Positions 1 to 64,000 of a stretch of 64,000 nt of DNA are shown here, piece by piece (the first letter of the stretch is position 1; every line of letters begins with the position of its first letter). A model generated the notes under the pieces. That model had not been told where the DNA came from. It saw nothing but the letters and a program-made list of their open reading frames with translations, and made no database searches. The position numbers and the translations under genes were made by a program. Source of the DNA: Falsirhodobacter halotolerans (lineage in GTDB: Bacteria > Pseudomonadota > Alphaproteobacteria > Rhodobacterales > Rhodobacteraceae); assembly GCF_022899245.1 (NCBI RefSeq), contig NZ_JALJAZ010000001.1, forward strand, positions 290,501-354,500, given 5' to 3'.

Positions 1-15
1 ATATGCCTAATCGGC

Positions 16-72
16 AGGGCGGGGGCTTCCCCGCCCTACCACTTTGCGGCCGGGTGTTGTAAACACCCGGCC
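16..72 (+). other. two tandem hairpins upstream of tuf
   Basis: Bases 16-37 form a 9-bp stem (AGGGCGGGG/CCCCGCCCT) with a 4-nt loop, and bases 48-72 an 11-bp stem (GGCCGGGTGTT/AACACCCGGCC) with a 3-nt loop. Neither is followed by a U-tract, so they could be a factor-assisted terminator of the preceding gene (in this lineage probably fusA, not visible), processing sites, or leader structure for tuf. I see no open reading frame in 1-130. Confidence 0.45.
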
Positions 73-130
73 ATTCGAGTAGTGCGGGGCTTTCCCGCCG
101 CTCCGCATGCGAATCGAAGAGGAAGCCAAG

Positions 131-1306
<1,176 letters not shown>

Positions 1307-1329
1307 TCAACCGCACCGGAAGAGGGGGC

Positions 1330-1347
1330 GGGGGCCGAAAGGCCCCC
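1330..1347 (+). terminator. hairpin between tuf and rpsJ
   Basis: A 7-bp perfect stem GGGGGCC/GGCCCCC closes a GAAA tetraloop (1337-1340) in the 72-nt gap after tuf. Only a weak pyrimidine stretch (gtcttcccg) follows, so termination may be partial or the hairpin may mark an mRNA end. Confidence 0.5.
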
Positions 1348-1378
1348 GTCTTCCCGCCGGGCCCAAAGGGCATGTAAA

Positions 1379-1687
1379 ATGCAAGGTCAGACTATTCGCA
1401 TCAGGCTGAAAGCCTTCGATTACCGCGTTCTGGATGCCAGCACGCAGGAAATCGTCTCCACGGCCAAGCGGACCGGCGCGCAAGTGCGCGGCCCGATCCC
1501 GCTGCCGAACCAGATTGAGAAATTCACGGTTCTCCGTGGCCCGCACATCGACAAGAAGTCGCGCGACCAGTGGGAAATCCGCACGCACAAGCGTCTTCTC
1601 GACATCGTTGATCCGACTCCGCAGACCGTGGACGCGCTGATGAAGCTCGACCTCGCCGCTGGCGTTGACGTCGAAATCAAAGTGTAA
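1379..1687 (+). CDS. rpsJ: 30S ribosomal protein S10
   Basis: 102-residue S10 (uS10), first gene of the S10 cluster. The start [19 protein letters not shown] and the loop segment [20 protein letters not shown] are family hallmarks and length matches the E. coli protein (103). It binds 16S rRNA in the 30S head; in lambdoid systems S10 also acts as transcription factor NusE. It is 12 nt upstream of rplC and cotranscribed with it. Confidence 0.97.
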
Positions 1688-1699
1688 GGGATAGAACCT

Positions 1700-2554
1700 A
1701 TGCGCTCTGGAATTATTGCAAAGAAGCTGGGCATGACCCGGCTGTTTCTGGAAGACGGCCGCCAGGTTCCGGTGACCGTTCTTCAACTCGACACCCTGCA
1801 GGTCGTGGCTCAGCGCACGGTCGACACGGACGGATACACCGCCGTTCAGCTTGGCGCGGGCACGGCGAAGGCCAAACGCACCTCGGCGGCGCAGCGCGGT
1901 CACTTCGCGAAAGCGAACGTGGAGCCCAAGCGCAAGATCGCGGAGTTCCGCGTCTCGCCTGAGAACCTGATCGGCGTGGGTGAAGAGATCATCGCGGACC
2001 ATTACTTCGCAGGTCAGTTCGTCGACGTGGCGGGCACCTCGATCGGTAAGGGTTTTGCCGGTGCGATGAAGCGTCACAACTTCGGTGGTCTGCGCGCATC
2101 GCACGGTGTGTCGATCTCGCACCGTTCGCACGGGTCCACGGGCCAGTGCCAGGATCCGGGCAAGGTCTTCAAAGGCAAGAAGATGGCCGGTCACCTCGGT
2201 GCCGTGCGCGTCACCACGCAGAACCTGCAGGTCGTCAAGACCGACAGCGAGCGTGGCCTGATCATGATCAAGGGCGCGGTTCCCGGATCGAAGGGTGGCT
2301 GGGTCACCGTGAAGGATGCCGTCAAGAAGCCGGTTCCGGACAATGTGATCCTGCCCGCCGCTCTGCGTTCGGCGGCCGCTGCTGCGCACCGCGCGGCGGA
2401 AGAAGCTGCCGCTGCGGCTGCGGCTGAAGAAGAAGCGGCCCGCGCCGCTGCCGCTGCCGAGGCTGCTGCCGCCGAAGAGGCCGCGCTGGCCGAGGCCGAA
2501 GCCGAGATCAAGGCGGAAGGTTCCGATGCCTCCGACGAAGGAGAAGCGAAATGA
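1700..2554 (+). CDS. rplC: 50S ribosomal protein L3 with Ala/Glu-rich tail
   Basis: 284-residue L3 (uL3), a 23S rRNA-binding early assembly protein near the peptidyl-transferase centre. The core (1-~213) carries [11 protein letters not shown] at the N-terminus and the [13 protein letters not shown] region containing the conserved loop. Residues ~214-284 are an extra tail made almost only of Ala and Glu, ending in an acidic [10 protein letters not shown] stretch; the E. coli protein (209) has none. Its stop overlaps the rplD start (ATGA), implying coupled translation. I recall extended L3 tails in Rhodobacter relatives but could not check this. Confidence 0.96.
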
Positions 2555-3171
2555 AACTCGACGTCATCAAGCTTGACGCCGGCAAGGCAGGCTCGATCGA
2601 CCTGGCCGACGACGTGTTCGGTCTGGAGCCGCGTGCGGACATCCTGCACCGCGTCGTGCGCTGGCAGCGTGCCAAGGCCCAGGCCGGCACGCACTCCACG
2701 CTCGGCAAGTCGGACGTGTCCTACTCGACCAAGAAGATCTACAAGCAGAAGGGCACCGGCGGCGCACGTCACGGGTCCAAGAAAGCGCCGATCTTCCGTC
2801 ACGGTGGTGTCTACAAAGGCCCGCAGCCCCGCAGCCATGCCCACGATCTGCCGAAGAAATTCCGCGCTCTGGGTCTGAAGCACGCGCTGTCGTCCAAGGC
2901 TGCGACCGGCAATCTGGTCATCTTGGAAGATCTTAACCTGGCCGATGCGAAAACCGCGGGTCTGGCGAAGTCGGTCAAGGAACTGGGCTGGAAGCGCGTT
3001 CTGATCATCGACGGTGCCGAGGTGAACGAGAACTTCGCCAAGGCGGCGCGCAACCTCGAAGGCGTGGACATCCTGCCGACGATGGGTGCCAACGTGTATG
3101 ATATCCTCAAGCGTGACACCCTGGTGATCACCAAGGCGGGTATCGAAGCTCTGGAGGCTCGTTTGAAATGA
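2551..3171 (+). CDS. rplD: 50S ribosomal protein L4
   Basis: 206-residue L4 (uL4), which lines the nascent-chain exit tunnel. The tunnel loop is recognisable in [20 protein letters not shown] at about residues 67-87. The start ATG overlaps the rplC stop by 4 nt, and the stop overlaps rplW by 4 nt. In E. coli L4 autoregulates the S10 operon; whether that holds here cannot be told from the sequence. Confidence 0.97.
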
Positions 3172-3464
3172 GCGTGAAGCCCGAACATTACGACATCATC
3201 AAGAAGCCGCTGATCACCGAGAAGGCGACGCTGGCATCCGAAGCCAACGCCGTGGTTTTCCAGGTGGCGATGGATTCGACCAAGCCGCAGATCAAGGAAG
3301 CGGTGGAAGCCGTTTTCGGTGTGAAGGTGAAAGCCGTGAACACCACGATCACCAAAGGCAAGGTCAAGCGTTTCCGCGGCCGTATCGGTGAGCGGAGCGA
3401 CAAGAAGAAAGCGTATGTGACCCTGGAAGAGGGAAACACTATCGACGTCTCGACGGGCCTCTGA
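3168..3464 (+). CDS. rplW: 50S ribosomal protein L23
   Basis: 98-residue L23 (uL23), at the tunnel exit where trigger factor and SRP dock. [16 protein letters not shown] at the N-terminus and the basic segment [20 protein letters not shown] are typical. It overlaps rplD by 4 nt (ATGA), and a strong hairpin separates it from rplB. Confidence 0.97.
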
Positions 3465-3483
3465 TAGAACGCGCAACGAATCG

Positions 3484-3511
3484 AGTGGCCCCGGTTTTTA
3501 CCGGGGCCACT
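3484..3511 (+). terminator. strong hairpin between rplW and rplB
   Basis: An 11-bp perfect stem AGTGGCCCCGG/CCGGGGCCACT encloses TTTTTA (3495-3500) and is followed by gattttaac. Stem strength is that of an intrinsic terminator but the U-tract is short, so it is more likely an attenuator or a 3'-end stabiliser inside the operon. Confidence 0.55.
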
Positions 3512-3590
3512 GATTTTAACGACGGGGATCTTCGGAGCCCTTCACCGGGCCTGACAGAGTCGGGCCCCAGCTGTACGGAAGACAGGAAAC

Positions 3591-4427
3591 ATGGCACTCA
3601 AGTCGTATAAGCCGACGACGCCTGGCCAGCGTGGGCTGGTTCTGATCGACCGTTCGGAGCTGTGGAAAGGCCGCCCGGTCAAAACCCTTACCGAGGGTTT
3701 GACCAAGACGGGTGGTCGGAACAACACCGGACGCGTCACGATGTGGCACAAGGGTGGTGGCGCGAAGCGTCTCTACCGGATCGTCGATTTCAAGCGTCGC
3801 AAATTCGACATCTCGGCCGTGGTCGAGCGGATCGAGTATGACCCCAACCGCACCGCGTTCATCGCGCTTGTGAAGTACGAGGATGGCGAACTCGCCTATA
3901 TCCTCGCGCCGCAGCGTCTGGCCGTGGGCGATAACGTCATCGCCGGCGCCAAGACCGACGTGAAACCGGGCAACGCGATGCCGTTCTCGGGTATGCCGAT
4001 CGGGACGATCGTGCACAACGTCGAGATGAAGCCGGGCAAGGGCGGTCAGATCGCACGCGCCGCAGGCACCTACGCCCAGTTCGTGGGTCGTGACGGGGGC
4101 TATGCCCAGATCCGTCTGTCCTCGGGCGAGCTGCGCATGGTTCGTCAGGAATGCATGGCGACCATCGGCGCCGTGTCGAATGCCGACCACTCGAACCAGA
4201 ACTTCGGTAAAGCCGGTCGTATGCGTCACAAGGGCATCCGCCCGACCGTTCGCGGTGTCGCGATGAACCCGATCGACCACCCGCATGGTGGTGGTGAGGG
4301 CCGGACCTCGGGCGGCCGTCACCCGGTCACGCCGTGGGGCAAGGGCACCAAGGGCAACCGCACCCGCAAGAACAAGACCACGGACAAGTACATTGTCCGC
4401 TCGCGTCACCTGAAGAAAGGGCGTTAA
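3591..4427 (+). CDS. rplB: 50S ribosomal protein L2
   Basis: 278-residue L2 (uL2), required for subunit joining and peptidyl transfer. The C-terminal [20 protein letters not shown] segment contains the conserved histidine of the active-site-proximal loop, and the end is the usual basic [21 protein letters not shown]. It starts at ATG 3591 after a 126-nt gap containing the hairpin at 3484-3511. Confidence 0.98.
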
Positions 4428-4430
4428 TCC

Positions 4431-4709
4431 ATGTCGCGTTCCGTCTGGAAAGGCCCGTTCGTCGACGCCTACGTCCTGAAAAAGGCCGAGAAGTCGCGCG
4501 AGTCGGGCAAGAACGAAGTGATCAAGATCTGGTCGCGTCGTTCCACCATCCTGCCGCAGTTCGTGGGCCTCACGTTCGGCGTCTACAACGGCAAGAAACA
4601 CATCCCGGTGGCGATCACCGAGGAGATGATCGGCCAGAAGTTCGGTGAGTATTCGCCGACGCGGACCTATTACGGTCATGCCGCCGACAAGAAAGCCAAA
4701 AGGAAGTAA
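4431..4709 (+). CDS. rpsS: 30S ribosomal protein S19
   Basis: 92-residue S19 (uS19), a head protein that pairs with S13 and contacts t[23 protein letters not shown] and [21 protein letters not shown] are diagnostic. It follows rplB by 3 nt and precedes rplV by 3 nt. Confidence 0.97.
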
Positions 4710-4712
4710 GCC

Positions 4713-5093
4713 ATGAGCAAGGAAAAGAATCCGCGCCGCGTGGCCGAAAACGAGGCGATGGCGAAAGCCAAGATGCTGCGCACCTCGCCGCAGAAGCTGA
4801 ACCTCGTCGCGGCACTGATCCGTGGCAAGAAGGTCGACAAGGCGATTGCCGATCTGACCTTCTCCAAGAAGCGCATCAGCCAAGACGTGCTGAAGTGCCT
4901 TCAGTCGGCGATCGCCAATGCCGAGAACAACCACGGGCTGGATGTCGATGATCTGATCGTCGCCGAAGCCTATTGCGGCAAGAACATTACGCTGAAGCGC
5001 GGCCGTCCGCGTGCGCGTGGCCGCTTCGGCAAGATCATGAAGCCGTTCAGCGAACTGACCATCAAGGTGCGTCAGAAAGGGGAGACTGCGTAA
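4713..5093 (+). CDS. rplV: 50S ribosomal protein L22
   Basis: 126-residue L22 (uL22), whose beta-hairpin reaches into the exit tunnel (region [19 protein letters not shown], about residues 90-108). It has an extra N-terminal stretch of about 15 residues ([15 protein letters not shown]) before the conserved [14 protein letters not shown]; the E. coli protein is 110 residues. The stop TAA shares its last base with the rpsC start (TAATG). Confidence 0.97.
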
Positions 5094-5806
5094 TGGGTCA
5101 GAAGGTAAACCCCATCGGGATGCGTCTTCAGGTCAACCGCACCTGGGACAGCCGCTGGTATGCGGACACCAAGGATTACGGCAACCTGCTGCTTGAGGAT
5201 CTGAAGATCCGCGAGTTCGTCCACAAAGAGGCGAAGCAGGCCGGCATCTCCAAGGTGATCATCGAGCGCCCGCACAAGAAGTGCCGCGTCACGATCCACG
5301 CCGCCCGCCCCGGTGTCATCATCGGCAAGAAAGGCGCGGACATCGAGACGCTTCGCAAGAAGCTGTCGCAGTTCACCGCATCCGAACTGCACCTGAACAT
5401 CGTCGAAGTGCGCAAGCCCGAGCTTGACGCGCAGCTGGTCGCCGAATCCATCGCGCAACAGATGGAGCGTCGTGTGTCGTTCCGTCGTGCGATGAAGCGT
5501 GGCGTTCAGAACGCGATGCGCATCGGCGCCCTCGGGATCCGCGTGAATGTCGCGGGCCGTCTGGGCGGTGCCGAGATCGCACGGACCGAATGGTACCGCG
5601 AAGGTCGCGTTCCGCTGCACACGCTGCGTGCGGATATCGACTACGCCACCGAAGAGGCGATGACGCCCTATGGGATCATCGGCGTGAAGGTCTGGATCTT
5701 CAAAGGCGAGATCCTGGAGCATGACCCGCAGGCACACGACCGTCGTCAGGCGGAGTCGCAAGAGGGCGCAGCACCGCGTCCCCGTCGCGACCGTGAGCGC
5801 GCGTAA
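5093..5806 (+). CDS. rpsC: 30S ribosomal protein S3
   Basis: 237-residue S3 (uS3), at the mRNA entry tunnel. The start is ATG 5093, giving [13 protein letters not shown]; the frame is open further upstream but that part overlaps rplV. The KH-domain GxxG loop reads [12 protein letters not shown]. The C-terminus is short and ends RPRRDRERA. The start overlaps rplV by one base. Confidence 0.97.
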
Positions 5807-5818
5807 GGAGCACGAGAG

Positions 5819-6232
5819 ATGCTGCAACCGAAACGGACCAAGTTCCGCAAACAGCACAAGGGCCGGATTCACGGCGAAGCCAAAGGCGGCTTCCTTCTGA
5901 ACTTCGGCACCTATGGCCTGAAAGCCACCGAGCCCGAGCGTGTGACGGCGCGGCAGATCGAAGCGGCCCGCCGCGCGATCACCCGCCACATGAAGCGTCA
6001 GGGTCGTGTCTGGATCCGGATTTTCCCGGATGTTCCGGTCACCTCCAAACCCACCGAGGTTCGGATGGGTAAAGGTAAAGGCTCCGTCGATTTCTGGGCG
6101 GCCAAGGTGAAACCCGGTCGGATCATGTTTGAGATTGACGGAGTGCCCGAATCTGTGGCAAGGGAAGCCCTGCGCCTCGGTGCGATGAAACTTCCGGTGA
6201 TTACCCGGGTCATCGTCCGCGAGGACTGGTAA
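5819..6232 (+). CDS. rplP: 50S ribosomal protein L16
   Basis: 137-residue L16 (uL16), which helps position A-site t[19 protein letters not shown] at the start and the conserved [19 protein letters not shown] segment identify it. It is 12 nt downstream of rpsC with GGAG just before the start. Confidence 0.97.
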
Positions 6233-6244
6233 GACCGAATCTGG

Positions 6245-6275
6245 ACCCCCGGAGATAATCCGGGGGTTCGGTTTT
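6245..6275 (+). terminator. intrinsic-terminator-like hairpin after rplP
   Basis: An 8-bp perfect stem ACCCCCGG/CCGGGGGT closes a 7-nt loop and is followed by tcggtttttg, a run of five T. It lies between rplP and rpmC, splitting the cluster that in E. coli runs uninterrupted from rplP to rpmC. Confidence 0.6.
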
Positions 6276-6343
6276 TGATTTCACCCGCCAGGAAAGGGGT
6301 TACCCATACGGGGCCTTCTGGCGCAATGGAAAAGGAGGGACGC

Positions 6344-6547
6344 ATGTCCGCCAAGGATTTCGTGGCGAAAACGCCCGATCAGCTGCGCGACCAGCTCGTT
6401 GCACTGAAAAAGGAAGCCTTCAACCTGCGCTTCCAGCAGGCCACCGGCCAGCTTGAGAACACCGCCCGCATGCGCACCGTCCGTCGCGACGTGGCCCGCA
6501 TCAAGACGGTTCTGAACCAGAAAGCCGCTGACGCGGCGGCGAACTGA
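6344..6547 (+). CDS. rpmC: 50S ribosomal protein L29
   Basis: 67-residue L29 (uL29), two-helix protein at the tunnel exit. Starting at ATG 6344 ([14 protein letters not shown]) gives the normal family length; AAGGAGGGA at 6331-6340 is a strong Shine-Dalgarno for it. [21 protein letters not shown] is diagnostic. The first gene after the hairpin at 6245. Confidence 0.96.
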
Positions 6548-6559
6548 GGAGCCCGATAG

Positions 6560-6796
6560 ATGCCCAAACGTATCCTGCAAGGCACCGTGACGAGCGACAA
6601 GAACGAGCAGACGATCACCGTTCTGGTCGAGCGCCGCTTCAAGCACCCGCTTCTGAAGAAGACCGTCCGGTCGTCGAAGAAGTATCGTGCGCATGACGCG
6701 AACAACACTTTCAAGGTCGGCGATTCCGTTCGCATCGAAGAATGTGCGCCGATTTCGAAAACCAAACGCTGGACGGTCGTGACCGAAACGGTCTGA
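6560..6796 (+). CDS. rpsQ: 30S ribosomal protein S17
   Basis: 78-residue S17 (uS17), an OB-fold primary 16S rRNA binder. [19 protein letters not shown] and the [21 protein letters not shown] segment are diagnostic. It lies 12 nt after rpmC and 62 nt before rplN. Confidence 0.97.
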
Positions 6797-6858
6797 TTCG
6801 TCCCGAAACGAAACCCTGGGGGCGGTCCGCCGCTCTCCAAAGGTCGGGAGAACCTTAA

Positions 6859-7227
6859 ATGATCCAGATGCAGACCAATCTGGATGTCGCTGACAACTCC
6901 GGCGCTCGCCGGGTGCAGTGCATCAAGGTCCTGGGTGGCTCGCACCGCCGTTATGCCTCCGTGGGCGACATCATCGTGGTGTCGGTCAAGGAAGCCATTC
7001 CGCGCGGCCGCGTGAAGAAAGGGGACGTCCGCAAGGCCGTCGTCGTTCGCACCGCCAAGGAAGTCCGTCGTGAAGACGGCACCGCAATCCGCTTCGACCG
7101 CAACGCCGCCGTCATCCTGAACAATGCAGGTGAGCCGGTTGGAACCCGTATCTTCGGGCCGGTCGTGCGTGAGCTGCGTGCCAAGAACTTCATGAAAATC
7201 ATTTCGCTGGCGCCGGAGGTGCTCTGA
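6859..7227 (+). CDS. rplN: 50S ribosomal protein L14
   Basis: 122-residue L14 (uL14), exactly the usual length, located at the subunit interface. [20 protein letters not shown] and [19 protein letters not shown] are diagnostic. First gene of the spc-type segment. Its TGA shares one base with the rplX ATG. Confidence 0.98.
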
Positions 7228-7532
7228 TGGCTGCGAAACTGAAAAAAGGCGATGAAGTCATCGTTCTGACCGGCAAGGACAAAGGCAAGAAAGGGACCAT
7301 CGCGTCCGTTTCGCCCAAGGCCAACAAAGCGGTCGTCGATGGTGTGAACATGGCCATCCGTCACACGAAGCAGTCGCAGACCTCGCAAGGCGGTCGCATC
7401 TCGAAAGCGATGCCGATCGATCTGTCGAACCTGTCGCTGATGGACAAGAACGGCAAAGCCACCCGCGTCGGTTTCCGTGAGGAAGACGGCAAGCGCGTGC
7501 GGTTCGCCAAGACCACGGGGGATCTGATCTGA
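7227..7532 (+). CDS. rplX: 50S ribosomal protein L24
   Basis: 101-residue L24 (uL24), an assembly initiator with the KOW motif in [20 protein letters not shown] (residues 4-23). It overlaps rplN and rplE by one base each, so the three genes are probably translationally coupled. Confidence 0.97.
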
Positions 7533-8107
7533 TGCTCGATCAAGCCACCTATACCCCGCGCTTCAAGACGCTGTACAAGGACACGATCCGCGGCGCGATG
7601 AAGTCGGACTTCGGGTACAAGAACGACATGCAGATCCCGCGTCTGGACAAGATCGTCCTGAACATGGGTGTCGGCGAGGCGGTCAAGGATACCAAGAAGG
7701 TCAAGACGGCCGCCGAGGAGCTGTCGCTCATCGCCGGTCAGAAGGCGGTCATCACGCATGCCAAGAAGTCGATCGCCGGCTTTCGCGTCCGTGAAGAGAT
7801 GCCGCTTGGCTGCAAGGTGACCCTGCGCGGCGACCGGATGTATGAATTCCTGGACCGTCTGATCACCATCGCGTTGCCGCGCGTCCGCGACTTTCGCGGC
7901 GTCAAGGCCACCTCGTTCGACGGCCGTGGCAACTACGCCATGGGTCTGAAAGAGCAGATCGTGTTCCCCGAGATCAACTTCGACAAGGTCGACGAGGTTC
8001 TGGGAATGGACATCATCATTTGCACCACGTCGAAAACCGATGCGGAAGCGAAGGCCCTGTTGAAGCATTTCAACATGCCCTTCATCGGCGAAACGCGCGA
8101 AGGATAA
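7532..8107 (+). CDS. rplE: 50S ribosomal protein L5
   Basis: 191-residue L5 (uL5), which binds 5S r[44 protein letters not shown] and [15 protein letters not shown] match the family; it is about ten residues longer than the E. coli protein, mainly at the N-terminus. Start overlaps the rplX stop by one base. Confidence 0.97.
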
Positions 8108-8110
8108 GTT

Positions 8111-8416
8111 ATGGCCAAGAAATCCATGGTTGAACGTGAGGTCAAGCGCGCGAAGCTGGTGAAGCAATACGCTGCCAAGCGCGCCGCCCTCAAGGAAATC
8201 ACGACGAACGCAGATCTGCCGATGGAGCAGCGCTTTGCCGCGCAGCTGAAACTGGCCGAACTGCCCCGCAACTCGTCCGCCACCCGGCTGCACAACCGCT
8301 GCCAGCTGACGGGGCGTCCGCACGCTTACTACCGTAAGCTGAAACTGTCGCGGATCATGCTGCGTGAACTGGCCTCGTTCGGTCAGATCCCCGGCATGGT
8401 CAAGTCGAGCTGGTAA
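8111..8416 (+). CDS. rpsN: 30S ribosomal protein S14
   Basis: 101-residue S14 (uS14) of the long, zinc-free class: the place where short paralogues have CxxC pairs reads [20 protein letters not shown], with one cysteine. It binds the 30S head. It follows rplE by 3 nt. Confidence 0.97.
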
Positions 8417-8428
8417 GGGGGACCGCGA

Positions 8429-8827
8429 ATGTTTGTGAACGATCCTCTGGGTGACATGCTCACCCGTATCCGCAACGCCCAGCTTCGCGGCAAGTCGACG
8501 GTGGCAACGCCGGCGTCCAAGCTGCGCGCCTGGGTGCTCGATGTCCTGCTCGAGGAAGGCTACATCCGTGGCTATGACAAGAGCGAGACCGAGAACGGTC
8601 AGGGCGAACTGCTGATCAGCCTGAAGTATTTCGAGGGTGAGCCGGTGATCCGCGAAGTCAAGCGCGTGTCCAAGCCGGGCCGCCGCGTGTACATGGCGTC
8701 GAAAGATCTGCCGTCGGTGCGCAACGGTCTGGGCGTCTCGATCATCTCCACGCCGAAAGGCGTCATGTCCGATGCAGCTGCACGGTCCGCCAATGTTGGC
8801 GGCGAAGTGCTCTGCACCGTGTTCTAA
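8429..8827 (+). CDS. rpsH: 30S ribosomal protein S8
   Basis: 132-residue S8 (uS8), a central-domain assembly protein and in E. coli the spc operon autoregulator. [15 protein letters not shown] at the start and the C-terminal [20 protein letters not shown] are diagnostic. GGGGGACC precedes the start. Confidence 0.97.
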
Positions 8828-8837
8828 GGAGGGCAAG

Positions 8838-9371
8838 ATGTCTCGTATTGGTAAGAAACCGGTCGAGTTGCCCAAGGGCGTGACGGCGGCCATCAGCGGT
8901 CAGACGGTGGAAGTGAAGGGGCCGAAAGGGACCCGCAGCTTCACCGCGACCGACGATGTGACGCTGGCCCTGGCCGACGACGCCGTGACCGTAACGCCGC
9001 GCGGCACGTCCAAACGGGCGCGCCAGCAGTGGGGCATGGCCCGCAGCCAGGTCGAGAACCTGGTGACGGGCGTGACCACGGGCTTCAAGAAAGAGCTGGA
9101 AATCCAGGGTGTGGGTTACCGCGCCGCGATGGCCGGCAACGTCCTGAAACTCTCGCTTGGTTATTCGCACGAAGTGAACTTCGACGTGCCGCAGGGCGTC
9201 ACCGTGACGGCCCCGAAGCAAACCGAAATCGTTGTGGAAGGCATTGATCAGCAGCAGGTTGGTCAGGTCGCCGCGAACATCCGCGACTGGAAACGCCCCG
9301 AGCCCTACAAAGGCAAAGGCATCCGGTACAAGGACGAGTTCGTCTTCCGCAAGGAAGGCAAGAAGAAGTAA
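8838..9371 (+). CDS. rplF: 50S ribosomal protein L6
   Basis: 177-residue L6 (uL6), near the GTPase centre. I start at ATG 8838 ([15 protein letters not shown]), with AAGGAGGGC at 8827-8835 as ribosome-binding site; the open frame extends into rpsH but that part is not L6-like. The C-terminal [18 protein letters not shown] is diagnostic. Confidence 0.97.
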
Positions 9372-9381
9372 GGGGCGCAAA

Positions 9382-9741
9382 ATGGCTTTGAATAAACGAG
9401 AGCTGTTCCAGAAGCGTCGCTTGCGCGTGCGGAACAAGATTAAGGCGATGGCGAACGGGCGGGCACGTCTGTCCGTTCACCGGTCGTCCAAGAACATCAG
9501 CGTTCAGCTGATTGACGATGTGAACGGCGTGACGCTGGCATCTGCCTCCACCTTGGAGAAAGATCTTGGCTTCGTCGGCAAGAACAATGTCGAGGCGTCC
9601 ACCGCCGTCGGCAAGCTGATTGCCGAGCGCGCCAAGAAGGCTGGGGTCGAAGAGTGCTATTTCGATCGTGGCGGCTTCCTCTTTCACGGTAAGATCAAGG
9701 CTTTGGCCGAGGCTGCCCGTGAAGGCGGCCTGAAGTTCTAA
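9382..9741 (+). CDS. rplR: 50S ribosomal protein L18
   Basis: 119-residue L18 (uL18), which bridges 5S rRNA to the large subunit. The real start is ATG 9382 ([18 protein letters not shown]), after AGGGGCGC; upstream in-frame sequence lies inside rplF. The C-terminal [21 protein letters not shown] is diagnostic. Confidence 0.97.
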
Positions 9742-9751
9742 GGAGGCGATT

Positions 9752-10306
9752 ATGGCAGAACGTGAGAACCGCCGGGACCGTCGCGAACGCGAGGAAACCC
9801 CGGAATTCGCCGATCGTCTCGTGGCGATCAACCGTGTGTCGAAAACCGTGAAAGGTGGTAAGCGCTTCGGCTTTGCCGCACTCGTGGTGGTCGGCGATCA
9901 GCGCGGTCGTGTCGGCTTCGGCAAGGGCAAGGCTAAAGAAGTGCCCGAGGCGATCCGCAAGGCGACCGAGCAGGCGAAACGCCAGATGATCCGCGTCGCC
10001 CTGCGCGACGGCCGGACGCTGCACCATGACACCAATGGCCGCCACGGTGCGGGCAAGGTCGTCATGCGCGCCGCGGTTCCGGGAACCGGAATCATCGCCG
10101 GGGGGCCGATGCGCGCTGTGTTCGAGATGCTGGGCGTCCAGGACGTCGTGGCGAAATCGCTCGGTTCGCAGAACCCCTACAACATGATCCGCGCGACGCT
10201 TGATGGGCTGAAGCAGGAATCCTCCCCCCGTATGGTCGCGAATCGCCGCGGCAAGAAGGTGGCGGACATCCTGAAGAAGCCTGAAGCCGAAGTCGTCGAA
10301 GCGTAA
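9752..10306 (+). CDS. rpsE: 30S ribosomal protein S5
   Basis: 184-residue S5 (uS5), important for decoding fidelity at the mRNA entry. The conserved [20 protein letters not shown] block and the [16 protein letters not shown] segment are present; the N-terminus is Arg/Glu-rich. AAGGAGGCG at 9741-9749 is a strong ribosome-binding site. Confidence 0.97.
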
Positions 10307-10318
10307 GGAGACGGGCAT

Positions 10319-10504
10319 ATGGCAACCATCGTCGTCAAGCAGGTGGCTTCGGCCGCCCGCCGTCCGGCCATCCAGACCGCCACGCTGAAGGGTCTTGGGC
10401 TGAACAAGATGAACCGGACCCGCGAACTGGAAGATACGCCTTCCGTGCGCGGCATGGTCAACAAGATCCCGCACCTCGTGAAGATCATCGAAGAGCGGAA
10501 CTGA
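10319..10504 (+). CDS. rpmD: 50S ribosomal protein L30
   Basis: 61-residue L30 (uL30), short bacterial form. [21 protein letters not shown] and the ending [15 protein letters not shown] are diagnostic. It starts 12 nt after rpsE behind AAGGAGACG and is followed at once by an intrinsic terminator, ending this transcription segment. Confidence 0.96.
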
Positions 10505-10507
10505 GAA

Positions 10508-10534
10508 AGCGCCCCCGGAAACGGGGGCGTTTTT
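10508..10534 (+). terminator. Rho-independent terminator after rpmD
   Basis: An 8-bp perfect stem CGCCCCCG/CGGGGGCG with GAAA loop (10518-10521) is followed directly by TTTTT (10530-10534) and preceded by AAA. This is a textbook intrinsic terminator, yet it lies between rpmD and rplO inside the classical spc cluster. Confidence 0.8.
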
Positions 10535-10617
10535 CATTGGACGGCGCGGGGTTCCCCCGGCATCATCCGTTCGGCGCGGGTAGGACATTTCGCCCATGCC
10601 AAAGATCGGCATGGTGC

Positions 10618-10646
10618 TTGAACGCATCAGCACTGTCCGTTATACG
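10618..10646 (+). promoter_or_regulatory. candidate promoter for rplO-secY-adk
   Basis: TTGAAC (10618-10623), a 17-nt spacer and TATACG (10641-10646) resemble a housekeeping-sigma promoter. It sits in the 236-nt gap after the rpmD terminator and about 95 nt before rplO, where a restart of transcription would be needed. No convincing gene is visible in the gap. Confidence 0.45.
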
Positions 10647-10740
10647 CGCAAGGTGGCGTCCTGCGGGGGGCCCGGAATCATTTTTACGCCGTGTCTGCCC
10701 AATCCGTCGCTGGGGGCAGTTCCGGTAGAGGAGAAGCGAC

Positions 10741-11217
10741 ATGAAACTTCACGAACTTCGCGACAACGAAGGCGCAGCCCGCAAGAAAAAACGCGTGGCG
10801 CGCGGCCCGGGTTCGGGCAAAGGCAAGACCGCCGGGCGCGGGATCAAGGGTCAGAAATCCCGCTCTGGCGTGGCGCTGAACGGGTATGAGGGTGGCCAGA
10901 TGCCGCTCTACCGTCGTCTGCCGAAGCGGGGCTTCTCCAAGCCGAACCGCAAGGAATACGCGGTCATCAATCTGGGCCTGATCCAGAAATTCGTCGATGC
11001 GGGCAAGATCGATGCCTCGGTCGCGCTGGACGAAGCGGCTCTGGTCGCGTCCGGTCTGACCTCGCATGGACGTGACGGGATCCGCATCCTGAACAAGGGC
11101 GACATCACCGCCAAGCTGAACCTGACGGTGTCGGGCGCGTCGAAGTCGGCGGTCGAGGCGGTGGAGAAAGCTGGCGGCACGCTGACGGTGAAAGCCGCGA
11201 AAGCGACTGCGGAGTAA
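10741..11217 (+). CDS. rplO: 50S ribosomal protein L15
   Basis: 158-residue L15 (uL15), late assembly protein. [20 protein letters not shown], the Gly-rich [20 protein letters not shown] and [17 protein letters not shown] are diagnostic. GTAGAGGAGAAGCGAC precedes the start. It is followed by a strong intrinsic terminator before secY. Confidence 0.97.
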
Positions 11218-11260
11218 GCGTTTCGCGCGGGCGGGTGTCCGCGCGGCGCCGATCGGTTTC

Positions 11261-11301
11261 CGCGCCGCCGAGCCTTTCTCGCTCCGGCGGCGCGTTTTTT
11301 T
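11261..11301 (+). terminator. Rho-independent terminator between rplO and secY
   Basis: A 10-bp perfect stem CGCGCCGCCG (11261-11270)/CGGCGGCGCG (11285-11294) with a 14-nt loop is followed by seven T. It ends only 14 nt before the secY start, so secY expression must rely on read-through or on control at this hairpin. Confidence 0.75.
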
Positions 11302-11315
11302 GAAAGAGAACGGGC

Positions 11316-12674
11316 ATGGCATCAGCTGCAGAGCAAATGGCGTCGAACCTGAGCTGGGGGGCTTTGGGTAAGGCCACCGAGCTGCGCCGACGCATCTTCT
11401 TTACCATCGGGCTGCTGATCGTCTATCGCATCGGCACCTATATTCCGGTTCCGGGCATCGACGGGACGTCGCTGCGCCAGTTCATGGACGGCGCCGCGGC
11501 CGGCCTCGGGGGCATCCTGTCGATGTTCACGGGTGGCGCGCTCAGCCGGATGGGCATCTTTGCCCTCGGGATCATGCCCTACATCTCTGCCTCGATCATC
11601 GTGCAGCTTCTGGCCGCGATGGTTCCCCATCTTGAGCAGCTCAAGAAAGAAGGGGAGCAGGGGCGCAAGAAGATCAACCAGTACACGCGCTATTTCACGG
11701 TCGTGCTGGCGACATTCCAAGCTTACGGCATCGCGAAAAGCCTTGAGGCAGGCGGTCTTGTCACCAACCCCGGCCTGTTCTTCCAGGCGGCCTGCGTCAT
11801 CACGCTGGTGGGCGGCACGATGTTCCTTATGTGGCTGGGCGAGCAGATCACCGCGCGCGGCGTCGGCAACGGCATCTCGCTGATCATCTTCGTCGGCATT
11901 CTGGCCGAACTGCCGCTGCATCTTGGTCAGTTCCTCAGCCAAGGACGCTCCGGGGCCGTCTCTCCTGCCGTGATTATCGGCGTGGGGGTGATGATCATGG
12001 CGCTGATCGCCTTCGTCGTCTTCATGGAACGGGCGCTGCGCAAGATCCACATTCAGTATCCGCGCCGTCAGGTGGGGATGAAGGTGTATGATGGCGGGTC
12101 GAGCCACCTGCCGGTCAAGGTCAACCCGTCGGGCGTCATTCCGGCAATCTTCGCCTCGTCGTTGCTTCTGCTGCCGACGACGGCGGCAACCTTTACCGGG
12201 GGGCAGACGGGGCCGGTGATGTCGACGATCCTGGCCTATTTCGGGCCGGGGCAGCCGCTTTACCTGCTGTTCTTCACGGCGATGATCGTGTTCTTCGCAT
12301 ATTTCTACACCGCGAACGTCGCGTTCAAGACCGAGGATGTGGCCGAGAACCTGAAGAACCAGAACGGCTTCATCCCGGGGATCCGACCGGGCAAGCGGAC
12401 GCAGGATTATCTCGACTATGTCGTGAACCGTGTTCTGGTTCTGGGGTCGGCCTATCTCGCGTTTGTCTGTCTGTTGCCCGAAGTGATCCGGCATCAACTT
12501 TCGATCCCGTTCTACTTCGGCGGAACGTCGGTTTTGATCGTCGTGTCGGTGACCATGGACACTATTCAGCAGGTTCAATCGCATCTTCTGGCCCACCAAT
12601 ATGAAGGCCTGATCGAAAAGTCGCAGCTTCGCGGGCGGAAACGTCCGGGCAAGCGGACCCCCGTCCGGCGCTAA
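11316..12674 (+). CDS. secY: protein translocase subunit SecY
   Basis: 452-residue SecY, the channel of the Sec translocon in the inner membrane, with ten expected transmembrane helices (for example around residues 26-44, 70-95 and 120-175). GIMPYISASIIVQLL and the cytoplasmic-loop motif GMKVYDGGSSHLPVKVNPSGVIP fit the family. It starts 14 nt after a terminator, behind GAAAGAGAACGGGC, and is followed by adk, 9 nt downstream. Confidence 0.97.
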   Translation: MASAAEQMASNLSWGALGKATELRRRIFFTIGLLIVYRIGTYIPVPGIDGTSLRQFMDGAAAGLGGILSMFTGGALSRMGIFALGIMPYISASIIVQLLAAMVPHLEQLKKEGEQGRKKINQYTRYFTVVLATFQAYGIAKSLEAGGLVTNPGLFFQAACVITLVGGTMFLMWLGEQITARGVGNGISLIIFVGILAELPLHLGQFLSQGRSGAVSPAVIIGVGVMIMALIAFVVFMERALRKIHIQYPRRQVGMKVYDGGSSHLPVKVNPSGVIPAIFASSLLLLPTTAATFTGGQTGPVMSTILAYFGPGQPLYLLFFTAMIVFFAYFYTANVAFKTEDVAENLKNQNGFIPGIRPGKRTQDYLDYVVNRVLVLGSAYLAFVCLLPEVIRHQLSIPFYFGGTSVLIVVSVTMDTIQQVQSHLLAHQYEGLIEKSQLRGRKRPGKRTPVRR

Positions 12675-12683
12675 GGAAGGCAT

Positions 12684-13331
12684 ATGACAAACGTAATCTT
12701 GCTGGGCCCGCCCGGAGCGGGGAAGGGAACACAGGCCAAGCGTCTTGTGGACGAGCGGGGGATGACCCAGCTGTCCACCGGCGACATGCTGCGCGCAGCG
12801 CGCAGCAGCGGGTCCGAGATGGGTCTGAAGGTCGCGGCGGTGATGGATGCGGGCGGTCTGGTCACGGATGAAATCGTCATCGGGCTGATCCGCGAGAAGC
12901 TCGAGAGCGGCGAGTCGAACGGCTACATCTTCGACGGTTTCCCGCGCACGCTCGGCCAGGCGGATGCCCTTGGGGCGTTGCTGGACCAGATCGGCCAGAA
13001 GCTCGACGCCGTGATTTCCATGCAGGTCGACGACAGCGCCTTGGTGCGCCGCGTCACCGGGCGGTATACCTGCGCGAATTGCGGCGCGGTTTATCACGAC
13101 GAAACCCACCCGACCAAGGTGGACGGGGTCTGCGATTCCTGCGGATCGACCAATCTTGTGCGTCGCGCCGACGACAACGAGGAATCGCTGCGTCATCGTT
13201 TGATGGAGTATTACAAGAAGACCTCGCCCCTGATCGGTTACTACTATGCCAAGGGCGATCTGTCCTCGGTCGATGCACTGGCCAAGGTCGAAGACGTGGC
13301 GGGCGCAATCAAGGACATTCTTGACCGCTAG
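12684..13331 (+). CDS. adk: adenylate kinase, zinc-binding LID type
   Basis: 215-residue adenylate kinase (ATP + AMP = 2 ADP). P-loop [10 protein letters not shown] at residues 8-17, the AMP-binding STGDMLRAA at 31-39 and DGFPRTL at 84-90. The LID carries four cysteines (C130, C133, C150, C153), the pattern of zinc-stabilised long forms. Location between secY and the rpsM gene follows the alphaproteobacterial and Gram-positive pattern rather than the E. coli one, where rpmJ is here. Confidence 0.97.
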
Positions 13332-13450
13332 GTGCTTGACGGCATCGGATAATTCCAATACTTCACGGCGTCCCGCGGGAATCGCCGTGGGTCGTTTCGC
13401 CCATACGGGGTGAGGATCGTTCCCGTCACCGGGGCGATGTTGTGAAAAAA

Positions 13451-13470
13451 GGTTCCGGGGTTACGGAACC
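13451..13470 (+). other. hairpin in the rpsM leader
   Basis: GGTTCCG/CGGAACC, a 7-bp perfect stem around GGGTTA, lies 22 nt before the rpsM start in the 161-nt gap after adk. A weak promoter-like TTGACG at 13336-13341 lies upstream without a good -10. It could be a leader control element for the alpha segment. Confidence 0.35.
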
Positions 13471-13492
13471 GCAACCAGAGAAGGAGACGCGT

Positions 13493-13861
13493 GTGGCACG
13501 TATTGCTGGCGTCAACATTCCGACGGGAAAACGGGTTCCCATCGCCCTGACCTATATCCACGGGATCGGGTCGCATGTGGCCGATCAGATTTGCGAATCG
13601 GTGAACATCGACCGCACCCGCCGCGTGAACGAACTGTCCGACGCCGAAGTTCTGGCGATCCGCGAATACATCGACGCCAACATCACCGTTGAAGGCGATC
13701 TGCGCCGCGAAGTGTCGATGAACGTGAAGCGTCTGATGGACCTCGGCTGCTATCGCGGTCTGCGCCATCGTCGCAACCTGCCGGTTCGCGGTCAGCGCAC
13801 CCACACCAACGCTCGCACGCGCAAAGGCCCCGCGAAGGCCATTGCCGGCAAGAAGAAATAA
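13493..13861 (+). CDS. rpsM: 30S ribosomal protein S13
   Basis: 122-residue S13 (uS13), a head protein contacting the P-site tRNA. I choose the GTG at 13493, which gives [19 protein letters not shown], the invariant start, with AAGGAG at 13481-13486; the frame is open further upstream without L13-like similarity. The C-terminal [17 protein letters not shown] motif is intact. Confidence 0.95.
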
Positions 13862-13874
13862 GGGGGCGTGACAG

Positions 13875-14264
13875 ATGGCTCGTGATAAGACCCGTATGAA
13901 GCGCAAAGAGCGCAAGAACATCGCCGCCGGCGTTGCTCATGTGAACTCGTCCTTCAACAACACCAAGATCCTGATCTCCGACGTGCAGGGCAACGCGATC
14001 TCGTGGTCGTCGGCCGGCACGATGGGCTTCAAGGGATCGCGGAAATCGACCCCCTACGCCGCGCAGATGGCCGCTGAAGACGCGGCCAAGAAGGCGCAGG
14101 AGCATGGCCTGAAGACGATCGAGGTCGAAGTTCAGGGCCCCGGTTCGGGCCGTGAATCGGCGCTGCGCGCGCTGGCCGCCGTCGGTCTGAACATCACGTC
14201 GATCCGCGACGTCACGCCGATGGCCCATAACGGCTGCCGTCCGCCGAAGCGCCGTCGCGTCTGA
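13875..14264 (+). CDS. rpsK: 30S ribosomal protein S11
   Basis: 129-residue S11 (uS11), in the platform beside the E-site m[24 protein letters not shown] and the C-terminal [18 protein letters not shown] are diagnostic. It is 13 nt after rpsM. rpsD (S4), which follows rpsK in E. coli, is absent here. Confidence 0.97.
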
Positions 14265-14282
14265 CGCATTGAAAACAGGGAT

Positions 14283-14307
14283 CGGGCCACGTGACCAACG
14301 TGGCCCG
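14283..14307 (+). terminator. hairpin between rpsK and rpoA
   Basis: A 10-bp perfect stem CGGGCCACGT/ACGTGGCCCG encloses five bases and is followed by gtttcgtcatttc. The U-tract is imperfect, so partial termination or 3'-end protection is more likely than full termination before rpoA. Confidence 0.5.
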
Positions 14308-14381
14308 GTTTCGTCATTTCTGATCCTCGGGCGTTTCCCGCTTCTGGACATGGGCAGGAAACAGGTATGGAGGCGACACGC

Positions 14382-15398
14382 ATGATCCACAAGAACTGGC
14401 AAGAACTGATCAAACCGACCCAGCTTCAGGTGAAGCCGGGCGCGGATGCCGCGCGTGTGGCGACCGTCGTCGCCGAACCGCTGGAGCGTGGCTTCGGCCT
14501 GACGCTCGGCAACGCACTCCGCCGCGTTCTGCTGTCGTCGCTGCAAGGTGGCGCGATCACCTCGGTGCAGATCGACAACGTCCTGCACGAGTTTTCCTCC
14601 GTCGCGGGCGTTCGCGAGGATGTGACGGACATCGTTCTGAACCTGAAGGGCGTCGCCCTGAAGATGGAAGTCGAAGGTCCGAAGCGTCTGGCGATTAACG
14701 CCAAAGGCCCGGGCGTCGTCACCGCGGGTGACATTGCCGAAACCAACGGGATCGAGGTTCTGAACAAGGATCACGTCATCTGCCACCTGGACGATGGCGC
14801 CGACGTGGCGATGGAACTGACGGTCAACACCGGCAAGGGCTATGTCGCGGCGGACAAGAACCGCCCCGAAGATGCGCCCATCGGCCTGATTCCGATCGAC
14901 GCGATCTATTCGCCGGTCAAGAAGGTCAGCTACGACGTTCAGCCCACCCGTGAGGGCCAGGTTCTGGACTATGACAAACTGACCATGCGGATCGAGACCG
15001 ACGGCTCGCTGACGCCGGAAGATGCCGTGGCCTATGCGTCGCGCATTCTGCAGGACCAGCTGTCGATCTTCGTCAATTTCGACGAGCCGGAAGCGGCCAC
15101 GCGGTCGGATGCGGAAGATGGGCTGGAGTTCAACCCGCTGCTGCTGAAGAAGGTGGACGAGCTGGAACTGTCGGTCCGTTCGGCCAACTGCCTGAAGAAC
15201 GACAACATCGTCTATATCGGCGACCTGATCCAGAAGACCGAAGCCGAGATGCTGCGCACCCCGAACTTCGGCCGCAAATCCTTGAACGAGATCAAGGAAG
15301 TGCTGTCGGGCATGGGTCTGCACCTTGGCATGGATGTCGAGGAATGGCCGCCCGAGAATATCGAAGATCTGGCCAAGCGTTTCGAAGACCAGTTCTGA
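14382..15398 (+). CDS. rpoA: RNA polymerase subunit alpha
   Basis: 338-residue RNA polymerase alpha. The N-terminal assembly domain begins [14 protein letters not shown] and contains [13 protein letters not shown]; the C-terminal domain contains [15 protein letters not shown] and [16 protein letters not shown], which bind UP elements and activators. I prefer ATG 14382 over the in-frame ATG at 14367 because GGAGG at 14370-14374 fits as its ribosome-binding site and the N-terminus then matches the family. Confidence 0.97.
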
Positions 15399-15404
15399 GA
15401 CAAA

Positions 15405-15422
15405 GGGGGGCGCGAGCCCCCC
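15405..15422 (+). other. hairpin between rpoA and rplQ
   Basis: GGGGGGC/GCCCCCC, a 7-bp stem with a GCGA tetraloop, in the 116-nt gap before rplQ. An A-run rather than a U-run follows on the + strand, so it is probably not a terminator but could stabilise the upstream mRNA. Confidence 0.4.
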
Positions 15423-15514
15423 AAAATGCCCCGATTGCGGGGGAAAACACGGGCAGTTCCGCCCCAAGGTGAGCCGGAAACGACCGGCCTGACAAAGCAA
15501 AATAGGAGAGACCC

Positions 15515-15928
15515 ATGCGTCACGCACGTGGATACCGCCGTCTGAACCGCACGCACGAACACCGCAAGGCGATGTTCGCCAACATGTCCGGCGCCCTGAT
15601 CGAGCACGAGCAGATCAAGACGACCCTGCCCAAGGCGAAAGAGCTTCGCCCGATCGTGGAAAAGCTGATCACGCTGGCCAAACGCGGCGATCTGCACGCC
15701 CGCCGTCAGGCCCAGGCGGCGCTGAAGGAAGACAAGCACCTGGCGCGTCTGTTCGACATCCTCGGCCCGCGCTACAAAGAGCGTCAGGGCGGGTATATCC
15801 GCATCCTGAAGGCCGGCTTCCGCTATGGCGACATGGCCCCGATGGCGATCATCGAATTCGTGGATCGCGATACCTCGGCCAAAGGCGCGGCGGATCGCGC
15901 CCGTTTGGAGGCCTTTCAGGCCGAATAA
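15515..15928 (+). CDS. rplQ: 50S ribosomal protein L17
   Basis: 137-residue L17 (bL17), last gene of the ribosomal block. [20 protein letters not shown] and the conserved [16 protein letters not shown] are diagnostic. AATAGGAGAG precedes the start. An intrinsic terminator follows within 25 nt. Confidence 0.97.
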
Positions 15929-15950
15929 GTTTTAGACACTTCGTTGTCTT

Positions 15951-15978
15951 AAAAGCCCGCTTTCGAGCGGGCTTTTTA
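15951..15978 (+). terminator. Rho-independent terminator of the ribosomal block
   Basis: AGCCCGCT/AGCGGGCT, 8 bp with a TTCG loop (15962-15965), flanked by AAAA and TTTTT so the stem can extend by A-U pairs. It ends the rpoA-rplQ transcript. Confidence 0.85.
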
Positions 15979-16034
15979 TTGCAATCGATCAACATTGCCT
16001 CCTTTATAGGGTCCACTCTTGGAACAGCCAATTA

Positions 16035-16697
16035 TTGGCGGAAGGTCGGGCCGGTTTGATACGTGATTGGCAGTATGATGCGGTTATGGGTGCCGCCAGC
16101 CCGATTACCGAGGAGTTGGATCGACTTTCGCACCTGCCGAATCGGGGTTATGCCTTCGCCCTGCACATCCGCACGGGGCGTCCCACGGTCCTGATCTCGA
16201 CCTTCAGCGATGCCTGGATGCGCTATTACGATGCGATGGGGTTCTTCCTGCGCGACCCCTGCATCGGCTGGGCCTGCACGGCGAACGGCGCCCAGAGGTG
16301 GAGCGATCCGCGCGTGATCGATCCCCACGGCGTCCTGCGCGAGGCGGCGACCTTCGGTATGCCCTATGGCGCCATGGCGGCGCAGGGGGATACGGCATCG
16401 CTCAGCGTTGGGGCCATCAGCCGGGTGGAGGGTGAATTCACGGATGATGAGCTGGCGGAGTTCTACAGCATCCTGCGGGCGATCCATCTGCGCATGGCCC
16501 CGTTGGAGCGGTTGACCCCGGCGCAGGTGCAGGCGCTGCGGATCATCTCCACCGGCACCCGCTATGCCGCCGCGGCGGAGCAACTGGGCATTTCGGAAAG
16601 CGCGCTCAAGGCGCGGCTGCACACGGCCCGGGCGCGGCTGATGGCGCGCACCACGCCCGATGCCATCCGGCGGGCCAAGGATTATGGTCTGATCTGA
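16035..16697 (+). CDS. LuxR-family regulator with autoinducer-binding-type domain
   Basis: Up to 220 residues: an N-terminal region (about 25-150) resembling the acyl-homoserine-lactone-binding domain (W-x2-YYDAMGFFLRDP core) and a C-terminal LuxR-type helix-turn-helix (about 165-215, LTPAQVQALRII...AAAAEQLGISESALKARLHTARARL). No luxI-like synthase is nearby, so I call it an orphan (solo) regulator; the ligand is unknown. The start is uncertain: TTG 16035 gives 220 residues, ATG 16086 gives 203, and neither has a clear ribosome-binding site. It is monocistronic, after the rplQ terminator. Confidence 0.75.
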   Translation: MAEGRAGLIRDWQYDAVMGAASPITEELDRLSHLPNRGYAFALHIRTGRPTVLISTFSDAWMRYYDAMGFFLRDPCIGWACTANGAQRWSDPRVIDPHGVLREAATFGMPYGAMAAQGDTASLSVGAISRVEGEFTDDELAEFYSILRAIHLRMAPLERLTPAQVQALRIISTGTRYAAAAEQLGISESALKARLHTARARLMARTTPDAIRRAKDYGLI

Positions 16698-16733
16698 TCT
16701 TTCCGCCGCGGGGGGGCGGCTTATCTGATCGGG

Positions 16734-18050
16734 ATGCCCGATCTGTTCGACACCCTGCCCGACGACCTTCCTGCACCCAAGGGCCACCGCCCCCTGGCCG
16801 ATCGGCTGCGCCCACGCGCCTTGTCCGAGGTGATCGGGCAGGAGCGGATCCTGTCGCCCGATGGCCCCTTGGGCGCGATGCTGGCGGCGCACAGCCTGTC
16901 CTCCATCATCCTTTGGGGGCCGCCCGGCGTCGGCAAGACCACCATCGCCCGCCTGCTGGCGCATGAAACGGACCTGGCCTTTGTGCAGATCAGCGCGATC
17001 TTCACCGGCGTTCCCGATCTGCGCAAGGTGTTCGAGCAGGCGAAGGTGCGCCGCCGGAACGGGCAGGGGACGCTGCTGTTCGTAGATGAGATCCACCGTT
17101 TCAACAAGGCGCAGCAGGACAGCTTCCTGCCGCATATGGAGGATGGGACGATCCTTCTGGTCGGGGCCACGACGGAAAACCCCTCGTTCGAATTGAATGC
17201 CGCCGTCCTGTCGCGCGCGCAGGTGATCGTGCTGGAACGGCTGGCGCTGAAGGATCTGGAGCGTCTGGCGCAGCGGGCAGAGCAGGAATTGGGCCGCGCC
17301 CTGCCGCTTGACGGCGAAGCGCGCGAATCCCTGCTGGAGATGGCGGACGGCGATGGGCGGGCGCTGTTGAACCTGATCGAGCAGGTGGCCGCCTGGACGA
17401 CCGACCGCGTGATGGACCGCGCCGCGCTGTCCGAACGTCTGATGCGCCGCGCCGCCAAATACGACAAGTCGGGCGAGGAGCATTACAACCTCATCTCTGC
17501 CCTGCACAAATCGGTGCGGGGGTCGGACCCCGATGCCGCGCTGTATTGGTTCGCGCGGATGCTGGAGGGGGGGGAGGATCCGCGGTTCCTTGCCCGTCGC
17601 ATCACCCGCATGTCGGTGGAGGATATCGGCCTTGCCGATCCGCAGGCCCAGGGCATCTGTCTTGAGGCGTGGCAGACCTATGAACGGCTGGGCAGCCCCG
17701 AGGGGGAACTGGCCCTGGCCGAGGCTTTGGTCTACCTCGCGCTCGCCCCCAAATCGAATGCGATCTACACCGCTTACAAGGCCGCGCGGGCGGCGGCGAA
17801 ACAGACCGGGTCCGAACCGCCGCCCCTGCACATCCGCAACGCGCCGACGCGGATGATGAAGGACATGGGGTATGGCGCGGACTATGCCTATGATCACGAT
17901 GCCGAGGACGGCTTTTCCGGCCAGAACTATTTCCCCGACGGCATGAAGCGCCCCGTCTGGTATGCCCCGCCCGAACGGGGGTATGAGCGCGAGTTGAAAA
18001 AACGGATCGAATATTTCGCGAAATTGCGCGACAAACGCAACCAGGGTTGA
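16734..18050 (+). CDS. rarA: replication-associated recombination protein RarA (MgsA)
   Basis: 438-residue AAA+ ATPase of the clamp-loader class that acts at stalled replication forks. Walker A GPPGVGKTT at residues 62-70, Walker B VDEIH at 117-121 and sensor 1 GATTENPSFELN follow in order; the C-terminal tetramerisation part includes AIYTAYKAARAAA and the YFPDGMKRPVWY region. It starts 36 nt after the LuxR-type gene and is followed by crcB. Confidence 0.94.
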   Translation: MPDLFDTLPDDLPAPKGHRPLADRLRPRALSEVIGQERILSPDGPLGAMLAAHSLSSIILWGPPGVGKTTIARLLAHETDLAFVQISAIFTGVPDLRKVFEQAKVRRRNGQGTLLFVDEIHRFNKAQQDSFLPHMEDGTILLVGATTENPSFELNAAVLSRAQVIVLERLALKDLERLAQRAEQELGRALPLDGEARESLLEMADGDGRALLNLIEQVAAWTTDRVMDRAALSERLMRRAAKYDKSGEEHYNLISALHKSVRGSDPDAALYWFARMLEGGEDPRFLARRITRMSVEDIGLADPQAQGICLEAWQTYERLGSPEGELALAEALVYLALAPKSNAIYTAYKAARAAAKQTGSEPPPLHIRNAPTRMMKDMGYGADYAYDHDAEDGFSGQNYFPDGMKRPVWYAPPERGYERELKKRIEYFAKLRDKRNQG

Positions 18051-18081
18051 CATTTCGCCCCCTGCACCGGAGACAGCGCGC

Positions 18082-18450
18082 ATGTTTCTGACATTGATAC
18101 AGGTCGGTTTGGGGGGCGCGATCGGGGCCTGCCTGCGCTTCGGGGTGAACGTCACCGCCGGCCGCGTCGTGGGGCCGTGGGCGACCATGGGGATCAACAT
18201 CGCGGGATCGGCCGCGATGGGCGTGCTGGTGGTGGTGCTGGCCCTGAAGGGCGGGCAACGCGTCGCCCCGTTCCTGCTGACGGGGATGCTGGGGGGCTTC
18301 ACCACCTTCTCCGCCTTCTCCCTCGATGCGCTGACCATGTGGGAGCGGGGGGATACCGCGCTCGCCACCCTCTACGTGACCCTGTCGGTCACCCTATCGC
18401 TTCTGGCCGTTCTGGCCGGGGCCGCCGCGGCACGGGAGTTCCTGGCATGA
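18082..18450 (+). CDS. crcB: fluoride ion channel CrcB/Fluc
   Basis: 122 residues with four predicted transmembrane helices, the size of Fluc subunits that form dual-topology dimers exporting fluoride. GGAIGACLRFGVN near the N-terminus and GGFTTFSAFSLD (usual TTFSTF) at about residues 72-83 are the family signature. The stop overlaps the next start (ATGA), coupling it to the pseudouridine synthase. I found no fluoride riboswitch upstream. Confidence 0.92.
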   Translation: MFLTLIQVGLGGAIGACLRFGVNVTAGRVVGPWATMGINIAGSAAMGVLVVVLALKGGQRVAPFLLTGMLGGFTTFSAFSLDALTMWERGDTALATLYVTLSVTLSLLAVLAGAAAAREFLA

Positions 18451-19469
18451 GCGTTCGCAACGAAACCGTTACCGAAGCCGAGGGCGAACAGCGCCTCGAC
18501 AAGTGGTTCCGCCGCCGCTTTCCGCACGTGACCCAAGGGGCGGTGGAAAAGATGTGCCGCACGGGCCAGATCCGTGTCGATGGCGGACGGGCCAAGGCCT
18601 CGGACCGCGTGGCCCCCGGCATGTCGGTGCGCGTGCCGCCGCTGCCCGATGCCAACGCGGCCCCCCGCGACCTGCCGCAGCGCATCACCGCCGCCGACGC
18701 CAAGATGATCCAGGATGCGGTGATCTTCCGCGACGAACATCTGATCGTTTTGAACAAGCCCGCGGGCCTGCCCAGTCAGGGCGGGTCGGGGCAGGGCACC
18801 CGCCATGTCGATGGCTTGGCCGAGGCGTTGAAGTTCGGCTACAAGGACAAGCCCAAGCTGGTGCACCGTCTGGACAAGGACACGTCGGGCATCCTGATGC
18901 TGGCCCGCACCGACCGCGTGGCCCGCGCCCTGTCCGAATCGCTGCGCCACCGCAACGCGCGCAAGATCTACTGGGCGCTGGTGGCGGGTGTGCCGAACCC
19001 GAAAAAGGGCTCGATCAAATACGGCCTGATGAAAGCGGGCGGGCGTGAGGAGAAGATGGTCTGCGTCCATCCCGCCAAGATGTCCGATTTCCCCGACGCC
19101 AAACGCGCGCATACGGATTACTTCGTGCTGTGGTTCCTCGGCTCGCGCATGTCGTGGATGGCGCTGGAGCCGGTGACGGGCCGCACCCACCAATTGCGCG
19201 CCCATATGGCCGAGATGGGGCATCCGATCCTGGGCGACGGCAAATATGGCGGCAGCGCGCAGGAAAACATGGGCGACGGCTGGGGCGGTCAGGCGGGGGG
19301 CGAGGTCAGCCGCAAGCTGAACCTGCACGCGCGCCAGATCACCATCCAGCATCCGATCCTGAAAACCGACATGACCTTCGTGGCGCCCTTGCCGGACCAT
19401 ATGGCGAAAGCGTTCCGCACGCTGGACATGAAGGAAACCGACGTCCCCGCCGATCCGTTCGAGGTCTGA
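18447..19469 (+). CDS. rluC: RluC/RluD-family 23S rRNA pseudouridine synthase
   Basis: 340-residue RluA-family pseudouridine synthase: an S4-like RNA-binding segment (about residues 14-65) then the catalytic domain with HRLDKDTSG (catalytic Asp143). The start ATG 18447 overlaps the crcB stop; the frame is open upstream only in the crcB shadow. RluC is the likelier assignment but RluD cannot be excluded by eye. It is followed 1 nt later by the ATP12 gene. Confidence 0.88.
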   Translation: MSVRNETVTEAEGEQRLDKWFRRRFPHVTQGAVEKMCRTGQIRVDGGRAKASDRVAPGMSVRVPPLPDANAAPRDLPQRITAADAKMIQDAVIFRDEHLIVLNKPAGLPSQGGSGQGTRHVDGLAEALKFGYKDKPKLVHRLDKDTSGILMLARTDRVARALSESLRHRNARKIYWALVAGVPNPKKGSIKYGLMKAGGREEKMVCVHPAKMSDFPDAKRAHTDYFVLWFLGSRMSWMALEPVTGRTHQLRAHMAEMGHPILGDGKYGGSAQENMGDGWGGQAGGEVSRKLNLHARQITIQHPILKTDMTFVAPLPDHMAKAFRTLDMKETDVPADPFEV

Positions 19470-19470
19470 G

Positions 19471-20172
19471 ATGAATTGGGCCCCCAAGCGCTTCTGGACC
19501 GCCGCCACGGTGCAGCCCGATGCGGGCGGTTTCACCGTTCATCTGGACGGGCGCCCCGTGCGCACCCCCGCCAAGACGCCGCTGATCGTGCCGACGGAAG
19601 CCTTGGCCGCGCGCATCGCCGCCGAGTGGGACCGGCAGGAGGGGCTTGTGCGGCCCGACACCATGCCCGCCACCCGCAGCGCGAATTCCGCGCTGGACAA
19701 GGTGGCCCCCCACCGCGCGGCGGTGATCGCCGAGATCGCGAATTACGGCGCCAGCGATCTTCTGTGCTACCGTGCCGAAGGGCCCATGGATCTGGTGACG
19801 CGCCAACAGGCCTGGGACACGCTTCTGGACTGGGCGGCGGGGCGATTCGGATCGCGCCTGATCGTGACCATCGGGATCCTGCCGGTGGCCCAGCCCGCCG
19901 ACATCCTGTCCCGCCTGACGGCTGAGGTGGCGGCGAAGAACGATTTCGAGCTAGCCGCCCTGCACGATCTGGTGGCGATCTCCGGCTCCCTGATTCTCGG
20001 CCTTGCGGTGGCCGAGGGGCACATCACCCCCGCCCATGCCTTTTCCCTGTCGCGCATCGACGAGGCCTATCAGGCCGATATCTGGGGCGTGGACGAGGAG
20101 GCGGCACGAACCGATGCCGTGCGTCAAGAGGCGTTTCTGGAAGCGGCTGCAATTTTTCTATTGTGTCGGTGA
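19471..20172 (+). CDS. ATP12-family F1-ATPase assembly chaperone
   Basis: 233 residues similar to ATP12, which chaperones the F1 alpha subunit; bacterial forms are largely restricted to Alphaproteobacteria. Recognisable parts are RFW near the start, HLDGRPVRTPAKTPL, EWDRQ and the C-terminal all-helical part with ADIWGVDEEAA. It begins 1 nt after the pseudouridine synthase stop, so crcB, rluC and this gene form one unit. Confidence 0.9.
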   Translation: MNWAPKRFWTAATVQPDAGGFTVHLDGRPVRTPAKTPLIVPTEALAARIAAEWDRQEGLVRPDTMPATRSANSALDKVAPHRAAVIAEIANYGASDLLCYRAEGPMDLVTRQQAWDTLLDWAAGRFGSRLIVTIGILPVAQPADILSRLTAEVAAKNDFELAALHDLVAISGSLILGLAVAEGHITPAHAFSLSRIDEAYQADIWGVDEEAARTDAVRQEAFLEAAAIFLLCR

Positions 20173-20198
20173 CAATCTCGCCCGATAGAGAATATATG
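20169..20198 (+). promoter_or_regulatory. candidate promoter of the ABC transporter operon
   Basis: GTGACA (20169-20174) and TATATG (20193-20198) are 18 nt apart in the 195-nt gap before the binding-protein gene. The match is moderate and the region is the only AT-rich part of the gap. Confidence 0.3.
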
Positions 20199-20367
20199 CT
20201 CAGGGGCGGATCGGACATGGAACTCGGGACAAAGTTGCACAGGCGGCGCCATGCACCGGGTTGACGTGGGAAAACCTTCGGTCTGAGGATGAACGTGCGG
20301 GAGAACTCTGCATGACACCTTCACGGCCGATCCCGTCTTTGGCGCAGAACATCAGGAAGAGGTAAAA

Positions 20368-21384
20368 ATGAAGAAGACCGTTTTCATGGGCACCCTTACG
20401 GCGGTGGGCCTTGTGGCTGGGCTGGCATCCGCCGCCACGCTGGATGACGTCAAGGCCCGCGGGGAGCTGGTGTGCGGTGTGAACCCCGGCCTGACGGGTT
20501 TCGCGGCACCTGATTCGACGGGCAACTGGGGCGGCTTCGACGTGGCGCTGTGCCGCGCGGTCGCGGCGGCCGTCGTGGGCGATGGCACCAAGGTGCGCTT
20601 CGTGCCCACCACCAGCGAGACGCGGTTCACCGCACTGGCCTCGGGCGAGATCGACCTGCTGGTCCGCAACTCCACCTGGACCTTCTCGCGCGATACCGAT
20701 CTTGCGCTCGATTTCGCGGGCGTGAACTACTATGACGGCCAAGGCTTCATGGTGAACAAGAACTTGGGCGTCACCTCCGCCAAAGAGTTGGACGGCGCGA
20801 CGATCTGCATCCAGACCGGCACCACGACCGAGCTGAACCTGGCCGATTACTTCGCCCAGAACAACATGACCTACACCCCCGTCGCGATCCAGACGAACGC
20901 GGAAGGGGAGCAGCAGTATCAGGCCGGTGCCTGCGATGCCTACACCACCGACGCGTCCGGTCTGGCCGCGACCCGCGCCGCCTTCGCGACCCCGGGCGAT
21001 CACATCATCCTGCCCGAGATCATCTCCAAGGAGCCGCTCGGGCCGGCAACGCGTCAGGGCGACAGCCAGTGGACCGACATCGTCCGCTGGACGCTGAACG
21101 CGCTCATCGCGGCGGAAGAATACGGCGTTACCTCGGCCAACATGGAAGAGCTGGCGTCGAATTCGCAGAACCCCGAAGTGAAGCGCCTGCTGGGCACCGA
21201 GGGCAACCTGGGCGAGATGATCGGCCTGGACAATGACTGGGCCAAGCGGGCGATCGCCGCTGGCGGCAACTACGGCGAAATCTTCGCGGCCACCTTGGGC
21301 GAATCGACCCCGATCGGTCTGGCTCGCGGCCTGAACGCCCAGTGGACCCAGGGCGGTCTGCTCTACTCCCCGCCCTTCCGCTAA
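20368..21384 (+). CDS. bztA: general/acidic L-amino acid ABC transporter, periplasmic binding protein
   Basis: 338 residues with a Sec signal peptide (MKKTVFMGTLTAVGLVAGLASA, cleavage about residue 22), then a type II amino-acid-binding fold: RGELVCGVNPGLTGFAAPD, LVRNSTWTFSRDTDL and the CIQTGTTTELN hinge motif. It corresponds to AapJ of rhizobia and BztA of Rhodobacter capsulatus, which takes up Glu, Gln, Asp and Asn; exact range here is inferred. It heads a four-gene operon, and a long hairpin follows it. Confidence 0.93.
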   Translation: MKKTVFMGTLTAVGLVAGLASAATLDDVKARGELVCGVNPGLTGFAAPDSTGNWGGFDVALCRAVAAAVVGDGTKVRFVPTTSETRFTALASGEIDLLVRNSTWTFSRDTDLALDFAGVNYYDGQGFMVNKNLGVTSAKELDGATICIQTGTTTELNLADYFAQNNMTYTPVAIQTNAEGEQQYQAGACDAYTTDASGLAATRAAFATPGDHIILPEIISKEPLGPATRQGDSQWTDIVRWTLNALIAAEEYGVTSANMEELASNSQNPEVKRLLGTEGNLGEMIGLDNDWAKRAIAAGGNYGEIFAATLGESTPIGLARGLNAQWTQGGLLYSPPFR

Positions 21385-21391
21385 GGGCGTC

Positions 21392-21416
21392 GGGCGCGGC
21401 GGGTTCCGTCGCGCCC
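21392..21416 (+). other. hairpin between bztA and bztB
   Basis: GGGCGCG/CGCGCCC extends inward to about 11 bp with a GTT loop. Stem-loops after the binding-protein gene are common in binding-protein operons, where they stabilise the upstream mRNA and let the binding protein be made in excess over the membrane subunits. Confidence 0.5.
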
Positions 21417-21493
21417 CCATCATCACCGACCGGCCAACGCGCGCAGACGCCGCCTTTCGGGATACAGACGACATTCCATGACAGGGGGTGCAC

Positions 21494-22756
21494 ATGGCAG
21501 ATGCCGTGGAAAGGCCGAAGGCTTCCTTCCGCCCAAGCATGCTGATTTACGATACCCGGTATCGTTCGCTGACGATTCAGATCGTCGTATTCGCCCTGTT
21601 TCTGGCCGGGGCGGCCTGGTTGGTCGACAACACGGTGCGCAACCTCGCGGTGCTGGGCAAGACCTTCGATTTCGGGTTTCTGGGCCAGCGCGCGGGCTAT
21701 GACATCGCGCAACGCCTGATCCCCTATTCGCAAAACAGCACCCATGCCCGCGCCTTGCTGGTGGGGCTGCTGAACACGCTGCTGATTGCCGTTCTGGGAT
21801 GCCTTGCGGCGACCATCATCGGCGTCATTGTCGGGGTTCTGCGCCTGTCCTCCAACTGGATCGTGGCGCGGCTGATGGCGGTGTATGTGGAGATTTTCCG
21901 CAACGTGCCGCTGCTGCTGTGGATCCTGCTGATCTATACCGTCTTTACCGAAGCGTCCCCCGCGCCGAACGCCTTCCGCCCCGACCCCACGACGGGCGAG
22001 GCGGACCGCTCGATGCTGCTCGGGCTGTTCGCCGTCACCAACCGCTACACCGCCATTCCGGGGATGAGCGTGGAGCATGGTCTTGGCGCACTCGATCTGG
22101 GGCTGTTCACGCTGAACCTGACCTTCGCCGCCATCGTGGGGGTGCTGATCCTCAGCTTCGTCGCCCGCGCGTTGGTGCTGCGCCACGCGGCCGCCGTGCA
22201 GGAGGCGACGGGCCGTCGCCCGCGCACCTGGTGGAAATCGGCGCTGATCCTGATCCTTCCGGTGGCCATCGTGCTGTTCGCCTTGGGCTTTCATCTGAAC
22301 GTGCCGGAACTGCGCGGCTTCAACTTCGTCGAGGGGGTGAACGTCTCCAACTCGTTCATGGCGCTGTGGCTGGCCTTGTCGCTCTATACCGGGGCGTTCA
22401 TCGCGGAAATCGTGCGCGCGGGCATTCTGGCCGTGTCGCGGGGCCAAAGCGAGGCCGCGTTCGCCCTTGGCCTGCGCCCCCGCCGCACCATGAGCCTTGT
22501 GATCCTGCCGCAGGCGCTGCGGGTGATCATTCCGCCGCTGATCTCGCAATTTCTGAACCTGACCAAGAACTCCTCGCTGGCGATTGCCGTGGGGTATCTT
22601 GATCTGCGCGGCACGCTGGGCGGCATCACCCTGAACCAGACGGGGCGCGAGTTGGAATGCGTTCTGCTGATGATGCTGATCTATCTGATGATCAGCCTGA
22701 TCATTTCGGGGGGGATGAACGTCTACAACTCCCGCGTCAAACTGAAGGAGCGGTGA
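21494..22756 (+). CDS. bztB: amino acid ABC transporter permease (AapQ/BztB)
   Basis: 420-residue inner-membrane permease with about eight transmembrane helices. The EAA-type loop coupling to the ATPase reads EAAFALGLRPRRTMSLVILPQALRV near the C-terminus. The large insert between helices is typical of AapQ/BztB. I start at ATG 21494, with GGGGGTG 6 nt upstream, instead of the GTG at 21488. It is followed 1 nt later by bztC. Confidence 0.93.
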   Translation: MADAVERPKASFRPSMLIYDTRYRSLTIQIVVFALFLAGAAWLVDNTVRNLAVLGKTFDFGFLGQRAGYDIAQRLIPYSQNSTHARALLVGLLNTLLIAVLGCLAATIIGVIVGVLRLSSNWIVARLMAVYVEIFRNVPLLLWILLIYTVFTEASPAPNAFRPDPTTGEADRSMLLGLFAVTNRYTAIPGMSVEHGLGALDLGLFTLNLTFAAIVGVLILSFVARALVLRHAAAVQEATGRRPRTWWKSALILILPVAIVLFALGFHLNVPELRGFNFVEGVNVSNSFMALWLALSLYTGAFIAEIVRAGILAVSRGQSEAAFALGLRPRRTMSLVILPQALRVIIPPLISQFLNLTKNSSLAIAVGYLDLRGTLGGITLNQTGRELECVLLMMLIYLMISLIISGGMNVYNSRVKLKER

Positions 22757-22757
22757 G

Positions 22758-24074
22758 ATGAGCGACACCCACGCACAAACCACGCCCTTCGTGCGCGAAA
22801 CGATGGTGCCGCAGGCGCCGCCCCCCGCCGGGCAAACGGGCGCGGTGCGCTGGCTGCGCCAGAACCTGTTCTCCACCTGGCTGAACACGATCCTGACCAT
22901 CGCCGGCCTTGTCGCGATCTTTTTCCTGCTGCGCGGGCTGGTGCCGTGGCTGGCGCATTCCGTCTGGAACGCGAACAGTCTGTCGGAATGCCGTCAGATC
23001 ATCGCCGACCGCTGGGGCCCCGATGCCACGGGGGCCTGCTGGGCGGTGGTGCGGGATCGGTGGACGCAGTGGCTGTTCGGCTTCTACCCGCGTGAGCTTT
23101 ACTGGCGCCCGGTGCTGGCCTTGGCGCTGATGTTCGTGGCGGCGGCACCTGTGCTGTTCCCGGCCCTGCCGCGCCGGCTGCTTGTGCTGTCCCTGCTCTA
23201 TCCCTTCGTGGGGTTTTGGCTGCTGTGGGGCGGATCGATCTGGACGCCGGTCGGCGGTCTGGTCGGGTTCGTCATCTGGTATGGCGTCTGGACGGCGCTG
23301 GCCTCGCGGGCGCCGTTCATCGGGGTCGTGCTGGGGTTCCTGCTGGCGGTGTTCTGGTGGCTGTTCCTGGGCCATGACGTGATGCGCCTGATTTCGGACA
23401 CGGTGCCCTATGGCATCCAGAGCGTCCGGTCCGACCGCTTCGGCGGGTTCGTCCTGTCGTTGACGATCGGCGTGGCCGCGATCGCCATGTCGCTGCCGAT
23501 GGGCATCGCACTGGCGCTGGGGCGGCAATCGGACATGTTCCTGATCAAGACGCTCTGCGTGGGCTTCATCGAGTTCATCCGGGGCGTGCCGCTGATCACG
23601 CTGCTGTTCACGGCGTCGCTTCTGCTGAACTATTTCCTGCCGCCGGGGACCAGTTTCGACATCATCCTGCGGGTCATCATCATGGTGACGCTGTTCGCCG
23701 CCGCCTATATCGCCGAGGTGATCCGCGGCGGCCTCGCGGCCCTGCCGCGCGGCCAGTATGAGGCGGGGGACGCACTTGGCCTGAACTATTTCCAAGCGCA
23801 GCGCCTGATCATCCTGCCGCAGGCGCTGAAGATCTCCATCCCGGGCATCGTCTCCACCTTCATCGGCCTGTTCAAGGACACGACGCTGGTGATCTTCGTG
23901 GGCCTTCTGGACCCGCTGAAGGGCATCACCGACGCGGTGCGCGCCTCGTTCGACTGGAAGGGCATCTATTGGGAGCCCTACATCTTCGTCGGCAGCATCT
24001 TCTTCCTCTTCTGTTTCGGAATGTCGCGTTATTCCATGTATCTGGAACGCCGTCTGAAACGCGATCATCGTTAA
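22758..24074 (+). CDS. bztC: amino acid ABC transporter permease (AapM/BztC)
   Basis: 438-residue permease partner of BztB. Long N-terminal membrane region with several helices, then the conserved permease half with [14 protein letters not shown] and EAA loop [24 protein letters not shown]. It probably forms the heteromeric channel with BztB. Start ATG 22758; bztD follows after 10 nt. Confidence 0.93.
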
Positions 24075-24084
24075 GGAGCCCGTC

Positions 24085-24870
<786 letters not shown>

Positions 24871-24883
24871 CCAAGGCCGAAAG

Positions 24884-24903
24884 GGGGGGCGGAAACGCCC
24901 CCC
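24884..24903. terminator. bidirectional terminator between bztD and the phosphatase gene
   Basis: GGGGGGCG/CGCCCCCC, an 8-bp stem with GAAA loop, lies in the 37-nt gap between convergent genes and could serve both. Flanking U-tracts are weak on either strand. Confidence 0.55.
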
Positions 24904-24907
24904 GGCG

Positions 24908-25405
24908 TCAGCCCAGATCGCGGGGCGTGGTGAACGCCACCGTGCGCCCCGCGCCGAACCGAACCGCCGCCCAATCCGCGTCGAACTCGGCCACCAGCGT
25001 CGCGGCGGTGGGATAACGGGCAAACCCCGAATGCTCCGGCGCGCGCGCCACGATCAGGCGGGCAAATTCGGCGATGCCCGGATTATGCCCGATCATTGCA
25101 ACGACCTGTCCCGTGGCCCCTTGAAGAACGCGCAACATCGTCTCAGGCGCCGCATGATAGAGGGCGGGGACAAGGCGCGGCGTGGGGGCGCCGGGCAGGG
25201 TGGTGGAGATCAGGTCCCACGTCTGCCGGGTGCGCGTGGCGTCCGAGCACAGCACCTCCTCCGGCAGGACGCCCTGAGCCGCCAGCCACGCCCCGATCTG
25301 CGGGGCCGCACGCTCCCCCCGCTCGGCCAGGGGGCGCTGGTGATCGGTCATCAACGGATCGTCCCAGCCCGATTTCGCGTGCCGGATCAGGATGAGGCGC
25401 GGCAT
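24908..25405 (-). CDS. SixA-type histidine phosphatase family protein
   Basis: 165 residues of the small histidine-phosphatase (phosphoglycerate mutase-like) fold: catalytic RHAKS at residues 8-12, SDATRTRQTW at about 54-63 and the second histidine in MIGHNPG. SixA of E. coli dephosphorylates phosphohistidine on signalling/PTS proteins; the substrate here is unknown. Its start overlaps the end of argB by one base, so it is translationally coupled to argB. Confidence 0.82.
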   Translation of the reverse strand: MPRLILIRHAKSGWDDPLMTDHQRPLAERGERAAPQIGAWLAAQGVLPEEVLCSDATRTRQTWDLISTTLPGAPTPRLVPALYHAAPETMLRVLQGATGQVVAMIGHNPGIAEFARLIVARAPEHSGFARYPTAATLVAEFDADWAAVRFGAGRTVAFTTPRDLG

Positions 25406-26301
25406 CAGCGGATGCGCGGCTTCACGCGCGGCTCGGTCGAGCGGATCATGGACCCCGCGCCGTGATCGGTGAAGAGTTCCAGCAGACAGGCGTTGGGCAC
25501 CCGCCCGTCCAGAATGACCACGGCCCGCACGCCTTCGTCGATGGCCGAAAGGGCGGTTTCGGTCTTGGGGATCATGCCGCCCGCGATGGTGCCATCAGCG
25601 ATCATCGCGCGCACATCGTCGGGGGTCAGTTGGGTCACCACCTCGCCCGCCTTGTTCTTCACGCCCGACACGTCGGTCAGCAGCAGCAGGCGATCGGCCT
25701 GAAGCGCGCCGGCGATGGCCCCCGCCGCCGTATCGCCGTTGACGTTGAACGTTTCGTTATCCTCCATCCCCGTGGCGACAGGGGCCACCACCGGAATGAT
25801 CCCGGCCTTGTAGAGATCGCGCAGCACCTGCACATTCATCTCCACCGGCTTGCCCACGAAGCCGAGTTCGGGATCGTCGGCCACCGCGACCATCAGGTCG
25901 TCATCCTTGCCGGAGATGCCGACCGCGCGTCCGCCCTGATCGTTGATCGCCTGCACGATGCGCTTGTTCACAAGACCCGACAGCACCATTTCGACCACGT
26001 CCACGGTGGCCTTGTCCGTCACCCGCTTGCCGCGCACGAATTCGGAGGTGATGCCCAGCTTGCCCAGAAGATCGTTGATCATCGGCCCGCCGCCATGCAC
26101 GACCACGGGGTTCACCCCCACCTGCCGCATCAGCACCACGTCGCGGGCGAATTCGGCCATCGCGTCGTCGTCGCCCATGGCGTTGCCGCCGAATTTCACG
26201 ACGACGACCGCCCCGGCATAGCGTTGGAGATAGGGAAGCGCCTCGGACAGGGTCTTGGCGGTGGCGATCGAGTCACGCATCATGGCAAGCTGTTTCTTCA
26301 T
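25405..26301 (-). CDS. argB: acetylglutamate kinase
   Basis: 298-residue N-acetylglutamate kinase, second step of arginine synthesis. KFGGNAMG at residues 36-43, [19 protein letters not shown] and the C-terminal [15 protein letters not shown] motif are diagnostic. Location downstream of the yidC-engB block on the same strand is common in Rhodobacterales. A 55-nt gap separates it from the upstream MFS gene. Confidence 0.95.
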
Positions 26302-26356
26302 CTGGGGTCCCTCGGTTGCCCAAAGGACTAGCGGCTTTGACGGGGGGTGCCAAGGG

Positions 26357-28024
26357 TCACGGCAGTTTCGGCGGAATGACGATGTCGTCGGTGACGGGCA
26401 CCGTCTGACGTTCGATCATCCGGTGGACCTGCGGACGATCCGGGCCCTTGTGCAAGCTCAGCAGGCGGTCATAGGAGGCGACATCGGCCTGCGTGCGGCG
26501 GGTGTTGTGGCGGATGTAATCGACCCAGGTCGGCACGTGATACGTTTCCACCCAGATGTCGGGGTTTTCCAGATCACGCAGCAAGGACCATTGGCGCGCG
26601 CCGTCGCGGATGCGCACCAGCCGCCTTTCGGCCATGGTCTTCAGGAAGGCGGTCGTGTTTTCGGGCGGGATGACCCAATCGATCATGATCATGATCGGGC
26701 CGGATTGCGGTTTCAGGTCCAGCCGCAGGGCCGGGGCGCTGAAGCGGTTCGCAGGGTCCAGATTGCGGTCCGAGAACATGGGCATGGGCCGGACGCGCCC
26801 TAGGGCGGCCCCCGCCAGCATCAGCGCCGCCGCCGCCAGAAGCGTGGCCTGAACCGACACCGTGTCCGACATCACCCCCCACAGCCAACTGCCAAGCGCC
26901 ATCCCTCCGAAGGTCGCCATCTGATAGATCGAGAGCGTCCGCCCCACGACCCAACGCGGGGTCGCCAACTGGACCGAGGCGTTGAACAGCGACAGGGCCG
27001 TCACCCACGCCATCCCGCACAGCAAAAGACCGATCAGCGCGATGGGCAGGTTGCCGGCAAAGGCCACGATCACCAGCCCCAGGGCGGTCAACACGAAGGC
27101 GGCGGCGACCAGTGTCTCGATATGGAACCGCTGCCGCAACTGCACGGCGAAAAGGGCGCTGCCGATGGCCCCCAGCCCGAACGCGCCCAGAAGGATGCCG
27201 AAGATCTGCGCCTCGGCCCGCAGCACGTCGCGGGTGATGACCGGCAAGAGCGCCAGAACCGTCACCGCGCCAAGACCGAACAGGAACCCCCGCATCATCA
27301 CCCGCGACAGATCGGGCGAAAGGGCGACATAACGCAGGCCCGCCGCGATGGCATGGGCCATGCGTTCGCGCGGCAGGTCGCGCGGTTCCTGCGGGCTTTT
27401 CCATCGGGCAAGGGCATAGATCACGGCGATATAGCTGACCGCGTTCAACCCGAACGCCGCCGCCGGCCCCAGCGCCGCCACGATCGCCCCCCCGATCGCG
27501 GGCCCGATGGAGCGCATGAGATTGAAGCTCATGGAATTGAGGGTGATGGCGGCGGGAAGATCCTCACGCGGGACCAGATCGCGCATCGACGCCTGCCAGG
27601 ACGGCTGATGCATCGCGTTGCCGCAGCCCAGAAGGAAGGTGAAGGCCAGAAGCAGCCACGGCGTCAGCATCCCCGAAAACGCGACAACCGCCAGCGCGGC
27701 GGACACGATCAGAAGAAAGCTTTGCGCGATCAGCATCACCGTCCGGCGGGGAAAACTGTCGGCCAGCGCGCCCGCCGCCACCGCCAGGATCATCACCGGC
27801 AACGAGGTGGAGGCCTGCACCAGGGCCACCATGTCATGCGACGGGGTGAGGAGCGCCATCTGCCACCCCGCGCCGACGTTCTGGATCAGCGTGCCAAGGT
27901 TTGCGACCAGCGTGGCCGTCCAGATCATGCGGAAGGCGGGGTGCTTCAGCGGCAAGAACGGCGATTCGTTTCGGGCGGGCGCAGGGGACGCGCCCGAGGG
28001 GGGCGCGGGGGTGTCGGCTGGCAT
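26357..28024 (-). CDS. MFS transporter with C-terminal extra domain
   Basis: 555 residues. Residues 1-~420 form an MFS permease of the EntS-like class (about 12 helices, start [22 protein letters not shown]). Residues ~440-555 are a soluble tail ([19 protein letters not shown]..., then [28 protein letters not shown]) that resembles an antibiotic-biosynthesis-monooxygenase/ferredoxin-like domain seen in a subset of these exporters. The substrate is not predictable. It starts 44 nt after engB and is probably part of the same leftward unit. Confidence 0.78.
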
Positions 28025-28067
28025 TCGCGGGTTCTCCTCGGGCGATAATGCTAGCAGCCGCGCGGGG

Positions 28068-28715
28068 TTAGTCCAGCGTCGCGATGATCGCCCGAAGGGT
28101 TTCCACGCCGTCGCCTTTTTCCGAACTGGTCACGACCAGCTCCGGATAGGCGGCCGGATGCCGCCGAAGCGCGCCCCGCACCTGGTCCAGTGTCGCCTCG
28201 CGGTCCGTACGGCTGACCTTGTCGGCCTTGGTCAGCACGGTTTGGAACGTCACGGCGGACCGGTCCAGAAGGGTCATGATCTCCTCATCGACCTTTTTCA
28301 CGCCGTGGCGCGTATCGATCAGCACGAAGGCACGGCGCAGCGTGGAGCGCCCCGCCAGATAGGATTTGAGCAGCGCCTGCCATTTCTGGACGATCGCCAC
28401 CGGCGCCTCGGCATAGCCATAGCCCGGAAGGTCCACGAGGTATTTCTCCGCCCCCAGGGCGAAATAGTTGATCTCTTGCGTGCGGCCCGGCGTGTTGGAG
28501 GCGCGGGCCAGCGATTTTCGGCCCGTCAGCGCGTTGATCAGGCTGGATTTGCCCACGTTGGAACGACCGGCAAAGCACACTTCCACACGGTCGGGCGGGG
28601 GCAGGCCCGGCATGGCGACCACGCCCTTCACGAAATCGACGGGGCCTGCGAACAGCAGGCGACCGGCTTCGCGGGCATCATCCTCAGGCTCGGGGGTCAG
28701 GGGAAAGGGGATCAT
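28068..28715 (-). CDS. engB: ribosome biogenesis GTPase EngB (YihA/YsxC)
   Basis: 215-residue GTPase needed for large-subunit assembly. G1 GRSNVGKS at 50-57, G2 TPGRTQ at 75-80, G3 DLPGYG at 95-100 and G4 TKAD at 162-165 are all present. I start at ATG 28715, whose codon overlaps the stop of the acetyltransferase gene by 4 nt; the longer open frame has no similarity. Confidence 0.95.
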   Translation of the reverse strand: MIPFPLTPEPEDDAREAGRLLFAGPVDFVKGVVAMPGLPPPDRVEVCFAGRSNVGKSSLINALTGRKSLARASNTPGRTQEINYFALGAEKYLVDLPGYGYAEAPVAIVQKWQALLKSYLAGRSTLRRAFVLIDTRHGVKKVDEEIMTLLDRSAVTFQTVLTKADKVSRTDREATLDQVRGALRRHPAAYPELVVTSSEKGDGVETLRAIIATLD

Positions 28716-29353
28716 CGGGCAGCCTCCAGCGTCGCAAGGTCGGCCCCGCGAATGGCGTTCAGGTTTCGGGTCAGTTTGTCCAGCGGCCAGTCCCACCAGG
28801 CAAGGTCCAGCAGGCGGGCGATGGTGGCCTCGTCAAAGCGGCGCCGCACCTCGCGCGCGGGGTTTCCGGCCACCACGGCATAGGGGGCGACATCGCGCGT
28901 CACCACCGATTTCGCGGCGATGATCGCGCCCGCGCCGATGGTCACGCCGGGCAGGATCCACGCCTCCGACCCGATCCAGACATCGGGGCCGATGGTGGTG
29001 TCGCCGCGGTTCTCCGCCGCCCATGTCGCGGGGTCGAACTCCGCGTCCCAGCCATGGCCGAAGATGTTGAAGGGAAAGGTCGAAAACCCCGTCATGGCAT
29101 GGTTCGCGCCGTTCATGACGATGCGGACGCCCGTGGCGAAGGCGCAGAACGGACCGATCCGCAGGTGGTCACCCACGAAATCGAAGTGATGCAGCACATT
29201 CCGATCAAAGAACCGCTCCGGCTGGTCGGGGTCGTCGTAATAGGTGTAGGGCCCGACCGTCACATTCGCCCGCCCTTCGGCCAGCGGTTGCAGGAACACG
29301 ATCCGGCCCTGCCCCTTCATCGGATGCAAGGTCTGGGGGGAGGGGCCGGTCAT
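28712..29353 (-). CDS. CatB/Vat-like xenobiotic acyltransferase family protein
   Basis: 213 residues of the left-handed beta-helix acyltransferase family: hexapeptide repeats such as IGPDVWIGSEAWILPGVTIGAGAIIAA, the catalytic histidine in NGANHAM (H85) and the NPAREVRRRF end. Relatives acetylate chloramphenicol or streptogramins, but many chromosomal members have other substrates, so no resistance is claimed. It overlaps the MOSC gene and engB by 4 nt each. Confidence 0.85.
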   Translation of the reverse strand: MTGPSPQTLHPMKGQGRIVFLQPLAEGRANVTVGPYTYYDDPDQPERFFDRNVLHHFDFVGDHLRIGPFCAFATGVRIVMNGANHAMTGFSTFPFNIFGHGWDAEFDPATWAAENRGDTTIGPDVWIGSEAWILPGVTIGAGAIIAAKSVVTRDVAPYAVVAGNPAREVRRRFDEATIARLLDLAWWDWPLDKLTRNLNAIRGADLATLEAAR

Positions 29354-30090
29354 ACCCGCACCTCGTCGCCCGCGCGGATCGTGCCGCCCGCGACCACGGT
29401 GGCATAGACGCCGAAATCGCGGTGACCATAGGCCTCATGCAGGGCGGCCAGGGTATCGGCGTCGATCACGCCGGTGTCGGGGTCGGCCATCGTGGCGCGG
29501 CAGCGGGTGATCGGTTCCTCCACCCGCAGGCGGGTCGTGCCGATGGTGATCTCGCGCCCCACCAGATCGCGTTCGGCCAAAGGCGGCAGGCCGTCCAGCC
29601 ACAGGTTCCCCCGCCAGCGATGCCGCGACAGGTCTTGCCCCATCCGCGCCGACAGATCGCCAAGGGTCGAGGTGGAGAGGAGGGAGATCGAGGGGAATGG
29701 GCTGTCCGTCATGCCCCGCCCCGCGGTCACGATCCGATCCGAAGCCGCGCGATCCGGCGGCATCAGCGGCCGCACCCAATCGAGAAAGCGCGGCAGATCG
29801 GCGGCGTCATCGGGACGAAAGGTCAGGTCGGGACGGTCGGGATGGCGCAGGGTCAGGGTGCGGGTCGTCTCCTCCAGCGCGGAGGTGATCGCCATCAGCG
29901 CCGGCACCTTCGCCCCGCGCGAGAAATTGGCGCAGCGGTTCCACCCCTCCACCAGACGGGCCGCCTCATGCGCCACCGCCCAATGCCGATCAAAGGGCAG
30001 GCAGGCCCCCGTCGAAAGCAGAACGGACGCGAGTTCCTCGCGTCCGTGTGCCTTGATCGGGTGCCGGTATATGGCGGCCAGCCGGATCAT
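29350..30090 (-). CDS. MOSC-domain protein
   Basis: 246 residues: N-terminal MOSC beta-barrel-like part (IYRHPIKAHGREEL) and the MOSC core ending in EEPITRCRATMADPDTG with the conserved cysteine, as in YiiM/YcbX-type molybdenum-cofactor sulfurase C-terminal proteins. It may act in molybdenum-cofactor-dependent detoxification. The start ATG 30090 overlaps the yidC stop by 4 nt. Confidence 0.85.
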   Translation of the reverse strand: MIRLAAIYRHPIKAHGREELASVLLSTGACLPFDRHWAVAHEAARLVEGWNRCANFSRGAKVPALMAITSALEETTRTLTLRHPDRPDLTFRPDDAADLPRFLDWVRPLMPPDRAASDRIVTAGRGMTDSPFPSISLLSTSTLGDLSARMGQDLSRHRWRGNLWLDGLPPLAERDLVGREITIGTTRLRVEEPITRCRATMADPDTGVIDADTLAALHEAYGHRDFGVYATVVAGGTIRAGDEVRV

Positions 30091-31919
30091 TTGGTGCTTT
30101 TGCCCTTTTTCGCAGGCATGGTCTTTTCCGGCGCGGCCACGGGTTTCGGCTTTTTGCGGAAGCTTGCCCGGATGTTGTCGAACAGGTCCGGTCGTTTCCC
30201 ATGGCTCGCCATGATGATGTATTGCTGGGTGAAGGTGATCAGGTTGTTCGTGATCCAGTAGAGCACGAGACCGCTGGCGAAGCTGCCCAGCATGAACATG
30301 AACACCCACGGCATCCAGGCGAAGATCATCTGTTGCGTCGGATCGGTGGGCGCGGGGTTCAGCTTTTGCTGCAACCACATCGAGATGCCCAAAAGGATCG
30401 GCAGCACCCCGATGAAGATCAGCGCCAGGATCGAACCATGCTCCGGCGCGGCCCAGGGCAGCAGGCCGAACAGGTTGAACAGCGACGACGGATCGGGCGC
30501 GGACAGATCCTGCAGCCAGCCGAAAAACGGGGCGTGGCGCAGTTCGATCGTGACCAGAATCACCTTGTAAAGCGAGAAGAAGATCGGAATCTGCAGCAGG
30601 ATCGGCAGACAGCCCGCCGCCGGATTGACCTTCTTCTCGCGATAGAGGGTCATGATCTCTTTCTGGAGCTTCTGCCGATCGTCGCCCGCACGTTCCTTCA
30701 GGGCCTCCATCTCAGGCTGGAGTTCCTTCATCCGCGCCATGGAGACATAGGATTTGTAAGCCAGCGGCAGCACCAAAGCCTTCAGGATGAAGGTCAGCGC
30801 GATGATTGCCAGGCCCATGTTGCCGATATGCGCGTTCAGCCAGTGCAGGACGGCGAAGATCGGTTTCGTCAGGAAGAAGAACCAGCCCCAGTCGATGCTG
30901 TCGATGAAGCCCGCCACGCCTTCGTCGTTCTGGTAATGGCGGATGGTGGCCCATTCCTTGGCGCCCGCGAACACGCGCGACGACGTCTCGATCGTGGCGC
31001 CGGGGGCGACGGTCATCAGCGGCTGGCGCGTTTCGGTGGTGTAGATGTCCGACTGCGGCAGGTATTTCTCCACCGCCGTGAAGGGCGTCTCCTCCTGCGG
31101 GATCAGCGTCGTCATCCAGTAATGGTCGGTGAAGCCGATCCAGCCGTCGGTCGTCGCCTCACGGGTGGCCACGAGGCCGCTTTCGCGCGGGGCGGCGGGC
31201 AGGTCGCGCACCGCCTTGTATTTCGTCTCGATCAACTCGCCATCGACGCGGCCCACGACGCCTTCGTGCAGGACGAAGAAGCCCTGAAGATCGACCGGCA
31301 GGCCGTGGCGCGCGATCATGCCGTAAGGGGCCAGGCGCTGTTCGGCGTCGCCCGTGTTCTGGACCTGATCGGTGACGGTGAACATGTATTGTTCGTCCAC
31401 TGCGATGGTGCGGGTGAACAACAGGCCCGCCGGGCTTTGCCATTGCAGCGTGACCGGCGTGTCGGCGGTCAGCGTGCCCGCGCCCTGCACCTGCCATTGC
31501 GTGTCCGGTCCCGGCACGTCGGGATAATCCAGACCCCCGCCCGGCACCCAGCCCTGCAGCGCGTAATAGGCGCGATCTTCCCCAACCGGGGTCAGCAGGC
31601 GGACATTGGGCGAATCCTCGGCCAGCGTGACGCGATAGGATTTCAGCAGCAGATCGTCCAGTCGCGCCCCGATGGTGGAGATGGAGCCCGACAGTTCCGG
31701 CGTGTCGATGGTGATGCGCGGGGCCTCGGCCGCCACGGGGGCCACCTCGCCGCCCGCCGGATCGCCCTGCTGGGTCATCGGCTGATCGGCGGTCGTGCTC
31801 ACCTGATCGGGCTGGTCGGGGTTGTTCGCCTGCTGCTCCGGCGGGAACAGCCAGAACCATCCCAGCATCACAAGGAGGCTGAGAACGATGGCGAGGACGA
31901 GGTTCTTCGGGTTTTCCAT
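30087..31919 (-). CDS. yidC: membrane protein insertase YidC
   Basis: 610-residue YidC, which inserts and folds inner-membrane proteins alone or with Sec. N-terminal anchor MENPKNLVLAIVLSLLVMLG, a Pro/Gln-rich linker, the large periplasmic domain (about 75-370), then the conserved five-helix insertase domain with MARMKELQPEMEALKE and PILLQIPIFFSLYKV. It ends with a basic Lys-rich tail. Genes rpmH-rnpA-yidD-ttcA precede it. Confidence 0.96.
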   Translation of the reverse strand: MENPKNLVLAIVLSLLVMLGWFWLFPPEQQANNPDQPDQVSTTADQPMTQQGDPAGGEVAPVAAEAPRITIDTPELSGSISTIGARLDDLLLKSYRVTLAEDSPNVRLLTPVGEDRAYYALQGWVPGGGLDYPDVPGPDTQWQVQGAGTLTADTPVTLQWQSPAGLLFTRTIAVDEQYMFTVTDQVQNTGDAEQRLAPYGMIARHGLPVDLQGFFVLHEGVVGRVDGELIETKYKAVRDLPAAPRESGLVATREATTDGWIGFTDHYWMTTLIPQEETPFTAVEKYLPQSDIYTTETRQPLMTVAPGATIETSSRVFAGAKEWATIRHYQNDEGVAGFIDSIDWGWFFFLTKPIFAVLHWLNAHIGNMGLAIIALTFILKALVLPLAYKSYVSMARMKELQPEMEALKERAGDDRQKLQKEIMTLYREKKVNPAAGCLPILLQIPIFFSLYKVILVTIELRHAPFFGWLQDLSAPDPSSLFNLFGLLPWAAPEHGSILALIFIGVLPILLGISMWLQQKLNPAPTDPTQQMIFAWMPWVFMFMLGSFASGLVLYWITNNLITFTQQYIIMASHGKRPDLFDNIRASFRKKPKPVAAPEKTMPAKKGKSTK

Positions 31920-32007
31920 GAAGCAGCCGGCACCTTTTTCAGGGGTCGTAGGTCAGCGGTGGTTCAACGACAGGGGGGCGCAAAGGTCAAGCCTTTTCGC
32001 CCCCGCG

Positions 32008-32877
32008 TCACGGGTCCGCACGCAGACGTGGGGCGTCGTTCGGGGGTGTGGCCGCGCCCGCCATCAGCCCCGCGAAATCGAACAGGGACGGGTCCAGAAG
32101 GTGCGAGGGCCGCGCGTTCATCAGGCTGCGGAACATCACCTGACGGCGGCCGGGGGACCGCGCCTCCCACCCGTCCAGAAGCTGTTTGACCTGCTGGCGC
32201 TGCAACCCGTCCTGCGATCCGCACAAGTCGCAGGGGATGATGGGATAGTTCATCGCGGTGGCGAAGGCCTCGCAATCGGCCTCGGCCACGAAGGCCAGCG
32301 GGCGGTGGACGAACAGGTCGCCTTCTTCGTTCAAAAGGCGCGGCGGCATCGTCGCCAGCCGTCCGCCGTGGAACAGGTTCATGAAGAACGTCTCAAGAAT
32401 GTCGTCGCGGTGATGGCCCAGAACCACGGCCGAACATCCCTCTTCGCGCGCGATGCGATAAAGGTTGCCGCGGCGCAGGCGCGAACACAGCGCGCACATC
32501 GTCCGGCCCTGCGGCACCTTGTCCATCACGATCGAATAGGTGTCCTGATACTCGATCCGGTGCGGCACGCCCATTTTCGACAGGAATTCCGGCAGGACGG
32601 TGGCGGGGAAGTTCGGCTGCCCCTGATCCAGATTGCAGGCAAGGATATCGACCGGCAGCAGCCCGCGCCATTGCAGTTCGGTCAGGACGGCCAGAAGGGT
32701 ATAGCTGTCCTTGCCCCCCGACAGGCAGACCAGCCAGCGGTCGCCCTTGCGGATCATGCCATAGGTGTCCATCGCCTCCCGCACCTCGCGCACAAGACGC
32801 TTGCGCAGCTTGCGGAACTCGGTCGTCTTGGGCGCGCCGTGGAACAGGGGGTGGATGTCGTCGGCATCATCGAGCAT
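32008..32877 (-). CDS. ttcA: tRNA 2-thiocytidine(32) synthetase TtcA
   Basis: 289-residue ATP-dependent thiolase for C32 of certain tRNAs. PP-loop SGGKDS at residues 53-58, the iron-sulfur cysteines C128/C131 (MCALC) and C216 (PCDLC with C219). I start at ATG 32877, which has GGAAAG upstream; it overlaps the yidD end by 11 nt. Insertion of ttcA between yidD and yidC is local; many relatives have them adjacent. Confidence 0.93.
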
Positions 32878-33109
32878 CGTCGGGCTTCCTTTCCGGCACG
32901 GGGTCGTATCCCGATCCGCCAAATGGGTGGCATCGGGCCAACCGCCGCAGGGTTAGCCAGATGCCGATCAACGCGCCACGCTTTTCCAGCGCCTCAAGCG
33001 CATAGGCCGAACAGGTGGGCTGGAAGCGGCAGCCATGCCCGACCCAGGGCGACCAGAGCAGGCGATACGCCCGCACCGGCAGCGCGACAAGGCGGGCAAG
33101 GGGGGTCAT
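32867..33109 (-). CDS. yidD: membrane protein insertion efficiency factor YidD
   Basis: 80-residue YidD with the signature [17 protein letters not shown] and the [24 protein letters not shown] end. It aids YidC-dependent insertion. It starts at ATG 33109, overlapping the rnpA stop by 4 nt. Confidence 0.93.
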
Positions 33110-33438
33110 TTGTGGATCTGGCGCAGCGCCAGCCGCAGATCGTTCGTCAGGGCGGCGAAGTCGCGCGTCGCGGTGGTGTTCGGACGGCCCACGAGAACGT
33201 AATCCCATCCCGCATGGCCCGCATCCGTCAGCACCAGCCGCGCAATCTCGCGCAGGCGCCGTTTGGCGCGGTTGCGCGCAACCGCGTTGCCCAACTTCTT
33301 GGAGCAGGTGAATCCGACCCGCAAAGGCGCATCATCGCCCCGCGCCCGCGCCTGCAGAAGAAACCCCTGCGCGCCTTGCCGCCGCGCCTGTGCGGCGCGC
33401 AGAAAATCGGCTCGTTTGGTCAGAACCTGCATGGCCAT
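33106..33438 (-). CDS. rnpA: ribonuclease P protein component
   Basis: 110-residue RnpA that binds RNase P RNA for tRNA 5' maturation. The RNR motif lies in KKLGNAVARNRAKRRLREIAR. Start is ATG 33438 or the ATG two codons later (33432). It follows rpmH and precedes yidD with a 4-nt overlap. Confidence 0.93.
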   Translation of the reverse strand: MAMQVLTKRADFLRAAQARRQGAQGFLLQARARGDDAPLRVGFTCSKKLGNAVARNRAKRRLREIARLVLTDAGHAGWDYVLVGRPNTTATRDFAALTNDLRLALRQIHK

Positions 33439-33513
33439 TCCCTACGCATGACAAAGCCGCCGGATGTCCGGCGGCCGCGTCAGATCACGTCCCGAAAACG
33501 TCGGCCCGAAGGA

Positions 33514-33648
33514 TCAGGCCGAGAGTTTCTTGCGGCCCTTGGCGCGACGGGCGTTTAGGACAAGACGGCCGCCCTTGGTGGCCATGCGTGCACGAAAGCC
33601 GTGGCGGCGGGCGCGAACCAGGTTCGACGGTTGAAAAGTGCGCTTCAT
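33514..33648 (-). CDS. rpmH: 50S ribosomal protein L34
   Basis: 44-residue L34 (bL34): [20 protein letters not shown] ... [12 protein letters not shown]. First gene of the leftward rpmH-rnpA-yidD-ttcA-yidC unit. In many bacteria this locus is next to oriC/dnaA; no dnaA is in view here. Confidence 0.96.
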
Positions 33649-33777
33649 TGTAAAGCTCCATCACGCTGACAGGTCCGGCCGATGCCGAACGTCGAATAAT
33701 CTCAAGCCACGCCCTATAGAAGCAGGCTTTCGCCAAGTCAACCGCCCGATCCCCGGATTTGCCGTAAACCCTTTGCG

Positions 33778-35238
33778 ATGGCGGCGTGGCCGATTATGTA
33801 TCTTGCAGGCAAAGTGCAAGGTGGGCGTGTGTTCAAGGGATGGTCGGGGTTTTTGAACTCGCTTTCGGGCCGGTTCCTCATGCTGACGGTCGTGTTCGTC
33901 CTCTTGGCCGAGGTCATGATTCTCGTCCCCTCCATCGCCCGCTTCCGCGAGGATTATCTGCAGTTGCGGCTGGAAAAGGCGCAGCTGGCCTCGCTGGCCC
34001 TGTTGACGACGGAAAACTCCATCTCCCCCCAGTTGGAGGCGGAATTGCTGTCAAATGCCGGCGTCTACAACGTCGTTCTGCGGCGGGACGCGGTGCGGCA
34101 ACTGGTGCTGTCTTCGCCCATTCCCGCGCCGATCGACCGCACCTATGATCTGCGCAGCGTCAGCCACGCCGCCTTGATCCGCGATGCGGTGGAGGAATTT
34201 TTCGACCCCCGCGCCCATGTCATCCGCGTCATCGGCTTTCCCGTCGAACAGGGGGGCGACCTGATCGAGGTGGCGATGTCCACCGGACCCCTGCGCGCGG
34301 CGATGATCGATTACAGCCTGCGAATCCTCGCGATTTCGGCGGCGATCACCATCCTGACGGCGGCGATTCTGTTCATCGCCGTGCAAAAGCTGATGGTCGT
34401 GCCGATTCGCCGCGTGGTGGCGCATATGGCCGTCTATGCCGAAGCGCCCGAGGATGCGCGCCGCATGATCGCCCCCAAATCCGGCGTGCTGGAGATTCGC
34501 GAGGCCGAGGAGGCGCTGAAATCCATGCAGACGCAGCTGACCGGCAACCTGCGGCAGAAGGAACGTCTGGCCCAGTTGGGCGGGGCGGTGGCCAAGATCA
34601 GCCACGATCTGCGCAACATCCTGACCTCGGCCCAGCTGTTCGCGGACCGCATCGGCGACAGCGTCGATCCCATCGTCGCACGGTCGGCCCCCAAGCTGGT
34701 CAATTCGATCACCCGCGCGGTGTCCTTGTGCGAAACCACCCTGGCCTTCGGCAAGGCCGAGGAGCCGCCCCCCTCGCTGACCCGATTCTCGCTCCGCCTG
34801 CTGGTGGAGGAGGTGCTGGAGGCCGAACTGCCCGAGGATGGCCCGATCGCCCCCGTCCTGGACATTCCCGCCAGCATGATGGTGCGTGCCGACCGCGAGC
34901 AGGTCTATCGCGTGCTGTCGAACCTGATCCGCAACGCGCGTCAGGCGATCGAGGCGACGGGCGAGGCGGGCAATATCGAAATGGCCGGGGGGGAGGCGGA
35001 TGCCGAATGGTGGATCCGCGTGGGGGACAACGGCCCCGGCCTGCCGCCCAAGGCGCGCGAGCATCTGTTCACCGCCTTTCAGGGCGGGACGCGCAAGGGC
35101 GGGTCGGGTCTGGGCCTTGCCATCGCCGCCGAACTGGTGCGCGGGCATGGCGGGCGGCTGGAGCTGCTTCACACGGGCGAAACGGGGACCGAGTTCCTGA
35201 TCCGTCTGCCCAAGTCCGACACCCTGACCGACATCTGA
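33778..35238 (+). CDS. membrane sensor histidine kinase
   Basis: 486-residue sensor kinase. Two transmembrane segments (about 31-52 and 181-207) flank a ~130-residue periplasmic domain; a HAMP-like linker follows. The dimerisation/phosphoacceptor box reads AKISHDLRNILTS with H276. ATP-binding boxes are N (NLIRNARQA, 382-390), G1 (DNGPG, 417-421) and G2 (GGSGLGLA, 441-448). No response regulator gene is adjacent, so it is an orphan. An alternative start at ATG 33796 is possible. Confidence 0.88.
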   Translation: MAAWPIMYLAGKVQGGRVFKGWSGFLNSLSGRFLMLTVVFVLLAEVMILVPSIARFREDYLQLRLEKAQLASLALLTTENSISPQLEAELLSNAGVYNVVLRRDAVRQLVLSSPIPAPIDRTYDLRSVSHAALIRDAVEEFFDPRAHVIRVIGFPVEQGGDLIEVAMSTGPLRAAMIDYSLRILAISAAITILTAAILFIAVQKLMVVPIRRVVAHMAVYAEAPEDARRMIAPKSGVLEIREAEEALKSMQTQLTGNLRQKERLAQLGGAVAKISHDLRNILTSAQLFADRIGDSVDPIVARSAPKLVNSITRAVSLCETTLAFGKAEEPPPSLTRFSLRLLVEEVLEAELPEDGPIAPVLDIPASMMVRADREQVYRVLSNLIRNARQAIEATGEAGNIEMAGGEADAEWWIRVGDNGPGLPPKAREHLFTAFQGGTRKGGSGLGLAIAAELVRGHGGRLELLHTGETGTEFLIRLPKSDTLTDI

Positions 35239-35311
35239 TGTCGCTTTCTTCGGGTTCGCCGCGATTTTCCCCTTGCGGCCCCCGCGCCCTGCCGTTACAT
35301 CGCCCCCCAGT

Positions 35312-35388
35312 GGACCCGTAGCTCAGCTGGATAGAGCATCAGACTACGAATCTGAGGGTCGGGCGTTCGAATCGCTCCGGGTTCACCA
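35312..35388 (+). tRNA. tRNA-Arg(ACG)
   Basis: 77 nt including encoded CCA. Acceptor GGACCCG/CGGGTTC, D arm with GCTCAGCTGGATAGAGC, anticodon stem TCAGA/TCTGA with loop CTACGAA giving anticodon ACG, and T arm GGGCG-TTCGAAT-CGCTC. The 3' end is the inferred prophage attachment site, because an integrase gene starts its 3' end 75 nt downstream. Confidence 0.97.
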
Positions 35389-35443
35389 TCAAATCCCCTG
35401 TAAAACTTAGCGTCTGATCGTCTATCACCCTGATGGGTCATTC

Positions 35444-35481
35444 GTCGGTTGCTTCGAGTTGTCTCAGGTCGGTTGCTTCGA
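35444..35481. repeat. 14-bp direct repeat at the left prophage end
   Basis: GTCGGTTGCTTCGA occurs at 35444-35457 and 35468-35481, 24 bp apart, between tRNA-Arg and the end of the integrase gene (second copy inside its last codons). Short direct repeats at this position are typical of integrase arm-binding sites; the role is inferred. Confidence 0.45.
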
Positions 35482-36651
35482 CGTTCTGGCGCGAAGCTCA
35501 ATGACCTTTCGGATCGTGCTGGACCGCTCGCGAACGTAGCGTTCCGTCGTCTTGAAATCGGCGTGGTTGGCCTGATGTTGAAGTTCCATCGGAGTCGCGC
35601 CAAGGGACCGTGCGTGGTTGATAGCACCGGCGCGCGTGTCGCGCATTTGCACCTCGTCTGGGACGCCCGCCGCCTTCGCGAATCGCCGCCATAGGGCCGC
35701 CCAGTAACGCTTTTCGAATGGCTTGCCGTCCGCCATCTTGATCACCGGACCGATACGCTGGTCCTGCGGGATTGCGGCAAGGCGAACGCGGATCTCCGGC
35801 ACGACGGGAAACTCCAACACCTCGACCAGGGAGGCTTCGGTCTTGCTGGGGGTCTTGCGGATGACCGATAGGTCCTTGTCCACCATGTCCCAAGTCAAGC
35901 CGTCTGCCCACCGGCGGTCCGCACCGGAGCCGAGCCATTGGCCGCGCACATCGACCGCGCGTAGGGTCAGCCACCACTGGAGCAGGATGCCCAGGGCGAA
36001 GGCTGATTGCCCCGCCTCGTCTGCCTTGGTGATGATAGCAGCGACCTGATCGCCCGAGGGGCTAACGGTTCTGGCCTTCGGTGCCTTGATCCGCATTTCG
36101 CCAAGAATGGCCTGCACCTCGCGTGCGTGGCGATCCTTGATGATGACCCCGTAGCTGGTGACGATCCGCAGCATCGTGAACATGCGCTTGATGTAGGCGA
36201 CGGAGCGGCCCTTGTCGGTCATGGCCTTCTGCCAGCGCTTCATCGCGATGTGGTCCGTCTCTGCAATCAGCGTCTTCCCGATCGCTTCCTCCCACCGGAC
36301 CAAGCTGAACAGATAGTCCGCACGTGTGTTTTCCTTCACCTCGCGGAACGGGGAGAACTCGTCGCTCTTGTATCGGCCGATCAGCCATTGCCAGGTGCCG
36401 GGTTCGACCAGCGCCTCGGAAGCGTTGAACCAGCGCAGCATTTCGCGTGTCAGGTCGCGCGACGTCTGGGCGCGGGCGGCGTCTTGGCCGTCATCGGCTT
36501 CGCCTGGGAGGCGGATGGGATTCTTGCTGTATCCGGCGGTCACATAGCGGGCCGGGGGGCGCCAGTAAAACCAGCGCTTTACCCGTCGCATGCAGGGGGC
36601 GTAGAGCGGATCGCTCCCGTCCCACAGCGCGGCCTTGAAAGGGTCAGAATG
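35464..36651 (-). CDS. int: phage tyrosine-recombinase integrase
   Basis: 395 residues if started at GTG 36651 (HSDPFKAALWDGSDP), with GGAAG 6 nt upstream; longer in-frame starts overlap the excisionase gene. Catalytic set read as R231, K270, then RDTR (337-340; a conserved His is replaced by Arg), H363 and Y372, with the normal 9-residue His-Tyr spacing. The N-terminal part is a SAM-like DNA-binding region. It lies beside tRNA-Arg, its presumed target. Confidence 0.9.
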   Translation of the reverse strand, partial: HSDPFKAALWDGSDPLYAPCMRRVKRWFYWRPPARYVTAGYSKNPIRLPGEADDGQDAARAQTSRDLTREMLRWFNASEALVEPGTWQWLIGRYKSDEFSPFREVKENTRADYLFSLVRWEEAIGKTLIAETDHIAMKRWQKAMTDKGRSVAYIKRMFTMLRIVTSYGVIIKDRHAREVQAILGEMRIKAPKARTVSPSGDQVAAIITKADEAGQSAFALGILLQWWLTLRAVDVRGQWLGSGADRRWADGLTWDMVDKDLSVIRKTPSKTEASLVEVLEFPVVPEIRVRLAAIPQDQRIGPVIKMADGKPFEKRYWAALWRRFAKAAGVPDEVQMRDTRAGAINHARSLGATPMELQHQANHADFKTTERYVRERSSTIRKVIELRARTSKQPT

Positions 36652-36913
36652 CACCGAGGTCTTCCTTCGATTGATCGCCCGCGGGAATGCGGGCTTCGAC
36701 ATGATCCGCGATCCGGCGGCGCCGGCCAAGCCACGCCTCCACGTCGGCCTTCATGGTGAGCCCGACGAGGCCGTCCTTCTTCGGAAAGCCGTCGCGTTCG
36801 AGTTCTGGCCGGTGCTTCTTGAACCAGTCCAGAGATTTGCCGAGCGTGATGGCGACCCAGCGGTCCGAGCCATAGGCGGCCTGTTCGTGAAAGGTGTGGT
36901 CGTGGACGCTCAT
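36644..36913 (-). CDS. excisionase-like small DNA-binding protein
   Basis: 89 residues from ATG 36913 (MSVHDHTFHEQ), chosen over ATG 36925 because GGAGGAG precedes it. A winged-helix/MerR-type pattern is visible: WVAITLGKSLDWFKKHRPELERDGFPKKDGLVGLTMKADVEAWL. Position immediately upstream of int and overlap with it fit an excisionase or recombination directionality factor. Confidence 0.65.
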   Translation of the reverse strand: MSVHDHTFHEQAAYGSDRWVAITLGKSLDWFKKHRPELERDGFPKKDGLVGLTMKADVEAWLGRRRRIADHVEARIPAGDQSKEDLGAF

Positions 36914-37269
36914 GTTCTCCTCCATGGATTAACCCAATCGCCCGCAAGCATGTCAGCGACGGTGGAAAGGAAATCGGTGTCAGGCCCGTTCGCGGCTTCC
37001 CACGCTGCCTTATCTTGGTGAATCGCCTCTGGACCGATCCGATGATGACGGACGCACAGCGGAATCGTCTCGAAGTCGCTGCGCTTTCGGCTTCCGTATC
37101 GGTGGCTGTAGCAGTGGTGTACCTCGACCGGCGATGCGCCACAGATCACGCAGGGCAATTGCTTCACGGCCTCGATGTGCCGTCTTGCCGCCGCCGTGCC
37201 GCGCTCGGGCTTTGGGCGCTTGAGCCCGAGGGGCGGGCGGCCCGCAAGATTGCCAGGGTGAACGGTCAT
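36910..37269 (-). CDS. Ref/DUF968-like HNH nuclease
   Basis: 119 residues with a zinc/HNH pattern: CVICGASPVEVHHCYSHRYG (C40, C43, HH) and IPLCVRHHRIGPEAIHQDK. This resembles the C-terminal nuclease domain of phage P1 Ref (RecA-dependent nuclease) and DUF968 proteins. It overlaps the neighbouring genes by 4 nt on both sides, next to NinB, in a recombination cluster. Confidence 0.72.
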   Translation of the reverse strand: MTVHPGNLAGRPPLGLKRPKPERGTAAARRHIEAVKQLPCVICGASPVEVHHCYSHRYGSRKRSDFETIPLCVRHHRIGPEAIHQDKAAWEAANGPDTDFLSTVADMLAGDWVNPWRRT

Positions 37270-37655
37270 GCCACCCTCGCTTCATCCGACCACCGCACGC
37301 CGTTTTCGGATCCCCACGCGAGGATGAATTCGATCAGGTCGCTCATCTGGCCCTTCGACAGGTTGGACGTGCGAAAGCCCACGGGGAACGGCTGGCCGTC
37401 CAGCCCCATTTGAAATTGCGTGGCATGGCCGCAGGCGTGCATGAAAAGCGCCTTCCAGACCTCCGACGTGTGGCAGCGGCCTTGCGGTTTCGCGCGGCTG
37501 ACGTCGGACAGGAGCGCCCACATGAGGGCGTTCTGGTCGTTCGTGCGCGTTGCGGCGCGGACCGTCACCACCGCGTCCTGCGGCGCGAGGCTGATCAGGT
37601 GCCGGGCGAAGTCCCGTTGACTGGCGCCGCGCAGAATGACGGTCTGACCGCTCAT
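37266..37655 (-). CDS. NinB/Orf-family recombination protein
   Basis: 129 residues with the NinB layout: RTNDQNALMWALLSDVSRA (about 37-55), the HTSEVWKALFMHACG helix and the C-terminal SKGQMSDLIEFILAWGSENGV. Lambda NinB (Orf) binds single-stranded DNA and mediates RecA loading in phage recombination. It overlaps the downstream nuclease gene by 4 nt and the upstream gene by 1 nt. Confidence 0.8.
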   Translation of the reverse strand: MSGQTVILRGASQRDFARHLISLAPQDAVVTVRAATRTNDQNALMWALLSDVSRAKPQGRCHTSEVWKALFMHACGHATQFQMGLDGQPFPVGFRTSNLSKGQMSDLIEFILAWGSENGVRWSDEARVA

Positions 37656-38395
37656 TACAGCCTCCGATCGATCTGGAAGGGGATTTCGTCGTCATAGACC
37701 TGCGATGCTCCGCCGGTGCTCGCCCCGGCTGCCGTTCCACCGCTCGAAGCTTGGCCGCGATCACCGTTCGGCTGACCCGGACCGGCCGCATCATCAGCTG
37801 CATAATGCATCACGCCGCGGTGGATCAGTTCGGCACCCTCCGGCGTCTCAGCGATCTGCGCTTTCAGGCGCTTGGACAGCTTGTCGAAAATGCCCTGGTC
37901 GAAATTGTCGAGATCGAAGAAGATCGTATCGCCTTCTGCCTTTGGCCAGGCCTCCTGCTTGCCCGGAAACCGCATGATCGAGGTCATGTTGGAATAGGTG
38001 CGACCGTTGTTGCCGGTCTCGTGCATGATTTGCGCATAGCAGGGGACGCCAACCAAACGACTGATCCGAAAGCCGTTGCCGTTCTGGCCGCGAAAATCCT
38101 CGGGCTTGAACGGAGTGCCGCGCCAATTCTCAAGAAATTTGCGCAGGTTCGCCTTTTCGTGGAAGGACCAGGTGAAGCGCTCGCTGTGGATCGCCGGAAC
38201 ATCCTTGCCGTCGATCTCGGTGCGGACGCCCGGGATTTCCCACGAGATCAGGATTTTCCGGTTGTGCTTGACCTCGCCCTGATACTCGCTTTTGTGCGTG
38301 CCCATGTCAATCACGCGGCAGCAGATCATCTCGTGCTGTCCTTCGGGCGTGGGCTTGAAATTTCCGCCGGTGCTTTCTTCAATATAATCAACCAT
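37655..38395 (-). CDS. phage protein with SSB-like acidic motif, probable ssDNA-binding function
   Basis: 246 residues, no family I can name with certainty. The body has alternating strands (MICCRVIDMGTHKSEYQ, RKILISWEIPG, ERFTWSFHEK) consistent with an OB-like fold. A low-complexity Gly/Ser/Ala linker (about 205-232) is followed by YDDEIPF, close to the DDDIPF tip by which bacterial SSB recruits partners, then six more residues. Position beside NinB and the Ref-like nuclease suggests a recombination single-strand binding protein. Confidence 0.55.
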   Translation of the reverse strand: MVDYIEESTGGNFKPTPEGQHEMICCRVIDMGTHKSEYQGEVKHNRKILISWEIPGVRTEIDGKDVPAIHSERFTWSFHEKANLRKFLENWRGTPFKPEDFRGQNGNGFRISRLVGVPCYAQIMHETGNNGRTYSNMTSIMRFPGKQEAWPKAEGDTIFFDLDNFDQGIFDKLSKRLKAQIAETPEGAELIHRGVMHYAADDAAGPGQPNGDRGQASSGGTAAGASTGGASQVYDDEIPFQIDRRL

Positions 38396-38419
38396 TGCTC
38401 TGTTTTCTCTGTGCTGTGC

Positions 38420-38629
38420 TTATTCGGTCAGGGTGGTTTCACGGGCGGCCAGCGCAGCGTCGAAGGCCGACAGGCGCTGGCGCAGGAGGCGCATTTCAAT
38501 CAGGGACTGCTCGTCGAAGGGATAGCCCCGCCGCAGATCCTCGGTCAGACGTTCGACGCCGCCGAGGACCATTATCGCGAACACGTCGCGTGATCGGCTG
38601 GTGTCCTGAACGCGGGGCAGGCCGCCCAT
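38420..38629 (-). CDS. small phage protein of unknown function
   Basis: 69 residues; helical, with FDEQSLIEMRLLRQRLSAFDAAL in the second half. No recognised domain. It overlaps the preceding gene by one base and lies 24 nt before the SSB-like gene in the leftward early operon. Confidence 0.6.
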   Translation of the reverse strand: MGGLPRVQDTSRSRDVFAIMVLGGVERLTEDLRRGYPFDEQSLIEMRLLRQRLSAFDAALAARETTLTE

Positions 38630-38838
38630 TATCTCGCCTCGTGTTCAGCCGATGCCTTCGCCATTCCCTCGCGGATGAGGCGAAAGACGCGGTAGGGGAT
38701 CGGCTCCAGCAGTGGATCGGCCGCGCGAATGTCGGCCTCGATGCTGTCGAAGATGTGCTGCTGCATGGCGATGGGCGTCGGGTGGATATGACCGGTCCGG
38801 TCGCGCTCGGACGTGCGAAGGATGACCTCGTGCTTCAT
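38629..38838 (-). CDS. small phage protein of unknown function
   Basis: 69 residues from ATG 38838 (MKHEVILRTSERDRTGHIHP). The longer open frame upstream is not coding-like. Overlaps the membrane-peptide gene by 4 nt and the next gene by 1 nt, so translation is coupled. No domain recognised. Confidence 0.6.
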   Translation of the reverse strand: MKHEVILRTSERDRTGHIHPTPIAMQQHIFDSIEADIRAADPLLEPIPYRVFRLIREGMAKASAEHEAR

Positions 38839-38987
38839 TGCGGCTGCTCCATGTGCGGCGGGATCAGGCCCACGGCCTGCATCGCGGTTGCGGGAGAAAG
38901 GCAAATCCATGCTGCCCAAGCGATCACCAGCAGGATCGCGGTGATGCAGATGGCGTTGCTGAGGGCGGTGAGGGCGGGGGCGGCCAT
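38835..38987 (-). CDS. single-pass membrane peptide
   Basis: 50 residues from ATG 38987 with one clear transmembrane helix (ICITAILLVIAWAAWICLS, about 12-30) and a short C-terminal tail. GGAG lies 8 nt upstream of the start. Too short for easy homology; function unknown. Confidence 0.55.
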   Translation of the reverse strand: MAAPALTALSNAICITAILLVIAWAAWICLSPATAMQAVGLIPPHMEQPQ

Positions 38988-39114
38988 GATTGGCTCCGGC
39001 GATTGAGGGAAAAGGCCCGGCCACAGATGGTTCTGGTGTGGCCGAGGAGGTGCGCCGCATGGGGGTGGTCCGGGACAGTGAAGAACCGACACCCCAGAGG
39101 CTGCGGCGGGGAAA

Positions 39115-39474
39115 TCAGTAGACGGTGCCGAAACGGCGAACGCCGAAGCCGTCGGGGCCGTTCGTGATGCAGATGCCGGGAGTGTCACACTCGTCGAACG
39201 CGTCGCGCAGTTCGGTCGTGGCATCCTCGCAGCGGCCCGACACCGTGTTGATGCGGGTGCAGCGAATGGCGCTCATGGTGTCGTCGTTCCCGGCGGCGCC
39301 CGCGATCGCCCGCATGGCGTCGTGCAAGGTCAGCGGAACGGGTCCGTCAAGCGGGGCCCAGTCGTGGGTGTAGACGGTGCCCTTGTAGGTGCTGGTGCCC
39401 GACGTCTCTACCAGAAAGCGGTCGTATGTCGCGAGCGGCAGGGCGGTGGCGGTGCTGATGGAAGCGTGGTGCAT
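39115..39474 (-). CDS. phage protein of unknown function, first gene of the leftward operon
   Basis: 119 residues with five cysteines, no recognised fold. GGAG precedes the start. It is the first gene downstream of the operator-controlled leftward promoter at 39525-39553, the position of lambda N/early-left genes. Confidence 0.65.
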   Translation of the reverse strand: MHHASISTATALPLATYDRFLVETSGTSTYKGTVYTHDWAPLDGPVPLTLHDAMRAIAGAAGNDDTMSAIRCTRINTVSGRCEDATTELRDAFDECDTPGICITNGPDGFGVRRFGTVY

Positions 39475-39524
39475 CGGGTCATCTCCATGTCCACCGGCTC
39501 ATGTGTCGCGGTGGGTGTGGGATG

Positions 39525-39553
39525 AGGATGGCATGGACAAATGTCCACGTCAA
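39525..39553 (-). promoter_or_regulatory. candidate leftward early promoter (PL-like)
   Basis: On the - strand TTGACG (39553-39548), a 17-nt spacer and CATCCT (39530-39525). The spacer contains the operator at 39534-39547, so repressor binding would block it. Expected start is about 45 nt before the gene at 39474. Confidence 0.5.
39534..39547. promoter_or_regulatory. repressor operator, left copy 1
   Basis: TGGACAAATGTCCA: two 6-bp arms TGGACA/TGTCCA around AA, perfect symmetry. Same 14-bp motif as at 39563, 43141 and 43166. Confidence 0.75.
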
Positions 39554-39562
39554 TACCTGACG

Positions 39563-39576
39563 AGGACAATAGTCCA
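39563..39576. promoter_or_regulatory. repressor operator, left copy 2
   Basis: AGGACAATAGTCCA, 12 of 14 matching the consensus TGGACAAWAGTCCA closely; its core GGACAATAGTCC is identical to the right copy at 43142-43153. Centre-to-centre distance to the first left copy is 29 bp. Confidence 0.75.
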
Positions 39577-39646
39577 CTTTGTCGCGGACAGCTCCGAATC
39601 GCTGTGTTATCCTGCGCCTGCCAGCGTGGTGCTGGGGGAGATAGAT

Positions 39647-40075
39647 ATGGCTTGCGAATCCTCGCCCACCGACCCGATGCTCATCCGGCTATTGGAAGGC
39701 AGCGGTACGGTGCAACGCGATCTGGATTTCATGCGGCAGATACTGGCGGATATGGAGGCGTCACAAGAATGGCTGCACCCGATCGGCCATGATGACAATC
39801 CGCCTGGCGGGCGGGAGAAGCACGACTATCACGTGCTGCTGCTTGCCGACGAAGGGTTCCTTCAGCGCATGCAACCCGGCATCTTCCGCATGACAGCGAA
39901 AGGTCACGACTTTCTGGACAACACGCGCGACAGCGGGATTTGGCGGGCATCCAAAGCCGCCCTGTCAGGCTTCGGCAGCCACAGCGTCACCATGTTGATG
40001 AACGTGGCCGAAGGCTATGTTCGGCAGAAGCTGATTGAGAACGGGGTGCCGCTGGGGCAGGGCTGGCCGAGGTGA
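39647..40075 (+). CDS. DUF2513-like phage protein
   Basis: 142 residues from ATG 39647, which has GGGGGAGAT upstream. VQRDLDFMRQILADME, the HDYHVLLLADEGFL helix and MTAKGHDFLDNTRDSGIW reproduce the DUF2513 pattern, a winged-helix-like family common in prophages. It is divergent from the leftward operon, with both operators in the shared 172-nt gap. Function unknown; a DNA-binding role is plausible. Confidence 0.7.
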   Translation: MACESSPTDPMLIRLLEGSGTVQRDLDFMRQILADMEASQEWLHPIGHDDNPPGGREKHDYHVLLLADEGFLQRMQPGIFRMTAKGHDFLDNTRDSGIWRASKAALSGFGSHSVTMLMNVAEGYVRQKLIENGVPLGQGWPR

Positions 40076-40138
40076 AAATGCTTAGCGCATGGCAGGGCGG
40101 CCATTGATTGCATCCGGCCCGGCGGGCATAACCACCGC

Positions 40139-40342
40139 ATGAAAGTCACCCACGATCCCGACGCCCGCACCTTTACCATCACCGGCAAGGCATGGTGGGA
40201 TACATATCCGATCGAGGATCTGGGGAAGTGGCTGGCGTTCTATCGCATGCTACGCGACGAACACCCGAAGGCCCAAGGCGCATATGACGCGACTATCGCG
40301 GGGCTGGAGGGGTTGGCGAAAGAATTGGGCCTTCTGGCATGA
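40139..40342 (+). CDS. small protein of unknown function
   Basis: 67 residues (MKVTHDPDARTFTITGKAWWD ...). No domain recognised. Its stop codon abuts the hairpin that terminates the convergent leftward cassette. Confidence 0.55.
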   Translation: MKVTHDPDARTFTITGKAWWDTYPIEDLGKWLAFYRMLRDEHPKAQGAYDATIAGLEGLAKELGLLA

Positions 40343-40365
40343 AAAAGCCCGCCGGTGAAGGCGGG
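40342..40365 (-). terminator. intrinsic terminator of the leftward cargo cassette
   Basis: On the - strand CCCGCC-TTCACC-GGCGGG followed by CTTTTTC: 6-bp GC stem plus U5. It lies 36 nt after the stop of the small helical-protein gene and ends the repressor-cargo transcript before it meets the rightward gene. Confidence 0.7.
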
Positions 40366-40401
40366 ATATAAAGTTAGAGATAAAAAATATAAAATCGATA
40401 T

Positions 40402-40842
40402 CTATCTATTCTCTCGGCCGCACCTCTTGATCTCCCTTTCCAGTGAAAGAACCGACTGGCCTATAGCAGATAGTAATCTAGGTTCTGCTTCTCTGTCCGG
40501 CTCACCAAAGGTTCCCCCAGTAGCATAACTCATTAGATCGGAAATCTTTTGCGCTAATGAAACCGAAACTTTTGGATGAGACTCGAAGCGCTGGGCGATT
40601 AGATGACTGACGTGGTGCAATCGCATGGTGATACGAGCAGCATAAATTGTGTCGTGTTTTCCAAGGTCTGCCGCTGACGAATTCCAATAGCTGAACGCTT
40701 CTTCCAAGACAATGTCTAGATGCTCGCAGGCTTCATCTACCATTGCTTGGTTATTTGCACGAAAACGTATGCCCCGAGCAAACCATCCCTCAATAAAATT
40801 TTTGAGAAATGGTCCAGAAGCAGCGCCCAGCAGAGCGCTCAA
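40402..40842 (-). CDS. small helical protein of the GHKL/STAS cassette
   Basis: 146 residues from TTG 40842 (GGCGGGAATTC upstream); no ATG near the start fits. Sequence is strongly helical (ACEHLDIVLEEAFSYWNSSAADL, ARITMRLHHVSHLIAQRF, LSAIGQSVLSLEREIKRC), with an amphipathic N-terminus (LKNFIEGWFARGIRF). No family recognised. Base composition is clearly lower in GC than surrounding phage genes. It follows the STAS-like gene by 38 nt and is the last gene before the terminator; I infer it may be the output protein of the cassette. Confidence 0.6.
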   Translation of the reverse strand: MSALLGAASGPFLKNFIEGWFARGIRFRANNQAMVDEACEHLDIVLEEAFSYWNSSAADLGKHDTIYAARITMRLHHVSHLIAQRFESHPKVSVSLAQKISDLMSYATGGTFGEPDREAEPRLLSAIGQSVLSLEREIKRCGRENR

Positions 40843-40880
40843 GAATTCCCGCCAGGGAATATTATTAAAATCTTGTAAGG

Positions 40881-41201
40881 TCAGCGATCTCCAGCCTCAT
40901 CGATATATCGCCAAGCAGTTGCTATATATGGTGCATACGTGGGAGACAGACTTTCTAGCTTAAGATGGCGCTTTATGTCATTAATTGACAAGCCGCCCCG
41001 CACAAGTCCTCCAAATGCTTCTTCTACGAACGATGAAGGATAACCTGCAACACCATCGAATGTGACAACTATATCTTCACCGGCTCGAAGGGCTGGAAGT
41101 AAAAATACCTCTCGGAATTCTTCTCCACTGCCTGGTCCATGCTTCCTGTAACGGCCGCCGGGAAATCTAGTAAAGTCTTTGGCGATGCTTATCGTTTTCA
41201 T
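40881..41201 (-). CDS. STAS-like (DUF4325-type) protein
   Basis: 106 residues from ATG 41201 (MKTISIAKDFTRFPGGRY); ATG 41231 or TTG 41249 would add residues and overlap the ATPase gene. The pattern PGGRYRKHGPGSGEEFREVFLLPAL ... VVTFDGVAGYPSSFVEEAFGGLVR is that of DUF4325, a STAS-like domain usually found beside a GHKL ATPase. By analogy with SpoIIAA/SpoIIAB it may be a phosphorylatable or binding partner of the ATPase; the serines in YPSSF are at the expected place. Function inferred. Confidence 0.7.
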   Translation of the reverse strand: MKTISIAKDFTRFPGGRYRKHGPGSGEEFREVFLLPALRAGEDIVVTFDGVAGYPSSFVEEAFGGLVRGGLSINDIKRHLKLESLSPTYAPYIATAWRYIDEAGDR

Positions 41202-41208
41202 TGCTTTT

Positions 41209-42315
41209 TCAATCTCTAGCAAACGAAGCATAAGGTAGATTCCATTCAATCAACGTTCCGCCAGTATGAGAAGGCAAGTAAAACTTGCGACACTCCGTTT
41301 CCGTAAGCTCGACATCGCCTTTACCGCTAAGAACGCGCATGTAACCTCCTCTTGCGCTTCTTACAACATCCCTCATCTGATCAAGACCTTTACCGCGTTC
41401 ATCTAGCCCTGTCCTTGTCCGACCTATTTCAAAGGCAGCCTCTATGTCCTGCGCGTCAGACTTGGACGGTGATGAGCCTAGCTTGACAATCATCTCACTG
41501 ATCCTCCGACGCCAGCCCTCCTCGCGGTCAAGGGTGGCAGCGATCCCCACCCCTTGATCATACACGAAGAACCTTAAGCTTTTGCTGACAGGATCATAGC
41601 AACTGGTTGCCCACCAGCGGCTTCCTGCCGTTGGGTATGTCGACACAGTGTTTCCATCACGCATATCCCCACTGCGTGCCGCCGTGTCCACATAAGCATG
41701 CTCGATGCTATTTATTACCGCTTCAGTAAGCCCTTCGAATAAATACATCTTTGCTTCCAGGGCGGTGCCAAGCGCAAGCAGGTCATTTTGCAAAGCGTCC
41801 ATTGTCTCCGGCTGGCCTTTTACGCCGGACGCAAGGTTAAGAAGAACCAATTCATCCGCAAGGGTCGACTGCGTTGCAGGTACAGGGGACATGCCAAGCA
41901 GCTCGTATGTCCCTAGGGATCGCAGCACTCGCCGTACTCTTGGTTTCCATCGGTTACTCAGGCGCGCACGGATCTGAGTACCATAAAGTAACGACCATCT
42001 CTGTAACTCAGCCGAAAGGACGATGGCTGACGTAATTGAAAGGTCATCTATAGGCGAAAGATCAACAAATACCCTCGGCCATACCCATCTCCCGTGACGC
42101 TTTACCTTTCTTCTGTTCACGAAAGCTTCTCGCATTCGATGAAAAAATTGCAGTGTTGCAGCGGTGTTGTGCCTAAAGCTCAGCTTCGACGGGGGAATTA
42201 CGGTAGTTTCGGTATGCCGCTCACCAATTCCAGGTATGCGTCGCGACTTTTTTTGATAACCTGCTTTTTGCCATCGGCTAATCGTAAGCAGCCTGCTCCT
42301 AGATATCCGCTTCAT
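41209..42315 (-). CDS. GHKL-type ATPase with STAS-like N-terminal region
   Basis: 368 residues. Residues ~44-140 look STAS-like (RVFVDLSPIDDLSITSAIVLSAELQRW ... VRRVLRSLGTYELLG). The C-terminal half is a histidine-kinase-like ATPase: N box EGLTEAVINSIEHA (194-207), G1 YDQGVGIA (252-259), G2 GLDERGKGL (303-311) and GGTLIEW (352-358). There is no DHp/His phosphoacceptor, so it is a serine-kinase/anti-sigma-like or Hsp90-like ATPase, not a two-component kinase. Lower GC than neighbours. It lies 11 nt after the lipoprotein gene and just before the STAS-like gene. Confidence 0.75.
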   Translation of the reverse strand: MKRISRSRLLTISRWQKAGYQKKSRRIPGIGERHTETTVIPPSKLSFRHNTAATLQFFHRMREAFVNRRKVKRHGRWVWPRVFVDLSPIDDLSITSAIVLSAELQRWSLLYGTQIRARLSNRWKPRVRRVLRSLGTYELLGMSPVPATQSTLADELVLLNLASGVKGQPETMDALQNDLLALGTALEAKMYLFEGLTEAVINSIEHAYVDTAARSGDMRDGNTVSTYPTAGSRWWATSCYDPVSKSLRFFVYDQGVGIAATLDREEGWRRRISEMIVKLGSSPSKSDAQDIEAAFEIGRTRTGLDERGKGLDQMRDVVRSARGGYMRVLSGKGDVELTETECRKFYLPSHTGGTLIEWNLPYASFARD

Positions 42316-42326
42316 TCTTACATGAC

Positions 42327-42683
42327 CTATATCTCAGAACACGCTAGCTTTGCCGACAACTGCCTGTTCTCATTCTCAACCGTGGTGATTTCTACCGGGC
42401 ACCCCGAGACCTCGCGGATCGCCCGCAGGTTGCCTACGTAGACCTCGGCCTCCGTCGCCTCCCCGCCGAACAACGTCCGGTTCATCTGCGCTGTGTAGGT
42501 GTCGCCCGATCGGCGCACGGTGTGCTCGCGTCCGTCGATCGTGACGACCTGGCTGCCGGGCATGTAGGCGGCTGGGGTGCAGGCCGTCAGGGCTGCGCAG
42601 GCGAGGGCGGCAAAGGCGATGCGGTTGGCGGCAGTGCGGGTCAACACTGCCGGCCAATCCGGTGTTGACCGCTGCGCGACCAT
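42327..42683 (-). CDS. prophage lipoprotein
   Basis: 118 residues from ATG 42683 (AGGAT upstream). Hydrophobic segment RIAFAALACAALTAC ends in a lipobox LTAC (Cys35), followed by a ~80-residue exported domain. A start at the in-frame TTG 42644 would give a more usual signal length. Directly downstream of the repressor gene, same strand; phage lipoproteins in this position often act in superinfection exclusion. An 8-bp inverted repeat GTCAACAC/GTGTTGAC (42640-42669) overlaps its 5' part. Confidence 0.65.
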   Translation of the reverse strand: MVAQRSTPDWPAVLTRTAANRIAFAALACAALTACTPAAYMPGSQVVTIDGREHTVRRSGDTYTAQMNRTLFGGEATEAEVYVGNLRAIREVSGCPVEITTVENENRQLSAKLACSEI

Positions 42684-42768
42684 CCGCTTATCCTGTGAAC
42701 GGAAAGGGAACGGGTGGTGGGTGTGACGGAGGAAAATGTTAAGGGGTTTGTCGAGGTGCTGCGTTCGA

Positions 42769-43104
42769 TCACTGCGTTTCCCCCGGGGGCCGAGAGGGCT
42801 GGCCTCGTGCAGCGGCTCGCAACAACTCCCGCTCTCCTTCGGTCAATTCCTGCCACAGACGCGCGGCTTCGGATCGATCGGCCGAACTGTTATCCTGAAG
42901 CATCTCGTCCAGAGTAAAGCCAAAGGCATGAGCAACCTTCACGGCATCATCTACATTGGTCGACGCTTTCAATCCGGCGCGCGACCGTTGCATGAACTTT
43001 GTAATCTGGTCCTTAGACACTCCAGCGCGTTCCGCGAGGTGCGGAATAGACCACCCGGTGGCCTTCAGAGCTTCATCTAGGGCATCGAAAAACCGTCTAG
43101 TCAT
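42769..43104 (-). CDS. prophage repressor (CI-like, no peptidase domain)
   Basis: 111 residues from ATG 43104. An XRE-type helix-turn-helix occupies the N-terminal half (FFDALDEALKATGWSIPHLAERAGVSKDQITKFMQR), then NVDDAVKVAHAFGFTLDEML; the C-terminus is short (ARLWQELTEGERELL) with no S24 peptidase domain, so RecA-stimulated self-cleavage is not expected. Longer starts at 43161-43164 would place the operators inside the gene. Four operator copies flank the region. It is divergent from the cro-like gene. Confidence 0.8.
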   Translation of the reverse strand: MTRRFFDALDEALKATGWSIPHLAERAGVSKDQITKFMQRSRAGLKASTNVDDAVKVAHAFGFTLDEMLQDNSSADRSEAARLWQELTEGERELLRAAARGQPSRPPGETQ

Positions 43105-43140
43105 TGGTCGATATGACCATTTGAGCAGCGAATTCGCCAC

Positions 43141-43154
43141 TGGACAATAGTCCG
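43141..43154. promoter_or_regulatory. repressor operator, right copy 1
   Basis: TGGACAATAGTCCG. It covers the -10 (TATTGT on the - strand) of the repressor promoter and abuts the -35 of the rightward promoter. Confidence 0.75.
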
Positions 43155-43172
43155 TTGACATCATGTGGACAA
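43144..43172 (-). promoter_or_regulatory. candidate repressor promoter (PRM-like)
   Basis: On the - strand TTGTCC (43172-43167), 17-nt spacer, TATTGT (43149-43144). The start site near 43137 gives a 33-nt leader to ATG 43104. Both operators of the right pair overlap it, so the repressor is probably autoregulated. The same transcript can continue into the lipoprotein and GHKL/STAS cassette. Confidence 0.5.
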
Positions 43173-43183
43173 AAGTCTACATT
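43155..43183 (+). promoter_or_regulatory. candidate rightward early promoter (PR-like)
   Basis: Consensus -35 TTGACA (43155-43160), 17-nt spacer, TACATT (43178-43183). The second operator lies inside the spacer. The predicted start (about 43190) coincides with the ATG of the cro-like gene, suggesting a leaderless transcript. Confidence 0.6.
43166..43179. promoter_or_regulatory. repressor operator, right copy 2
   Basis: TGGACAAAAGTCTA, two mismatches from perfect symmetry. Centre-to-centre distance to the first right copy is 25 bp. It overlaps the -35 of the repressor promoter and the spacer/-10 edge of the rightward promoter. Confidence 0.7.
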
Positions 43184-43189
43184 GAGGTT

Positions 43190-43402
43190 ATGGATCGCCA
43201 AATCATCATCACCGAAATCGAAGACTTCGCAGCGGCTTGTGGCTTGTCCCCCGCGACTGTCACGGAGAGAGCGGTAGGCAACAGCCGCCTCTACGCTCGC
43301 CTGAAGCATGGCGGAGATTGCACGACGCGCATCGTTGTCCGCCTCCGTGATTACATGGCGAAAAACCAGCCGTGCGCCCTCAAAGAACAGGGGGCCGCAT
43401 GA
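43190..43402 (+). CDS. Cro-like small helix-turn-helix protein
   Basis: 70 residues from ATG 43190 (MDRQIIITEIEDFAAACGLS). HTH pattern FAAACGLSPATVTERAVGNSRLYARLKHGG. It diverges from the repressor gene across the operator pair, the place of lambda cro, and its stop overlaps the next start by 4 nt (ATGA). GAGG lies 2-6 nt upstream, too close to be an ordinary ribosome-binding site. Confidence 0.75.
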   Translation: MDRQIIITEIEDFAAACGLSPATVTERAVGNSRLYARLKHGGDCTTRIVVRLRDYMAKNQPCALKEQGAA

Positions 43403-43737
43403 CCACGGCCCCCGTCCCATCCTCTGCTGCTGTCGTTGTTGCGGTCTCACAAGCGCAACATAGGAACGGAGCCACAGGTATGTCCTCCCCAAAGTTTTCC
43501 GGGCGCCGCGAGGTGCTGAGCTATCGCCAAACGTTCGCAGCCGTCTGGCAGCGGTTCATCATCCAGAACTTCGAAAGCCCGGCCCACGCCGCGCATGTGT
43601 TCCAGGTTGATCCCACTACCGCCGAAAACTGGTTCGAAGGGCGCAATGCTCCGCAGGGCTGGGTGGTCGGCAAGGCCATCGCCAACCCACTGACGCGCGA
43701 ATCCGCCCTGTGCCTCCTGACAGGAGCGTCGGCATGA
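43399..43737 (+). CDS. phage HTH-domain protein
   Basis: 112 residues from ATG 43399; a start at ATG 43480 ([13 protein letters not shown]) would leave 85. The conserved part ([35 protein letters not shown]) resembles phage helix-turn-helix regulators that follow cro-like genes. Overlaps both neighbours by 4 nt. Confidence 0.65.
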
Positions 43738-44015
43738 TCTTTTTCAAGGCGCTACGTGAAAACCAGCGGCAACTTCAGCTCCGCGTCGAGTTCCTTGAAG
43801 GGGACGTGCAGCGTCTCATGGCAGAGGTAAAGACGCTCACTCGGCAGGAGGGGAAATCAGACCATTTCTGCACATTCTGCGGAAAAGGTAATCGCGAGGT
43901 TCAAAAGCTGATCGCGGGTCCGAAAGTGCTACGAGGCGATCAATCGGTGATGATCTGCGAAGAGTGTATCGCCCTGTGCACCGACATCATCGCGGAAAAT
44001 GGAGGTGCCGCATGA
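43734..44015 (+). CDS. free-standing ClpX-type C4 zinc-finger protein
   Basis: 93 residues. A predicted coiled coil ([21 protein letters not shown], about 8-40) precedes a ClpX zinc-binding domain: [18 protein letters not shown] and [13 protein letters not shown] with C46, C49, C75, C78, very close to the N-terminal domain of ClpX. No AAA+ part follows. ClpX uses this domain to dimerise and bind adaptors and substrates, so a phage copy could act as adaptor, decoy or inhibitor; that is inference. Confidence 0.85.
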
Positions 44016-44149
44016 GGGCGATTCTGCATTCCATCGCCCGCGCAGAATACTGGTGCGCCGCACATCTTGGCACCTTTGGGGAATGGTGGGCCGCTCGCGC
44101 GGCCCGTCGTCTCGGAAAGTTTTCCCCAGATCGTTCGGGAAGGTTCTGA
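44012..44149 (+). CDS. small phage protein with HLGxxGEWW motif
   Basis: 45 residues, start ATG 44012 overlapping the previous stop by 4 nt and ending 1 nt into the next start. Contains [20 protein letters not shown] similar HLGxxGEWW core occurs in the protein at 48860-49138. Function unknown. Confidence 0.5.
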
Positions 44150-44310
44150 TGACGATGTCCCCGTGGTCCCCAGACGAAATGGCCGAGAAGCTGGCAATCA
44201 TCGCCACGCTGACCCGGCACGAGCTGGACGGATATCAGGACGCCGCCCGGACGCGGGGGTATTTCCCCGGCGAGGCGCGGGCCTTGGCCGAACGGAGGGC
44301 GAAGCTGTGA
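44149..44310 (+). CDS. small phage protein of unknown function
   Basis: 53 residues from ATG 44149 ([17 protein letters not shown]). Helical; no domain recognised. One-base overlap upstream and 4-nt overlap (GTGA) downstream place it in the coupled rightward operon. Confidence 0.55.
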   Translation: MTMSPWSPDEMAEKLAIIATLTRHELDGYQDAARTRGYFPGEARALAERRAKL

Positions 44311-44684
44311 ACGTCGTCCGCCAATCCGAGCAGGAAATACACATCGGCATCGTCGCCTTTCTTCGGGCTGTTCTGCCCGCGAATGCCATCATCATGCACG
44401 CGCGCAATGAGGGCAATCGCGGCGGGCGCAGGGGCGTGATCGACGGCGCACGGGGCAAAGCCATGGGGGTGCAGCCGGGCTGGCCCGATCTGCTGATCTA
44501 CACCGGGGGCCGGGGCTTCGCGATCGAGGTCAAGCGGTCCGGCGAAAAGATGACCCTGATTCAAGAGGCCGTGGCCGCACAGCTGTCGTGCCATGGCATC
44601 CCCCATTCTGTTTGCCGCAGCATCGAGGACGTCCGCGCGGCGCTCTCTGCTTGGGGCGTCACCACGAAAGAGAGAACGGCATGA
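44307..44684 (+). CDS. VRR-NUC domain nuclease
   Basis: 125 residues from GTG 44307. The PD-(D/E)XK-type core is visible: PGWPDLLIY (D61), FAIEVKRSG (E74, K76) and TLIQEAV (Q86). Stand-alone VRR-NUC proteins are common in phages and may act as Holliday-junction or flap endonucleases. Overlaps both neighbours by 4 nt. Confidence 0.85.
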   Translation: MNVVRQSEQEIHIGIVAFLRAVLPANAIIMHARNEGNRGGRRGVIDGARGKAMGVQPGWPDLLIYTGGRGFAIEVKRSGEKMTLIQEAVAAQLSCHGIPHSVCRSIEDVRAALSAWGVTTKERTA

Positions 44685-45655
44685 GCGTCGAGATTTCCCG
44701 CATCCGCCTGGACGGCGGCACCCAATCCCGCGCCGCGATCAATGATGCGGTCGTGGCCGACTATGCCGAGGCGATGGCAAACCCGGACACGGTGTTCCCC
44801 CCGGTCGTCGTCTATTTCGACGGCAAGGATTACTGGCTGGCGGACGGGTTTCACCGGGTGGCCGCATGGTCGCAGATTGGGCGCACCGATATCCCCGCCG
44901 AGGTGCGCCAAGGCGACCGCCGCCGCGCGATCCTGCATTCCGTAGCGGCGAACGCCGTGCATGGCCTACGCCGGTCCAACGACGACAAGCGCCGCGCGGT
45001 GATGACGCTGCTGGAGGATACGGAGTGGTCCAAGTGGAGCGCTCGTGACATCGCCAAGCAATGCGGAGTGAGCCATGACTTCGCCGCACGCCTCAAACGT
45101 GAAATGTCATCGGATGACAGTGAGCCGCGAACCTACACCACGAAGCACGGCATACAGGCGACCATGCAGACCGCCAACATCGGCGCCGGATCAAAACCCG
45201 ATCAACACCGGCTTATCGCCCCGACGAAGCCGGAAGGCGCCGCATCTGCGGGGGAGCCGCAAGACGTGCCTGCGCCCGCCGTGCCGTTGGCACCTCCGCC
45301 GCCACCTGCCGATCAAGAACCCGTTGACCCGGAAACGGCCAAGGTCCGCCGCGAACTGGCGAAGCTGACCCCCGACGCCGTTGTGGATGAGGTGATCGGG
45401 CTGCGGGCCACGCTGGCGGAAGTCCGCGCCAAGGCCGCCAAGCAGAAGGTCGAACTGGACGCGGCCAAAGCGCAGCTGGCCGACCATCGCGCCGACGACA
45501 AGGACGAGGTCATCACCCGCCTGACCGCCTCGCTGAAGAATGCCGAGAACGCCAAATGGCGCGAGGCAGAAAAGGCCGCCGCCGCCCTGCGTCAGGTCCA
45601 CGCCCTGCAGAAGCGCGTGGCCGAACTGGAGAACATGGGGATCGCCCTGAACTGA
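44681..45655 (+). CDS. ParB-like N-terminal domain protein
   Basis: 324 residues from ATG 44681 (MSVEISRIRLDGG). ParB/sulfiredoxin-type domain at 1-~100 with YWLADGFHRVAAW, followed by an HTH-like segment (SARDIAKQCGVSHDFAARLKREM), a Pro-rich linker and a long C-terminal coiled coil (about 240-320). Such proteins in prophages are linked to replication or transcription control; no parA is adjacent. Confidence 0.78.
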   Translation: MSVEISRIRLDGGTQSRAAINDAVVADYAEAMANPDTVFPPVVVYFDGKDYWLADGFHRVAAWSQIGRTDIPAEVRQGDRRRAILHSVAANAVHGLRRSNDDKRRAVMTLLEDTEWSKWSARDIAKQCGVSHDFAARLKREMSSDDSEPRTYTTKHGIQATMQTANIGAGSKPDQHRLIAPTKPEGAASAGEPQDVPAPAVPLAPPPPPADQEPVDPETAKVRRELAKLTPDAVVDEVIGLRATLAEVRAKAAKQKVELDAAKAQLADHRADDKDEVITRLTASLKNAENAKWREAEKAAAALRQVHALQKRVAELENMGIALN

Positions 45656-45906
45656 TGTCCATCCTGTCCCGCATACGCGCCCATGGCGGCGAGGTCATCC
45701 GCGACGAATGGCGGTTCCGGCTGCGCGCCGGCCGCTTGTCGCCGGAAGCGATCGTATGGCTGCGCGGGCATTGGCGGGAGGTGTGCCGCGAGGTCTGGCC
45801 CGCGTTTGACCTGTGGGACGAACGCGCCGCCATCCTGCAGTTCGATGCTGGTCTGACGCGCGCCGACGCCGAGGCCGAGGCATATGCGAGGATCACCGTA
45901 TGCTAA
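45655..45906 (+). CDS. small phage protein of unknown function
   Basis: 83 residues from ATG 45655 (MSILSRIRAHGGEVIRDEWRF). WLRGHWREVCREVWPAFDLWDERAA is Trp-rich and helical. Coupled to both neighbours (1-nt and 7-nt overlaps). Similar small proteins precede helicases in related prophages, but no function is known to me. Confidence 0.6.
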   Translation: MSILSRIRAHGGEVIRDEWRFRLRAGRLSPEAIVWLRGHWREVCREVWPAFDLWDERAAILQFDAGLTRADAEAEAYARITVC

Positions 45907-47465
45907 ATTTCACCGCCCCCGACGACATTTGCCTGCGGGATTATCAGGAATCCGCAGTGGAGGTCCTGCGCGATGGCATCCGGCGCGGGGTGCGTCGGCA
46001 GATCCTGTGCGCGGGCACCGGGGCGGGAAAGACGGTCATCGCCGCCCATCTGCTGAAGCAGGCACATGAGAAGGGCTCCTATGCCCTGTTCCTGGTGGAC
46101 CGGGTCGCGCTGGTCAAGCAGACGAGCGACACCTTCGCGCGCTATGGTATTCCCCATGGCGTGGTGCAGGGCATAAACGACCGCTGGTCGCCCCGCGAAA
46201 ACGTGCAGGTGTGCTCGATCCAGACGCTGGCCCGCCGCATTCTGCCGCGCGATCCGGCGCTGATCGTCTATGACGAAGCCCATTGCCTTTACAAATCCAC
46301 GCTGGATTACATGGCCCAGCACCCCGACGCAGTGAAGGTGGGATTGACGGCGACGCCGTTCACCCCCGGCATGGGGCAGCACTGGGACGGCATGGTGAAT
46401 GTCCGATCCACTCGCAAGCTGATCGAGGACGGCCACCTGATCGAGCCGACGATCTTCGTGGCGAAAAGCCCCGATGATGCCGACCTGGGCCTGAACAAGT
46501 TCGGGGAGTTTTCGGACGACAGCGCCGCCTCGGCAGGCATCCGCATCGTCGGGGACGTCGTGTCCGAATGGATCGCCAAGACGCATCAGCATTTCGGGGG
46601 CCCGGCCAAGACCATCGTGTTTTCCCCGACCGTCGAACACGGGCGTGAGCTGTGCGCAGCCTTCGCCGCTGCGGGCTACAATTTCCAGCAGATCAGCTAT
46701 CTGGACCGCAGCGACGAGGAGCGGGCCGCGAAGATCGAGGAGTTCCGCCGCCCCGACACGATGATCCACGGCCTTGTGTCCTGCGGCGTGCTGACCAAGG
46801 GCTTCGACGTGCCGGACACGCTGATCGGCGTTTCCTGCAAGCCCTATCGCAAAAGCTTGTCCAGCCACATGCAGGAGATCGGGCGCGTCATGCGGTCCGC
46901 CTCGGGCAAAGACAAGGCGCTGTGGCTGGATCACAGCGGCAACGTCGAGCGGTTCGCGATCGACATGTTCGACGTCTGGGAACACGGGGCAGGGGAGTTG
47001 TCCAATGCCGAGAAGCGCGACACCACGCCCCGCAAGCGCGACGAGCAAGTCCGCGAGAAGGTCGTTTGCCCGGAATGCTCCGGCGCGCTGCGCGGCACCA
47101 CCTGCATGTGCTGCGGGTGGGAGAAGCCCGCGCGGTCCAGCATCGTAGCCGTTGATGGGGCGCTGCACCAATTCGACACGCAGAGCATTACCCTCAAGGC
47201 ACGCGACGGGTTGCGGGCGGCCTGCCTGTCGGATCCCCGAACGGTCTGGGATGCTGCGCTGGCGTTCTGCTTCGAGCGCAGCCGCAAGGGTGACGATCAC
47301 GCCATCCGCTGGGCGAAGAGCGTTTTTCGCAGCATCTATCCAAACGACTGGCCTGCGGGAAGCTGGGGCGTATCGCCGCCCGCGTTGGTGGACCAAGGGG
47401 CCTATGCCCTCATTGATCGGGAAACGAAGCGGTTCCGCAATGCCAGCAAGCGGAGGGCCGCATGA
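45900..47465 (+). CDS. phage superfamily 2 DNA helicase
   Basis: 521 residues from ATG 45900. Walker A GTGAGKT (39-45), DEAH box (125-128), motif III TATP (151-153 region), helicase C-domain with GVLTKGFDVP and motif VI QEIGRVMR (325-332). A four-cysteine zinc knuckle (C390, C393, C402, C405) and a winged C-terminal tail follow. It is a replicative or recombination helicase paired with the primase immediately downstream (4-nt overlap). Confidence 0.9.
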   Translation: MLNFTAPDDICLRDYQESAVEVLRDGIRRGVRRQILCAGTGAGKTVIAAHLLKQAHEKGSYALFLVDRVALVKQTSDTFARYGIPHGVVQGINDRWSPRENVQVCSIQTLARRILPRDPALIVYDEAHCLYKSTLDYMAQHPDAVKVGLTATPFTPGMGQHWDGMVNVRSTRKLIEDGHLIEPTIFVAKSPDDADLGLNKFGEFSDDSAASAGIRIVGDVVSEWIAKTHQHFGGPAKTIVFSPTVEHGRELCAAFAAAGYNFQQISYLDRSDEERAAKIEEFRRPDTMIHGLVSCGVLTKGFDVPDTLIGVSCKPYRKSLSSHMQEIGRVMRSASGKDKALWLDHSGNVERFAIDMFDVWEHGAGELSNAEKRDTTPRKRDEQVREKVVCPECSGALRGTTCMCCGWEKPARSSIVAVDGALHQFDTQSITLKARDGLRAACLSDPRTVWDAALAFCFERSRKGDDHAIRWAKSVFRSIYPNDWPAGSWGVSPPALVDQGAYALIDRETKRFRNASKRRAA

Positions 47466-48373
47466 TGCTGGACGATGCCATGCGCGAGGCCTGCCAAGCC
47501 ATTGGGATCGACGTGCCGAGGGCGCCCGCGCCCGGCCGGTGGGTCAAGTCCGCCGTTGTGGGCAAGGGGCGGCAGAACACATCGGGCCGCGTCCTGATTT
47601 TCGACGACCGCCAGGGCGGCATCGCGCACAACTGGGCCACCGGGCAGCAGCAGCGGTTCAGCGTGCGCGGTCCCGGTGCCGCACCGACGCCCATCCGACG
47701 CGATCCGGCCAAGGAGCAGCGGGATCAGGCGGATCAGCGCGCGATCGAGGCGACATGCCAGCGTATTGTGCGCGCCGCCCGCCCTCAGCCGCATCCCTAT
47801 CTGAACGCGAAGGGGTTCCCGGATGAGGAGGGGTTGGTCTGCGAGGATCTGCACCGTCATCTTCCTGCGGGTCGTCTGGGCGAGGTGCTGGCCAAAGCCA
47901 TGCCGGAAGGGCCTGGGCCGTTCCTGATTGTGCCGGGCCGGATCGGGGATCGCATCACAACGGTGCAGTTCATCGCCCCCGATGGAGCGAAGAAGAATAT
48001 CCTGCGCGGCATCATGGGCGGAGCTTCGCACCGGATCGCCACAGGGCGCGAAACGTGGGTATGCGAGGGCATCGCCACCGCGCTGACCATCCGCGCCGCC
48101 CTGCGCTTCATGGGGCGTTCCGCGACCGTGTTGGCCGCCTTTTCCGCATCCAATGTCGCGAAGGTCGCAGCGGGCATTCCCGGTTCGATCATCGCCGCGG
48201 ACAACGACAAGCCTGTCGAGCAGTTCGGCGGGCTTGGCACGGGCGAATTCTATGCCCGTCGCAGCGGCTTGCGGTGGTCCATGCCGCCCGCCGCCGGGGA
48301 TTTCAACGACATGATGCAGCAGGACGGCTTGCGCGCCGTGGCCGTGCATTTGCGGGGTGTCAGCATGGGTTAA
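47462..48373 (+). CDS. Toprim-domain phage primase-like protein
   Basis: 303 residues. N-terminal part lacks the zinc-finger cysteines of full primases but has the RVLIFDDRQGGIAHNWATG segment; the Toprim core carries VCEGIATA (200-207) and AADND (245-249), as in P4-alpha-like and Toprim_3 proteins. Follows the helicase with a 4-nt overlap, forming a helicase-primase pair. Confidence 0.85.
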   Translation: MMLDDAMREACQAIGIDVPRAPAPGRWVKSAVVGKGRQNTSGRVLIFDDRQGGIAHNWATGQQQRFSVRGPGAAPTPIRRDPAKEQRDQADQRAIEATCQRIVRAARPQPHPYLNAKGFPDEEGLVCEDLHRHLPAGRLGEVLAKAMPEGPGPFLIVPGRIGDRITTVQFIAPDGAKKNILRGIMGGASHRIATGRETWVCEGIATALTIRAALRFMGRSATVLAAFSASNVAKVAAGIPGSIIAADNDKPVEQFGGLGTGEFYARRSGLRWSMPPAAGDFNDMMQQDGLRAVAVHLRGVSMG

Positions 48374-48859
48374 GACGTATCCGAAGTGAGCCATTGGGTG
48401 CATGGTTCACGGGTTCGATCCCTGCGAGGCAATCAGGGGGGATCGCGGTGAAAGATCGGGTTGGTAACCGATTGGCACAGCCGGAAATGACCATCATAGC
48501 CGCATCGCTTCCTAATCATCAGGCCCTACCCCGGAACATGACGGGATGGGAAACCCCGGCAGGGGAGGCGGCACGCCCATTACCCGCACAGGATGCCCCC
48601 ACAAAGGGAGCAGCCGCCCGCGTGTCGCCGTCAAAGCGCGCGGGAAGGTGCCGCCAGGTCCCCTTTGGGGAGTGAAGCGAAGGCCATGGATCGACAGCCT
48701 GACCCCGATCCCGCGCAGGAACAGCGCAGCCTCTTTGACGGTGTGTGATGCCTGTCCCTCGTCCGACACGCAGAACCGCGCTTCGCCCCGACGACGGGCG
48801 AAGTGTGCCTTTGCCGAACCCTGAACCGATCCGCAGCATCACGAGAGAAGTAAGAACGG
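48374..48859 (+). other. 486-bp region with only weak gene candidates
   Basis: After the primase stop there is a tRNA T-arm-like string (48406-48424) without a foldable tRNA, one plausible small gene (48448-48675, listed separately) and a 20-codon frame at 48686-48748 whose C-terminus QRSLFDGV resembles a clamp-binding peptide. No clear promoter or terminator is seen. Confidence 0.5.
48448..48675 (+). CDS. possible small phage protein
   Basis: 75 codons from GTG 48448, with six G at 48436-48441 as a well-spaced ribosome-binding site. The product (KDRVGNRLAQPEMTIIAASL ...) is polar and shows no domain. Reported because of the ribosome-binding site and lack of any other gene here. Confidence 0.35.
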   Translation: MKDRVGNRLAQPEMTIIAASLPNHQALPRNMTGWETPAGEAARPLPAQDAPTKGAAARVSPSKRAGRCRQVPFGE

Positions 48860-49138
48860 ATGAACGAGGAAACACAGACCCCGAAGAAACGCGCGACGCG
48901 GGCGGAACGCTTCAAACGACGGGCGGAAGCCGCAGAGAGGCTGGACGAAATTGCCCACCATGTGGCCGAGATCAGAAGGAACGACGAAATGGGATCGCAC
49001 TACACATTCTGGTCGCATCTTGGCGAGCGCGGGGAATGGTGGCCGGGGTCGCAGCACTGGACCGCGCCGGATCGCATCGACATGTTCGGCAGTTTCGATG
49101 AGTTCGTGACCTGGCTGTCCAAGGAGGGCGGCGCATGA
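48860..49138 (+). CDS. small phage protein with HLGxxGEWW motif
   Basis: 92 residues from ATG 48860 (AGAGAAGTAAG upstream). Basic coiled N-terminus (KKRATRAERFKRRAEAAERL), then HYTFWSHLGERGEWWPGSQHW. The HLGxxGEWW core recurs in the 45-residue protein at 44012. Overlaps the next gene by 4 nt. Confidence 0.6.
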   Translation: MNEETQTPKKRATRAERFKRRAEAAERLDEIAHHVAEIRRNDEMGSHYTFWSHLGERGEWWPGSQHWTAPDRIDMFGSFDEFVTWLSKEGGA

Positions 49139-49428
49139 GCATCACAGCCGCCGAGGCTGCGGCCTGCCGCCGTCTTTGGGCATCCGTCCTGCTGGCGGCC
49201 TTGGACGACTTCAATCGAGACCACAGCCGGGCCAGTCGCCCGGATCTCGTTTTGGCGCGCGCACGGCGGTATTTCGTCAGCCGAGACGGACGCCAAGTCG
49301 CTTCCATGGCCGGGGTCGATGTGGATGCGGATCACGTTCTTGATGTGATTGCTCTGCCGCGAGATGCCTTCCGTCGGCGGCTGTATCTGCGGCCGGATCG
49401 TCTCGGGGTCACGGGGGAAGACACATGA
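49135..49428 (+). CDS. phage protein of unknown function
   Basis: 97 residues; helical (AACRRLWASVLLAALDDFNRDH), with ARRYFVSRDGRQVASMAGVD and a C-terminal ALPRDAFRRRL. The phrase resembles small phage proteins annotated only as hypothetical. Coupled to its neighbours by 4-nt overlaps. Confidence 0.6.
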   Translation: MSITAAEAAACRRLWASVLLAALDDFNRDHSRASRPDLVLARARRYFVSRDGRQVASMAGVDVDADHVLDVIALPRDAFRRRLYLRPDRLGVTGEDT

Positions 49429-49697
49429 CCCCCGCCGACACCGTCCAGATGCCCCGTCGTCGCTTTCAAGCCTTGGCCGAAGAGGTGGCCGAGGCCTATG
49501 GCATCAGCCCCGCCGAATTGCTGGGAGAGGACCGGAGCCGCCACCTGTCCCACCCCCGTCAGCATCTCTACGCCTTGGCGCAGGAGCGGTTGGGCTGGTC
49601 CACCACTCGCATAGGGGCCGCCGTGGGGCGAGACCACAGCACCGTTCACTATGGCATCCGGCGGGCCCGGGAGCGCATCGCGCGGGGTGACGCATGA
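49425..49697 (+). CDS. isolated DnaA domain IV-like protein
   Basis: 90 residues. RQHLYALAQERLGWSTTRIG (45-64) followed by GRDHSTVHYGIRRARERI (68-85) is the DnaA C-terminal DNA-binding domain, including the DnaA-box-reading GRDHSTV signature; AAA+ and N-terminal domains are absent. It could bind DnaA boxes in the phage or host origin. 4-nt overlaps on both sides. Confidence 0.82.
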   Translation: MTPADTVQMPRRRFQALAEEVAEAYGISPAELLGEDRSRHLSHPRQHLYALAQERLGWSTTRIGAAVGRDHSTVHYGIRRARERIARGDA

Positions 49698-49867
49698 CCG
49701 AGCGATACGGCAACCGGCGCGTCGTCACGATGTATGCCGAGATCAACGAATTGCGGCGCGCCATCCGCGCCCACGACAGCGAAGCCACCGAGGCCGCATG
49801 GGACAAGGTCGAAGCGCATATCGACTACGCCTACGGCCACCCGACACCGAGCAGGGAAGAACCATGA
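49694..49867 (+). CDS. small phage protein of unknown function
   Basis: 57 residues from ATG 49694 (MTERYGNRRVVTMYAEINEL); a helical protein with many charged residues. Its start overlaps the DnaA-like gene by 4 nt and its stop overlaps the next start by 4 nt, which supports it as a real coupled gene. Confidence 0.6.
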   Translation: MTERYGNRRVVTMYAEINELRRAIRAHDSEATEAAWDKVEAHIDYAYGHPTPSREEP

Positions 49868-50463
49868 AACATGACCGCTATGCCGCCCAGATCGCCGCCG
49901 CCACCAAGGCCCCGGCGCGCACGGGTCAGATCAGCAAGGATCAGGCCAAGAAGGCGCGGCAGCGCGAGCGCAAACATGCCAAACGCGACGCGTCCGCCGC
50001 CGTAACCGCCGATATCTGGCAAGATCGGGAGGGCAAGGCCCGCCCAACGGACGAGCGGCGCGCGCGGGGCGCATGGGTATTGCGTGATGGAGAGGAGGCC
50101 GGTGTGACGGTGGCGGTGGATGAACACGCGCACGTGCTTGATCAGATGCTGGCCAAGAAGCTGATCACCGCAGACCAGTGCCTGGCGGGGCACGACTTCG
50201 CGGCGCTGATGGAGCGCACCCGCATGGTGTCGGCGGGTCGTTCCTGCCTCGATTTCACGCCGGTCGGGTATGAGGGGGACAACGATCCGACGCACGGCGA
50301 GTTGCGCGACGCGTCAGAGCGCAAGGTGCTTTATGCCCAGATGGGATCGTGGGTCTGGAGCGAGATGCGGATGGTCTGCCATCAGGGCTTCTGGCCGGAC
50401 CGGCTGGACCGGCTGCGCGAGGGGCTGGACATGGCGGCGAAATATTGGGCGGGGAAAAGATAG
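49864..50463 (+). CDS. phage protein before the late region, unknown function
   Basis: 199 residues from ATG 49864. A basic N-terminus (KKARQRERKHAKRDA, about 27-41) suggests nucleic-acid binding; the rest has GWVWSEMRMVCHQGFWPDRLDRL-type conserved aromatic residues without a family I know. It is the last gene of the rightward early operon and sits where lambdoid phages have the late antiterminator Q; that role is only a positional guess. Confidence 0.6.
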   Translation: MKHDRYAAQIAAATKAPARTGQISKDQAKKARQRERKHAKRDASAAVTADIWQDREGKARPTDERRARGAWVLRDGEEAGVTVAVDEHAHVLDQMLAKKLITADQCLAGHDFAALMERTRMVSAGRSCLDFTPVGYEGDNDPTHGELRDASERKVLYAQMGSWVWSEMRMVCHQGFWPDRLDRLREGLDMAAKYWAGKR

Positions 50464-50604
50464 GCCTTGTCGGGCGTTTCGAAATGGGCTATTTCAGTGG
50501 GTGACGACGTATGTCTTGAGCGCGGGCCGAAAGGTGCCGCGCTTTTTGCATTCCGCCGTCTGTCCAATCCGCCCCACCCGATACGGGCAGGGCGGACGGC
50601 TCCA

Positions 50605-50697
50605 TCACCGGCGCTTCAAGAGCACGATCAGTGTGGCCAGCCACGCAGCGAGCGACGCGGTCTGCAGAATGAGGGACGTGATTTCAAACGTGGTCAT
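50605..50697 (-). CDS. 30-residue membrane peptide, copy 1
   Basis: MTTFEITSLILQTASLAAWL then ATLIVLLKRR: one transmembrane helix with a basic end. GGAGGAAAGC precedes ATG 50697. It overlaps the HTH gene stop by 4 nt. It is similar to the peptide at 50943-51032 (TSLxLQxxxLA...LIVxxxRR pattern). Confidence 0.55.
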   Translation of the reverse strand: MTTFEITSLILQTASLAAWLATLIVLLKRR

Positions 50698-50876
50698 GCT
50701 TTCCTCCAAGGGGGCAGGCCATGGCATATTGCAGAGCAGGCCAAGGCGATGTGAAGCGGCGCACCGTTGCGCTTGTATCGGGTGATCGTATCGTTGCTGA
50801 CGCCCAACTGGCGGGCTGCCTCGCGCCCTGAGATGTCGCGCAGGTTGAGCCAAGCCAAGAAGTCGTCGGCGCTCAT
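50694..50876 (-). CDS. small helix-turn-helix regulator
   Basis: 60 residues from ATG 50876 (MSADDFLAWLNLRDISGREA); ATG 50888 would add four. HTH reads GREAARQLGVSNDTITRYKRNGAP. It lies between two similar membrane peptides on the - strand and probably acts on the inverted repeats at 51098-51188; that is inferred from position. Confidence 0.65.
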   Translation of the reverse strand: MSADDFLAWLNLRDISGREAARQLGVSNDTITRYKRNGAPLHIALACSAICHGLPPWRKA

Positions 50877-50942
50877 TGCCTCAGGCATCTGTTTCTCCTA
50901 TGTTGAGGGAGGTGGAGCGGGCCTTTCGACCCGCCCCTTTCT

Positions 50943-51032
50943 TCACTTCCTCCGGCTGGCGACTATCAGAGCGGCAATTCCGATAGCCAGCTGGAGGGCC
51001 TGAAGAACCAAGGAAGTGGTTTCGTATTCCAT
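50943..51032 (-). CDS. 29-residue membrane peptide, copy 2
   Basis: MEYETTSLVLQALQLAIGIA then ALIVASRRK: one transmembrane helix and basic C-terminus, resembling the peptide at 50605-50697. GGAGAGGAG lies upstream of ATG 51032. First gene of the leftward mini-locus, 64 nt after the predicted start site. Confidence 0.55.
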   Translation of the reverse strand: MEYETTSLVLQALQLAIGIAALIVASRRK

Positions 51033-51097
51033 CCTTGATCTCCTCTCCGATCATCTTGCCCTGACCGTTTGGGCTGGTTGGCCTCGCGCCTTCCATG

Positions 51098-51188
51098 TCC
51101 TTAATATAGGACGACCGATGCAGTCAGGCAAGAGAAAACGTCATTAAATAATGACAAATGTGGTGTGTTTTATCCCTATATTAGGATA
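51098..51188. promoter_or_regulatory. operator/promoter region with three inverted repeats
   Basis: Three palindromes: TCCTTAATATAGGA (51098-51111), GTCATTAAATAATGAC (51140-51155) and TATCCCTATATTAGGATA (51171-51188). The first and third share TCC..ATATTA..GGA when one is reversed. On the - strand TTGCCT (51131-51126), 17-nt spacer and TATATT (51108-51103) make a promoter whose -10 lies in the first repeat, driving the mini-locus. The region is clearly AT-richer than its surroundings. Confidence 0.6.
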
Positions 51189-51270
51189 AACGCCGTCACG
51201 TCAATCGTATGAGGGCCCGTGGCCTCGGCCCCATGCATCCCAGCCGGGCGGTCAATTCGGGTAAAGCAGC

Positions 51271-51564
51271 ATGATCCGTCCCAGCGGCGCAACCGACGCC
51301 CGATACAAGACAGCGCGATGGCAGCGCCTCCGGGAGCGCATCATCGCCCGCGATAGTGCCGAATGCCAGATGTGCGGATGCCTGACCACCTCGGGCCGCT
51401 CGGGCCCCTCCGCCGCAGAGGTGGATCACAAGGTGCCCCACCGTGGGGATGACGACCTGTTCTGGGACGCCACAAACCTCCAGTGCCTGTGCAAGCGGTG
51501 TCACGGGTCGGTCAAGGCGAGGCAGGAGCGCGGCAGTAGGATGCAGCGGTCGGACGGCTGGTGA
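51271..51564 (+). CDS. phage HNH endonuclease
   Basis: 97 residues: CQMCG (C32, C35), VDHKVPHRGD (D52, H53), NLQCLCKRCH (C74, C77). HNH proteins next to the terminase are needed for cos cleavage in HK97-like phages. It directly precedes the small terminase. Confidence 0.85.
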   Translation: MIRPSGATDARYKTARWQRLRERIIARDSAECQMCGCLTTSGRSGPSAAEVDHKVPHRGDDDLFWDATNLQCLCKRCHGSVKARQERGSRMQRSDGW

Positions 51565-51742
51565 ACCGGGGGGATCGGACCGATTTTTTGCCTTTCGGCC
51601 CCGATTTTCCGCCGATTTTCATTGACATGCAAAAATGTCACATTTTTAGGGCCCCTCGATAAAAAAGAGGGGGGGTAGGTCCGCCAGACCCGCGCCCCAG
51701 GTCCGATTTCACTGAGAACGCTTGCGAAAGAGGGGTGTCCCC
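51565..51742. promoter_or_regulatory. gap with inverted repeats before the terminase genes
   Basis: 178 bp with no gene. TGACAT (51623-51628)/ATGTCA (51635-51640) is a 6-bp inverted repeat around gcaaaa, and CCCCTC/GAGGGG (51652-51657/51667-51672) encloses an A-rich loop. Position beside HNH and terminase makes it a candidate cos region; this is unproven. Confidence 0.35.
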
Positions 51743-52135
51743 GTGACGTACCGGATGCCCACGTACAGCCGCGTGTTCGAGGCCCATGGCCAAGCGGAGG
51801 AAATGGCTGCCTTCGCGGCGGTCCTGTGGAAGGAACGCATGGCCGATCTGAAGGCTCGCAAGCTGGTCACATCGGGCCGCGTGCGGATCGTGGACCGCTA
51901 TGTCCGCGCGCTGACCGAATACGAGTTCCTCTATCCGCAGGCCATGGCCGAGGGGCCGACGCTGCAGGCGGAAAGCGGCGGGCAGTTCGCCAACATGCGG
52001 TGGCATGCGGTCGGAAAGCTGAACGAGCAGATCATGAAGTTCGAGGCCGCGCTGGCGATCCCGGCGAAGCATGACGAGGGCGACGCCCCGGCGCCGCCCC
52101 GACCGAAGTCCAAGGCGAGTAGGTATCTTGACTGA
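51743..52135 (+). CDS. terminase small subunit
   Basis: 130 residues from GTG 51743 (GAGGGG at 51730-51735); TTG 51722 is possible. Helical, with VTSGRVRIVDRYVRALTEYEFLY and WHAVGKLNEQIMKFEAALAI, the P27/phage_terminase-small pattern, placed directly before the large subunit. It recognises phage DNA for packaging. Confidence 0.75.
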   Translation: MTYRMPTYSRVFEAHGQAEEMAAFAAVLWKERMADLKARKLVTSGRVRIVDRYVRALTEYEFLYPQAMAEGPTLQAESGGQFANMRWHAVGKLNEQIMKFEAALAIPAKHDEGDAPAPPRPKSKASRYLD

Positions 52136-53900
52136 TCGGACGACGGAATGGGCGCGCAAGGTGGTGGCGGGCAAGATCATCGTTGGGGAGTTGGTGCGGC
52201 TCGCGGCGGAACGGCATCTGCGCGACCTGAAGGACGGCAAGAAGCGCGGGCTATCGTGGGACGTCGCCGCGGCGGAGCGGGCGATAGATTTTTTCCCCTC
52301 GGTCCTCAGCATCACGGAGGGCGCGAAGGTCGGCGAGCCGTTCAATCTGCTGCCCTGGCACCTGTTCGTGGTCGGATCGATCTATGGCTGGAAGGACGCA
52401 AACGGGCTGCGCCGGTTTCGGTTCGTGTGGATGGAAACGGGCAAAGGGCAGGCGAAGTCGCCGCTGATGGCAGGCTTGGGCCTTTACGAGATCATCGGGC
52501 GGAAGAAGCGGCGGGCGGAGGTCTATTGCATCGGCGAGGATCGGAAGACGGCGAACGTGATGTTCCGGGATGCCGTGGCCATGTGCCGCGCCCCGATCCC
52601 GGACGAGGGTGAAGATACGCTTGAGACGACGCAACGGGTGATGATCCGGGGCACGGGGGACAACGCCTGGCGGATCGAGCATCCGTCCAGCGGATCGAAG
52701 TTCGAGCCGGTCGCCAACAGCGATGCGATCTCCGGGCCGAAGCCGGTTCTCGTTCTCGGGGACGAGATCCACGAGATGAAATCGAACAAGGCCATTTCGG
52801 TCTGGCGCGCGGCCATCGCCAAGATGTCCGGCGATCCCATGATGGTTCTGGGCACGAACACGCCGTCGGTCGATCAGCAGGTGGGGACGGAATACAGCGA
52901 GTATTTCCAGCGCGTCCTGCGCGGGGAGAACACCGATGACAGCGCGTTCGCGTTCATCGCGCGGACGGACAAGGGCGATGACCCGTTCCACGATGAAAGC
53001 TGCTGGGTGAAATCGCTTCCCGCGCTCGGGATCACCTATCCGATCGACAACGTCCGCAAGGAGGTCCAGACCTCGCGCAACATGATCAGCACGGCGCTGA
53101 CGACGAAGCGGCTCTACTTCGGCATTCCAGTCGGGACGGCGGGGTTCTGGATCGCGGAGGATGCCTGGGAGGGGACGCAGGGCGAGATCGACGAGGCCGA
53201 GATGGTCGGTCGCAGGCTGCACCTGTCTCTCGACCTGTCGGAGAAGAACGACCTGACGGCTCTGTCCGGGTGCTGGGAGGGAGAGCGCCTGGCGGTCAAG
53301 ACGTGGTATTTCACGACCGAGGAGCGTCTGGACGAGCGCAGTACGGCGGATCAGATCCCGTATCGGGAAATCGAAGCGACCGGTCAGCTGACCATCACCA
53401 AGAGCGCGACGATCGACTATTCCTATGTGGTCCAGCGGGTGCAGAAGCTGTGCGCGGATCACGACGTCGAGCAGCTGGTGGTGGACAGCACCTTCATCCA
53501 GAACTTCATGCGCGCCGCCGAGGAGGCGGGGTTCGCGTGCTGGATGTATGACGGTGACGAGCGGTCCTCCGGTGTGGGCCTCAAGATCGTGCGCCATGCC
53601 CAAGGCGGCAAGGTGGTGTTCGAGGAGAAGATGCTCTGCATGCCGCTCTCGATGCGGCATCTGGAGGACAAGATCCTGAAGGGTGAACTCGTCATTGATC
53701 GGAACCGGCTGACGACGATCTGCGCATCTAATGCCGTGGTGCAGTCTGACGCGTTCAAGAACAAGTACTTCCACAAGAACCGTTCACGCGGGCGGATCGA
53801 CGGGATGGTGACGATCGCCATGGCGGTCGGATCGGCGGCGAGCCAGATGGACGCGCGGTCGCGGTCCTATCTCGAGGATGAGGATTTGATCGTCTTATGA
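52128..53900 (+). CDS. terminase large subunit
   Basis: 590 residues from TTG 52128, which overlaps the small-subunit stop by 8 nt; no ATG fits the family N-terminus (TDRTTEWARKVVAGK). ATPase centre: Walker A-like METGKGQAKS (102-111) and Walker B VLVLGDEIHE (about 207-216). The nuclease domain begins with LDLSEKNDL (Asp369). HK97-type packaging motor. Confidence 0.9.
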   Translation: MTDRTTEWARKVVAGKIIVGELVRLAAERHLRDLKDGKKRGLSWDVAAAERAIDFFPSVLSITEGAKVGEPFNLLPWHLFVVGSIYGWKDANGLRRFRFVWMETGKGQAKSPLMAGLGLYEIIGRKKRRAEVYCIGEDRKTANVMFRDAVAMCRAPIPDEGEDTLETTQRVMIRGTGDNAWRIEHPSSGSKFEPVANSDAISGPKPVLVLGDEIHEMKSNKAISVWRAAIAKMSGDPMMVLGTNTPSVDQQVGTEYSEYFQRVLRGENTDDSAFAFIARTDKGDDPFHDESCWVKSLPALGITYPIDNVRKEVQTSRNMISTALTTKRLYFGIPVGTAGFWIAEDAWEGTQGEIDEAEMVGRRLHLSLDLSEKNDLTALSGCWEGERLAVKTWYFTTEERLDERSTADQIPYREIEATGQLTITKSATIDYSYVVQRVQKLCADHDVEQLVVDSTFIQNFMRAAEEAGFACWMYDGDERSSGVGLKIVRHAQGGKVVFEEKMLCMPLSMRHLEDKILKGELVIDRNRLTTICASNAVVQSDAFKNKYFHKNRSRGRIDGMVTIAMAVGSAASQMDARSRSYLEDEDLIVL

Positions 53901-55042
53901 ACTGGTTTCAGCGCATTTTCGGCCCCTCCGAGGTAAAAGGCTACCATTCGGCGAACAAGGGGGATCTCGTCTTCTTTCAGGGAATCGGCGACTTCGGCTC
54001 GCGCGAGTTCACCAGTGTCGCGGCAGCGCTGCGGGCCGGATACACGATCGCGAGTGGCATGGGTCTCTTGCCGCTCACGGCGGAGGGGCGGGGCGGCGAT
54101 GATTTGGCCGCGCTGCTGAACGATGAGCCGAATGACCTTCTCACCGGGGTCGAGTTCAAGGAATTGCTGACCCTTCACGCCGTATTCAGTGGCACTGGGC
54201 GGGCGTTCATCCGCCGCAATGCCTTGGGGAAGGTACAGGAGCTTCTGCCCCTGCATCCGGGCTGGTGCGGGCAGTGGACCTATCACAACGGGCAGTATGT
54301 CCTGCCGGTGACGATCGAAGATGCCGGCGTCCGGGGAGATTTCACGCGCGACGACATTCTGGAGATAACCTCCCCGCGCTGGAACATGCTCGGCGGCTTG
54401 GACGTGACGAACGCCTGCCGCCATGTCTTGGGGCTGTCGCGAAAGCTGCAGCAGAAGCAGGCCCAGTACGCCGACACGAATGCGCCTTACGGGGTCATGT
54501 TCGTGAAGGAGGGGGAGAGCAAGGGCGCCGTCGCGCGGCTGAAGGAAAGCTGGTCGAAGCAGTTCGGCCGCAGCGGCATCGCGGTTGTGGACATGGACGG
54601 AAAGTTCCAGCAGCTGGCGCAGTCTTCCACGGATCAGCAGCTGAACGAGGCCTTGAAGTTTCAGGTCGAGGAGATCGCCCGGATCTATGGCGTTCATCCT
54701 TACTTCCTGATGCAGACAGCAGGATCGGGGGCGCAGGGCGCAGTGGCCGATGCCATGTTGTTCCATCAGGCCCAGACCATGGCGCCGTGGATCACGCGGT
54801 GGGAGGCGGCGCTGAAACGGTCGTTGTTCCGCAACACGCAATCGGTGCCGAACTTCGACGAGAACGCACTGATGCGGACGACGCCGCAGGTGCGCGCGGA
54901 AATCTACGCTCGGGCGCTGGGCGGGGGCGGAAACGCACCCTGGATGACGCCCGACGAGGTCCGCGAGGGCCAGTCGCCGTTCAATCTGCCCGCCAAGGGC
55001 GACGCGTTCTGGACAACCGGCAACACAGGAGGGGGCGAATGA
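53897..55042 (+). CDS. HK97-family portal protein
   Basis: 381 residues; NWFQRIFG start, VAAALRAGYTIASGMGLLPL, FSGTGRAFIRRNALGKVQEL and the FQVEEIARIYGVHPYFL segment are typical of the HK97 gp3 portal (phage_portal). It forms the dodecameric DNA entry ring. Overlaps terminase and protease genes by 4 nt. Confidence 0.93.
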   Translation: MNWFQRIFGPSEVKGYHSANKGDLVFFQGIGDFGSREFTSVAAALRAGYTIASGMGLLPLTAEGRGGDDLAALLNDEPNDLLTGVEFKELLTLHAVFSGTGRAFIRRNALGKVQELLPLHPGWCGQWTYHNGQYVLPVTIEDAGVRGDFTRDDILEITSPRWNMLGGLDVTNACRHVLGLSRKLQQKQAQYADTNAPYGVMFVKEGESKGAVARLKESWSKQFGRSGIAVVDMDGKFQQLAQSSTDQQLNEALKFQVEEIARIYGVHPYFLMQTAGSGAQGAVADAMLFHQAQTMAPWITRWEAALKRSLFRNTQSVPNFDENALMRTTPQVRAEIYARALGGGGNAPWMTPDEVREGQSPFNLPAKGDAFWTTGNTGGGE

Positions 55043-55671
55043 AGCTCCAATACAAGTTCGCCCCGCTGGAAGCCGATGTGGATCAGCGCGGCAAGGTGAC
55101 GGGTTACGCGTCCAAGTTCGGCATTCGCGACCATGGCGGCGATATCGTGGTCAAGGGGGCCTTCGCTGGGCTGACCAAGAAGCCGAAGATGTTGTTCCAG
55201 CATGACGCATCGCAGGTGGTCGGGGTTTGGGACGTGGTCCATGAGGACGCTGACGGCCTGCACGTCGAAGGCCGCATCAACCTTGGGTCCACCCTCGGCA
55301 AGGATGTGCACTCAAACCTCGAATTCGGCGCCATCGACGGCATGTCGATCGGCTATCGCGCCAAGGACGCCGTGAAGACGGCGCAGGGGCGCGAATTGCG
55401 CGCCGTTGATCTGTGGGAGGTGTCGTTCGTGACCTTCCCCATGATGCCGGATGCGCTGGTGCAGTCGGTCAAGAGCATCGACGGGGGCAATCCCGTCCTG
55501 CTGAAACGATTTGTCGAGGATATCCTGCGTGAGGCGGATTTCTCGGCTGACGAGTCCAAGGCGGCGGCGGCTGCGGTGGCTCGGGTCCGCGCGGAACGTG
55601 AGGTGAGCGCAGGGCAAGACGAAGGCCTCAGCCTTGAGACCATTCGGAACGCGCTTCTCGGCCTGAAATAA
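55039..55671 (+). CDS. HK97-family prohead protease
   Basis: 210 residues from ATG 55039 (MKLQYKFAPLEADV). The Peptidase U35 pattern GYASKFGIRDHGGDIV, LFQHDASQVVGVWD (H55) and IDGMSIGY (S103) gives the catalytic His and Ser. It matures the capsid; the C-terminal helical part may serve as scaffold. Confidence 0.92.
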   Translation: MKLQYKFAPLEADVDQRGKVTGYASKFGIRDHGGDIVVKGAFAGLTKKPKMLFQHDASQVVGVWDVVHEDADGLHVEGRINLGSTLGKDVHSNLEFGAIDGMSIGYRAKDAVKTAQGRELRAVDLWEVSFVTFPMMPDALVQSVKSIDGGNPVLLKRFVEDILREADFSADESKAAAAAVARVRAEREVSAGQDEGLSLETIRNALLGLK

Positions 55672-55700
55672 GGCCGATCACCCCATCAAAGGAGACAGCA

Positions 55701-56882
55701 ATGGCTGATCTGAATGAAGTCCGCGAAATGTTTCGCGGTGAGCTGAAGACCATGCTCGAAGACCGGGACCAGAAGTCCACGGATCTCGGCGAGCAGATCG
55801 AGCACCTGAAGACGAAATCGGCAAAAGATGCCGCCGACATCATGGGTCGGATCGATGGCACGTCCGCCGATATCGAAAAGCTGACGGCTGCGATCGACGC
55901 TCATGAGAAGAAGATGGCGGCCTTCGGCCCCGGCGCCCCGGGCAAGACGCTGGGCCAGCAGTTCGTGGAAAGCGACGAGTGGAAGTCGAAGGCGACCACT
56001 CAGCAGCCGACCACGGTCATGCTGGAGATGAAGGACATCCTGAACAGCGGCCAGATCGCCAACGGCGTCTCGCGGTCGGTTCTGGTGCCCGAGCAGCAGT
56101 CCGGGCTGGTCAATCCGCCGACGCTGGACCTGCGCATCCGCAGCCTGATCCCGGCGGGCGCCACGGCGAGCAACTCCATCCGCTCCATCGTGGAGAAGGG
56201 GTTCACCAACAATGCCGCAGTTGTCGCCGAGGGCGGTCTGAAGCCGAAATCGGAACTGACCTTCGGTGAGGAGATCGTGCCGGTTGAGAAGATCGCGCAC
56301 CGGTTCCGGGTGTCGATGGAGGTGCTGGACGACGCGCCGATGATGCGGTCCTACATCGACGGTCGGGGCCGTTATGGCCTGCTGCTGAAGGAGGAGGATT
56401 ACCTTCTGAACGGCAGCGCGGCGGCCGACGGCCTGCTGGACGTGGCCAAACCCTATGCTGCGGACTCGATCACCGACTACACCCCGGCCACGCTGGTCGA
56501 CGATATCCGGGTGGCAAAGCTGCAGGTCCGCAAGGCGCTCTATCCGGCCTCGGGCGTGGTGCTGAATCCCGAAGACTGGGCTGCGATCGAACTGCTGAAA
56601 TCGACCGAAGGCTCCTATCTGTTCTCGTCGGTGACCAGCGGCGCGACGCCCACGCTGTGGGGCATGCCGGTCGTGCAGTCGGACAGCATGCCCGCCGGCA
56701 CGTTCCTTGTTGGGGCATTCTCGCTGGGCGCGCAAATCTGGGACCGCATGGGCATGACCGTCCGCGCCTCCACCGAGGACGGCGACAACTTCTCGGAGAA
56801 CATGGTGACGATCCTGTTCGAGAAGCGCCTGGCTCTGGAGGTGAACCGGCCCGAGGCTTTCGTTCACAAGACGGCAGCTTGA
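55701..56882 (+). CDS. HK97-fold major capsid protein
   Basis: 393 residues. Residues 1-~75 are a coiled coil (delta domain; EQIEHLKTKSAKDAADIMGR) expected to be cut by the protease, then the HK97 fold with SRSVLVPEQQSGLVNPPTLDLRIRSLI and the C-terminal EDGDNFSENMVTILFEKRLALEV. AAGGAGACAGC precedes the start. Confidence 0.94.
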   Translation: MADLNEVREMFRGELKTMLEDRDQKSTDLGEQIEHLKTKSAKDAADIMGRIDGTSADIEKLTAAIDAHEKKMAAFGPGAPGKTLGQQFVESDEWKSKATTQQPTTVMLEMKDILNSGQIANGVSRSVLVPEQQSGLVNPPTLDLRIRSLIPAGATASNSIRSIVEKGFTNNAAVVAEGGLKPKSELTFGEEIVPVEKIAHRFRVSMEVLDDAPMMRSYIDGRGRYGLLLKEEDYLLNGSAAADGLLDVAKPYAADSITDYTPATLVDDIRVAKLQVRKALYPASGVVLNPEDWAAIELLKSTEGSYLFSSVTSGATPTLWGMPVVQSDSMPAGTFLVGAFSLGAQIWDRMGMTVRASTEDGDNFSENMVTILFEKRLALEVNRPEAFVHKTAA

Positions 56883-56931
56883 TCCAACGGGGCGGCTTAC
56901 GGGCCGCCCCATCCCAACAGATGAGGGTGCT

Positions 56932-57441
56932 ATGCCGAATTTCCTGACCCTTGGGGAGTTGAAGGGGCGTCTGCACATCACCTTCGACGATGATGATGGC
57001 GAACTTGCCGGGTATCTGGCGGCGGCCGAGAGCTATCTGGGCGATCCGCAAAACGGGATCCTGCACCGCCCCGTCGTCGCGCAGGAGTTCACCGAGACCT
57101 TCGCGGGCTTTGCGGAGGTGCAACTGGCCTTTCCTGACGAGGTGTCGGGCGTGTCGGTCACCTATGCCGATGCCGAGGGGGTAGAGCAAACGCTGCCGGA
57201 AGGATTCGCGCTGGCCGATGGGCGATTGATGCCCGCGCCGGGGGCGACATGGCCGCGCGCCAGGCGCGTGACCGTGACCTACACCGCCGGGTGGAAGCCG
57301 GGGCAGGTGCCGCGCGCGATCTGCGAGGCGGGGTATTTCATCGCCCGGTCATTCTACGAACAGGGCGACAAGATCGACCCGGAACGGTTCCGGTCGGTCG
57401 TCGCGATCAAGGTCGCAGGCTTCAGGAGGGCCACGCTATGA
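56932..57441 (+). CDS. gp6-like head-tail connector
   Basis: 169 residues with an HK97 gp6-type pattern: LTLGELKGRLHITFDDDDGELAGYLAAAESYL, the AVTYTAGW-like VTVTYTAGWKPGQVPRAI and a terminal helix IARSFYEQG. It forms the ring below the portal. Confidence 0.82.
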   Translation: MPNFLTLGELKGRLHITFDDDDGELAGYLAAAESYLGDPQNGILHRPVVAQEFTETFAGFAEVQLAFPDEVSGVSVTYADAEGVEQTLPEGFALADGRLMPAPGATWPRARRVTVTYTAGWKPGQVPRAICEAGYFIARSFYEQGDKIDPERFRSVVAIKVAGFRRATL

Positions 57442-57584
57442 AGACGGTCGAGTTCACGCGGAAGCACGTCTATGGCGGGCTGGTGTTTCAGAAGGGCGAC
57501 AAGCTGGAATGTCCGGATGATCGGGCCGCCGCGCTTGTGAAGGCCGGGGCCGCGCGGGTGCCCAAGGCGGCGAAGGACGAATGA
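57438..57584 (+). CDS. small phage morphogenesis-region protein
   Basis: 48 residues from ATG 57438 (MKTVEFTRKHVYGGLVFQKGD); it overlaps the connector by 4 nt and the next gene by 4 nt. Such short proteins with an ...GDKLECPDDRAAALVKAGAA segment are frequent between connector genes. Function unknown. Confidence 0.65.
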   Translation: MKTVEFTRKHVYGGLVFQKGDKLECPDDRAAALVKAGAARVPKAAKDE

Positions 57585-57901
57585 ACTTCTACCGCGCAAC
57601 CTTCCTGGAGCCGGTGGAAGATCGAGACGCAGACGGCCAGATCATCCAGCGGTATGACGAGCGATTCCACGATCGGGTGAGCCTGCGGTTTCTGCGCGGG
57701 GGCGAAAACGTCATGGAGGCGCGGATGCAGAGCCGCAACCCCGTCATCATCGGGATGCGCGACAGCGCCCGCGCGCGGCGGGTGACCAGCGAGTGGCGGG
57801 TTCGGATTGACGGGCGGCTTTATGACGTCCGCGAGGAGCCGCGCCCGACCGAGGATCGGCGCAATCTGGAAATGCTGGCCGAGGCGGGGATGGTTCGATG
57901 A
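57581..57901 (+). CDS. head-tail adaptor (head closure) protein
   Basis: 106 residues, SPP1 gp16/HK97 gp7-like beta fold: QRYDERFHDRVSLRFLRGGE, RNPVIIGMRDSARARRVTSEWRVRIDGRLYDVRE. It closes the connector after packaging. Confidence 0.75.
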   Translation: MNFYRATFLEPVEDRDADGQIIQRYDERFHDRVSLRFLRGGENVMEARMQSRNPVIIGMRDSARARRVTSEWRVRIDGRLYDVREEPRPTEDRRNLEMLAEAGMVR

Positions 57902-58275
57902 TCGATGTGCGGGAACTGCGGCGCGTCGTCATGGATCGCTTGATAGATCAGGTTCCTGCGCTTGTGGGCCGCGTCTATGACAAGGCGGTGGAGGGCACAG
58001 CCTATCCCTACGCCAGCCTCGGCCCCAGTTATGGCACAGCGGCCAGCGTGGAGTGCATCCGGGCCCGGAACGTGACGCTTCAGATCGACATCTGGGACGA
58101 CACGAACAAGGGAGTGGTGGAGGACATCGTCAGCGCGGTGGATATGGCGCTGGATGGGTGGCGTGCCCCGGATCGGCTGACGTCCGGGCCGGTGCGCGTG
58201 TCACTGATCCGTGTGATGGACGACGCCACGGCGGTTCATGGCGTCGTGCAGATCGAGGCAGGGGTGGAGGGTTAG
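57898..58275 (+). CDS. DUF3168-type tail completion protein
   Basis: 125 residues with DUF3168 features: PALVGRVYDKAVEGTAYPYASLG, RNVTLQIDIWDDTNKGVVEDIVSAVDMAL and a terminal VVQIEAGVEG. It connects the head-proximal tail end. Overlaps the adaptor by 4 nt. It is followed by the leftward interrupted lipoprotein gene, not by gp10. Confidence 0.78.
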   Translation: MIDVRELRRVVMDRLIDQVPALVGRVYDKAVEGTAYPYASLGPSYGTAASVECIRARNVTLQIDIWDDTNKGVVEDIVSAVDMALDGWRAPDRLTSGPVRVSLIRVMDDATAVHGVVQIEAGVEG

Positions 58276-58317
58276 CTGACATGCCGGGAATGTGCGCATG
58301 GTCGGCTAACCACGGAC

Positions 58318-58587
58318 TTATTTCTCAAGGCAAAGGTAAAGATCTTCCGCGAGATACTCACCTACCATGCGGCTGGACGCGTGTTCGGCGCGCTTCTTAC
58401 CGCCCGACGTGCAAACACGGGTTGCTTCGGCTTTCGTCTTGGCCATCGCCTCTGCCGCAGTATCGGAGGTCATTGTCGAACGCTAAATTTTGACGCTCGA
58501 CCCGTTGAAATCGCTTACGATCGGGGTGACAGGGCCACACGCCGTAAGTGTCAAAGCAATAGCAGCCCCACCAAGAAGAATACGCAT
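58318..58587 (-). pseudogene. phage lipoprotein gene interrupted by an in-frame amber codon
   Basis: Reading leftward from ATG 58587 (AAGGA 6 nt upstream) gives MRILLGGAAIALTLTACGPV, a signal with lipobox LTAC, continuing to NGSSVKI; codon 35 (58483-58485) is TAG, and then the same frame runs on for 53 more sense codons (RSTMTSDTAAEAMAKTKAEA ... VGEYLAEDLYLCLEK) to TAA at 58318. A single C to T change in CAG could create the stop. It is opposite in direction to the late genes, like a moron. Confidence 0.65.
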
Positions 58588-58646
58588 AAGAAGTCCTTAG
58601 GTTGATTCCGTGGGTCACAATCACATGCGCGTGATTTTTAGGGCAA

Positions 58647-58658
58647 GCGATATATCGC
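58647..58658. promoter_or_regulatory. perfect 12-bp palindrome before gp10
   Basis: GCGATATATCGC lies 16 nt before the gp10 start and about 60 nt upstream of the divergent lipoprotein gene. It could be an operator or part of a promoter for either; no companion copy was found. Confidence 0.35.
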
Positions 58659-58673
58659 CTAAGGTTGTATTTT

Positions 58674-59195
58674 ATGGCCAAACTGTCGCCCCGCATTACC
58701 GCAAAACTCAAGCGTATTCCGTCCATTGCCGTCGATGCCGCAAAGGATGCGATGGAGGAGGGTGCGCAGATGATCGTGGATCACATGCGCCAGTTGGCGC
58801 CCAAAGGGCGCACCGGGAAGCTGGCACAATCCATTGGCTGGACTTGGGGGGACCTGCCCCCCGGCACGTTCATGATCGACGAAGTCCGCAGCGGCGGGAA
58901 TAAGGGTGACCAGTATGCCACGCTCCGGATCAAAATCTATGCCGGGTCGAAAGACGCCTTTTATGCGCGTTTTGTTGAGTTCGGCACCGCGCCCGGTACC
59001 AAAGGCGACAGGGTCTCGGGGCGTGAAAACGACGTGAACCAGAGCGCGGCGGGTCGGAAGGTCTACCGGACCCACCCCGGCACACCGGCCCAGCCGTTCT
59101 TCTATCCGGGCTGGAAGGCCAAGAAGGCCGAGTTCCGCAAGCTGATCCGACAGCGGGTCCGCGCGGCCATTAAGAAGGAGTTTGCCCGTGGCTAA
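58674..59195 (+). CDS. HK97 gp10-like tail component
   Basis: 173 residues from ATG 58674. MAKLSPRITAKLKRIPSIAVDAAKDAMEEGA, KGRTGKLAQSIGW, ARFVEFGTAPGTK and the HPGTPAQPFFYPGW segment match HK97 gp10. It bridges head and tail. The usual order would put it right beside the adaptor; here the lipoprotein gene intervenes. Confidence 0.85.
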   Translation: MAKLSPRITAKLKRIPSIAVDAAKDAMEEGAQMIVDHMRQLAPKGRTGKLAQSIGWTWGDLPPGTFMIDEVRSGGNKGDQYATLRIKIYAGSKDAFYARFVEFGTAPGTKGDRVSGRENDVNQSAAGRKVYRTHPGTPAQPFFYPGWKAKKAEFRKLIRQRVRAAIKKEFARG

Positions 59196-59376
59196 GGCCC
59201 AATTCCACCGATTGTTCAATGCGACGGACGTCAAGCGGGGCGTCTCGATGCGGATTGAACCGCATGAGGCGTTCCGCACCTATCCGGCTTGGGTCATCGA
59301 CAAGGCCGAGGCGGCGGGGGCCGCCACGCGATACGTGCCCCCCACCAAAGAAACCACCGATCAACCTGGAGACTGA
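59188..59376 (+). CDS. small phage protein of unknown function
   Basis: 62 residues from GTG 59188 (AAGGAG at 59174-59179). The body NATDVKRGVSMRIEPHEAFRTYPAWVI is unknown to me. It overlaps the gp10 end by 8 nt. Confidence 0.55.
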   Translation: MAKAQFHRLFNATDVKRGVSMRIEPHEAFRTYPAWVIDKAEAAGAATRYVPPTKETTDQPGD

Positions 59377-59379
59377 CAC

Positions 59380-59827
59380 ATGGCACTGCCTCAACTTCAA
59401 CGCCGCGGCGATATGATCGTCATGGTGGATTTTGCCGGGTCCGGCACCTTCGCCAACTTCTGCGGCGCCACCGGTATCAGCCTGTCGCTGGAAAACGCGC
59501 TGGCCGAAACCACGACCGGCGACTGCGAGGACTGGTCCAAGCCGGTCCAAACCCTTGTCGCCTATGGCGCGCAGAACGTCACCATGACGATCAACGCGCA
59601 GATGGCGAAGTCCAACCGGGGTAAGCTGCTGTCCTGGGCCAAGGACCAGTTAGAGGTGCCGGTTCGCGTTCACATCGTGGATGGCGGGCGATGTCGAATA
59701 CATCGATGGTGTCGGCCTGCTGACCACGCTGGGCATCGGAGGGATCGGCAATACCGAAAACGCCGTCATCACGCAGACGCTGAACATCCGGTTCAAGGAT
59801 GGCGTCGAGTTCACGGATGCCACCTGA
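59380..59827 (+). pseudogene. major tail (tube) protein gene with a one-base frameshift
   Basis: From ATG 59380 the frame encodes a TP901-1-type tail protein (LPQLQRRGDMIVMVDFAGSG, MTINAQMAKSNRGKLLSWAKDQL) up to HIVDGG; the continuation (DVEYIDGVGLLTTLGIGGIG ... FKDGVEFTDAT, stop 59825-59827) is in the next frame. A single extra G in GGCGGGC at 59685-59689 explains the shift: GGCGGC would restore VDGGDVEYID. The interval is 448 nt, not a multiple of three. Either the gene is broken or the base is a sequence error. Confidence 0.8.
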
Positions 59828-60177
59828 TGGTGCCGGTCGTTCTTACTTGGCCGGGCGGTGAACACGCGTTTCGCCTCGGCATCGCCGAACTGGAGACGAT
59901 CCAGCAGAAAACCGATTGCGGGCCGGAGCATGTGCTTTTGGCCCTCAATTCCGGCGCATGGACAGTCACACATCTGGTGGAGATCATCCGCTGCGGACTG
60001 ATCGGCGGGGGCATGAACCACGTTGAAGCGCTGAAGCTGACCCGGAAGGCGTTCGATCTGCATCCGATCATTACGTTCAAGGTGCCGTGTCAGGAAATCC
60101 TGTCGGTCGCGTTGTTCGGTCCGCCGGAGGATCCCGTGGGGGAGCCTTCGCCGGTGGAGCCGACACCGGGGACCTGA
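59827..60177 (+). CDS. tail assembly chaperone, first frame (GTA gp10-like)
   Basis: 116 residues from ATG 59827, overlapping the tail-tube stop (TGATG). PVVLTWPGGEHAFRLGIAELETIQQKTDCG and the AWTVTHLVEIIRCGLIGGGMNHVEAL helix resemble the gene-transfer-agent-family protein that follows the major tail gene in Rhodobacterales. It ends VEPTPGT. The next frame opens at 60027, so a -1 frameshift could extend it. Confidence 0.72.
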   Translation: MVPVVLTWPGGEHAFRLGIAELETIQQKTDCGPEHVLLALNSGAWTVTHLVEIIRCGLIGGGMNHVEALKLTRKAFDLHPIITFKVPCQEILSVALFGPPEDPVGEPSPVEPTPGT

Positions 60178-60380
60178 AAAACGGCAAGCTGCGCTTCAGC
60201 ACCTATTACGGGCTGGGCGCGGCGATGGGGTTCACGCCTGTGCAGGTGGGCGTGATGAGCCTGTGGGAGTTCATGGCCTGCCTTGACGGGTATGGCCGGG
60301 CAAATGGCTGGCAGGCCAATCCCGGCGGCAGAGGCATGAGCGTCGAGCGCATGCGGGAATTGGGTATCGAGGGGATCTGA
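60087..60380 (+). CDS. tail assembly chaperone, second frame
   Basis: Frame open 60027-60380; GTG 60087 is the first usual start but has no ribosome-binding site. The conserved part is FSTYYGLGAAMGFTPVQVGVMSLWEFMACLDGYGRANG, a tail chaperone pattern. It lies between the first-frame protein and the tape measure, as lambda gpT follows gpG. It may be made by -1 frameshift from the upstream gene. Confidence 0.62.
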   Translation: MSGNPVGRVVRSAGGSRGGAFAGGADTGDLKNGKLRFSTYYGLGAAMGFTPVQVGVMSLWEFMACLDGYGRANGWQANPGGRGMSVERMRELGIEGI

Positions 60381-60383
60381 CAC

Positions 60384-62876
60384 ATGGCGCAAGAGCCCGA
60401 TCTTGTCATTTCGGCGGGCTTTTCGGATGCCCAGTTGGTGCGAGAAGCCGACCGCATCGTCGCGATGTATCGCAAGAAGGGTCAGGAGGCGCAGAAGGCG
60501 TTTCAGGATTCGCAGGGACGCGTGACGAACACCGCCGCCGCCCGCGCCCATGTTCGCGAACTGGATCGGTTGTCCAAGGCCTACGACCCGGTCTATCGCG
60601 CCTCGCGTCAGTATGAGGCGGAGGTGCGCCGGTTGGATCGGGCGCTGGAACTGGGCGTCCTGACCCAACAGCAATACACCGCACAGGTGGAGCGGGCTGC
60701 GTCCGAGATGCGGGACGCCAGTGCCGCCACGCGTCAGGTCGCGGGGTCGAGCTCCTCGCTCTATTCCGCGTTCCGCCGCGGCGATGACGGCGCGCGTGGG
60801 TTGGCGGGCAGCGCGGCGGGCGTGGGGCGCAACATGGGCGCCATGCGTGCCCAAATCCAAAACGCATCCTTCCAGATCGGGGATTTCGCCGTGCAGGTCG
60901 GGTCGGGGCAATCGGCTATGGTTGCCTTGGGCCAACAGTTGCCGCAGTTCCTCGGGGCCTTCGGGGTGGTCGGTGCGGTGCTGGGGACCGTGGCCGCGAT
61001 CGCCATTCCCGTCAGCGCTGCTCTGTTTCGCGTCGGGCGCGACAGCGAAGACGCCGCCAAACAGTCGGAGGCCTTCGATAAGGCTTTGGGCGACGTGCGA
61101 TCGGCAATGGGCGAATTTGCCGACGCGATCGACACGCGGGCTGTGGGATCTGTTGACGACATGATCGAGCGGTTCGGTCGGGCGGATGAGGCTGTGAAGC
61201 AGCTGATGGACCGGCTGCGCGATGCGGCGCGTGAGGACGCGTTCAAAGGTTTTGGCCTATCGATCGACGAGGCGGTCAAAACGCTAGATGGGGCGCAAGA
61301 GCGGGTCGCTCAAATATTCGGCCGCCTAGCTGCGCTGCGGGACGAGCAGGCAGGAGTTAAAGAGCGGCTCGACGCGTTGGGAAACCCGCTCGCGGACCGT
61401 GGCGTATCTCGTGCGGCTGCCGAGCAATATAGGCTTCAGTTTCAGTTGCGAGAGACGCAAGCTGAGTTTGAGCGCCTGAACGCTGAAGTTGCCGAGTTCG
61501 GAATCAGCCCCGCCCAAATCGAGACGTTCAACGCAGCATGGCGGATCCTTGACGAGATGCTGGCAGCAGAGAATTTCACCGGCGCGGCGGACCAACTGGC
61601 AGTGATCCAAGGCATCCTGCGGGCCACTGGCAGCAAGGAAGCTGTCGATGTCGCCAACAGCCTTGACGAGGTGGGCACGCAGCTGCGTGAAGGCGCGAAG
61701 GAGGCGGGCGAGGTCGCGCGGCGCGCAGAGGACATCAGCCTTGCGGCGGCGGGCATCAGCTTCGACGGGGCAGTGCAGGGGGCGCAGACGCTGGCCGACG
61801 TGTTGGCGGCCGCAGCCCGGAACATGGCGTCGATGGAAAGCAGCCAAGCGCAGCAGCTGGCCCGCGCTCAAATCCGGGGGCAGTATGTCGGTGACCCGGT
61901 CGGAGAAGCGGGCGCATTGGCCCGGTTGGAATATCGGGATGAAAACCTTCCGAGGGGCACCAAGACCACGCCCCAGCAACGGCGTGATTTTCGTGAACGG
62001 CTCGATGCATACGTGGAGGGAGCGAAGGAAATCGCCCGAGAGGAGCAAAAGACGCTTGCAGCAGAACGCGCGGCGGCCGAGGCGGCACGGGGCGGGCGAG
62101 GTGGCGGTGGCGGGGGTGGCGGTTCTGCCGCCCAACGAACGCCGACCGACATCTTTGCCAACACGGATACCAATCTGACGGGGCTGGAACGCCAGATCGA
62201 CCTGATCGGCAAGTCCTCGACCGAGGTGGCCCGCCTGCAAGCGCAGTGGGCGATCATGGACGAGGCCAAGCGCGCTGGCATCCCCCTGAATGACGAGATG
62301 AACGCCAAGATCAGCGCACAAGCTGACGAGGTGGCGCGGCTGACGGGCGAACTGGAGCGCGGGCAGTTGGCGCAGCAGCAGTTCGACAACGCGATCGACA
62401 GCATCGCCGGATCACTCAGCAGCCTGATCACCAGCGGTCAGAGCGTTCGGGAGAGCCTCGGGAACATCTTCCGGGGCATTGCGAACGACATCGTGAAAAG
62501 CGGCATCCAGTCGGCCTTGTCACGCGCGCTGACGGCCCCAGCCGCCGGTGGGGGCGGTGGGTTCGGCGGACTGCTGACCAAGGTGTTCGGGGGCTTCCGA
62601 GCGGATGGCGGGCCCGTGTCGCCCGGCAAGGCCTATGTGGTCGGGGAGCGGGGCCCCGAGGTGATCGTGCCCCGGGCGATGGGATCGGTCATCCCGAACC
62701 ACAAGCTGGGGGGAGGATCTTCCGGCAGCACGATCATGATCGACATGACGGGCGCCACGGGAAATGCCGAGGTGCAGAACATGGTTCGGGCAGGGGTGAC
62801 CGAGGGGCTGCGCGCCTATGACAGCGCCATGCCCAACCGGGTGCAGACGATCAATCGCAATCCGAGGTTTCGCTGA
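60384..62876 (+). CDS. tape measure protein
   Basis: 830 residues, the longest late gene. Long helical/coiled regions (about 1-140, 250-520), a hydrophobic segment near 190-220 (GAFGVVGAVLGTVAAIAIPVS) and a Gly-rich C-terminus with VVGERGPEVIVPRAMGSVIP, typical of the tail-length ruler. GVVGAV is also where membrane insertion would occur during DNA entry. The coding length implies a tail of roughly 120 nm by the usual 0.15 nm per residue rule. Confidence 0.9.
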   Translation: MAQEPDLVISAGFSDAQLVREADRIVAMYRKKGQEAQKAFQDSQGRVTNTAAARAHVRELDRLSKAYDPVYRASRQYEAEVRRLDRALELGVLTQQQYTAQVERAASEMRDASAATRQVAGSSSSLYSAFRRGDDGARGLAGSAAGVGRNMGAMRAQIQNASFQIGDFAVQVGSGQSAMVALGQQLPQFLGAFGVVGAVLGTVAAIAIPVSAALFRVGRDSEDAAKQSEAFDKALGDVRSAMGEFADAIDTRAVGSVDDMIERFGRADEAVKQLMDRLRDAAREDAFKGFGLSIDEAVKTLDGAQERVAQIFGRLAALRDEQAGVKERLDALGNPLADRGVSRAAAEQYRLQFQLRETQAEFERLNAEVAEFGISPAQIETFNAAWRILDEMLAAENFTGAADQLAVIQGILRATGSKEAVDVANSLDEVGTQLREGAKEAGEVARRAEDISLAAAGISFDGAVQGAQTLADVLAAAARNMASMESSQAQQLARAQIRGQYVGDPVGEAGALARLEYRDENLPRGTKTTPQQRRDFRERLDAYVEGAKEIAREEQKTLAAERAAAEAARGGRGGGGGGGGSAAQRTPTDIFANTDTNLTGLERQIDLIGKSSTEVARLQAQWAIMDEAKRAGIPLNDEMNAKISAQADEVARLTGELERGQLAQQQFDNAIDSIAGSLSSLITSGQSVRESLGNIFRGIANDIVKSGIQSALSRALTAPAAGGGGGFGGLLTKVFGGFRADGGPVSPGKAYVVGERGPEVIVPRAMGSVIPNHKLGGGSSGSTIMIDMTGATGNAEVQNMVRAGVTEGLRAYDSAMPNRVQTINRNPRFR

Positions 62877-63514
62877 TGGCCGTTCCGTTTCCTATGGATG
62901 CCGAGTTCTTTGCCGGCCTGCCGGTGATGTCGGCTTCATTCGATCTGGGCGAGGCCATGCAGTTCAGCGGTCGTACGGCGGGCGGTGCTGTCATGACAGC
63001 GGGCCTTGGTGCGAGGTTATGGACGGGATCGGTTTCGCTCTCTCCCATGCTGCCCGCCGCCGCAGAAGCTATCCGCGCGAAGTTGAGCGTTTTGCGAGAG
63101 CCGGGTCGCAGCCTCTTTGTGCGTCCATGCCCTGCCTCGCATCGTGCTGCAAGGATGGGCCTGACGGGGGTGACCATATCGGCTTTGGCCGCGAACGGTC
63201 GCGAACTTCGCTTGGCTGGCCTGCCCAGTGGGTTCGTCCTGCGGGCAGGTAGCCCCCTGTCGTTCCAGTACGGCACCAATCCGGCCCGCTATGCCTTTCA
63301 CCGCGTCGTTTCGGATGTGGTGATCGGGTCCGGGGCATCGCCGATGATCGAGGTCACGCCCGCAATAAGGCCAGGGGCCGCAGTTGGCGCAACGGTTCAG
63401 GTGTCGAAGCCGTTCTTCAAGGCGATCATCCTGCCGGGAAGCGTATCGGCGGGTTCCGCCGCCCGACCTTATGTCTCCGGCATCTCGTTCGATATCCAGC
63501 AGACTCTGAGGTAA
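62876..63514 (+). CDS. tail protein after the tape measure (distal-tail-like)
   Basis: 212 residues from ATG 62876. Beta-rich sequence (FPMDAEFFAGLPVMSASFDLGEAM, SLFVRPCPASHRAARMG, FQYGTNPARYAFHRVVSDV) without a family I can name. Genes at this position in siphophages usually encode distal tail or hub components; function inferred from order. Confidence 0.65.
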   Translation: MAVPFPMDAEFFAGLPVMSASFDLGEAMQFSGRTAGGAVMTAGLGARLWTGSVSLSPMLPAAAEAIRAKLSVLREPGRSLFVRPCPASHRAARMGLTGVTISALAANGRELRLAGLPSGFVLRAGSPLSFQYGTNPARYAFHRVVSDVVIGSGASPMIEVTPAIRPGAAVGATVQVSKPFFKAIILPGSVSAGSAARPYVSGISFDIQQTLR

Positions 63515-63516
63515 CC

Positions 63517-64000
63517 ATGCGCGATCTTGCCCCTGCCATTCTCGCCGCTCGCGCCGCGCGGGCTGGCATCATATCGCGCCACCTGATCTGGATTGAAGCG
63601 AGGGACCGGGAGACGGGGGCAGCCTCCCCGATCGGGTTTTGGACAGGCGACGACCATCAGGACTTCACCATCGGGAACGCTGTCCGCACCTATTACGGGG
63701 CGGGCACGGTCGGGGGCCTGCCGCAATTCGTGGAAGAGACCGGGGTTCAGGTCCGCAGCCACAACATCACCTTCTCGGGCATCGCGCCCGAGGTGGAGAT
63801 TGCCCTGCGCGGCTATGACGTGCGTTTGGTTCCGTGTCAGATTCACCGGGCGGAATTCGACACCCTCACCGGGGCGCTGTTGGCGCCACCGCGCCCCGTG
63901 ATCGACGGGGAGGTGTCGGGGGTGACGATCACCACACCCGCCCAGGGCGGTGAGGCCACAGCGACGCTGTCGGTGCTGTCCAACGCCGTGATGCTGACCC
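63517..64000 (+). CDS. phage tail protein, 3' end beyond window
   Basis: At least 161 residues from ATG 63517 (MRDLAPAILAARAARAGIIS). Contains WIEARDRETGAASPIGFWTG, YYGAGTVGGLPQFVEE and VEIALRGYDVRLVPCQIHRAEFD, resembling DUF2163-like phage tail proteins. The open frame runs off the right edge. Confidence 0.65.
   Translation, partial: MRDLAPAILAARAARAGIISRHLIWIEARDRETGAASPIGFWTGDDHQDFTIGNAVRTYYGAGTVGGLPQFVEETGVQVRSHNITFSGIAPEVEIALRGYDVRLVPCQIHRAEFDTLTGALLAPPRPVIDGEVSGVTITTPAQGGEATATLSVLSNAVMLT

What the first reader, a model, noticed from the sequence alone, without database searches (positions are those of the whole stretch)
40342..43104. Candidate lysogeny-expressed GHKL ATPase / STAS-like / helical-protein system behind the repressor
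Three genes of lower GC than their surroundings, in the repressor transcription direction, close with a terminator (40342-40365): a GHKL ATPase with its own STAS-like N-terminal region and no phosphoacceptor His; a DUF4325-type STAS-like protein; and a 146-residue helical protein I cannot place. The repressor, a lipoprotein and these three are in one transcription unit in the position of lambda rexAB, so a lysogen would keep them on. The pair ATPase plus STAS echoes sigma-factor partner switching, with the third protein a possible output. Hypothesis: a phage-encoded immunity or exclusion system, or host-regulation switch.
Basis: partly seen in the sequence, partly recalled or inferred. Interest (0 to 1): 0.8.

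Follow-up and report, generated by a model that had tools for sequence, protein, structure and literature searches.

The report
Prophage kinase–STAS–membrane-protein stress switch
A prophage carries, right behind its repressor, a conserved and apparently undescribed three-gene module - a kinase, its likely substrate and a probably membrane-anchored protein - that looks like an alarm switch with which a dormant virus could shut down its host cell when another virus attacks.

Summary
The three genes are real and form a conserved, mobile cassette. Gene 1 (41209-42315, -) is a STAS-GHKL protein whose predicted fold best matches the anti-sigma serine kinase SpoIIAB. Gene 2 (40881-41201, -) is a DUF4325 STAS protein; its family profile's best PDB match is VapS, substrate in the 2026 VapKSC system. 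Gene 3 is probably longer than reported (CTG start, 40402-40884, 160 aa): a four-helix bundle; most relatives carry one N-terminal membrane segment with basic residues behind it, but in the window that segment is weak. Entering genomes by the kinase profile, 8 of 8 readable relatives had all three genes in order (7 not in the query); entering by DUF4325, 162 of 174 had the kinase adjacent. In viral contigs a repressor was found upstream in at least 12 of 32. Core kinase motifs are nearly invariant. Most likely the kinase senses infection, phosphorylates the STAS protein at a SerSer motif and releases the third protein, aborting infection: VapKSC logic, RexAB position, membrane effector instead of PIN toxin. 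The kinase-substrate part is well supported by homology; sensing, membrane damage and phage defence are inferred and untested. New variant of a known kind.

The parts
41209..42315 (-). Kinase-like protein (368 aa): basic N-terminal tail, STAS-like domain, GHKL/RsbW-type ATPase domain
   Evidence: (phrog_3364, 1.4e-36, unknown function)
40881..41201 (-). DUF4325 STAS-like protein (106 aa from ATG 41201; 122 aa if TTG 41249); SerSer motif = residues 72/73 in the 122-aa numbering, 56/57 in the 106-aa numbering
40402..40884 (-). Third protein (160 aa, probable CTG start with 4-nt overlap; 146 aa from TTG 40842): four-helix bundle with hydrophobic N-terminal helix
40348..40365 (-). Probable intrinsic terminator closing the operon
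42769..43104 (-). HTH protein, probably the prophage repressor, upstream of the cassette on the same strand
42327..42683 (-). Small lipoprotein-like gene between repressor and kinase; possibly co-transcribed; conservation with the cassette not tested
35464..36729 (-). Phage integrase (PF00589, E 1.9e-4, below Pfam's cut-off) beside tRNA-Arg (35312-35388): context, probable prophage left end

Best explanation
A three-part phospho-switch kept on in the lysogen. In the resting cell the DUF4325 STAS protein (S) binds the cytoplasmic four-helix domain of the membrane-associated third protein (T) and keeps it quiet. Infection or DNA damage activates the STAS-GHKL kinase (K), perhaps through nucleic acid bound by its basic N-terminal tail and/or the STAS-GHKL groove. 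K phosphorylates S on the SerSer motif, S lets go of T, and T acts at the inner membrane (oligomerisation, leak or depolarisation), stopping growth and aborting the foreign infection. Shown computationally: the conserved three-gene unit, the SpoIIAB-like predicted fold and complete GHKL motifs of K, the VapS relationship of S, the N-terminal membrane segment of T in most relatives, and the prophage position. Inferred: signal, phosphorylation, binding of S to T, membrane damage, anti-phage effect, expression in the lysogen.
For: Entry by the kinase profile: 11 of 385 genomes match; one is the own genome, one a weak fused protein (L185), one locus ends just behind the kinase (L177); the other 8 of 8 have DUF4325 and a third ORF with hydrophobic N-terminal part directly downstream, 7 of them not in the query alignment. 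Entry by DUF4325: 162 of 174 DUF4325 ORFs in 170 loci have the kinase next to them. DUF4325 profile against the PDB: best hit Escherichia VapS 9z7o, E 0.0024, whose phosphoacceptor S48 aligns without gap to Ser72 (S48 from PMC13373217). Kinase model: top three Foldseek hits are SpoIIAB, E 1.9e-3 to 5.2e-3, TM by target 0.62-0.66. N202, D253, G255, G308, G310 and T354 in 130 of 130 distinct kinases of 300-650 aa, E198 in 129. Four other K proteins of the DUF4325 survey match the kinase profile; one of them (L197) is followed by a PIN gene recognised by eye. T: 112 of 136 non-redundant proteins have an N-terminal hydrophobic segment, and 107 of those 112 have more K/R after than before it. Natural kinase-DUF4325 single-chain proteins (L199, L201, L207, L209). 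In viral contigs the commonest upstream families are repressors (phrog_4 in 14 of 64 proteins), downstream integrases (phrog_1 in 4 of 64). VapKSC gives about 2-log protection against one phage (PMC13373217, section 13 read).
Against: No experiment shows defence, kinase activity or toxicity for this family. In the window itself the hydrophobic segment is weak (17-residue Kyte-Doolittle 1.14). Ser72, the positional match of VapS S48, is A, P or V in 20 of 174 relatives although the 15 of their kinases that were checked keep the core motifs, so the acceptor could be Ser73 or differ. The third protein has no solved-structure match at E 1e-3 or better, so an effector role is inferred from its place in the operon. 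SpoIIAB matches miss E 1e-3. Direct neighbours hit few PADLOC families: no family in more than 2 of 96 downstream or 1 of 85 upstream proteins, without a background control. In 20 of 32 viral contigs no repressor was found in the genes tested.
Confidence: 0.5

Rival explanations
1. T is the sensor, not the effector: a membrane four-helix receptor that controls the K-S pair, whose output is an unlinked host target (an envelope-stress regulator carried by mobile elements).
For: Weak structural likeness of T to four-helix sensor domains (PcaY_PP ligand-binding domain, TM 0.53, E 0.05); one membrane segment.
Against: Sensor four-helix domains of that kind are normally periplasmic between two membrane helices (recalled); here one segment with basic residues behind it puts the bundle in the cytoplasm by the positive-inside rule (107 of 112; 11 of 112 have a second segment). 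T takes the place of the toxin in VapKSC-type operons.
Confidence: 0.2
2. Toxin-antitoxin-like stabilisation module of mobile elements (addiction), with phage defence at most secondary.
For: Found on plasmids, some beside type II TA-like genes (RelE/ParE with NadS, MazF with MazE, nucleotidyltransferase with HepT-like).
Against: A dedicated kinase with complete core motifs implies regulated triggering rather than simple antitoxin decay.
Confidence: 0.15
3. Prophage-autonomous regulator: the switch reads host DNA damage and tunes lysogeny or induction rather than foreign phage.
For: Position behind the repressor in part of the relatives; CapK is activated by ssDNA (PMC13373217).
Against: The same cassette is on plasmids, so a phage-specific role is not general.
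Confidence: 0.1

Closest known systems
VapKSC (STAS-GHKL kinase VapK, STAS antitoxin VapS, PIN toxin VapC; PMC13373217, EMBO J 2026)
   Same: Gene order kinase - STAS - third gene; STAS protein related (best PDB hit VapS); VapK-like survey kinases match the kinase profile; serine at the equivalent site in the window.
   Different: Third gene is a four-helix, in most relatives membrane-anchored, protein instead of a PIN nuclease; kinase has a basic N-terminal tail (net charge +5 or more in the first 36 residues of 107 of 115; +2 in VapK-like L197).
CapK-CapS (same paper)
   Same: STAS-GHKL kinase and STAS substrate logic.
   Different: No HTH found on the kinase and no winged helix on the STAS protein; the third gene is part of the cassette, not an immune operon under a repressor.
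Lambda and Pseudomonas putida RexAB (PMC12894663, abstract and passages seen)
   Same: Operon place behind the prophage repressor; a sensor with a membrane partner.
   Different: No relationship detected by the family scans made here; a kinase and a STAS protein take the place of RexA.
SpoIIAB-SpoIIAA-sigma F / RsbW-RsbV-sigma B partner switching
   Same: Kinase fold and STAS substrate with serine at the equivalent place (equivalence to SpoIIAA and RsbV recalled).
   Different: No sigma factor in the cassette; output is a membrane-associated protein.
Francisella phage KIRK genes Fhv_0046-0048 (PMC7924643, table rows seen)
   Same: Behind CI: a 293-aa protein similar to a Marinobacter phage AS1 protein, then a DUF4325 protein, then a TM protein.
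   Different: Listed as separate hypothetical proteins; in the passages seen not treated as a system; sequences not compared here.

Membership tests
VapKSC | Kinase with STAS and GHKL domains | tested here: met
   the GHKL part is firm, the STAS part rests on alignment and secondary structure
VapKSC | STAS protein with conserved Ser/Thr at the S48 position | tested here: met
   Window has Ser; S or T in 154 of 174 relatives; phosphorylation untested
VapKSC | Third gene a PIN (VapC) nuclease | tested here: not met
   No Pfam PIN hit; four-helix model
VapKSC | ssDNA-binding aromatic (VapK F54 / CapK W68) at the STAS-GHKL interface | not testable with these tools
   VapK and CapK letters not held; no complex prediction available
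CapKS | HTH domain on the kinase | tested here: not met
   No Pfam family in P0001 at E 1; N-terminus is one helix and a loop
CapKS | winged HTH on the STAS protein | tested here: not met
   106-122 aa, DUF4325 only
RexAB | Sequence relationship to RexA/RexB | tested here: inconclusive
   No PADLOC hit for the three proteins; whether that release models RexAB was not checked
RexAB | Downstream of the prophage repressor, same strand | tested here: met
   window; at least 12 of 32 viral contigs
Sigma-factor partner switching | Cognate sigma factor | tested here: not met
   Third protein has no Pfam match over cut-off and no PADLOC, PHROG or NCBIfam match

The most novel reading that the evidence does not exclude
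A whole superfamily of modular K-S-X alarms exists, in which one kinase-STAS switch is plugged into different outputs: repressor (CapKS), PIN RNase (VapKSC) and, here, a membrane protein. The membrane branch, carried by prophages, plasmids and chromosomes, would be a Rex-like abortive-infection system in which serine phosphorylation of a STAS protein gates membrane damage.
Probability: 0.45. Interest if true: 0.85.

Novelty: new variant of a known kind. Interest (0 to 1): 0.74.

Why it matters
It would add a membrane branch to the kinase-STAS immunity switches published in June 2026, and give a likely role to DUF4325 and PHROG 3364. The cassette is common: 284 places in genome contigs and 208 in viral contigs encode DUF4325 relatives (the two collections overlap in part), and of the 174 DUF4325 ORFs read, 162 have the kinase beside them. 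It makes the question of how repressor-linked prophage genes sense infection testable with a defined candidate serine motif.

Tried and rejected
Sigma-factor switch: no sigma factor in the cassette. VapKSC membership: rejected because the third gene is not PIN. HPt-like phosphotransfer role for the histidines of the third protein (thought of when reading the sequence): the alignment of 52 has no invariant column, so dropped. Enzymatic role for the third protein: no fold or family match. A viral-contig search with the kinase alone gave no relative. Defence-island enrichment: neighbours show isolated hits to restriction-modification, MADS and AriA models, with no background control, so no claim is made. 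Mirror-tree rank correlations of 0.31-0.50 against permutation maxima of 0.09 are crude (uncorrected identities). The Pfam hit of the third protein to PEPCK_ATP (13.8 bits, cut-off 26.5) was set aside.
Full report
Observation. The three genes lie on the - strand in the order kinase-like ATPase, DUF4325, helical protein. The block has 51% GC against 59-68% from 30 to 40 kb and from 44 to 64 kb and ends in a stem-loop with a T-run. Upstream on the same strand are a lipoprotein-like gene (11 nt before the ATPase) and an HTH protein. The host region is a prophage: integrase beside tRNA-Arg, NinB, terminase, portal, HK97-type capsid, tape measure (integrase and tape-measure hits are below Pfam's cut-off). 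The DUF4325 gene most likely starts at ATG 41201, near where relatives start. The helical protein most likely starts at CTG 40884, overlapping the DUF4325 stop by 4 nt; relative L018 has an N-terminus alike by eye that also lacks an ATG/GTG/TTG there.

The cassette is conserved. tblastn with the ATPase found one phage and four plasmids. Phage AS1 and the Leptospira and Vibrio plasmids have three consecutive genes of matching sizes; in the Acinetobacter plasmid the kinase is a fragment behind an IS element; in the Novosphingobium plasmid an unannotated ORF follows the DUF4325 gene. With the DUF4325 alignment, 284 places in genome contigs and 208 in viral contigs were confirmed; 80 of each were kept. 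Over 170 loci (those 160, nine earlier ones and the window; L014 and L063 are the same contig, and other near-duplicates occur), 174 DUF4325 ORFs were read: 162 have the kinase directly upstream, 12 have none in the locus, some because the contig begins there; 169 have some ORF directly downstream (any ORF counts, so a few are chance ones). 156 loci other than the window have both neighbours; 115 triads are non-redundant. The reverse entry, by kinase profile, gives 11 of 385 genomes: own genome, eight with all three genes (one, L175, from a genome in the query alignment), one locus that ends just behind the kinase, one weak fused protein. With the larger kinase alignment a phylum-wide sample gives 16 of 398 at E 1e-3, nine of them, own included, at E 1e-20 or better.

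The kinase. Pfam, NCBIfam and PADLOC give nothing; PHROGs gives family 3364 of unknown function. The AlphaFold2 model (pLDDT 86.1; alignment A5, window plus 51 of 98 candidate relatives) matches SpoIIAB best (1til, E 1.9e-3, probability 1.00, TM by target 0.66; then 1th8, 1l0o). These E-values lie just above 1e-3. The GHKL motif positions are complete: N202, D253, G255, G308, G310, T354 in 130 of 130 and E198 in 129 of 130 (distinct kinases of 300-650 aa, so truncated ones were left out). A basic N-terminal tail is shared: net charge +5 or more in the first 36 residues in 107 of 115; window +9; three K proteins of the DUF4325 survey (L197, L202, L204) have +2, -1 and 0.

The substrate. The DUF4325 profile's best PDB hit is Escherichia VapS, 9z7o (E 0.0024; the next is a STAS antagonist, 3t6o, E 0.1). 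The paper (PMC13373217; abstract, sections 13 and 14 read, other passages seen) reports that VapS S48 is the conserved Ser/Thr, that S48E abolishes binding and inhibition of VapC, and that VapKSC protects about 2 logs against phage Bas42. From the alignment, with an offset of 18 for the tag (my inference from a chain length of 134 and residue 116 as end), S48 falls on Ser72 (122-aa numbering), the first Ser of the SerSerPhe motif. That first Ser is S or T in 154 of 174 relatives and A, P or V in 20; the second is Ser in 174 of 174, though the genome search pattern demanded it. In the eight kinase-entry loci both are Ser (by eye). So I name the SerSer motif, not one residue, as the likely acceptor.

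Other outputs of the same pair. The Pfam PF14213 survey (31 places in 29 of 398 genomes) sorts, by my reading, into: 9 kinase-S-third cassettes of the window's kind (own included; in L205 the kinase is short and only weakly matched), 1 kinase-S with no third ORF seen, 2 kinase-S-PIN (L193, L197; PIN recognised by eye from its DTN motif), 3 other kinase-S pairs, 5 single proteins holding both kinase and DUF4325 matches, 6 single proteins of about 334-352 aa without a kinase-profile hit, and 5 stand-alone. Four K proteins (L194, L197, L202, L204) align with the window family's kinase profile (E 1e-13 to 8e-11 in a four-sequence search). The switch is therefore modular.

The third protein. Sequence conservation is low but real: the window protein finds 23 of 156 third proteins, best E 2.6e-19, worst 1.1e-3. 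140 of 156 have an N-terminal hydrophobic segment (17-residue mean 1.4 or more, in-frame upstream codons included); the other 16 score 0.65 to 1.39; the window scores 1.14. Of 136 non-redundant proteins 112 pass a 19-residue test at 1.3; in 107 of the 112, K+R are more frequent after than before the segment (mean 3.20 against 0.42 in 12 residues) and 11 have a second segment. This fits a single-pass anchor with the bundle in the cytoplasm. The model (pLDDT 93.3; alignment A4, window plus 51 of 113 candidate relatives) is a four-helix bundle whose first helix runs from residue 11 to 67. No PDB match reaches E 1e-3; the best are generic four-helix bundles. The one viral match below 1e-3, A0A3G2YTK2 (159 aa), is unnamed; its length equals that of the third protein of phage AS1, but identity was not checked.

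Position. From the 80 viral loci, 32 were taken (non-redundant kinases, at least 2.2 kb on both sides). Among the 64 proteins upstream the commonest families are repressors (phrog_4 in 14, phrog_8 in 11); among the 64 downstream they are integrases (phrog_1 in 4, phrog_216 in 3), and no repressor is among the 25 families shown of 52. Gene by gene, 10 of the 24 nearest same-strand upstream genes are repressors at E 1e-8, and 2 of 6 tested next-nearest genes are a repressor or regulator: at least 12 of 32 contigs; two others have tail genes two places upstream (genes called by a simple longest-ORF rule, and not every second gene was tested one by one).

Literature. DUF4325 occurs in 2 papers of the library, one of them not opened. 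The rows listed by searches gave no description of this triad as a system; those listings are capped, the library lacks most subscription papers and preprints, and supplements were not read. The Francisella phage KIRK table lists what look like the same three genes behind CI (PMC7924643, passages). RexAB in P. putida was seen in abstract and passages (PMC12894663). Only passages were seen of PMC12137116, PMC13092281 and PMC9341999.

Verdict (my judgement). Kinase-substrate pair with VapKSC logic: about 0.85. Third protein as membrane effector: about 0.6. Anti-phage abortive infection as main benefit: about 0.6. The chain as stated: 0.5.

Noticed in passing
window 35312-36729: tRNA-Arg(acg) directly followed by an integrase: probable left attachment site of the prophage; the other end was not looked for.
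   Followed up: partly
window 42327-42683: Small lipoprotein-like gene between repressor and kinase; no clear family match; could be a separate exclusion gene.
   Followed up: no
L188, L190, L191, L198, L200, L203: Single proteins of about 334-352 aa with a C-terminal DUF4325 and no hit to the kinase profile, lacking the SerSer motif by eye: possibly a distinct single-chain family.
   Followed up: no
L216 3016-3357: Vibrio vulnificus DUF4325 gene without an annotated kinase beside it, near an ImmA/IrrE peptidase gene: an orphan S protein.
   Followed up: no
L012 and L013: Two relatives whose kinase reading frame is interrupted while DUF4325 and third gene stay open.
   Followed up: no
L112, L152: Viral-contig copies of the cassette with tail genes two places upstream rather than a repressor, a possible second insertion place.
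   Followed up: no
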